Source: a virus
Length of the DNA stretch: 26,326 bases
IMG/VR virus record: IMGVR_UViG_3300042924_001487
Span: 1-26,326 of that record
Reading direction: 5' to 3' (one strand)
A model generated the notes under the pieces. It was not told the origin of the DNA, made no database searches, and was given only the letters and a program-made list of their open reading frames with translations. Of this stretch, positions 1-26,326 are shown in pieces. How positions within the stretch are numbered: position 1 is the stretch's first letter; the number at the start of each line of letters is the position of its first letter. The position numbers and the translations under genes are program-made.

Positions 1-1375
1 GACCCGAGCGCTCGTTAGACGTGGCGCCAAGGCTAGAGTCATAGTAGCCCGTCGTAGACTTAATGTCGTCCGACGCGCCCATCTTAGCCTGAATAAGCCC
101 CGTTTGTGCAAGGGGTGGGGCGGCACGTTGGGGCAGCGGCAGCATGTTGCCAGCGCCGTCCGTAACGTCAGGATTGACCTCCAAATACGGCCAGTTCTGG
201 GTATTGGCGGTCTTCCACTGATGCTCGTATCCCTCAAACTGCCCACCGTAGCCGATAAACGGCGCTTTGGGGGCCAAGGCGAGCATTTCCGCCTCTTGGG
301 ATACCCAGTAGTTGTACATGCGCTGCGCGTCTTTAGCGTTACGCACGAGGCCGCTGATGTAGATACGGCCCTCAACTTCGTACTCGTTGCCGACGACGCG
401 GACAACCGGAATCGACTTACCCGGCCACTCCTGCTCTTCCAGCACCTCATAGCCGTTCGTCTTCATCCACTTAATCTTGCGGATGTCTACGTCACGGGTG
501 CGAACAGGGGCGAGGCCCATGGCCTCCATCTGCGCGGCTTCGGGCGAGTCGGCGTAGGCGGTCATACCGCCCGGATACAGGTTTAACTTCGCTTTTTCAT
601 AGTAAGCGTAGAAGTATTCCGCAATCCGTACTGAATCGTCGGTAATCCACTGCGCCAGATTCTCGTCACCAATACCACGGCTCTGGATCGACGAGATGGG
701 TTCGGCGTCAGGAAAATGACGCTCAAACTCCTCACGGGGCATGTCCTCGGTTATGAAACACCATTCTGCATCGGCTCCGCACGGGTCTTGGATGTGCGGG
801 TCCATATATACCGAGAACGAGTTACGAACGCGAGCGATACGGATATCTTGGTCAAACGAATCCGGGTCGCAATACTCGGTCAGAATGCGGATATAGCCTT
901 CGCCATACGTGACTTGGTTTTCGCAAGCCGTGTCGTAGGCAACGTCCGCATCCGAGATGTACTCAATATGCCGGACGATACCGTCAAACACTTCGGCAAC
1001 TTCAATGTCCGCCTTGTCATCAACCGGGATGACTTTGCCCGCAGGACGGTTCTGGCGTTGGTCGTTCGTGACCTGTCGAACGTGCTGGGGCAGTTTGTTG
1101 ATGGTGAGGCAAGGACGAGCGTTGATCGTCTGACCCTGCACTGCGCCACGGGTGGCTAAGACCTCTTGCGGCCACTGCCAGCGGTTGTCCGGGCTACCTG
1201 CCATAAAGCGCAGGTCGTCCAGTTCGCTGTCCCGAGACTCGCTATAAGCCGTCAGGGACAACTGCATCCGGGTACGCGCTTGGGCGAGGATATCGCCCGT
1301 GCTACGCGCACGGCGGCTCTCGGGCGTATTAGCCACCTGAGCCGCGCCCTTCATCCCTGTCGGGTCTTTAGCCAT
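1..1375 (-). CDS. P22-like portal protein, partial (3' end outside window)
   Basis: Portal proteins form the dodecameric ring at one capsid vertex through which DNA is packaged and ejected. The reading frame is open from the ATG at 1375 to the left edge, giving 458 codons without a stop. The N-terminal third carries features typical of P22-type portals: residues reading PCLTINKLPQHVRQVTNDQR near position 90-110, then an acidic segment and the stretch VTYGEGYIRI. The start overlaps the stop of the preceding 45-aa gene as TAATG. The gene follows the large terminase and four tiny genes, the usual packaging-to-portal order. The family call is from recognition of the sequence pattern and gene order, without a database search. 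The C-terminal part is not visible. Confidence 0.9.
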   Translation of the reverse strand, partial: MAKDPTGMKGAAQVANTPESRRARSTGDILAQARTRMQLSLTAYSESRDSELDDLRFMAGSPDNRWQWPQEVLATRGAVQGQTINARPCLTINKLPQHVRQVTNDQRQNRPAGKVIPVDDKADIEVAEVFDGIVRHIEYISDADVAYDTACENQVTYGEGYIRILTEYCDPDSFDQDIRIARVRNSFSVYMDPHIQDPCGADAEWCFITEDMPREEFERHFPDAEPISSIQSRGIGDENLAQWITDDSVRIAEYFYAYYEKAKLNLYPGGMTAYADSPEAAQMEAMGLAPVRTRDVDIRKIKWMKTNGYEVLEEQEWPGKSIPVVRVVGNEYEVEGRIYISGLVRNAKDAQRMYNYWVSQEAEMLALAPKAPFIGYGGQFEGYEHQWKTANTQNWPYLEVNPDVTDGAGNMLPLPQRAAPPLAQTGLIQAKMGASDDIKSTTGYYDSSLGATSNERSG

Positions 1376-1512
1376 TACTTGCCCTTCTTACCGGCTTTAC
1401 GCTTTACCGAATACGCGATGGCAACGGCCTGCTTAACAGGCTTGCCTGCCTTCACTTCAGCGCGAATGTTCTTGCGAAAAGCCCCCTTAGAGGCGGACTT
1501 TACGAGAGGCAT
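1375..1512 (-). CDS. Small basic conserved phage protein (45 aa)
   Basis: This ORF encodes 45 residues, very rich in lysine and arginine, with a core of [20 protein letters not shown] and a KKGK tail. Short lysine-rich proteins with a 'GKPxKQAxAIAxSxKR' core are common in phage genomes. Their role is unknown to me; the charge suggests nucleic-acid contact. The start overlaps the upstream stop by one base (TAATG at 1510-1514), and its own stop overlaps the portal start in the same way. This coupling and its place in the packaging operon support it as a real gene. Confidence 0.75.
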
Positions 1513-1700
1513 TAACGCATACCCCGTTTCATCGGAGTCGGTCGGAAATCGACCGCAGTGCGGATCATGTCCTCGTTAACGCGCTTTGGCATACGCGGAG
1601 CAGGCATCCGGGGCTTCTGCATCCGGCTGTTTTGGATCATGTCACCGACTGTTGCGCCGGGGGACACGCCGATTGGACCGGGGTTTTTCTTTCCGTACAT
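1512..1700 (-). CDS. Hypothetical small basic protein (62 aa)
   Basis: The product is rich in Met, Pro, Arg and Lys, starting [20 protein letters not shown] and ending in PTPMKRGMR. The middle has repeated 'RMP' units ([14 protein letters not shown]), suggesting a flexible tail rather than a folded enzyme. I do not recognise a family. Its stop is joined to the next start as TAATG, and its start lies 5 nt after the stop of the preceding gene. It is one of four consecutive small cationic genes between large terminase and portal, so a virion or packaging accessory role is likely but unproven. Confidence 0.6.
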
Positions 1701-1705
1701 GTTTC

Positions 1706-1879
1706 TTAGCCTTTTTTGGAGGATTTGGCGGGTTTTCGGGCGGTTCGGGCGGATTTTCTGAAAGCGGCATCCGTTGGAGCGCCCTTAGAACCCGGTTTAC
1801 GCATCTTTTCGCCCGATCCCGCAGCGATTCGAGCGCGTTTAGCATTAATGTTCGCATATAGTCCCTTGTTTGCAGCCAT
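1706..1879 (-). CDS. Small conserved phage protein, KGLYANI type (57 aa)
   Basis: The product begins MAANKGLYANINAKRARIAA and continues GSGEKMRKPGSKGAPT, a pattern I recognise from many short phage proteins; the C-terminus is a run of Lys, Ala, Arg and Ser. Function is unknown. It is too short for a typical ORF threshold and is read in a different frame from a longer spurious ORF over the same bases. The start lies one base after the TGA of the preceding gene (1881-1883). The conserved motif makes this frame the convincing one. The basic, disordered composition fits a DNA-associated or virion accessory protein. Confidence 0.75.
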   Translation of the reverse strand: MAANKGLYANINAKRARIAAGSGEKMRKPGSKGAPTDAAFRKSARTARKPAKSSKKG

Positions 1880-1880
1880 T

Positions 1881-2141
1881 TCAGCATTTCCATCGTTTTA
1901 AGGATGCTTTAGCGCGTTCGGCTGGCCCCTTGGCGTTGCGAACGACCCCTTTCATGCGGGCGCAAAACGACTTTTTACGTCCTGCGTCCGCTTTTGTCTT
2001 CGGACTGGGCGCCGGAGCCTTCAAATTAGACCCCGTTGCACGATTATATTTTGCACGGCCTTTCGCGGTCAATCCCGCCCCTCTTGACACGGACTGCTTT
2101 TCTCCTCTACCAACTGAGAGGCTGACAGACTTCTTAGCCAT
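1881..2141 (-). CDS. Conserved phage protein resembling DUF6321 (86 aa)
   Basis: I chose the ATG at 2141, which overlaps the large-terminase stop as TAATG, instead of an upstream in-frame ATG at 2156 that would add five residues. The product starts MAKKSVSLSVGRGEKQ and carries the recognisable stretches GLTAKGRAKYNRATGSNLKA, KTKADAGRKKSFCARM and a final SLKRWKC. I recall this pattern as a domain of unknown function found across tailed phages (DUF6321-like). Two conserved cysteines (in SFCARM and at the C-terminus) and a high content of Lys and Arg are visible. Its role is unknown; position places it with packaging genes. Confidence 0.75.
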   Translation of the reverse strand: MAKKSVSLSVGRGEKQSVSRGAGLTAKGRAKYNRATGSNLKAPAPSPKTKADAGRKKSFCARMKGVVRNAKGPAERAKASLKRWKC

Positions 2142-3670
2142 TAAGCACCCATCCAAGTGTTGATCATGCCGCTCTCGCGGCTCGTGGTAATCGTGCGCGG
2201 TCGCTCGCGGTATTCGCGGTGCGCCACGGGATACGCAAACGTGACAGCGATGGCATCGGCAGCGTCAGGCGATGCAAGGCCACGCGCCTTCATGTCTTTC
2301 TTCGACTCCAGCAAGATGGAGCCAGAGGAATTAATTTTCTGTTTTGGCCCTGTCAGGTCAGCCTTCAACTGCCTATCATTGGGTAGCGCAGCGTCTTTCA
2401 GCCACGACTTCATTTCGCCCCACAACTCTGCACGCTTGTTCTGCCACATAGCCGGGGTCTTGGACTTCCATCCGAAGTTAACGCCACGCACTACCTTATA
2501 GCGCTGCTCTTTCAAGCGATCAAGGATGCCGTAGCCTAATCCGCCTTCGTCGAGGACGACGAGTGTGGGTTGGTACTCTTCAATCGCGTCGATAACTCGG
2601 CCAACAATCTCCATCGTGTCTTCGCCTTTAAAGCGCTTGATGGCGATGATGTCTCGACCTTTGCGGACGGCGATAACGGTTGAGTCCGCTCCGCTGCGAG
2701 CCGGATCGACTCCAATAACAATAGGCGCCGTCTCATCCTTGTACTTGCTACGCGACATCGCCAAATCCACAAGGCTAAGCGGTATAAACTGGTCGTCACC
2801 TTCTGACGGAAACTCTCCATAGACTTCCACCTTGGCTTGCGGTGAGTCAATGCCGTATTCGTCGATGATCTGCTGATAAACGGACTTATCCGTCTCTTCA
2901 ACGGTGCGAGCGTCAATGTTGCGGGTGTTCCAAAACGCACGCTTAGAGTGGAACGCCTCGAAGAAGTATCCCTCGTTACGACGGGGGTTGCTAAAGGCCA
3001 TCCAAAAACGGTGCGGGGTGTTTTCCGTAAAGAAGCCTGCCGTCACCGACCAGATAGGGTCAGGGATACCGGAGGCTTCGTCGAAGATGACCATAACGCC
3101 GTCGAAGTTGTGGACACCGGCATACGAGTCGGGGTTCTCTTCAGACCACAGGCGACCTTCGACGGACCAGTAGCGCGTACCTTTCTTAAGGTCACGTTCA
3201 ACGAGTTCGGCGAGCCACTTAGCAGGCATTACGCGGGTGGCGCTAATCTCAAACCAATGCGAGTTGATCAGGAGCGCTGCCCACTTAGTAATTTCGGCCC
3301 ATGTGATTGAGCGTAACTGCGCTTCCGAGTTAGCCGACACAATGGTCGTCGAACCAATCCTCGTACTGAGCATCCAGAGGATAAGCCACGACACGAGAGC
3401 AGACTTACCGATACCGCGACCGGAAGCCGTTGCCATACGCAGGACTTCGTAGGAAGTGGCGGTCTTGTTCTTCGCAGTGTGGGCGGCAATATCGCGCAGG
3501 ATTTCCCGCTGCCACTTACGCGGACCCTTGAAGTGTTCTAAAGGCGTGCCTTTCTGGCCCCAAGGGAAAGCGAGTAGCACGAAGGCCTCTGGGTCGTCCT
3601 TAATAACGGGCGACCAGAGTTTGCTCATCAGCAACTCTTCTTCTTCGGGGCTATAGATCGGCTGTTGCAT
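2141..3670 (-). CDS. Terminase large subunit
   Basis: This is the packaging motor ATPase and nuclease that cuts concatemeric DNA and pumps it through the portal. The 509-aa product has an N-terminal ATPase with a Walker A-like ATASGRGIGKS (residues 80-90) and Walker B plus catalytic Glu in VMVIFDEAS (192-200). The C-terminal RNase H-like nuclease shows the expected acidic residues in GVDPARSGADST (D322), VVLDEGGLGYGI (D374) and ASPDAADAIAV (D469, D472). Length is normal for the family. The start overlaps the upstream stop as TAATG. The Walker A loop has Arg before GIGKS, a common variant. The identification is firm from the domain order. Confidence 0.95.
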   Translation of the reverse strand: MQQPIYSPEEEELLMSKLWSPVIKDDPEAFVLLAFPWGQKGTPLEHFKGPRKWQREILRDIAAHTAKNKTATSYEVLRMATASGRGIGKSALVSWLILWMLSTRIGSTTIVSANSEAQLRSITWAEITKWAALLINSHWFEISATRVMPAKWLAELVERDLKKGTRYWSVEGRLWSEENPDSYAGVHNFDGVMVIFDEASGIPDPIWSVTAGFFTENTPHRFWMAFSNPRRNEGYFFEAFHSKRAFWNTRNIDARTVEETDKSVYQQIIDEYGIDSPQAKVEVYGEFPSEGDDQFIPLSLVDLAMSRSKYKDETAPIVIGVDPARSGADSTVIAVRKGRDIIAIKRFKGEDTMEIVGRVIDAIEEYQPTLVVLDEGGLGYGILDRLKEQRYKVVRGVNFGWKSKTPAMWQNKRAELWGEMKSWLKDAALPNDRQLKADLTGPKQKINSSGSILLESKKDMKARGLASPDAADAIAVTFAYPVAHREYRERPRTITTSRESGMINTWMGA

Positions 3671-4353
3671 TAGTAGTTTTCTTCACCCGGAAGCGGTGCG
3701 CTCATCGAGCCACGAATAAAGTTCAGCAACGACTGGTTCTTTTTGTCGGTGGCTATTTTCTTAAAGTTTTCAGTGTCGGAAGCATATTCGCCGCTCGTTT
3801 CCCAACGAGTTCGGCCAGTACCAATCCAAGCCCTAGAAAATGGAATACCTAACCGTTTAGACACCTTGGCCTTGTCGTGTATAGCGGCAATCACAGAAGC
3901 GGCTGACGGGCCATAATCTCTGGCGTATTGGTTGTAGATCGCCATTGACTCAGGGTCATTGACGTTAAATTCATTAGTTCCCAAATTCTCTCTGCCCTCT
4001 TTAAGAAGCATGGCAGTGACAATTTCAGGGGTTATGTTTTCTGCAACGCCGGGAACCTTGTTGCGAATGGCATCGCCAATAGCCGTTGAGTAAAGGCGGA
4101 CCTCTTCCATATTGAACTTTTTAGGAAGCGTTTCTAGTTTTCCGCGACGACGGTCGTACCGATAACCCTTAACTTCTAATGGGGTGTTGTGACGAAGCAA
4201 CGAGTCGGCGAAAGTAAATTTCTGCCCACCAAGCCCGTAATCACGTTTAGCGGTTTGTGTGGGCCAGTTAATGTATGGCGATTTCGCCAACGCATTAACG
4301 TCTTCTTTAGGCTCGGAACCGAAGAACGCCGCCAATCTATTCAACACTGACAT
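3670..4353 (-). CDS. Hypothetical protein between terminase subunits, transglycosylase-like pattern
   Basis: The 227-aa product has no signal peptide or membrane segment. Residues about 105-185 contain EIVTAMLLKEGRENLGTNEF, then a Tyr- and Ala-rich helix and KVSKRLGIPFSRAWIGTGRT. The pattern of a Glu in a helix ('LLKEGR'), a short Asn/Asp-rich stretch and a late 'AWxGTG' resembles domains I associate with lysozyme- or transglycosylase-like parts of phage virion proteins, but this is a weak impression. A good ribosome site (GGAGGG, 8 nt before ATG) lies inside the 3' end of the small terminase gene, overlapping by 17 nt. Its place between the two terminase genes is unusual. Function uncertain. 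Confidence 0.6.
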   Translation of the reverse strand: MSVLNRLAAFFGSEPKEDVNALAKSPYINWPTQTAKRDYGLGGQKFTFADSLLRHNTPLEVKGYRYDRRRGKLETLPKKFNMEEVRLYSTAIGDAIRNKVPGVAENITPEIVTAMLLKEGRENLGTNEFNVNDPESMAIYNQYARDYGPSAASVIAAIHDKAKVSKRLGIPFSRAWIGTGRTRWETSGEYASDTENFKKIATDKKNQSLLNFIRGSMSAPLPGEENY

Positions 4354-4831
4354 GTTGTTTGCCCTCCGGTGCGTACTGTATCGCAGCGGGTTGCTCGTGC
4401 GCTAATTGATCCGGTGTAGCGTCATATACGCGGCCCGCCAAGACGCGAGATTCTGCCTCTTGCAGCGCGGCGACAATACTAATCTGGGATTTGATATCGA
4501 CTTGGACTTGCTGTTTAGCCACCCAACCATGAAGGTTTTGGAGCAGGGCAAGCGCGGCTTTGGTGTCCCCATTAATCGCGCCTTCTCGCAAGGCCGACGC
4601 TGCCTCAACCTCAGAGTCCGCACGACCTTTCCCCTCGGCGACCGCAGCCGCGTTATCTAACTGGCAGAGTCTACGGTACTCAACGGGCAACAACCCTGCC
4701 GCAAAGGCCAAGGCATCACCCTTTAGCCCGAGTTTGGCGGCATCGTAAATCTTTTGCAGAACCTCCGGCGATGCCTTCAGTTCACGAGGCGCAAAAGGAA
4801 TGGACTTAAAGGATTCTGTTACGAGGTTCAT
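4337..4831 (-). CDS. Terminase small subunit (putative)
   Basis: Small terminases bind the packaging start site and load the large subunit. I chose the ATG at 4831, giving 164 aa starting MNLVTESFKSIPFAP, over an upstream in-frame start at 4915 whose extra 28 residues look non-conserved and overlap the previous gene more deeply. Residues about 22-60 (KIYDAAKLGLKGDALAFAAG then LLPVEYRRL) look like the helix-turn-helix of small terminases. A central Ala/Glu-rich helical region (EVEAASALREGAINGDTKAA) and a polar C-terminus follow, as expected for the oligomerisation part. Its position just upstream of the large terminase supports the call. Confidence 0.7.
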   Translation of the reverse strand: MNLVTESFKSIPFAPRELKASPEVLQKIYDAAKLGLKGDALAFAAGLLPVEYRRLCQLDNAAAVAEGKGRADSEVEAASALREGAINGDTKAALALLQNLHGWVAKQQVQVDIKSQISIVAALQEAESRVLAGRVYDATPDQLAHEQPAAIQYAPEGKQHVSVE

Positions 4832-5009
4832 ACCGGAACTCTTTGCCAGAACAGGCGGGAACGTCAGACATCCATCCGTGGTAGGTGGCATGGGCACACC
4901 AGACCTTCTTAGCAACCTTAGTCACCTGAGCGGCCCAGAAGCAAGAGCGGCACACCAAAGCCTTGGCAGCAAACTCTAACCACTCTGCCTCAGACATCTG
5001 TATCGGCAT
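4806..5009 (-). CDS. Small Cys-containing (zinc-ribbon-like) protein, first gene of the packaging operon
   Basis: With the ATG at 5009 the product is 67 aa, beginning MPIQMSEAEWLEFAAKA. It contains CRSC, a second cysteine pair (VWCAH and PACSG) and several aromatic residues, which could form one zinc site of four cysteines. I do not recognise the family. The start lacks a Shine-Dalgarno sequence, but an extended -10 (TGTTACAGT, minus strand, 5016-5024) ends 6 nt before the ATG, so a leaderless mRNA is plausible and favours this start. A TTG at 5048 in the same frame is the alternative. Its 3' end overlaps the small terminase start by 26 nt. Confidence 0.6.
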   Translation of the reverse strand: MPIQMSEAEWLEFAAKALVCRSCFWAAQVTKVAKKVWCAHATYHGWMSDVPACSGKEFRYEPRNRIL

Positions 5010-5015
5010 ACCGAG

Positions 5016-5024
5016 ACTGTAACA
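5016..5024 (-). promoter_or_regulatory. Candidate leaderless promoter of the packaging operon (extended -10)
   Basis: Reading the minus strand, TGTTACAGT ends 6 nt before the ATG at 5009. It contains a TG dinucleotide one base before a TACAGT hexamer (4 of 6 to consensus). No good -35 lies at 16-18 bp. The closely similar TGTTACTGT precedes the Cro-like gene by 7 nt, which raises confidence that both are real. Transcription would start at or near the A of the ATG. Confidence 0.4.
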
Positions 5025-5211
5025 GAAGGTTTGGCGAGGAGAAAGCAACGTGCAGGGTGATCCTGCCGGGAGGCCGCGATCTCCAACGTCCGTGGAGCCT
5101 GTGTGCCGAGGCGGAAGCGTCTAGGGATACGTTTAGTGCCTTAGATGGTGCATCCCTTACGGGCTGCTTCAGTTACCTCTCGGTCGCTACCAGCGCATCT
5201 GGTCAGACGTT

Positions 5212-5245
5212 GCTAATAAAGGATAACGGTAAAAGGTTTATTAGC
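5212..5245. repeat. 9-bp perfect inverted repeat
   Basis: GCTAATAAA at 5212-5220 is repeated inverted as TTTATTAGC at 5237-5245 with a 16-bp spacer, and a near copy GTTAATAAA follows at 5252-5260. It lies at the junction of GC-rich and AT-rich DNA. It could be a protein-binding site or a hairpin in either transcript. There is no U-run directly after it, apart from the A/T block at 5260-5278, so I do not call a terminator. Confidence 0.5.
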
Positions 5246-5328
5246 GAAGAGCGTTAATAAAAAAAATTAAAAAGTTTTTGTGAGGGCATCGTAATCGTGA
5301 CCGGTCAACCCATGGCCCCACCCCCCCC

Positions 5329-5510
5329 TGTTGTTTTGCCACAACACCCTGTTGTGCGTGTACCACAACCCTAGACGCTAATCATTCTCATTAGCCATAA
5401 CAGAATCGTTTGCAATGCGTAGATGTTGCGTAGATGCAACACGTTGCGTTTATGCAACATGGCCTGGTTGTGGCGTAAATGCAACAGTCATTGTTGCGTA
5501 GGTGCAACAA
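5329..5510. repeat. Cluster of six related palindromes, consensus TGTTGCGTNNNTGCAACA
   Basis: Four close copies lie at 5424-5441 (perfect 6-bp arms), 5443-5458 (5-bp arms), 5469-5486 (one mismatch) and 5491-5510 (7-bp arms). All have a 6-bp centre of the form GTNNNT, and their centres are 18, 27 and 23 bp apart. Two looser relatives lie at 5329-5346 (TGTTGT-N6-ACAACA) and 5351-5369 (GTTGTG-N7-CACAAC). The same arm and centre rule in unevenly spaced copies points to dimeric protein-binding sites, not to a CRISPR array or simple slippage. The binding protein is not identified. Confidence 0.85.
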
Positions 5511-5564
5511 AGTAGGCAGAAGCGGTGATTCTGTTAGTAATGTCAGTAAGTAGTCATTTTTTTT

Positions 5565-5694
5565 AGGTTAGTTTTTTATACGGGAGAGATTTACGAATCA
5601 GGCTAGAAACTCTCTTTTTTACTTACATTCTCCAAAACATCTTGTTTTTCAGTAGTTTCTACGTAAGTAGTCGCCCCTCGATGTTTACTAACCT
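5565..5694. repeat. 8-bp inverted repeat with internal direct repeat
   Basis: AGGTTAGT at 5565-5572 and ACTAACCT at 5687-5694 form a perfect inverted pair. Inside and beside it, GTAAGTAGTC occurs at 5546-5555 and 5663-5672. A weak stem (5584-5588 with 5610-5614) followed by T residues to 5620 could be a plus-strand terminator, but the stem is short and the loop long. Significance is uncertain in AT-rich DNA. Confidence 0.35.
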
Positions 5695-5707
5695 TTTACG
5701 TCTAATG

Positions 5708-5776
5708 CTTGTCAATATTGCATAGCATCGCAGGTATGTAACTAGCGTTGACAAGATAGGCAAGACATGGTGTAAT
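5708..5776 (+). promoter_or_regulatory. Promoter of rightward small-gene cluster with 8-bp inverted repeat
   Basis: A perfect -35 TTGACA (5748-5753), a 17-bp spacer and a -10 TGTAAT (5771-5776) predict a start near 5783, about 30 nt before the ATG at 5813. The -35 is part of TTGACAAG (5748-5755), which is the exact inverse of CTTGTCAA at 5708-5715. The latter provides a TTGACA on the minus strand, so a divergent leftward promoter is possible, though its -10 (GTTAGT at 17 bp) is poor. GTTGACAA recurs at 5783-5790. The inverted pair may be an operator. Confidence 0.7.
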
Positions 5777-5812
5777 GGAATCGTTGACAACATAAACACG
5801 GAGTATCTAGCC

Positions 5813-6058
5813 ATGCTTGCATCATTTATCAACGACTCGACGAACATGATGTCAAAGGTTCACTACGTAAACCTTCCGTTTCGCAAAGACCTTAGCAATT
5901 GCTACAAAGTCACGTTGCACGATCTCGACTCTGATAACTACGTCGGAGTGTCTCGACACTTCGCAACGCTCGACCTCGCAGAAGCCTACGCCAAGAAATT
6001 GGTATTTCCGAAAGGCGGAAAGATCGCCTCTCCGACCTTTCTGCCAGTGATCAAATAA
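5813..6058 (+). CDS. Hypothetical protein, first gene of rightward cluster (81 aa)
   Basis: The product starts MLASFINDSTNMMSKVHYVN and has no membrane segment; it is mixed alpha/beta in character with RHFATLDLAEAYAKKLV in the middle, which looks like a helix. I do not recognise a family. A GGAG lies 9 nt before the ATG, and a strong promoter is about 30 nt upstream. An internal in-frame ATG at 5846 is an alternative start. The stop overlaps the next start as TAATG. As the first gene after an early-type promoter it is likely expressed early and may modify host functions. Confidence 0.65.
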   Translation: MLASFINDSTNMMSKVHYVNLPFRKDLSNCYKVTLHDLDSDNYVGVSRHFATLDLAEAYAKKLVFPKGGKIASPTFLPVIK

Positions 6059-6204
6059 TGAAACTCTTTACAGTCTACTTTCGCGGCACTAGCAACGTGG
6101 CAGCGGAGCGCATTAGCGCTTCGTCTGCTCGTGCAGCGGTAAACCTTGCCGCCACGCTTGCTAACTGCTCCCCCGTCTACCTAACTGCGAGGATCGCAAA
6201 ATGA
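6058..6204 (+). CDS. Hypothetical small protein (48 aa)
   Basis: The product begins MKLFTVYFRGTSNVAAERIS and includes an Ala-rich helix (SSARAAVNLAATLA). The 'F.V.F.G......ERISASSARAAV' layout resembles the short beta strand plus helix of the acidic proteins encoded further downstream, but the product is basic. Function unknown. It is joined to both neighbours by overlaps: TAATG at its start and ATGA at its end. This coupling is the main support for a gene of this length. Confidence 0.6.
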   Translation: MKLFTVYFRGTSNVAAERISASSARAAVNLAATLANCSPVYLTARIAK

Positions 6205-6341
6205 CTTACCTGATTAACTCCATCGTCTTCGTAGGCTTCAGCCTTGCTCTCGCTGCTGTTGTCCTAGATTCCTTTACACTCGGAGCAGGTGGCATCACCG
6301 TTGCCGGTATCGCTGCCTTAATCGACTACGTTCGCAACTAA
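6201..6341 (+). CDS. Small membrane protein (46 aa)
   Basis: Two hydrophobic stretches are visible, residues about 7-23 (SIVFVGFSLALAAVVL) and about 27-41 (LGAGGITVAGIAALI), joined by a short polar turn and followed by DYVRN. This predicts a two-pass inner-membrane miniprotein with a charged C-terminus. I cannot tell whether it is holin-like, a superinfection-exclusion factor or something else; the lysis genes of this phage are elsewhere. The start overlaps the upstream stop as ATGA. Confidence 0.6.
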   Translation: MTYLINSIVFVGFSLALAAVVLDSFTLGAGGITVAGIAALIDYVRN

Positions 6342-6359
6342 CTCTCGGAGAATCACAAA

Positions 6360-6617
6360 ATGAAGCCTTACGCACAATACAAACCAGACGGCAAACTCTG
6401 GTCAGCAGGTCGCACCATTTATGGCCTCTGCGCTGCTTATAACCATGCCACAAGCCCGTCACGCCTAATGACGGACGAGCAGCACCAACGTTCCAACGTC
6501 TACGCTCGTGCAATCCGTAATCGCATCAGACGCATGGGCTACCGATACGGTGAGCATTACTCGGAATGGTCGAATGGTGCGCTCTATCCGTGTTCTGTTA
6601 AGTCTACCAATCCCTAG
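6360..6617 (+). CDS. Hypothetical basic protein (85 aa)
   Basis: A GGAG 8 nt before the ATG supports the start. The product is rich in Tyr and Arg, with SNVYARAIRNRIRRMGYRYG in the middle, and has no membrane segment. The Arg-rich helix suggests nucleic-acid binding, but no family is recognised. Its TAG is followed after only 3 nt by a type II hammerhead ribozyme, so this mRNA would acquire a processed 3' end. Confidence 0.6.
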   Translation: MKPYAQYKPDGKLWSAGRTIYGLCAAYNHATSPSRLMTDEQHQRSNVYARAIRNRIRRMGYRYGEHYSEWSNGALYPCSVKSTNP

Positions 6618-6620
6618 AGA

Positions 6621-6670
6621 GGTCGAAACGCCGTGAGGCGTCTAGCAGTTACGCTGCTACTGATGAGACC
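6621..6670 (+). ncRNA. Type II hammerhead ribozyme
   Basis: All catalytic-core elements are present in order. GGTC (6621-6624) pairs with GACC (6667-6670) as a 4-bp open stem II. G12-A13-A14 are at 6625-6627. Stem III pairs ACGCC (6628-6632) with GGCGT (6637-6641) around a GTGA tetraloop and gives the conserved A15.1-U16.1 pair. The cleavage base C17 is at 6642, so the cut is between 6642 and 6643. Stem I pairs TAGCAG (6643-6648) with CTGCTA (6654-6659) around TTACG, followed by the CTGATGA core at 6660-6666. Every stem is perfectly paired. It lies wholly in a 74-nt gap between two co-oriented genes. Confidence 0.93.
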
Positions 6671-6691
6671 AACAAACTAGGAGAAACAATC

Positions 6692-6961
6692 ATGCAAGCA
6701 ATTCGTACCCGTTACTACGGCGCAACCAACACTCGCGGCGCGCGTATCACCGCAACGTGCGAAGGCGGCTCCATCCAGATGTCTTATGACTATTCGCTAG
6801 ATGCAGAGCCTAACCATCGCAAGGCTGTGGAACTGTTGCTGAAGCGTCTGGGGTGGGTTGCCGTTTATCAAGGCGGAGAGTTTGGCGGTGACTATTACTG
6901 GGTCGGCAAGTCTGCCTGGACACCAGAAACGCGCAGCATTGACGTATCGGAGGCCGCATGA
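6692..6961 (+). CDS. Conserved phage protein of unknown function (89 aa)
   Basis: A GGAG 8 nt before the ATG marks the start. The product begins MQAIRTRYYGATNTRGARIT, then has a beta-rich part with SYDYSLDAEPNHRKAVELLL and ends with GGEFGGDYYWVG. I recall this 'xxAIRTRYHGPTNTRGxRI' pattern from many phage and prophage small proteins, where it is uncharacterised. It is the first gene after the hammerhead ribozyme, so after self-cleavage its mRNA would start with a 5'-hydroxyl about 49 nt before the ATG. The stop overlaps the next start as ATGA. Confidence 0.75.
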   Translation: MQAIRTRYYGATNTRGARITATCEGGSIQMSYDYSLDAEPNHRKAVELLLKRLGWVAVYQGGEFGGDYYWVGKSAWTPETRSIDVSEAA

Positions 6962-7254
6962 GCGCCCACACTCCAGCCCCTTGGGCTGTCGATGGCACTC
7001 TCCATTCTGGAGACTTAGACGTTATCAGCGCAGATGGCCGCATCGCAATGATTGATGACTCCCGCGCAACGGGATGGAACGAGCCGACAATTAAGGCAAA
7101 CGCTCGCCTTATCGCTGCCGCTCCAGACTTGCTTGCCGCTCTGCAAATGGTCGAGGCGATCTGGTCACGCGACCAGACAGCCAACATCGACCCCGAGTCA
7201 CCACTCGCCAAGGTTCGAGCCGCAATTAAAAAAGCCACAGGGGAAAACACATGA
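6958..7254 (+). CDS. Conserved phage hypothetical protein (98 aa)
   Basis: The start overlaps the previous stop (ATGA) and is preceded by GGAGGCCGC. The product has the pattern HTPAPWAVDG near the N-terminus, a short beta-rich middle, then NARLIAAAPDLLAALQMVEA, a combination I know from many uncharacterised phage proteins. It probably forms a small beta sheet followed by a helix. Function unknown. Overlaps at both ends indicate translational coupling with its neighbours. Confidence 0.75.
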   Translation: MSAHTPAPWAVDGTLHSGDLDVISADGRIAMIDDSRATGWNEPTIKANARLIAAAPDLLAALQMVEAIWSRDQTANIDPESPLAKVRAAIKKATGENT

Positions 7255-7448
7255 GCCGCTTTACTGTCACGCTCTGCCGTGTAGAGCATCACGCTTACCA
7301 ATTAGAAGTCGAAGCCGCTACACCCGAAGAAGCCCACGAGATAGCCGTGGAGACATGGGACGACGACGACGAAGCGTTCACCCATCTCGGGGTGGTACAT
7401 GCTGAAGACTTTATCGAAGACGTTAAAAAGAAAACGGAGGCCGCATGA
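7251..7448 (+). CDS. Small acidic protein, DpnD/PcfM-like (65 aa)
   Basis: The product starts MSRFTVTLCRVEHHAYQLEV followed by EAATPEEAHEIAVETWDDDD: a beta hairpin, then a helix rich in Glu and Ala. This resembles short phage proteins of the DpnD/PcfM-like type, which lack a firm function. Similar layouts occur in the genes at 7636, 7985 and, more loosely, 7803, suggesting tandem duplication. It is coupled to both neighbours by 4-nt overlaps. The strong negative charge could mimic DNA, which is speculation. Confidence 0.65.
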   Translation: MSRFTVTLCRVEHHAYQLEVEAATPEEAHEIAVETWDDDDEAFTHLGVVHAEDFIEDVKKKTEAA

Positions 7449-7639
7449 AGCGCGAACAAATGATAGAGGCTTTGACGCTTGAAGCCGTCCAGTACATCTA
7501 CGAAGCCGCCCTGCGAGGCGATACGGGCTTGCTCGGCGACTACTTGCAGTTTGGCTTTGTCGGTTTCGAGAACATGAGCGAGTCGGACTTGCTACTGGAG
7601 TACGAGACCACTATCGGCGAAGCGCAGGAGGCTGCATGA
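7445..7639 (+). CDS. Hypothetical acidic protein (64 aa)
   Basis: The product is helical and acidic, beginning MKREQMIEALTLEAVQYIYE and including GLLGDYLQFGFVGFENMSES. The pattern of a short helix, 'GDxGLLxxYLxxGFxGFxxMSxxELxxE' and a polar end is one I associate with small uncharacterised phage proteins. It interrupts the series of beta-hairpin acidic proteins on either side but shares their charge. GGAGGCCGC precedes the start, the same leader sequence found before several genes here, and 4-nt overlaps join it to both neighbours. Confidence 0.65.
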   Translation: MKREQMIEALTLEAVQYIYEAALRGDTGLLGDYLQFGFVGFENMSESDLLLEYETTIGEAQEAA

Positions 7640-7806
7640 AAGCCTACAACGTGACGATCCGAGCGACCGTAGTTAAAACCTTGCGCGTGGAGGCAGAGGA
7701 CGAAGACGCTGCCTATGTGTTAGCGCATGAAGACTTTACGGTCGATTTAACGGACGACCTAGAAGACTACGAAGAAGAAACCCTGCGCGTTGAGGAGGCC
7801 GCATGA
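7636..7806 (+). CDS. Small acidic protein, paralogue of 7251 and 7985 genes (56 aa)
   Basis: The product starts MKAYNVTIRATVVKTLRVEA and continues with a helix EDEDAAYVLAHEDF and an acidic end. The hairpin 'YxVTIxATVxKTLRVEAEDEDAA' aligns by eye with MKYFDVVLYATVQEVVSVGA of the gene at 7985 and with the gene at 7251. The 4-nt overlaps at both ends (ATGA) support it. Function unknown. Confidence 0.65.
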   Translation: MKAYNVTIRATVVKTLRVEAEDEDAAYVLAHEDFTVDLTDDLEDYEEETLRVEEAA

Positions 7807-7988
7807 AAAAGTACGCCATAGTGGTTCATCTTGAAATTGACGAAGACGAAGACGCATACCACCCCGCAACGTGGCAATTTGACGAACTAATCGGAGGCGA
7901 GGTGACAGGGTGGGAAGTGTTTGACGTTACCGACGAACCCATCGAGCGCGTTCGGATCGACGCAAAAGGTGCGGAGGTTATCGCATGA
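7803..7988 (+). CDS. Small acidic protein (61 aa)
   Basis: The product begins MKKYAIVVHLEIDEDEDAYH and contains WQFDELIGGEVTGWEVFDVT. It opens with a beta strand like its neighbours, but the helix that follows in the paralogues is replaced by a Trp-containing stretch. It may be a diverged member of the same series or unrelated. It is coupled by ATGA overlaps at both ends and preceded by GGAGGCCGC. Function unknown. Confidence 0.6.
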   Translation: MKKYAIVVHLEIDEDEDAYHPATWQFDELIGGEVTGWEVFDVTDEPIERVRIDAKGAEVIA

Positions 7989-8170
7989 AGTACTTTGACG
8001 TAGTGCTATATGCGACCGTGCAAGAGGTTGTGAGCGTAGGCGCAAGGGATGAGGACGAAGCCGCAGAGATAGCCCTATCTATCGTGAAAGCCGGTCATGT
8101 GGCTTGTTCCACCCTTGATTGGGAAGTAGAAGAGGTCAACGTAGGAGACCCCCTAGATGTCGCAGAATGA
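7985..8170 (+). CDS. Small acidic protein, paralogue of 7251 and 7636 genes (61 aa)
   Basis: The product begins MKYFDVVLYATVQEVVSVGA, then has a helix RDEDEAAEIALSIVKAG and an acidic beta end DWEVEEVNVGDP. The order strand, strand, acidic helix, strand is the same as in the genes at 7251 and 7636. It overlaps the upstream gene by 4 nt and the downstream HTH gene by 14 nt. Function unknown; the series suggests local duplication followed by divergence. Confidence 0.65.
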   Translation: MKYFDVVLYATVQEVVSVGARDEDEAAEIALSIVKAGHVACSTLDWEVEEVNVGDPLDVAE

Positions 8171-8366
8171 CCAGATACGCGCCGCCCTGATTCTAGGGCG
8201 GTCGCTTACCCCGTTGGACGCGCTCCAGAATTACGGTTGCTTTCGCCTTGCCGCTCGAATCGCTGAATTAAGGCGAGAGGGGCTAGACATTGAGTGCAAG
8301 ACGGAGACAACCAACGGCAAACGCTATGCCCGTTACCAACTGCGGAGGCCTTATGTCTCGTTATAA
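8157..8366 (+). CDS. Winged-helix DNA-binding protein, HTH_39-like (69 aa)
   Basis: Residues 16-50 read SLTPLDALQNYGCFRLAARI followed by AELRREGLDIECK, the classic pattern of short phage winged-helix proteins (HTH_39-like), with the wing in TTNGKRYARYQL. Such proteins are thought to bind DNA, perhaps as regulators, but no target is known. The ATG is preceded by GGAG 10 nt upstream, and the start overlaps the previous gene by 14 nt. It is a candidate binder for operator repeats in this phage. Confidence 0.75.
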   Translation: MSQNDQIRAALILGRSLTPLDALQNYGCFRLAARIAELRREGLDIECKTETTNGKRYARYQLRRPYVSL

Positions 8367-8481
8367 ACTTTGGTGCAAACTGACTAGGTGGTTCGGCCGT
8401 GGGTTGATCGACTGGCGCGAGGTGCCCCCGCCTAACGTCCGCTCTAGCCGCGCACAGCACCCATTGTCTAACTATTGGTGA
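8353..8481 (+). CDS. Hypothetical small basic protein (42 aa)
   Basis: GGAG lies 5 nt before the ATG. The product begins MSRYKLWCKLTRWFGRGLID and is rich in Trp, Arg and Pro, with an amphipathic N-terminal helix that could lie on a membrane. No family is recognised. It overlaps the upstream HTH gene by 14 nt. Confidence 0.5.
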   Translation: MSRYKLWCKLTRWFGRGLIDWREVPPPNVRSSRAQHPLSNYW

Positions 8482-8485
8482 GCCG

Positions 8486-8695
8486 ATGGAAAAACCACAT
8501 ATACCCACGATTGCAGAATTAGAGGCGCTATTCGCGGCCGATGATGCGCCCATGGTGTACCGGGCGCCCCCTAACCCTGAGCGTCTCCAAACGGCTGTGC
8601 GGGCTTTCCTGAGCGCATGGGACGACGATCTTAGCGTCCGGGAATTGTCGCCTTTTGTTGAAGAGATACGCAAAGCCGTGGAGGGGCGCCCGTGA
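8486..8695 (+). CDS. Hypothetical acidic protein (69 aa)
   Basis: The start is preceded by GGTGAG. The product begins MEKPHIPTIAELEALFAADD and is mainly helical, ending SPFVEEIRKAVEGRP. No family is recognised. Its stop overlaps a GTG start (GTGA) of the next gene. Codon use resembles that of its neighbours. Confidence 0.6.
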   Translation: MEKPHIPTIAELEALFAADDAPMVYRAPPNPERLQTAVRAFLSAWDDDLSVRELSPFVEEIRKAVEGRP

Positions 8696-8826
8696 CTGAG
8701 TTTCACGAGCGTTGGGGCTTGCGCCCAACCTATCCGAAACTCACGCGCTGCACCCGTCGGTATTGGATCACTTATCTCGGGCGCTGCGTAGATACTGCGA
8801 GGGCGACACTATGGCGGGATTCTTGA
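8692..8826 (+). CDS. Hypothetical small basic protein, GTG start (44 aa)
   Basis: The GTG overlaps the upstream stop as GTGA. The product reads MTEFHERWGLRPTYPKLTRC, then a Tyr/Arg-rich part ending in WRDS. No family is recognised. The overlap with both neighbours and the GGAGGGG upstream support translation. Confidence 0.5.
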   Translation: MTEFHERWGLRPTYPKLTRCTRRYWITYLGRCVDTARATLWRDS

Positions 8827-8873
8827 TAGCGGTAGCGCTTACCGTACTGGCATCCATTCTTTTTGACGATTAA
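8811..8873 (+). CDS. Possible 20-aa single-pass membrane micropeptide
   Basis: The reading frame encodes MAGFLIAVALTVLASILFDD: one hydrophobic helix of about 16 residues with an acidic tail. GAGGG lies about 7 nt before the ATG, and the gene is the last one before a strong terminator. It overlaps the previous gene by 16 nt in another frame. Such peptides are often missed. The sequence supports it only through the ribosome site and the hydrophobic pattern. Confidence 0.4.
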   Translation: MAGFLIAVALTVLASILFDD

Positions 8874-8876
8874 ACG

Positions 8877-8900
8877 AGGGGGCGCAAGCCCCCTTTATTT
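8877..8900. terminator. Intrinsic terminator between convergent operons
   Basis: AGGGGGC (8877-8883) and GCCCCCT (8888-8894) form a 7-bp GC-rich stem around a GCAA tetraloop, followed by a TTTATTT tract on the plus strand. It ends the rightward cluster. It also overlaps the stop of the leftward helicase gene. On the minus strand the following bases are TCGTTT, a weaker U-tract, so it may act in both directions. Confidence 0.9.
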
Positions 8901-10220
8901 CACCATCTGTAAGTCTGGTTTGCCTTCAACCATCGCCCTGATATCGGACTTGCTACGGTCGGCCAACTCAGGAGCCACCCACAAGTGTTTAGGCGTCTGA
9001 TGCTCGCGGCTCATCACCCGGCCGATGTCCTTCCATCCGCTTTCCCGCAGGGCGACGAATAACGTCTCTCTGGAGGGCTTATGGCCGTCCGTACCTGCGG
9101 CAATACCAGATAGCACCTCCGACCACGGCGACCCTATAACGCCTCTGGCGAAGACTCCGCGACGCTGCCGAACCATATCAGCGATAAATGCCTCGCCGCC
9201 CGACATACCTAAATCAACCATCGCCAACTTAGCGTCAGTCAGTGGTGGCACGGCTCCGGGGTTGAACGCGCTAACGTCTCGCGCATCGAGGTAACCCGCC
9301 ACAGCCTCAAAGCCGCCTTTGCCGTACCAATCCCACAGCCTTGCAGCCTCGTCGTCCGGTAGGCGTGGCGCTTGCGACCAGATGACGAACCAGCGCCTAT
9401 CGTCAGCCGGTATCGTAATTGGCGCTCGGTCATTGCTAAACGCCAACACAAAAATCCTATTCACCACATAGTACGGGTGCTGCTGTTTCTTATTGACCAG
9501 CAGCAACTCAGGCGGCGCAGCGATCACGGGCTTCAGGTTGTTTTCCATCGCTCGACGGTCATCGCCCTTGCGGTAGCGAATCTCGTTTAGCACGATGACT
9601 TCGGACTCGTAGGTATAGCCCCACGAGCCAGCGACTTCCTCAGCCCTAGCCACGGCTATGTTTTTGAGCGACCCTCCGCCAATAGACCACAGGAAGGGCG
9701 CCCAGAGCGTGTCCTTACCGCCACCCGGCAAACCCGTATGCAGCACGGCGTGGTTGATCTTGCGGCTCGGGTTCTGGCGCTTGTACGCCATCACGTTCAA
9801 AACGTGTTCGCGCTCAAAGTCGGCAGGAATCATTCGGTGCAGGTGGTTCAGCCACAGCGAGACATCCGCGCTCTGTGCGGCTGGCCGTGAGTCCTTCCAC
9901 TTATTGACGTAGCCCACCCCGGCCTTCTTTAGTAACTCCGTCTCACCCGGCGCATAGGTTAGGGCGTTGGCGACGTAACTACCCATCGCAGCCCGGTTCT
10001 CATCGAAGAACGTAGCCGCCTCGATGCGCCTAGCCTTGTTGTGTACGGAGTAGCACGGCGTACCCCGAAACAGGGCATTGAACGTCTGCCGGGAATAATC
10101 CTGATGCGTTTTTACATCGAAAAACAGGTCGCCCTCGGCAACGTAAACGAATCGTTTAAACCAGTCAGCCGGTGCCAACTGGGATACATCACCTTCCGCG
10201 AGACTTTCGTATTCATCCAT
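8895..10220 (-). CDS. SF3-type replicative helicase (D5/DUF5906-like)
   Basis: The 441-aa product is a probable hexameric helicase for phage replication. The N-terminal 140 residues lack recognisable primase motifs. The ATPase core shows Walker A GLPGGGKDT (163-171), a Walker B-like VIVLNE (208-213), motif C FVLAFSND (257-264) and a likely arginine finger in PADDRRWF (271-278), the layout of superfamily 3 helicases. The C-terminal part resembles a small winged-helix domain. The gene is the last in the leftward early operon. No polymerase or separate primase is visible in this window. Its translation start is covered by a probable antisense RNA. Confidence 0.85.
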   Translation of the reverse strand: MDEYESLAEGDVSQLAPADWFKRFVYVAEGDLFFDVKTHQDYSRQTFNALFRGTPCYSVHNKARRIEAATFFDENRAAMGSYVANALTYAPGETELLKKAGVGYVNKWKDSRPAAQSADVSLWLNHLHRMIPADFEREHVLNVMAYKRQNPSRKINHAVLHTGLPGGGKDTLWAPFLWSIGGGSLKNIAVARAEEVAGSWGYTYESEVIVLNEIRYRKGDDRRAMENNLKPVIAAPPELLLVNKKQQHPYYVVNRIFVLAFSNDRAPITIPADDRRWFVIWSQAPRLPDDEAARLWDWYGKGGFEAVAGYLDARDVSAFNPGAVPPLTDAKLAMVDLGMSGGEAFIADMVRQRRGVFARGVIGSPWSEVLSGIAAGTDGHKPSRETLFVALRESGWKDIGRVMSREHQTPKHLWVAPELADRSKSDIRAMVEGKPDLQMVK

Positions 10221-10257
10221 TGCATAACCCCACTAATCTGCTATTCTCACGGAGCAT
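10213..10257 (-). CDS. Possible 14-codon leader peptide coupled to the helicase start
   Basis: The minus strand carries an ATG at 10257 preceded 9 nt upstream by GGAG, encoding MLRENSRLVGLCNG. Its TGA lies within the first codons of the helicase (ATGGATGA). The ribosome site and ATG sit in a 6-bp hairpin (ACGGAG with CTCCGT, 10249-10272). Translation through this ORF would bring ribosomes to the helicase start. It is speculative; the evidence is only position, ribosome site and stop/start overlap. Confidence 0.3.
   Translation of the reverse strand: MLRENSRLVGLCNG
10220..10247 (+). promoter_or_regulatory. Promoter for antisense RNA
   Basis: TTGCAT (10220-10225), a 16-bp spacer and TATTCT (10242-10247) preceded by TG one base upstream (extended -10) form a reasonable plus-strand promoter. 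There is no plus-strand gene downstream; a strong terminator follows within about 70 bases. The predicted start is near 10254. Confidence 0.55.
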
Positions 10258-10320
10258 TGCGATTTTCTCCGTGTAATTCTCCTAGAGAACGTTCAGCCCC
10301 ACTTCGGTGGGGCTTTTTTT
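10254..10320 (+). ncRNA. Probable ~67-nt antisense RNA over the helicase leader
   Basis: A plus-strand promoter and a plus-strand terminator bracket a ~67-nt stretch with no plus-strand gene, antisense to the region just upstream of the helicase start and the end of the previous gene. The predicted RNA would pair with the helicase leader, including its candidate ribosome sites. The layout recalls lambda OOP and P22 sar RNAs, short phage antisense RNAs with their own promoter and terminator. No expression data are available. Confidence 0.6.
10295..10320 (+). terminator. Plus-strand intrinsic terminator inside a minus-strand operon
   Basis: AGCCCCAC (10295-10302), a TTCG tetraloop and GTGGGGCT (10307-10314) form a perfect 8-bp stem followed by TTTTTT. 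The U-tract exists only for plus-strand RNA; on the minus strand the stem is followed by GAACG. It therefore stops transcripts moving rightward, not the early operon in which it lies. Confidence 0.88.
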
Positions 10321-10639
10321 ATGGACTGCCCATTCGTCGGTTGGCCGAGATGGTGCGCCATGTGTCGAGGACGATGCGCTCGGTTTCGCGCTTGTTCGCC
10401 ATCTTGGCGTAGAGCGCGACAGCCGCACAATACCGTTCGTGCGACTCTTTCGTGGCATGGTGGGTCGCGGCAATCGCTTGCCGCTCCGCCACCGTACCCT
10501 CGGCATGAGTAAAGACGGCCTCACGGGTCGCCTTCCAGCCATACTCAGCACGCTCCATCTCAGCCTTTGCCAGCGCACACGGCTCGTCTGTATCGACGAG
10601 GTACCGCAGCGCTTTCTCGGCTCTTTCTTCGCTAATCAT
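10319..10639 (-). CDS. Conserved phage hypothetical protein of the recombination operon (106 aa)
   Basis: The product is a long, charged helical protein, beginning MISEERAEKALRYLVDTDEP, with KAEMERAEYGWKATREAVF and AEGTVAERQAIAATH. I recall this pattern from phage operons that also carry exonuclease and annealing proteins, where it has no assigned role. The start overlaps the upstream stop as TAATG. A coiled-coil fold is likely. The antisense terminator lies immediately downstream of its stop. Confidence 0.75.
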   Translation of the reverse strand: MISEERAEKALRYLVDTDEPCALAKAEMERAEYGWKATREAVFTHAEGTVAERQAIAATHHATKESHERYCAAVALYAKMANKRETERIVLDTWRTISANRRMGSP

Positions 10640-10911
10640 TAGAAGCCCAACGGATCGTTGAGGTCAGCCTTTGACCAGTTGTCCTCAGTCAGCCCCGCAG
10701 CAGGCGCAGGCTTCTGCGGCCTTTGCTGGCCTTCCTTCAATTGGACGCTAATGGACAAAAAATTGTTACCAGCCTTTGAGGCTTTCTTCCACGCAGACAG
10801 TTTGTACTCCGTGCCGCCCACATTCAGGTCGCCAGTAAAGTCCGGGCGCTTTTCGTTGCCCTTCTTGTCGTTCGGGAACAGCACGCCACGATTAGTATTG
10901 TCATAGTTCAC
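10639..10911 (-). CDS. Small beta-rich protein, DUF736-like, possibly ssDNA-related (90 aa)
   Basis: The first 60 residues (MNYDNTNRGVLFPNDKKGNE, then DFTGDLNVGGTEYKLSAWKK and NNFLSISVQLKE) resemble the short DUF736-type beta-barrel proteins, where the pattern 'G.L..NDKK....PD..G...V.G.EY.LSAW.K' is common. The C-terminal 30 residues are Pro/Gln/Ala-rich and end in an acidic and aromatic tip (NDPLGF), a layout seen in single-stranded DNA-binding proteins. I infer a replication or recombination helper, not more. The start overlaps the exonuclease stop as ATGA. Confidence 0.65.
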   Translation of the reverse strand: MNYDNTNRGVLFPNDKKGNEKRPDFTGDLNVGGTEYKLSAWKKASKAGNNFLSISVQLKEGQQRPQKPAPAAGLTEDNWSKADLNDPLGF

Positions 10912-11519
10912 AGGGTCATCTCCTTCAGTTTAGAAACTTTAGCATCCAACTCAGCCAAAAAATCAAATACCTCTTTCTCTAAGAGGGTGATGCAGTCTGT
11001 ATCCCTTGAGATACGCAGCACGAGTAGTTGTAACTCCTCGGGCATCCTCGGATCGTATGAAACCCAATCGCACCAGTCCGTACCCGTGCAAGCCATTTGC
11101 CATTGCATCTGATAAAAATATTTTTGCGGCGGGTCGCGCTCAAAAAGGTACTCAATATGCGTGGCAGTTGAGGGGCATTTAATTTCAACGCAGCCGTTTA
11201 CGCCTACCAATCCGTCAGGGCTGGCTCCTGCCATCTCGATTGCAGGGTGGTTAATAAACCCCACCTCAGTTACGAGTTCGCCCACCTTGGCGCTGTAGGC
11301 GTCACGGGCTGCCCCTTCCTGCTCGACACCCCACTCCATGGCGGCATTGCTGAACCCTTCGGTCGGCTTGCCGGTCAAGCGTTCACATACGAGTTGCGCC
11401 ATGTAGTTGTTGCGAGTCGCGGCGTAGCCACTCTTCGTGCGTGCCACTACATCAGCCACCTTTGAAGCAGTCACCTTGCCCAGACGGGCGGTGTGCCATT
11501 CTGTTGTCCTTTGCTCCAT
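10908..11519 (-). CDS. YqaJ-like recombination exonuclease
   Basis: The 203-aa product starts at the ATG overlapping the previous stop (ATGA); an upstream in-frame start at 11570 would add 17 residues inside the previous gene and was rejected. MEQRTTEWHTARLGKVTASK at the N-terminus, SPDGLVG at 100-106 (D102) and VEIKCP at 111-116 (E112, K114) give the PD-(D/E)XK nuclease core of the lambda Exo/YqaJ family. Such enzymes chew 5' strands to leave 3' overhangs for an annealing protein. The Erf gene in the same operon is the likely partner. Confidence 0.9.
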   Translation of the reverse strand: MEQRTTEWHTARLGKVTASKVADVVARTKSGYAATRNNYMAQLVCERLTGKPTEGFSNAAMEWGVEQEGAARDAYSAKVGELVTEVGFINHPAIEMAGASPDGLVGVNGCVEIKCPSTATHIEYLFERDPPQKYFYQMQWQMACTGTDWCDWVSYDPRMPEELQLLVLRISRDTDCITLLEKEVFDFLAELDAKVSKLKEMTL

Positions 11520-12064
11520 CACTCCTCCGATGAATACCATTGTGTTTGACGGTGTAAAAACGTCGGCCATTCAATTTTATTTGTGAACGAACGATCCTGA
11601 ATCAACACATAATTAGTTGGCTGAGCGGTATATCGCCCATTAGCCAATTCCATAAAGTAAAACTCTTTCGCCTGAGTTGGTGTGGCGCTATACGCATCAC
11701 CAATAGGGATTAACGTAAACAAATAACGCCCAACAAAATCTTGATCATCACACCGAGCCATACCGTTTAACCCAACGAAATATGGATACTCAATTACGCT
11801 GAATTCGTAACCATAAGCGTTCCATCTCTGCGCTAGTGTCGCATCCCAAGCATCCTCGGTTTTACGCCATGCAATTTGATGCAGCGGTACGTTTCGGTAA
11901 ACAGCGCCACACTCCAGTAGAACGTGGCAACCAAATGCTCTTCCGGGATAGCAAGTCATTCCAAACCAAACCGCTTGCATCCAGTCATGCTGCCCAATTG
12001 CGTTCGGCTCAATCCAAACATACTGATGCGTCTGTAATACACCCGAATGCGCGTAAATTGCCAT
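11519..12064 (-). CDS. Hypothetical aromatic-rich protein (181 aa)
   Basis: The product begins MAIYAHSGVLQTHQYVWIEP and is unusually rich in Trp, Tyr, Phe and His, with FGMTCYPGRAFGCHVLLECG at about 34-53. No membrane segment or known motif is seen. Several conserved-looking Cys and His residues could bind metal, which is speculative. A GGAG lies 9 nt before the ATG, and the stop overlaps the exonuclease start. The DNA is more AT-rich than its neighbours and the protein composition differs, so it may be a later acquisition in the recombination operon. Confidence 0.65.
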   Translation of the reverse strand: MAIYAHSGVLQTHQYVWIEPNAIGQHDWMQAVWFGMTCYPGRAFGCHVLLECGAVYRNVPLHQIAWRKTEDAWDATLAQRWNAYGYEFSVIEYPYFVGLNGMARCDDQDFVGRYLFTLIPIGDAYSATPTQAKEFYFMELANGRYTAQPTNYVLIQDRSFTNKIEWPTFLHRQTQWYSSEE

Positions 12065-12066
12065 TG

Positions 12067-12291
12067 CTAATCTTCTCCTGTCTCCATGAGACGTTTAAGT
12101 TCTCGACACTCGCGCTCAAGGCGCTCCATCTTTTCTGTAGTTACAATAAGTCGGCTGGTTGCCTCGTCCCGTTGCTCCAATACGCGCCTCAACTTCTCGG
12201 CTAACGCTTGCGATAATTCTGACGAATCAGGGATCGCCATTGTGTGACCGATGATTTCGTAGTCCGACATCAGCGCGTAGTAAGGAGTCAT
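12067..12291 (-). CDS. Small coiled-coil protein (74 aa)
   Basis: From about residue 25 the product is a continuous charged helix with heptad-like spacing of Leu and Ile (SQALAEKLRRVLEQRDEATS, then EKMERLERECRELKRLM), so a coiled-coil dimer is likely. No family is recognised. The start overlaps the upstream stop as ATGA; internal ATGs are possible. It lies in the recombination operon. Confidence 0.6.
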   Translation of the reverse strand: MTPYYALMSDYEIIGHTMAIPDSSELSQALAEKLRRVLEQRDEATSRLIVTTEKMERLERECRELKRLMETGED

Positions 12292-12512
12292 TGCAGTTCA
12301 CCTTGCTTCCACAGCAGATAGTCGTACTGCTTAATTCCACGGTGCAGCGCAGAGGCCATGTGCATAGGCTTTAGCCCCCACTCCTGCGCCAGCGGCTTAT
12401 AGTTAATGCGCTTCTTGCTGGCTTTAGCATCGGCTTTACGCTCACGCAGCACCTTGTACTGCTCAAACGTAATGCCGGGGTTATAGCGCGACGGTTTAGT
12501 ATAGGTTTTCAT
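12288..12512 (-). CDS. Small basic HTH-like hypothetical protein (74 aa)
   Basis: I chose the ATG at 12512 (MKTYTKPSRYNPGITFEQYK) over an upstream in-frame start at 12554. The middle reads RINYKPLAQEWGLKPMHMAS followed by ALHRGIKQYD, consistent with a helix-turn-helix (LAQEWGLKPMHMASALHRGI). A DNA-binding role is plausible but not certain. It overlaps the upstream gene by 17 nt and the downstream one by 4 nt. Confidence 0.6.
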   Translation of the reverse strand: MKTYTKPSRYNPGITFEQYKVLRERKADAKASKKRINYKPLAQEWGLKPMHMASALHRGIKQYDYLLWKQGELQ

Positions 12513-12819
12513 GTCCGGGCACCCGATACCACGACAAAACAATCTTGGCCGCATCCCGATGATCTTTTATCAAGCGAAGGTCTTTGGCCTTGTTCTTCTC
12601 AAACACGCCGTTTGGATACGCACCAGACTCACGCTCTTCAATCATCTGTTCCATCATCTCAACGGTATTGGTCAGCGACCAAGCCACGATGTATGACTCA
12701 ACGTCACTTAGTATTTCTTTCACTAGCCTCTGCTCCTTTAGATTGAGGCCAACTTGCTTTTCTTCTCGCTGAACAGGCTTAGATGCACCTTTCGCTCGCT
12801 TGCGTTTAGGCTTTTCCAT
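12496..12819 (-). CDS. Hypothetical charged helical protein (107 aa)
   Basis: The product starts with a Lys/Arg-rich tail (MEKPKRKRAKGASKPVQREE), then a long helical part with LVKEILSDVESYIVAWSL and LRLIKDHRDAAKIVLSWY. No family is recognised. The start overlaps the Erf 3' end by 82 nt, more than usual here; GGAG lies 11 nt before it. An internal start cannot be excluded, but the basic N-terminus is read in a clean frame. Confidence 0.6.
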   Translation of the reverse strand: MEKPKRKRAKGASKPVQREEKQVGLNLKEQRLVKEILSDVESYIVAWSLTNTVEMMEQMIEERESGAYPNGVFEKNKAKDLRLIKDHRDAAKIVLSWYRVPGHENLY

Positions 12820-13319
12820 ATTGCGTTTAACTCCTCGATGGTGGCTGCTAGTTGTACTGCCGCTTCTACGGCAGGATCGGTTGTGGCTGCGGCGACTTCA
12901 TGCGTCTGCGAGTCAGCGTCGTTGTCGCCCTCGGTCGGGATGCAGAACGCTTGGAAGGCGGCGTACTTGTAAGCGGCAGACATGGCCTTGTTACTGGCCT
13001 TGTCGCCTGAGTCCATCGCTTCGCCTACGGTGATGACCGTGTGCTTGCTACCGTCTTCGGCGGCTACGAAATCAAACTCTACGGTCAGCGTGACGTAGAA
13101 CAGCGCAGTGCCTTGACGGTTCTGGCGCTCGATAATCTGTCGGTCGGTGACGCGAGGCAGGATGCACAGGCCGTGCTTTGACAGCAGCGGCGAGAGCGCA
13201 CCGTACACCGCGTCGATGCCACGGAAAGCGTAGCCCTGCGACTGGTTCTTGCTGTCTTTGCTGATGCCGATCTTCGACAGTTCGGCGGTGACAGCGGCAA
13301 TCTTCTCGTAGACCTTCAT
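12738..13319 (-). CDS. erf: ERF-family single-strand annealing protein
   Basis: Erf proteins anneal complementary single strands during phage recombination and circularisation. The ATG at 13319 has GGAG 8 nt upstream and overlaps the preceding stop as ATGA; the product is 193 aa. MKVYEKIAAVTAELSKIGIS at the N-terminus, QGYAFRGIDAVYGALSPLL, and VGEAMDSGDKASNKAMSAAY then KYAAFQAFCIPTE are the hallmark stretches of the ERF superfamily. The C-terminal 50 residues are variable, as usual. Its partner is probably the YqaJ-like exonuclease in the same operon. Identification is firm. Confidence 0.93.
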   Translation of the reverse strand: MKVYEKIAAVTAELSKIGISKDSKNQSQGYAFRGIDAVYGALSPLLSKHGLCILPRVTDRQIIERQNRQGTALFYVTLTVEFDFVAAEDGSKHTVITVGEAMDSGDKASNKAMSAAYKYAAFQAFCIPTEGDNDADSQTHEVAAATTDPAVEAAVQLAATIEELNAIWKSLNASERKVHLSLFSEKKSKLASI

Positions 13320-13588
13320 GCTTGTTCTCCTCTTGCGCGGATAGCGTCGGCGCACTGTGAATTACCAAGAACCCATGCGACATGCGCGTCTGCCCTATTG
13401 CGCTCAACTAATTCGTCACACAGCCCAGCGCACGCTTCCCGCTCGACTGCGGCAACAAGGTGTGCGAACTTATAAATGGCCTCAGAAGTTTCGGCTTCAA
13501 TTTGCTCAGTTACCGAATCGCCATCTATAAAGTCGATAAGGTAAAAGCCGACGCTCTGAGCCATACGTAAAATTTCTTCGCGGGTCAT
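13316..13588 (-). CDS. Conserved phage hypothetical protein (90 aa)
   Basis: The product starts MTREEILRMAQSVGFYLIDF and contains the stretch YKFAHLVAAVEREACAGLCD, a pattern I have seen in many small phage and prophage proteins with no known role. A late 'CADAIRARG' is also typical of this group. It is acidic and helical. ATGA overlaps join it to both neighbours in the leftward early operon. Confidence 0.75.
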   Translation of the reverse strand: MTREEILRMAQSVGFYLIDFIDGDSVTEQIEAETSEAIYKFAHLVAAVEREACAGLCDELVERNRADAHVAWVLGNSQCADAIRARGEQA

Positions 13589-13797
13589 TGCGGGTTCCTC
13601 AGTTTGGCGGATGCGGCATCAATCGCAGCAATGCACTCAGCAAATGCTTGGTGCAGTTTGAAAGCGCCTTCGGCTTCGATGCGGTTGAGTTCGTTTAAGC
13701 CTTCGATGACGTTGAAGGCGGCGTGTTCGGCGCGGCAGTGCAACTCCATCAGTTGATCACGTTCCTGCTCGGCCAAGATTTGATAATCGTCTTCCAT
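13585..13797 (-). CDS. Hypothetical helical protein, first gene of leftward early operon (70 aa)
   Basis: I chose the ATG at 13797 because GGAG lies 6 nt before it; in-frame starts at 13809 and 13818 lack a ribosome site. The product MEDDYQILAEQERDQLMELH continues as a charged helix with ELNRIEAEGAFKLHQAFAEC. No family is recognised. It lies about 27 nt downstream of the predicted transcription start of the operator-overlapping promoter at 13831-13858, so it would be among the first early products. Confidence 0.65.
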   Translation of the reverse strand: MEDDYQILAEQERDQLMELHCRAEHAAFNVIEGLNELNRIEAEGAFKLHQAFAECIAAIDAASAKLRNPQ

Positions 13798-13830
13798 GTC
13801 TTTCTCCATCGGGGCCAATCCCCGAAGTGC

Positions 13831-13871
13831 AGTATACTCCCGTTGACGATACTGTCAACACCTGTTACTGT
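13831..13871. promoter_or_regulatory. Divergent promoters over a palindromic operator
   Basis: GTTGACGATACTGTCAAC (13842-13859) is a palindrome with 6-bp arms. Its left arm supplies the plus-strand -35 TTGACG (13843-13848), 17 bp from an extended -10 TGTTACTGT (13863-13871). Its right arm supplies the minus-strand -35 TTGACA (13858-13853), 16 bp from TATACT (13836-13831). A single dimer bound here would cover both -35 boxes. It separates the Cro-like gene from the leftward early operon. Confidence 0.75.
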
Positions 13872-13878
13872 GCAACCT

Positions 13879-14037
13879 ATGACACCGAAACAACTACTGA
13901 AGATTTATGGTTCCCAGAGCGAGATTGCTCGGGCGTTGGGCGTAACCCGGCAGGCTGTGCTGCGCTGGTTCAAGGAAGACAAGATTCCTGCGTTGCGCCT
14001 GTACCAAATTCAATGTGTGCTGAAGGTCAATGAATAA
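13879..14037 (+). CDS. Cro-like transcriptional regulator (52 aa)
   Basis: Residues 1-50 read MTPKQLLKIYGSQSEIARAL, GVTRQAVLRWFK, then IPALRLYQIQ, matching small Cro-type helix-turn-helix repressors: helix 2 SEIARALG, turn, and recognition helix TRQAVLRWF. Length is typical for Cro. A longer upstream reading in the same frame overlaps the divergent gene and was rejected. The ATG has no Shine-Dalgarno; the extended -10 ends only 7 nt upstream, so the mRNA is probably leaderless. It likely binds the palindrome at 13842-13859 and represses both promoters. No partner CI repressor is visible. Confidence 0.85.
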   Translation: MTPKQLLKIYGSQSEIARALGVTRQAVLRWFKEDKIPALRLYQIQCVLKVNE

Positions 14038-14344
14038 CCCAGTTACGAATAGCACCGACATATCGTGGGCGTCACAGGCTAACGTGCGCTATTGGGAAAG
14101 CGTGAAGCACACCCCGTTTGGCAAACTAAGGCTGGCCGATGCGTATCTCGCCCGGATCGGCGTGGGCGATTGGTCGCAGCGTGCGGAGCGTACGTCGTGG
14201 CTAAAAAACTACGTAGGCGACATCCTGCGTTCGCTGGACGATGCCACCGAGGCATACGGCGACCCGCACGTTCGGGGGATGGTGCGGGAACTGTGGGGCG
14301 AGCCGGGCGTGACGAAGTTGAAGGCTAGGTGCAAATCGGCATAA
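14030..14344 (+). CDS. Hypothetical protein of the rightward regulatory operon (104 aa)
   Basis: The product begins MNNPVTNSTDISWASQANVR and has two likely helices (TPFGKLRLADAYLARIG and SWLKNYVGDILRSLDDATEA). No family is recognised. The start overlaps the Cro-like gene by 8 nt. A late-gene regulator would fit the position after a Cro gene, but nothing in the sequence supports that specifically. Confidence 0.6.
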   Translation: MNNPVTNSTDISWASQANVRYWESVKHTPFGKLRLADAYLARIGVGDWSQRAERTSWLKNYVGDILRSLDDATEAYGDPHVRGMVRELWGEPGVTKLKARCKSA

Positions 14345-14351
14345 TCGGCGT
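14318..14351 (+). promoter_or_regulatory. Candidate leaderless promoter for the nuclease gene
   Basis: TTGAAG (14318-14323), a 16-bp spacer and CATAAT (14340-14345, 5 of 6 to consensus) end 6 nt before the ATG at 14352. The gene has no ribosome-binding site, so a leaderless transcript is suggested. Confidence 0.4.
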
Positions 14352-14660
14352 ATGCGCTACGCTAAACGCCGAGACAACAACCACACCGACATCGTAGAAG
14401 CCTTACGTAAGGCCAACTTCGAGGTCATCGACTACGCCTCGGCAGGGCACGACATCCCTGATCTGTTGGCCGTCAAGCCAATGCACGACGGTATGGCGTG
14501 GATTTGCTGGATAGAGGTCAAGGCCAAGGGTGGGCGGCTGTCAGAGGGGCAGAAACGCTTTCAGGGCTTTTTCCAGCCGAGGGGCGAGTGGTACGAAGCC
14601 CGTGACCCAGACGACACCGTATGCGCCTTACAGGCGCTTTACTTGCAGCGCCTTAAATAA
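14352..14660 (+). CDS. VRR-NUC-like nuclease (102 aa)
   Basis: The short PD-(D/E)XK nuclease pattern is clear: HTDIVEALRKANFEVI, then HDIPDLLAV (D37), WIEVKAKGGRLSEGQKRFQ (E55, K57, Q67). Stand-alone proteins of this size are often described as VRR-NUC or Holliday-junction-resolvase-like and may cut branched replication intermediates before packaging. No ribosome site precedes the ATG; a -10-like CATAAT lies 6 nt upstream. The gene sits in the short rightward operon with the Cro-like regulator. Confidence 0.8.
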   Translation: MRYAKRRDNNHTDIVEALRKANFEVIDYASAGHDIPDLLAVKPMHDGMAWICWIEVKAKGGRLSEGQKRFQGFFQPRGEWYEARDPDDTVCALQALYLQRLK

Positions 14661-14678
14661 TTCATTTACAATACGGCC
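14643..14678 (+). promoter_or_regulatory. Candidate leaderless promoter for the 14679 gene
   Basis: TTGCAG (14643-14648, weak), an 18-bp spacer and TACAAT (14667-14672, 5 of 6 to consensus) end 6 nt before the ATG at 14679, which lacks a ribosome-binding site. The arrangement repeats that of the two genes upstream. Confidence 0.4.
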
Positions 14679-14942
14679 ATGAAGAACTGGCGCGTATTGA
14701 ACCAAAACCTGAATCTGTTTAACGAGGCCGAGGTTAAGGCGCTCTTGGACGAGGAGATTGCCGGTCAGCGGCGTTCCACGTTCCTCAAGCGCCTGCACCA
14801 GCGGTACTGCACCCTGCGTGCAAACCGCGAACGGGCTGAGATATTCAGCGCCGCCGCAAGTATGTCAGGTAGTCAGCCCCCTCTTCCGGGTCCCACCACA
14901 CTTTCACCAAGTCTGGATGGTCAGGCGGTAGCGCAGGGTTAA
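14679..14942 (+). CDS. Conserved phage hypothetical protein (87 aa), 3' end overlaps opposite gene
   Basis: The N-terminal 60 residues (MKNWRVLNQNLNLFNEAEVK, ALLDEEIAGQRRSTFLKRLH, QRYCTLRANRERAEIF) match a helical pattern I know from small phage proteins of unknown role. The last 25-30 residues are low-complexity (PPLPGPTTLSPS) and lie within the opposite metallophosphoesterase gene, so they look like run-on past an old stop. The overlap with that gene is 98 nt, tail to tail. Confidence 0.65.
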   Translation: MKNWRVLNQNLNLFNEAEVKALLDEEIAGQRRSTFLKRLHQRYCTLRANRERAEIFSAAASMSGSQPPLPGPTTLSPSLDGQAVAQG

Positions 14943-15906
14943 TCGTCGTTAGCGCACAGGGCGACAGGCAGTTGTCCCTGAACCCGCGCTCTTTGGCGTA
15001 GCGGTCGTAAATCTTGTAGGACGCCACCTTACAGGCGTGCATCGTGATGCCGCTGATTGCATCCTTCAGGACGCTATAAGCCGACTCGTGCTTGTGACCG
15101 GCCACGTATAGGTGGTCGCGGGTTCCCATCAGCGCAGCCTTCATCGGCCCATGCGCCGGATTCCAAATACTAGAGCCGCTGTGGTCGTGGCGGGCGTTAA
15201 CCCGTACCTCTAGGCCGTTCGGGAATCGAAGCGCTAGGCGGGCTTCTGAGGACTTATAAAGGGCATCCTGCTGCTTGGCTATCCAACGCAGGGGATCGCC
15301 TGAGCCTGACCACAAGTCGTGGTTTCCGCCGATCATGTACAGCCAGTTGCAGCGGTTGATAAACCACTCGGCTATTTTCCAAGCCTGAGCGGCGGAGGTC
15401 GTCTGGTCGGCGTAGAGGCGGGCAAGGCGGCCACACCAGTTGTTCGTGGTGTCGCCTACGTTCGCTGCGAATAGCCCCTCGGTGCGGTTCACAAGGTCAG
15501 TGTGGCGTTCGATGGCTTCTATGTCGCAGCCGTCATCGTCTACGTGCGGGTCGCCAAAGTGCAGGATGCCGATAGCACCGTCCATCTTCACTTTGATAGG
15601 AATGAGTTTGCTGGCTTCTTCGTGTTCCCGCTTGTGCTGGAACTTGCGCTTGCGCTGGGCAATCAGTTCCTCGATGGGAACGTCGTCGTCGGGCAGCGCG
15701 GTGAACTCGTAGTCACCCTTATCTACCACTTGGCGTCCGGGCTGGTAGGTGGAGTCAGGGATAATGTACCCCTTGTCCTTCATCTTTTTTAGCCGCATCT
15801 GCAAAGTCCGCTCGTTCATTTTGAACTTTGCAGCGACTATTGCCCGTATGCCGTTTGCTTCCTGTAGCGACTTTAATATCTGATCATCGGATGCCTTGGA
15901 CTGCAT
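14845..15906 (-). CDS. Calcineurin-like metallophosphoesterase with N-terminal HTH
   Basis: The 353-aa product has a short helix-turn-helix-like N-terminus (RAIVAAKFKMNERTLQMRLK) and a metallophosphoesterase domain with all classic motifs: GDPHVDDDG (118-126), GDTTNN (151-156), GGNHD (193-197), ARHDHSG (238-244) and AGHKHE (269-274). These bind two metals for phosphoester hydrolysis. The substrate (nucleic acid, nucleotide or protein) cannot be told. It lies after the lysis genes, the last gene of the leftward late block, an unusual place for such an enzyme. A GGAG-type site upstream is weak. Fold assignment is firm. Confidence 0.9.
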   Translation of the reverse strand: MQSKASDDQILKSLQEANGIRAIVAAKFKMNERTLQMRLKKMKDKGYIIPDSTYQPGRQVVDKGDYEFTALPDDDVPIEELIAQRKRKFQHKREHEEASKLIPIKVKMDGAIGILHFGDPHVDDDGCDIEAIERHTDLVNRTEGLFAANVGDTTNNWCGRLARLYADQTTSAAQAWKIAEWFINRCNWLYMIGGNHDLWSGSGDPLRWIAKQQDALYKSSEARLALRFPNGLEVRVNARHDHSGSSIWNPAHGPMKAALMGTRDHLYVAGHKHESAYSVLKDAISGITMHACKVASYKIYDRYAKERGFRDNCLSPCALTTINPALPPDHPDLVKVWWDPEEGADYLTYLRRR

Positions 15907-15909
15907 TGC

Positions 15910-16206
15910 TTACTCCATTGTTGTGAGCATCTGTTGCAGCAAGTGTCCAATCCGATCTACAAATTGCTCGTCTCGGCTTAGGTCATCGTGACCAGCGATG
16001 TCGAGCATCGCGTGAATCGCCTCATGCGCCCACACTTGCTGCCGGTTTGTGCCTTTACAAGAACTTACGATGTGTATCTCGTATTTGTCTGGAAGCCACA
16101 TTCCAACACAATTTTTGCCGTGACGCCACTTGGAGGGCGGAATTACTTTGACATTGATGGTGTGACCGGCTAGTTGGAAGCGCTCTGGGATGCCGTCTTG
16201 TCGCAT
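15910..16206 (-). CDS. Zinc metallopeptidase-like protein (98 aa)
   Basis: Residues 61-65 read HEAIH, an HExxH zinc motif within QVWAHEAIHAMLDIAGHDDL, followed by an acidic helix DEQFVDRIGHLL that may give a third ligand. The N-terminal half is beta-rich. The size fits small phage proteins with a minimal metallopeptidase or SprT/ImmA-like core. GGAG lies upstream of the ATG. It sits between the lysozyme and the phosphoesterase, with 3 nt to the latter. Proteolytic activity is an inference from the motif. Confidence 0.75.
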   Translation of the reverse strand: MRQDGIPERFQLAGHTINVKVIPPSKWRHGKNCVGMWLPDKYEIHIVSSCKGTNRQQVWAHEAIHAMLDIAGHDDLSRDEQFVDRIGHLLQQMLTTME

Positions 16207-16229
16207 AGCGCCCGCTCCGTTAGATGAGG

Positions 16230-16709
16230 CTAACTCAAAAACAATACCCGCTCGTCGTTACGACGCTTGACGAGGCCGGGTAACACCTTACCACCGGCTT
16301 TTGTCCACTTTTTGAATTCTTCGGCTGCCCCTTCAAAGTCGCCTCGATTGACCTTCATCCGCAAGCCAGAGCGTTGAAGGTTGCCTAGCCCCACGTTAAA
16401 GGCAAAAGATACGAGAGCATCAAAGACTCCCTGACGGCCAACAGCAGCAGGGCAAAGTCGAACCACACCACGCTCAAACCGGCCAAGGTCTTGAGCAAGT
16501 ATCCGGTCCACCTCGTCCATTGAGACAGTCCGATCCCAGCCTGCGGGTATCGGTAGACTCTTGCGTTCCTCATACTTCACCGCAGCGTGAGCCGGGTCTA
16601 TAACGTGGCCGACCCCGACCGTCCATAGCAGGGCCGGACACCGATAAGGGCGCGTCCTTACGCCCTCATGATGCTTGATCATTTGTATTGCAGCAGGACT
16701 GACCTTCAC
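16230..16709 (-). CDS. Endolysin, GH24 (T4-type) lysozyme
   Basis: The 159-aa product is the peptidoglycan-degrading lysis enzyme. The catalytic pattern is E15 in HHEGVRTRPYR, C24 nine residues later where T4 lysozyme has Asp20, and T30 in LLWTVGVGH. The Glu-8-Asp/Cys-5-Thr triad is a recognised variant of the family. DALVSFAFNVGLGNLQRSG and the C-terminal LPGLVKRRNDERVLFL are also typical. There is no signal peptide or N-terminal membrane anchor, so export should depend on a holin. The start overlaps the upstream holin-like gene as ATGA. Confidence 0.93.
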   Translation of the reverse strand: MKVSPAAIQMIKHHEGVRTRPYRCPALLWTVGVGHVIDPAHAAVKYEERKSLPIPAGWDRTVSMDEVDRILAQDLGRFERGVVRLCPAAVGRQGVFDALVSFAFNVGLGNLQRSGLRMKVNRGDFEGAAEEFKKWTKAGGKVLPGLVKRRNDERVLFLS

Positions 16710-17191
16710 TTCTTGCCGAAAGCCTGCGTGCCAAACCAGAAGGCAATGATTGACGACAGTATCAGCATCTCGTCATCTGAGAACACTTCAGCCATTGCAG
16801 CGGCAAACGGCACGCCTGTGTTGTAGGCGTACCAAACACCTGCAATGTTGATAGCGACCAGTTCCAGCACAAAGATGTAGGTCACAACCGGACGCACCGA
16901 CGCACGCAGGTTGATCATCCACTGCGAGGCACCCTTGCCGATTTCCATATCGTGCTGGTACAGGGCTTGGCGCTCCTCGCCTGCCGTCTGCGTCTGGATT
17001 TGCTCTAACTTAATTTCCTCAACCCGTGCCTGCGCAATAAACCCGCGTTCTGCGAGGGCTAGTTCGCGCTCCTTCTGCGCGGCGACAAGGGCTAACTCAT
17101 GCTTCTTGTCTTGGCGGTCTTGGAAAATCTCAAGAATCTTAGGAAGGCCGCCCGCAAGGAACGACAGGAACGTGCTAACCATTGTCATCAT
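16706..17191 (-). CDS. Holin-like membrane protein, 3TM-type (161 aa)
   Basis: The product has a short hydrophobic N-terminus (TFLSFLAGGLPKILEIF), a long charged coiled-coil (about 27-80), then two hydrophobic segments (VTYIFVLELVAINIAGVWY and MLILSSIIAFWFGTQAF). This resembles the GTA_holin_3TM-type proteins encoded next to phage endolysins. It lies directly upstream of the lysozyme, overlapping as ATGA. It probably forms lesions in the inner membrane or regulates them; the coiled coil may mediate assembly. Confidence 0.75.
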   Translation of the reverse strand: MMTMVSTFLSFLAGGLPKILEIFQDRQDKKHELALVAAQKERELALAERGFIAQARVEEIKLEQIQTQTAGEERQALYQHDMEIGKGASQWMINLRASVRPVVTYIFVLELVAINIAGVWYAYNTGVPFAAAMAEVFSDDEMLILSSIIAFWFGTQAFGKK

Positions 17192-17601
17192 TTGGAAGCC
17201 CTCACTACGTCGTCGCCCTTGGTAACGGTGACATGATCGCCCTCAACGTCCACCCGCATCGGCTGCTCTTTGCGATCCAGCCGGTCTAGTTTGGCGATCA
17301 GTTCCTTAATTACCTCAAACTCGGGTTTATCTTCCTTCTCCACCGTGCCTGCAATGCTGGCAAGCATAGAGATAAGAGCGGTCAGCGAGGCACCAAGCAG
17401 CCCCATCACGGCAGCGATCTTGTCCGAATCTAACGCAAGGCTAGACAGCACGCCGATCACCACAATGGCCGTGATGTATTTCAGCCCGTCCTTACCAATG
17501 GCTTTACCGGCTACGTCCTTGGCAGACGACTGCGCTTCAAGCCGTTGCAACTCGGCCTGTATTTGCACTTTTAGCAACTGGATGTCGGTAACGTCGTTCA
17601 T
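17188..17601 (-). CDS. Lysis-cassette membrane protein (137 aa)
   Basis: A charged N-terminal helix (IQLLKVQIQAELQRLEAQ) is followed by two hydrophobic segments (YITAIVVIGVLSSLAL and AAVMGLLGASLTALISMLAS) and an acidic cytoplasmic-type tail. It may be a second holin or a holin antagonist; I cannot name a family. It overlaps the next gene as ATGA and has a weak AGGTT ribosome site. Confidence 0.6.
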   Translation of the reverse strand: MNDVTDIQLLKVQIQAELQRLEAQSSAKDVAGKAIGKDGLKYITAIVVIGVLSSLALDSDKIAAVMGLLGASLTALISMLASIAGTVEKEDKPEFEVIKELIAKLDRLDRKEQPMRVDVEGDHVTVTKGDDVVRASK

Positions 17602-17610
17602 TTTTAACCT

Positions 17611-17709
17611 TTAACTAAAGAACAGTATTGTTAATAGTGCTGCAAACAGTACGCTTACGCAGGCAATTACTTTTAAATTAGCGCGAGTCCGCACCCATGC
17701 CGCCCACAT
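17611..17709 (-). CDS. Single-pass membrane miniprotein (32 aa)
   Basis: The product starts MWAAWVRTRANLKVIACVSV and ends in a hydrophobic LFAALLTILFFS, giving one C-terminal membrane helix after a basic N-terminus (inside-positive). The start overlaps the upstream stop as ATGA, which supports translation. It lies in the lysis cassette between two membrane-protein genes. A lysis accessory role is an inference from position. Confidence 0.5.
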   Translation of the reverse strand: MWAAWVRTRANLKVIACVSVLFAALLTILFFS

Positions 17710-17930
17710 CACTTGTCGGCCTTTTCGTCCAACTTGTCCCAGATGCGGGTCAGGATTTGCTCAATACGCTCTAAGGCGGACTTGTAATCATCGCGGCGCA
17801 CGAACTGGTGCATCATCTCTTTGTGGTCGCGCTGAAGGTTCTCCAGGCTCGTCGTAATCGAGCGCAAGGTCCAACCGCCAAACGCTGCTGCAACTGCCAC
17901 CGCAATGTTAAAAGCCGCCTGATAGTCCAC
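17709..17930 (-). CDS. Membrane-anchored coiled-coil protein of the lysis cassette (73 aa)
   Basis: A GTG start with GGAG 7 nt upstream gives MDYQAAFNIAVAVAAAFGGW, an N-terminal membrane helix, followed by a charged helix (LENLQRDHKEMMHQF, RRDDYKSALERIEQILTRIW). The layout and the end DKLDEKADK resemble small phage proteins near holins. It could be an i-spanin-like or holin-associated protein, but no partner outer-membrane lipoprotein gene is seen. Function uncertain. Confidence 0.65.
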   Translation of the reverse strand: MDYQAAFNIAVAVAAAFGGWTLRSITTSLENLQRDHKEMMHQFVRRDDYKSALERIEQILTRIWDKLDEKADK

Positions 17931-17972
17931 GTCACTTCTCCAAACTTAACTTAAGTGCGCCTTGCAGCATGA

Positions 17973-20534
17973 CTACCTCGCTAGGGCGTTACGGTTTTGC
18001 TCTTCCCTTCTCAACTTGTTCCGATCTTCTCTGCTAATAGCAGCCGGAACTTGCGGTGTGATGGCAAGGGCAGGTGGGAACTTATAAGGGGAAAACAACG
18101 CCTCTCCAACCGCGCCACGCTGATAAGCCTTGCGCCGAGTTCCAAATACACTAACTCGTTCCTCAAGCGCGTTACCAAGTGCGCGAGCGGCAGTATTAGA
18201 GTTAAGCAATTCAACGGCCAAGTCAGCCGCTTGTTTGGTGTCTAACTTGCCTTTTAGTCGAGCAATGATCCAGTTAGCAAGCATAACGTTGCTGTCCAAG
18301 AACGGAGGCAACTCACGGTCTTGCGCGACAATCTTGCCGGGACCAACTCCGCTTGATCGAGATGCGTCGTTTACAAGTTTTACAAAGGCACGCTGGTCAT
18401 TTAGCGTGCGATTAATCTCGTCAACAACTTGACGCACAGCCGGTTCATCAAGCGCAGCAGCCGTTACGGTTCTTGCTGATTGCTCTGGCGTTGCCGTCAA
18501 GCCAGCAGTTTTTTCCGCAACATAGCGTGTCAGGTCTTCCAACCTAGATCGACGCCCTTCAACGCTTGTGGCGACCTTGCCAAACTTGTTCAATTCGGCG
18601 CGGATGCCCATGCCAGCGTTGTCTAATATGCCAAGCGCAGCGGCGTGGTCGCGCATAAACTTTTCGTGGTCTTCAGGCGCTATCTTCGCGCCCTTAACAA
18701 CTTTTTGTTTATACAAGTCCAAGATGCCAGCCTTAGTGGCTGCCATAGCCTTCTTGTTATCGCCCAGTGCAAGCACAAATCGACGGGCATTGTCTGGGTC
18801 GGCGGGGTTAATAATGGTGGCAACGACTTTAGCCGGAGCGACCATTTGCACGCCGGTAGCGCCTTCTCGCTCAAGGTTAGCGACCCACCCTTCTCTAAAC
18901 GGCGTTGCAATTCGAGTCTGATATAAATTAAGGGCTTCTTTGTAAAGCAAATTGGCTTTTTCAGGTACGCCCGCCTTGATTGACTCGTCTACCGCGCTAC
19001 GCAACTTATACAAATTTGACAGCGTTTTGACGGATTCGCTGTCGGTCTTACCCAACAACTTAGCAACGTCCATGTTGATAGCCTTAATAATGCTATCAGC
19101 GCCTTCAAGGGTAACTTGAGGCGGAACTGGTCGCGCAGGCGGACGCTCGCCACCTACGCTGCCAAATCCTGCGTCAACATCTCTCGGCATCGTAAACTTG
19201 TATTCGCTAAGGATTTGAGATGTTTTCTCAGCCAAACCCGGATTCAATCGAGTCAGCGGATCGGACTCAATCTGCCGTGCAGCAATAATTACTGGCTCAA
19301 TGCTGAACGAATCTGGGGCGGCATTAAATGCAGCCTCATAAGCAGGGCGCACCACTTCACGACGCACCTTCTCAATTTCTTTTTCACGGGCAACAGTAAT
19401 TTGACGGCCCATGCGGGGCTGATCAGCGCCCGGAACTCCGCGAGGCAGTATGATTGCTTGCGATTCTAAACGACCTGTTTCGTTAGCCAGTCGGCGGTTT
19501 ACATCCGCCAATTCGTTTTCCATACGCTGATTAATCGCCGTATCACGAGCGCGATACATGTCAGAGACATTCGGCTTGGCGTATCGAGTGGTTGCTAGTA
19601 ACGAGGCAAAGGAAGAGTTGTTTGTGCGAACAGCAACCTGCTCTGGCGTCATGCCAGATTCAAGCATGTCGATTGCGGCTTGCAACCTCATGGGGTCGTT
19701 ATTAAATGACTCCAGCAATGCTCTTGATCGAACGCGCTCTAATCCACTCTTAGAAAGCGGCTCGGTCAGGGAATACAACTTCTGGCCTATAGCCTTGGTT
19801 CCGGCTGCTGCCATACTCGGAATCATGCTGCCGCCCAAACCGGCAAGAAGTTGTGCGTATTCGTTTCCGCCAATATCGGCCACATAGGCCGTTGAAGCGC
19901 CACCAGAAAGCGCAGCCAAGGTTTGCACCCCCGGATCTTTTGCCATTGCTGACAAAACATTCTGCGTGGTTCCCGGCCCAACAGGGGCTTGCTGAGATTT
20001 ACCAAGCATTGTCAGCAAGTAATTCTCAACCGCGTTTGCCGGTTGGCGAAATTCAATTTGCCTTGCAAGGTCAGACGTTAAATCTGCTGCTGGTCGAACA
20101 CCGCTGGCGATTGTTTCCAGCGCACGCGGGGTGGCCGCGCCGGGAACTCCAAACTCCGCAACTGTGCGGAGAGCCCGGCTGCCGCGACTGGTTGGCTCGC
20201 TAATTATTTCGTCGCCATACAGTTCACGGATCGCTTGAGACGGCGACTTCATTCCAAGTACGGTTGAAGCAATGTCTCCAATAAGCAAACCGCCCGTAGC
20301 AGCGGCGGACATAAGCGGACCACCAGCCAAAAAACCAGCGCCACCTACCGTGGCATACGGAGCAATCGCAGGATTGATTACCTCACGAGCAATCTGTGCC
20401 GCACTACTAACAACGCGCTGCGGGAAAGTTTCTTCAGGAACATAATCCTCAAATTTATCAAACGGGTCCGTTTCCGGCGCATCTGCAAATTTTGCAAACG
20501 GGTCGTCTTTTTCAACCTTGCTTGGTTGTGCCAT
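17973..20534 (-). CDS. Large ejection (internal virion) protein, putative
   Basis: The 853-aa product has an N-terminal repeat of the unit DPFxKFxD (DDPFAKFADAPETDPFDKFE), a Gly/Ala-rich hydrophobic stretch at about 56-95 (VGGAGFLAGGPLMSAAATGG), and a long helical, charged remainder. Large helical proteins with a hydrophobic N-terminal part encoded last in the tail and injection block of P22-type phages are ejected with the DNA and form part of the trans-envelope channel. That role is inferred from size, composition and order; no catalytic motif is seen. The start overlaps the upstream stop as TAATG. Confidence 0.65.
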   Translation of the reverse strand: MAQPSKVEKDDPFAKFADAPETDPFDKFEDYVPEETFPQRVVSSAAQIAREVINPAIAPYATVGGAGFLAGGPLMSAAATGGLLIGDIASTVLGMKSPSQAIRELYGDEIISEPTSRGSRALRTVAEFGVPGAATPRALETIASGVRPAADLTSDLARQIEFRQPANAVENYLLTMLGKSQQAPVGPGTTQNVLSAMAKDPGVQTLAALSGGASTAYVADIGGNEYAQLLAGLGGSMIPSMAAAGTKAIGQKLYSLTEPLSKSGLERVRSRALLESFNNDPMRLQAAIDMLESGMTPEQVAVRTNNSSFASLLATTRYAKPNVSDMYRARDTAINQRMENELADVNRRLANETGRLESQAIILPRGVPGADQPRMGRQITVAREKEIEKVRREVVRPAYEAAFNAAPDSFSIEPVIIAARQIESDPLTRLNPGLAEKTSQILSEYKFTMPRDVDAGFGSVGGERPPARPVPPQVTLEGADSIIKAINMDVAKLLGKTDSESVKTLSNLYKLRSAVDESIKAGVPEKANLLYKEALNLYQTRIATPFREGWVANLEREGATGVQMVAPAKVVATIINPADPDNARRFVLALGDNKKAMAATKAGILDLYKQKVVKGAKIAPEDHEKFMRDHAAALGILDNAGMGIRAELNKFGKVATSVEGRRSRLEDLTRYVAEKTAGLTATPEQSARTVTAAALDEPAVRQVVDEINRTLNDQRAFVKLVNDASRSSGVGPGKIVAQDRELPPFLDSNVMLANWIIARLKGKLDTKQAADLAVELLNSNTAARALGNALEERVSVFGTRRKAYQRGAVGEALFSPYKFPPALAITPQVPAAISREDRNKLRREEQNRNALAR

Positions 20535-21889
20535 TAACGCACCTTTCGTTTGCCATTAGGTGTAATAAACACCGTACCCGGAGGCAGATTCTCCGCCTCC
20601 TCAACGGTTTTTACTCTAATTGGGTTAGCAGCGCTTTGTGCAGCGCTTTCTCGGTCGGCGTATTTTTTCATCTCAGGGCGATCAAACAATGACTTGCTTC
20701 CGGGGCCGTCTCGCCATGCTTGCGCCGCGCCTCGATAAGTTCCATTCTCTGCTTCCCAATCGTCATAAAACTTGAGTTGCTCATTGTCTTGAGCAATAAC
20801 AGCCTTTTCCAAATCAATTAGGAATTTATTGGAATCGGTCAACTTTCGGTAACTTGCCCAAGTATCTTCAGCGCGCTGGGCGTCACCTTCGGTTTGGGTG
20901 CCAGCCTGCTGACTCAACTTAAACAAGATTCTGTCTTTAACAGCAACGGCAAACGCATCCGCGCTCTGAACCTTCTCGGCTGCTTCAACATCTGCAAGGC
21001 CAAGCGAAACAAGAACTCGACGAGCCTCTGTAGTGGCTTCAGCGCCAAATCCAGTTTCAAATTTATTCAATGCACTAGCGGCTCGCTGGAGGCTTGGCAG
21101 TGTTCTGCGCCCTTGTACCGCTCTGTCTCGAATGGTGTCGTACTCTTTAACGCGACTCTTTGCCTTTTCAACTTCTTCGGCAGTATCGCCCTTTTCAACC
21201 GTTGTAATGTTTTGCGGTCTATTTGGGGACTCTGTAACTGTGCGTTGACTACCCGGCACGGTTTCAGCCTTGCCCGGATATAGGCTCGGCATTGAAATAA
21301 CTTCTTTAGTGGCACCCAAATCCATGGTGACAAAGTTTCTTGCCATGGCCTTTTCCAAGCCAAGTGCAGATTGGGCAATTAACTGATCCAATCCTCCGGG
21401 TTGTTGCAGCGCAGCCTGAATCCTTGCATCGGCTTGGCTTTTATCAAGACCAATGCGCTTAAAATATCGTTGCAGCACTGGGTTTGTATGCTGCATCTCA
21501 TGCCACTGAACATAAGCATTCGCTTTTTGGTCAGGCGGCAATGCGCTGATGCCCTCAAGCATCCTTCTGGACAAATCCATTTCCGCGCCAACTAACGTAT
21601 TTTCTTCTTTTTGCCCAGTGGTCATCGCATTTTGGGCTTCTTGCAACTCTTTGGCCTTTTTAAAAAGGCCTGCTTGCATTAACACATCTGGGGTCAACGC
21701 AACGCCACCCGGCTGCCGTGACGCAGAAACCAGTTGGTTAAATCCTTGCGCCTCACGAGCAGCCAATTCATTAGCAGCAATCTCAGACTGAGCCTGCTTC
21801 ATAGCCAGCGCATTACGGGCAAACGTCATCGGGTTTTCGATCTGAATACCCGGCAGTTGAGCGGTTACGATCTGTGGGTTAATAGGCAT
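20534..21889 (-). CDS. Ejection-type internal virion protein, putative (451 aa)
   Basis: The product begins MPINPQIVTAQLPGIQIENP, then long Ala/Gln/Glu-rich helices (MTFARNALAMKQAQSEIAAN) and a helical middle. The C-terminus reads TVEEAENLPPGTVFITPNGK, a short beta motif I have seen at the ends of phage structural proteins. No membrane segment or enzyme motif is visible. It lies between two other ejection-type genes. A P22 gp20/gp16-like role is inferred from order and composition. Confidence 0.65.
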   Translation of the reverse strand: MPINPQIVTAQLPGIQIENPMTFARNALAMKQAQSEIAANELAAREAQGFNQLVSASRQPGGVALTPDVLMQAGLFKKAKELQEAQNAMTTGQKEENTLVGAEMDLSRRMLEGISALPPDQKANAYVQWHEMQHTNPVLQRYFKRIGLDKSQADARIQAALQQPGGLDQLIAQSALGLEKAMARNFVTMDLGATKEVISMPSLYPGKAETVPGSQRTVTESPNRPQNITTVEKGDTAEEVEKAKSRVKEYDTIRDRAVQGRRTLPSLQRAASALNKFETGFGAEATTEARRVLVSLGLADVEAAEKVQSADAFAVAVKDRILFKLSQQAGTQTEGDAQRAEDTWASYRKLTDSNKFLIDLEKAVIAQDNEQLKFYDDWEAENGTYRGAAQAWRDGPGSKSLFDRPEMKKYADRESAAQSAANPIRVKTVEEAENLPPGTVFITPNGKRKVR

Positions 21890-21892
21890 ACA

Positions 21893-22582
21893 TCACCCCT
21901 GACCCGCTTGCGGATATGCGCGGTTCAACCAGTTCAACCCTTGGTTGTAATTCACATATTGGCCGATAGCGTTTTGCAGCGCACTGCCCATGCCAAGATA
22001 GCCAGATGCTCTTGCGGCGCCGCCAGCCATTAACAAGTTACCGACGTTTTCGCCGTATTGACCCGCTTGATTTGAAACTTGCTGAGTCGCAGTTTGACCG
22101 GCGCCATACAAACTACCAAGGGCGCCGAGGCGTGTGCCTAATTGGGATTGAGCGCGGTTAAACGCGTTCGTGTATTCCTGCGAGGCCAAGTCCTGACCGA
22201 AACGCTGTGCGCCTTTAAGCATGGAACCAGACAACAAACCACCGCGAGCAGCAGCAGATCGCTCTAACGCCTTCTGACCTTCCGACAAGCGGAACGCGTA
22301 ACCGGGGTCCATCTGCAAGTCTTCCGGTCGATAGCCGCGAGTCAGCATCCCGTAATCAGCAGCCGTTTCATCACCGCCAATACCAAGCAAACGCATCAGT
22401 TCGTTTTGCGAAGTAATGCCTGCTTTGCGGAACGGTTCTGCCAGTTCCTTTTGCTCAAGGAAAATTTCCTTTTGCACTTCGGCAGCGCGGTCTGATGCTC
22501 GTTCTTGAGCCTTACCGGCTTGACGTGAAGAATACGCGCCAACGGCTGCGCTAGTGGCTATGGCTGCGGCGATCCAAGTCAT
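21893..22582 (-). CDS. DNA ejection/transfer protein, P22 gp7-like
   Basis: The 229-aa product starts with a hydrophobic Ala-rich helix (MTWIAAAIATSAAVGAYSSR) and a charged helix, then contains MDPGYAFRLSEGQKALERSA, AARGGLLSGSMLKGAQRFGQ and DLASQEYTNAFNRAQSQLGT. This 'DPGYxFRLxEGxKALERSAAARGGLLSG' pattern is typical of the DNA transfer proteins of P22-like and related podoviruses, which are ejected into the host envelope. The start overlaps the cupin-like gene by 4 nt (ATGA). Confidence 0.8.
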   Translation of the reverse strand: MTWIAAAIATSAAVGAYSSRQAGKAQERASDRAAEVQKEIFLEQKELAEPFRKAGITSQNELMRLLGIGGDETAADYGMLTRGYRPEDLQMDPGYAFRLSEGQKALERSAAARGGLLSGSMLKGAQRFGQDLASQEYTNAFNRAQSQLGTRLGALGSLYGAGQTATQQVSNQAGQYGENVGNLLMAGGAARASGYLGMGSALQNAIGQYVNYNQGLNWLNRAYPQAGQG

Positions 22583-23040
22583 GGCAATGCCTCATTAGGT
22601 TTCTCAATCTGAGGTTTCTTCAGATTGTTGTGTGCGTCAAACAATGCTGCCTCTTCCGGCTCAATTAACTCAGCCTCAATGTCATCTAGGTCGGTTTTAT
22701 CCGTCTGGTGGACGGTTATACCAACAGCGTCAGTTAAGGCCAACGTAACACGTTTTGTTCCCGGTTTTGATTCTACAACGTCCCCGGCTCTGAGCAATCT
22801 CATACCAGTCTCAGTCCAAGCAATTATTTCCCCGGCAGCGCAGAGGAAAAAATGGTCTTTCTTGTGGACCTTTCCCACAATCAGCGTCCCGGCAGGCCGA
22901 AACACTTTGCGGCAGTACATGCCGCTAGAAAAGTAATGCTCCGTAGCCAATTCGGCTTGGGGCAACTTGATGGCTTCGTCCTGAAGCCGCTCAATTTGCT
23001 CCCGAGTAGGGATCTGAATTGGCAGGTCTAGTTCGGTCAC
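22579..23040 (-). CDS. Cupin-like virion-associated protein (153 aa)
   Basis: The middle (about 36-115) reads HYFSSGMYCRKVFRPAGTLI, VGKVHKKDHFFLCAAGEIIA, then RLLRAGDVVESKPGTKRVTL, which looks like a small double-stranded beta-helix (cupin). The His residues in the strand KVHKKDHF could bind metal. Related proteins are found in tailed-phage structural blocks with no proven role. The tail is acidic and probably flexible. The start overlaps the upstream structural gene stop as ATGA. Confidence 0.7.
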   Translation of the reverse strand: MTELDLPIQIPTREQIERLQDEAIKLPQAELATEHYFSSGMYCRKVFRPAGTLIVGKVHKKDHFFLCAAGEIIAWTETGMRLLRAGDVVESKPGTKRVTLALTDAVGITVHQTDKTDLDDIEAELIEPEEAALFDAHNNLKKPQIEKPNEALP

Positions 23041-23372
23041 GACACTTCCCGACCAGAGGATCGGATGTTGATAGCCGAGGCGGTACCGGCAATCGTGGAG
23101 ATAAATCCACCCGGTTGCAGCACATGGCCGACCAATTCAGGGAACGTATACGTCTCCGAGGGCAGCAGGGTCTTGTTCTTGATGATCAAGTTCTGGTTGC
23201 CCGACGCGTCAAACTGCGTCACGAGGTTGACCGACAGGGTAGCCGCCGATGCGCTGTAATTCGTGGCCGTGAACTTGTCGATAATGGTCGAGACGTTCGT
23301 GGCCACGTATTGTGTTGTTTGGGTATTTTCTGCAATTTTTGCAGGAATTAATACTTTAACGTTAACAGCCAT
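23037..23372 (-). CDS. Small virion structural protein, intact copy with recoded 5' end (110 aa)
   Basis: The product starts MAVNVKVLIPAKIAENTQT and continues TQYVATNVSTIIDKFTATNY as a beta-rich protein, with SETYTFPELVGHVLQPGGFI, consistent with a small head or tail decoration-type protein; I do not recognise the family. The first 19 residues are identical to those of the upstream HNH gene but are encoded with different synonymous codons. Third-position GC is low over the first 21 codons (2 of the 18 codons that follow ATG in the duplicated part) and jumps to GC-rich from the TAC codon at 23309. Its ribosome site (AAAGGAA) overlaps the HNH stop. Confidence 0.85.
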   Translation of the reverse strand: MAVNVKVLIPAKIAENTQTTQYVATNVSTIIDKFTATNYSASAATLSVNLVTQFDASGNQNLIIKNKTLLPSETYTFPELVGHVLQPGGFISTIAGTASAINIRSSGREVS

Positions 23373-23800
23373 AAAAAATTCCTTTAAACATGTGCCCAGA
23401 CTGTTCGTCTGATGACTTGATCAATTAGGCTGGCGGATACTTGATACTTCTTGGCTAACGCAATTACGCCGGTTTGACGGCTTTTGGGCTTGTATTGGCT
23501 TCTAATGCAAATAACGTCTTGTTCAGTTAATCGAGCATTTCCGTTCTTACTGCCTCGCGCATCCCTGTTTCTTTCATGGCGATCACGAGTGTTATCAGCG
23601 TTTGTTCCAATTTCTAAGTGATTTGGATTAATGCAAGCAGGATTGTCGCACTTGTGGCGCACACAAAGCCCTTTAATTGACTCCAACGGCACTTGATTTG
23701 CTTCGCAGTAAGCAAGCCGATGTGCCTTTAGAAGTTTTTTGCCTCTGTGGACAATTCCATATCCATCTCGGCTTTTGAAGCCAATCCAATCAAAGCAGCC
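23310..23800 (-). mobile_element. Inferred homing element: HNH endonuclease plus recoded 5' rescue segment
   Basis: The ~490-bp segment between the native-looking start of the virion gene (23857-23801) and its native-looking continuation (from 23309) contains the HNH domain, its stop, a new ribosome site and a recoded version of the first 21 codons. Removing it and joining the flanks would restore one uninterrupted GC-rich virion gene. Boundaries are estimates based on the codon-use break and the end of protein identity. The duplicated 57 bp differ at 14 positions, all synonymous. Confidence 0.75.
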
Positions 23801-23857
23801 AGTCTGCGTGTTCTCGGCAATCTTGGCCGGGATTAGGACTTTTACGTTAACTGCCAT
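23384..23857 (-). CDS. HNH homing endonuclease fused to the N-terminus of a virion protein
   Basis: The 157-aa product begins with 19 residues identical to the N-terminus of the downstream virion protein, then at G20 enters an HNH_3-type nuclease: CFDWIGF, DGYG, KAHRLAY, then CVRHKCDNPACINPNHLEIG with Cys65, Cys70, Cys75 and His80 as likely zinc ligands and His68 as the likely catalytic residue. The C-terminal third (ARLTEQDVICIRSQY, ALAKKYQVSASLIDQVIRRT) is a helix-turn-helix DNA-binding module usual in phage homing endonucleases. It uses the native virion start and ribosome site. It probably cuts uninterrupted alleles of this gene. Confidence 0.93.
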   Translation of the reverse strand: MAVNVKVLIPAKIAENTQTGCFDWIGFKSRDGYGIVHRGKKLLKAHRLAYCEANQVPLESIKGLCVRHKCDNPACINPNHLEIGTNADNTRDRHERNRDARGSKNGNARLTEQDVICIRSQYKPKSRQTGVIALAKKYQVSASLIDQVIRRTVWAHV

Positions 23858-23864
23858 GTGTCAC

Positions 23865-24524
23865 CTAAAAGGTAAATACCATTCGGACGCGGCCATTGAC
23901 GCCAGCCTTGCCCGGATCGCCGCCCTCTACCGGATCGCCACCGTCACCGCCAGCGCCACCGACAAGGCTGCCCACACCGGCAATCGGCGTAGCACCCGGC
24001 TGCGTGAAGGCTGCGCCACCGTTACCGTTCGTATTGGTCGTATTGCCGCCTGACGCCGTTCCGCCAGCACCCTGCTGACTGCCGAATATGCCGATGCCGC
24101 CATAACCGCCGAAGCCGCCCGTACAGATCATTTCAGGCAGGGCATAGGTTCCGGCATAGGCCACAGACTGACCGCCTGCACCGCCTACAGCGTCGCCTAC
24201 AGTGCCGCCTTGACCAGCCTCACCGACAGTGTACAGAATCGTTTTACCGGCGTCTGGGGCAGTTAGCACCAGCACGGTCTTGGAGTAAGCACCTCCACCA
24301 CCACCGCCGCCGGGGTTCTCTTGCGGCTCGTACAGGAACTCGCCAAATATCTGGGTAACAGTACCGTAGCCACCGCCACCGCCCGCACCCCATACCTCAA
24401 TGGTGACGCCCGTCGCACTGGCAGGAATCGTGACGCTGCCCGACCCGGACGATGCGTCGAATACACCGGCACCGGCTCCCCCCGTCGTGCCTGCAATCGC
24501 CGCTGCTAAGGTAGCGCCGCCCAT
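23865..24524 (-). CDS. Glycine-rich tail/receptor-binding protein (219 aa)
   Basis: I chose the ATG at 24524, which overlaps the upstream stop as TAATG; an in-frame start 30 bases earlier is less likely. The first 50 residues are a short adaptor (MGGATLAAAIAGTTGGAG), followed by SVTIPASATGVTIEVWGAGG and a long Gly-rich region with GGGGGGAYSKTVLVL and repeated GGxGG units. This matches Gly-rich phage tail proteins that form triple-stranded or polyglycine-helix tips, as in some adhesins. It follows two fibre genes, supporting a distal tail role. Confidence 0.75.
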   Translation of the reverse strand: MGGATLAAAIAGTTGGAGAGVFDASSGSGSVTIPASATGVTIEVWGAGGGGGYGTVTQIFGEFLYEPQENPGGGGGGGAYSKTVLVLTAPDAGKTILYTVGEAGQGGTVGDAVGGAGGQSVAYAGTYALPEMICTGGFGGYGGIGIFGSQQGAGGTASGGNTTNTNGNGGAAFTQPGATPIAGVGSLVGGAGGDGGDPVEGGDPGKAGVNGRVRMVFTF

Positions 24525-25324
24525 TAGGTCAATCCCGCTCCGCTGATCAGCCAAGAAGTGCTGCCAATCTTGACGCAGGTAGCCAAGCCGTTACGAGCCA
24601 ACGTGCGCGTGCCGGTCGTGGTGCTGTTCGCCAGAGTCAGCGTGTCAGTCGTAATGGAAATCGACAACGCGCTGGTATTGACGTTGACGATAATAATCAC
24701 GGTGCCCACTGGGAACGCGACCGCCGAGTTAGCCGGAATGGTCAGCGTCAGGCTGGTGCCATTCATCAAAATGGACTTGCCGCGATCTGCCAGCACTAAC
24801 TGATAGTTAGCCGTCTTAGATACCTGCGGGGCTTCTCGATAGCCGACCGCATAGTTGGCGCTAACCGTATCGTTGTCTGGGATTAGCGGCGTGCCCGTAA
24901 ACGTGGGCGAGGCAATCGGCGCATAGGTCGCCGCAGCGGTCGCTGCCGTAATGCTGTCCGTAATGCCGTAACCCGCCAGCGTCGTCGGCGTGCCGGTAAT
25001 GGTTGACCACGCCACGCTTTCGGTGGAGATGTCATTAACGCCCGCAATATCGTCGTACTCACCAATCTGAACGTCGTTAGAGTCAGTCAGCACGAAACGA
25101 TATTTAACGCCTTCCGCCAGCCACATGTCCTCGGGCAGTCGTCCGCCAGAGTCAAGGATGATGGGGTTAGCGTTAGTCGTCGTGCCGCTAATAGACGTAT
25201 ACGTCGCTCGCGGGGTAGTAGTGCCAGCGTCGTAGGTGTAGATCTTTCCGCCCGACAGCACGGCGCCGTCGTCGGTAAAGAACTGCGCCCCGGCTCCTGC
25301 GAAGGCTGAAAGGTAAACGGTCAT
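24524..25324 (-). CDS. Tail fibre protein (266 aa)
   Basis: The N-terminal 60-80 residues include FFTDDGAVLSGGKIYTYDAG and TTTPRATYTSISGTT, a pattern common in head-binding or tail-attachment domains of podovirus tail spikes and fibres. The middle contains short Ala/Thr repeats (DSITAATAAATYAPIASPTF, TGTPLIP), typical of fibre shafts, and the C-terminal part is beta-rich with LTLTIPANSAVAFPVGTVII. It probably anchors or builds the adsorption apparatus. The start overlaps the upstream stop as ATGA. Confidence 0.8.
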   Translation of the reverse strand: MTVYLSAFAGAGAQFFTDDGAVLSGGKIYTYDAGTTTPRATYTSISGTTTNANPIILDSGGRLPEDMWLAEGVKYRFVLTDSNDVQIGEYDDIAGVNDISTESVAWSTITGTPTTLAGYGITDSITAATAAATYAPIASPTFTGTPLIPDNDTVSANYAVGYREAPQVSKTANYQLVLADRGKSILMNGTSLTLTIPANSAVAFPVGTVIIIVNVNTSALSISITTDTLTLANSTTTGTRTLARNGLATCVKIGSTSWLISGAGLT

Positions 25325-26028
25325 ACGTACACCTGCATAACAGTCAAAATGATGGAAGGAATGGCCGGAACGGGAGCGGCAGCCGCAAAGTTTTGCAACT
25401 GCACGTCTAGTGCATCCACGGAAAAGTACAACTGAAAGTAATCGCCGTTAGACAACGGCAAGAAAAAGTTAGCGGCAGAGAAGATTTCGGCATTGTTGCC
25501 TTGAATCTGAATCAGTGACGCAGAGTTGGCTACGTTAGTGCCGTTGATAGCAGGCCAAATATACAGTCGCCCCGTACCGCCCGAAGTCTTGTCTACCTGA
25601 ATAGAAAACTGGACGTTGTAGATAGCGGGTCGAGTAACTTTAATCTTGCTGCTATCGGCTGGGTCACGGTAAACGCCATACGCGGGATCAGCGTTGTTGT
25701 ACGTGATGGCATACGCTGTATTGATGACGGCTGCTGCTTGCGTCTGCGTTGAGTAAAACGACCCGTAGTTGATAAGACCAGGCTCAAACCGAGGTGGGCC
25801 TTTTTGCAGATCGTCTATCTGGCCTTTAACAACCGCCATTTCGTCTTCAACGTTAGCGGCCAACGAAGGCGTCAACTCAAGGTCAGCAATGGTGGTTTGC
25901 GTAGTGCCACCGCCCGTTAACTGGTACTGGTTGTTAAGAAACCGAAACCACTCACGCGAAATCTGGCCGGTGCGCTCGTCAATAAACGGCACACGCGGAG
26001 CAGGGATTTGCGTGATGTTCTGGGTCAC
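25321..26028 (-). CDS. Virion tail protein with C-terminal jelly-roll-like domain (235 aa)
   Basis: The N-terminal 50 residues (NITQIPAPRVPFIDERTGQI, SREWFRFLNNQYQLTGGG) are a conserved adaptor seen in phage tail proteins. A short coiled-coil follows (NVEDEMAVVKGQIDDLQKG). The C-terminal 140 residues (INTAYAITYNNADPAYGVY, YNVQFSIQVDKTSGGTGRLY, IWPAINGTNV, NGDYFQLYFSV) look like a C1q-like jelly roll. It lies directly after the gp10-like gene and upstream of the fibre genes. Adaptor plus adhesin function is inferred. Confidence 0.8.
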   Translation of the reverse strand: MTQNITQIPAPRVPFIDERTGQISREWFRFLNNQYQLTGGGTTQTTIADLELTPSLAANVEDEMAVVKGQIDDLQKGPPRFEPGLINYGSFYSTQTQAAAVINTAYAITYNNADPAYGVYRDPADSSKIKVTRPAIYNVQFSIQVDKTSGGTGRLYIWPAINGTNVANSASLIQIQGNNAEIFSAANFFLPLSNGDYFQLYFSVDALDVQLQNFAAAAPVPAIPSIILTVMQVYV

Positions 26029-26326
26029 GACGCTGTACCGCTAATCTGCAACTCAGCGCCCATAATGGCGACCTTAACCGGATCGGTGCCGCTAATTTCG
26101 TACACACGGTCACGCAGTTTGGTCGTCATGCCGAGGCGACGGAAGATGGCGCGAGTGCCGTATTGGCCGATACGCCCCATAGATACCTGGCGCTCGCCGT
26201 TCCAAGTGTGGCCGCCGTCATCCGACCAACGCAGCATCAACTGCGGGTCAGCGCCAGTGGTGTAATCCACGTCCAAAATAATGTCTTGGCCGATTTCGGT
26301 TTGCAGGATTTGCGACAATTCGCTGC
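26025..26326 (-). CDS. Tail accessory/DNA stabilisation protein, P22 gp10-like, C-terminal part
   Basis: The frame is open to the right window edge, so only the last ~100 residues are seen. They read QLMLRWSDDGGHTWNGERQV, SMGRIGQYGTRAIFRRLGMT and RDRVYEISGTDPVKVAIMGA, the characteristic C-terminus of P22 gp10-type head-closure proteins that stabilise packaged DNA. A TTG at 26318 is an internal codon, not the start, because the frame continues upstream. The stop overlaps the next start as ATGA. Confidence 0.85.
   Translation of the reverse strand, partial: SELSQILQTEIGQDIILDVDYTTGADPQLMLRWSDDGGHTWNGERQVSMGRIGQYGTRAIFRRLGMTTKLRDRVYEISGTDPVKVAIMGAELQISGTAS

Follow-up and report, generated by a model that had tools for sequence, protein, structure and literature searches.

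The window, by which we mean the whole 26,326-bp stretch of viral DNA that was analysed, contains on its minus strand an HNH open reading frame (ORF) of 157 aa at positions 23857-23384, followed after an 11-nt spacer by an ORF of 111 aa at 23372-23037 that encodes a virion protein. Both ORFs open with the same 19 residues, MAVNVKVLIPAKIAENTQT. The original prediction had described these two ORFs, the 19 residues shared at both ATGs and 14 differences in the corresponding 57 nt, all of them synonymous; our codon comparison reproduced this, with 5 of the 19 codons identical and 14 of the 19 carrying a one-base synonymous change. An exact match of 19 residues at both ATGs is far above chance, because mismatched pairs of HNH-upstream sequence and downstream ORF give an exact 8/8-residue start match only 0.05 times per 137.

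All features of the locus lie on the minus strand. The ribosome-binding site AGGTGA at 23861-23866, assigned to the virion gene as its native site, is now located 5' of the HNH gene. Positions 23801-23857 hold the first 19 native codons of the virion gene, which now encode the N-terminus of the HNH protein and lead into the body of a putative HNH_3 homing endonuclease, 138 codons plus the stop (23384-23800). A new ribosome-binding site, AAGGAA, was read from the sequence at 23380-23385, 7 nt 5' of the second ATG, and would be supplied by the element. A replacement (rescue) copy of the first 21 codons follows at 23310-23372, with codons 1-19 synonymous with the native start, and the rest of the virion structural gene, codons 22-111 and native, occupies 23037-23309. 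In the intact gene the GC content at third codon positions (GC3) rises from 0.14 over codons 1-21 to 0.78 over codons 22-111; the HNH-fused copy has a GC3 of 0.63 and the HNH body one of 0.40. As had been predicted, the intact gene thus begins AT-rich, with the refinement that this segment is even more so than the HNH gene.

The 111-aa virion protein has no Pfam match. Its predicted fold is all-beta (pLDDT 88, 62 aligned sequences), the closest BFVD models to this fold include virion structural proteins, and adjacent genes have matches in tail fibre and DNA ejection families. Residues 3-13, which are predicted to form the first beta-strand, fall within the duplicated part, and therefore its loss should harm the virion protein. 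The HNH body is barely over the curated cut-off of PF13392 (HNH_3; 25.4 bits, cut-off 24.8) and matches phrog_6254 with an E value of 1.8e-29. A search of the PDB at E 0.1 gave no sequence relative of the HNH protein, its single-sequence AlphaFold model (mean pLDDT 43) was unusable for viewing the active site, and scanning the genome contigs with the HNH body returned a single partial match. An Rfam scan of positions 22900-24200 for a group I intron found no intron family, and splicing is unnecessary at the virion gene because the downstream gene is complete and has its own start. Elsewhere in the window, at 23961-24019 in a glycine-rich tail gene on the other strand, Rfam reported a weak guanidine-III riboswitch match, which scores 18.9 bits where the cut-off is 36 and is almost certainly due to chance.

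We used the virion protein to scan IMG/VR and obtained 80 loci with an uninterrupted gene, none of which (0/80) carries an HNH gene of this type; 18 of the 80 were compared in detail. Empty alleles among close relatives, for which the original prediction had proposed a search, were found in these 18. The nearest empty alleles (L001-L018) have the TTTACCTTTTAGGTGACAC-ATG context upstream and run without gaps into the virion gene. Over the first 57 nt the 18 relatives are 2-11 nt from the HNH-fused copy and 12-17 nt from the intact-gene copy, and over codons 24-111 they differ by 2-17%. The comparison with L001 gives 26% difference in the first 57 nt, which are the replacement, versus 2.3% in codons 24-111. 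The flanks of the empty loci align as well: L006 is 93% identical in a gap-free alignment of 2.5 kb upstream and 90% identical across 5.3 kb on the downstream side, and L004 is 96% identical over 2.3 kb of the downstream flank. Judged by the 57-nt distances to the 18 relatives, the resident start is the one fused to HNH, whereas the intact gene begins with a foreign segment, and the right-hand border of the foreign segment falls in codons 19-23. The flank-aligned empty alleles bear out the proposed insertion after codon 19, with an element size of about 485 bp, and their shared context agrees with the claim that the HNH gene uses the native ribosome site and start; that a new ribosome site and a replacement 5' segment restore the virion gene is upheld by the sequence layout together with the relatives. 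The site is polymorphic for the HNH gene, which is present in one allele and absent from the uninterrupted ones. The pattern of endonuclease elements with replacement gene ends is found here, in that a duplicated gene end flanks the HNH gene, the displaced copy matches relatives and the functional copy is foreign.

Our reading of the locus, to which we assign a probability of roughly 0.87, is that the virion gene was entered after its codon 19 by a mobile cassette of ~485 bp, which comprises the HNH_3 gene and, behind it, a ribosome site with a replacement 5' end. The predicted nuclease would now be expressed as an N-terminal fusion from the native ribosome site and start codon, together with the 19 native codons, and the respelled 5' end would let the rest of the virion gene yield the same protein. 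During a mixed infection the nuclease may nick or cut an empty allele near codon 19, and repair would then copy the cassette from the occupied phage genome. The occupied genome itself would lack an intact target, its native site being split by the insertion and the replacement differing in sequence. The mismatch between native and replacement copies would also discourage recombination between them that would delete the nuclease gene, and may hinder a repair that joins the cut end straight to the replacement, bypassing the nuclease gene.

A search for other phages in which the N-terminus of an HNH gene repeats the next gene, also suggested in the original prediction, was successful and found small nuclease, terminase and primase targets. 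With a threshold of at least 6 matching residues out of 8, the start of the next gene is repeated at 10 of 137 dereplicated HNH genes, compared with 0.4 expected per set of re-paired (mismatched) controls; as an estimate of frequency this count is biased, because the loci were collected by similarity to a few HNH queries and 7 of the 10 N-type cases concern one target gene. At gene ends, 4 cases reach 6 of 10 residues versus 0.35 in controls. Weak flank similarities were left uncounted, being mostly low-complexity or in the wrong frame; the exceptions are the individually confirmed anchored starts and ends.

A small phage gene starting MRRAARVDAN is occupied in L102, L104, L170, L171, L174, L175, L176 and L177, and a similar remnant was judged by eye to be present in L173. 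The relative of this gene in L177 matches phrog_93 (endonuclease). The native start lies 5' of the HNH gene, as an in-frame fusion in L102, L104 and L177 and elsewhere as a closed remnant, and the complete gene starts at, or shortly before, the HNH stop. Among the empty alleles is L255, which reads gaggttacgaaATGAGGAGAGCAGCAAGAGTTGATGCTAACCAA. The same flank and start are found in L104 and L174, with 94-97% identity over 200 bp upstream; in these two the L255-type start is followed by the HNH gene and then by the whole gene, in which codons 2-9 are spelled differently. The pair L102 and L104 shows the following pattern: outside the cassette their identity is 57% in the upstream flank, 67% across the native start and 60% past the gene; within it, 92% in the HNH body and 96% in replacement codons 1-9; and in the downstream part of the gene, 83% in codons 10-19 and 71% in codons 20-88. 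Because identity peaks in the HNH gene and the replacement codons, the replacement travels with the nuclease gene, and from this identity profile we conclude that the two moved as one unit between two divergent phages. In the window itself, a gene at 14352-14660 starting MRYAKRRDNNHTDIVEALR resembles this small nuclease gene and appears uninterrupted.

Among cultured Acinetobacter Friunavirus phages, APK48, WCHABP5 and AS11 have an empty primase gene, and ChT04 and Aci07 an occupied one. In the latter two the native start closes after MLHSSE, the HNH gene comes next and the primase restarts with MLHSSEW in other codons. A different HNH gene is located at that same primase junction in WU2001, SWH-Ab-1, Abp1 and B1 (L343, L344, L345 and L349). 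The replacement primase start in these four reads GTG TTA CAC (A/G)AA TCT GAA TGG CTT TGA, and the frame ends in CTT TGA, followed by C in 3 of the 4, which is the core of the release factor 2 +1 frameshift site. The primase is annotated there from an ATG further downstream and the intervening codons are mostly conserved in the primase frame; a frameshift, an alternative start and a broken replacement are the candidate readings. L199 has a replaced start in a terminase large subunit gene (PF05876).

The mirror form, in which the HNH gene is preceded by a replaced C-terminus and followed by the native end that it displaced, was found in L088 (target DUF1367/NinB), L110 and L228 (target a helicase), and with reserve in L098, whose upstream gene apparently holds an intein-like stretch; L206 is doubtful as a C-type case. 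Of 18 codons in L110, 14 are respelled synonymously, and in the replacement of L088 17 of 37 codons change amino acids. No relatives of the L088 case were found in E. coli genomes. The ORF at 2264-3913 of L098, with its duplicated C-terminal block around the HNH gene, is terminase large subunit-like, and its intein-like internal stretch has a weak phrog_85 match. Judged from the layouts of these loci, a replacement end is a recurrent design across HNH loci.

The origin of the replacement can be explained in two ways, both of which assume the same insertion. The first, which we give about an even chance, is that the replacement was captured from a diverged homologue, of low GC content in this case, as proposed for fungal mitochondria. 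It is consistent with the GC3 of 0.14 against 0.63-0.78 in the native parts, with the amino acid differences in other replacements, and with the fungal precedent, in which largely synonymous differences are attributed to transfer (PMC3630166). Against it, none of the examined loci is such an AT-rich donor and IMG/VR pattern scans returned only the same element. The second explanation, somewhat less probable than even, is that the replacement was recoded by selection during or after insertion, for nuclease escape and avoidance of recombination. A degenerate scan for the 16-residue core identified 24 contigs. The distinct natural core alleles have GC3 at 10-13 of 16 codons and are 2-9 nt from the native copy, and the replacement core of the window, with GC3 at 2 of 16, is 13 of 48 nt from the native start, beyond those alleles, and at least 10 of 48 from each of 14 distinct other alleles. 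At the small nuclease gene, L104 has 7 of its 8 post-ATG codons respelled with no amino acid change relative to its own native start, L174 has 7 of 7 same-residue codons respelled, and both are at the extreme of 38 natural starts. Against selection, the divergence between native and replacement copies is inside the natural allele range at 5 of 7 small-nuclease loci (L102, L170, L171, L175 and L176), and the replacements of L170, L171 and L176, as well as L088, also change amino acids. Because most parallel cases diverge within the natural allele range, capture is as likely; across the case set it appears to explain the data at least as well as selected recoding, and selection for recoding is possible.

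Ancient paralogy of the two genes is very improbable, and so is an ordinary gene fusion that would give the HNH protein a virion N-terminus to use, perhaps to become packaged into particles. The first 19 residues of the virion protein are indeed present in frame in the HNH protein, but the similarity ends exactly at codon 19, and the lack of the HNH gene in all 80 relatives and their empty alleles contradict an ancient pairing. Fusion is also not the common function of the layout, because the remnant is unfused to the HNH frame in L170, L171, L174, L175, L176 and ChT04. An assembly chimera of two strains, conceivable for a window that is a metagenomic virus record, can hardly be correct, as a second contig (L083, IMG/VR 3300034106_000185) has the same structure and is 100% identical over 7,940 bp, ending 24 bp past the window, and cultured, sequenced phages show parallel layouts. 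L083 is of the same phage lineage as the window and does not represent an independent event. Occupancy of the virion-gene site was found in one lineage only, and repeated homing transfer is therefore not seen there.

The insertion of a nuclease-plus-replacement cassette has its closest counterpart in fungal mitochondria, where mobile endonuclease ORFs carry foreign replacement C-termini for Allomyces atp6 and for Glomus atp6, atp9, cox2 and nad3, mostly with synonymous differences and with the displaced native copy matching close relatives (PMC3630166). The window element shares with these an endonuclease gene within a protein gene, a displaced native end and a foreign, mostly synonymous replacement. 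It differs from them in that its nuclease is of the HNH_3 rather than the LAGLIDADG or GIY-YIG type and that the N-terminus rather than the C-terminus is replaced and the native start taken over. The fungal-like C-terminal replacement also occurs in phages, in the mirror forms L088, L110 and L228. As far as its sequence allows us to judge, the window element is an HNH_3 homing element that works in the manner of the fungal replacement-end elements but at the N-terminal instead of the C-terminal end. The T-even homing endonucleases mobE, mobA and seg are likewise intron-less HNH or GIY-YIG phage genes in or beside important genes, free-standing or gene-splitting, and those that enter a gene give two working polypeptides; a duplicated respelled gene end, which the window element has, is not described for them in the available part of that source (PMC2988022). 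The ShiLan element is an HNH insertion within a phage methylase gene, open in frame with the host gene and, like ours, neither intron nor intein; the portion of the report available describes no replacement end, unlike the one carried in the window (PMC11855218). The HomeR home-and-rescue gene drives (PMC7968924) share the layout of a nuclease in its target gene plus a respelled functional copy, a likeness that is an analogy only; the putative rescue copy in the window differs from the native start at 14 of 57 nt. The original prediction knew of no described phage precedent, and our literature search, which covered few subscription journals, agrees, as no phage element carrying a replacement for a gene end turned up in it.

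A cassette of this type would explain how HNH genes can sit in the conserved start or end of an important phage gene without phage death, an intron or an intein, and would widen the known routes by which selfish nucleases persist. Annotation and phylogenies are affected too, as a phage gene start beside an HNH gene may be of foreign origin. The culturable phages provide a testable case of whether selection for nuclease immunity drives the synonymous divergence of a replacement end. We suggest, tentatively and with rather less than even confidence, that phage HNH homing genes commonly move as nuclease-plus-replacement cassettes that enter essential genes at either end, with replacements selected for nuclease escape and against recombination with the displaced end; they would then be a natural, widespread counterpart of rescue drives.

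Outside the count are several T7-like phages with HNH genes. C5, Bas102, ZH4, HC12 and pK2420 were rejected as duplicated-end cases; their HNH gene overlaps or abuts the next start, but an upstream N-terminal remnant is not obvious. The T7-like E. coli phages HC13, KM02 and pO91 (L334, L351 and L352) have three different HNH genes 5' of endonuclease I, and K1F and LM33_P1 have no HNH gene at that junction. The N-terminus of endonuclease I differs in each of the three phages, and in HC13 its start codon lies out of frame within the HNH C-terminal motif TWRH (ACATGGCGACAC). By their sequences, HC13, KM02 and pO91 look like cases in which the start was replaced without leaving a remnant.
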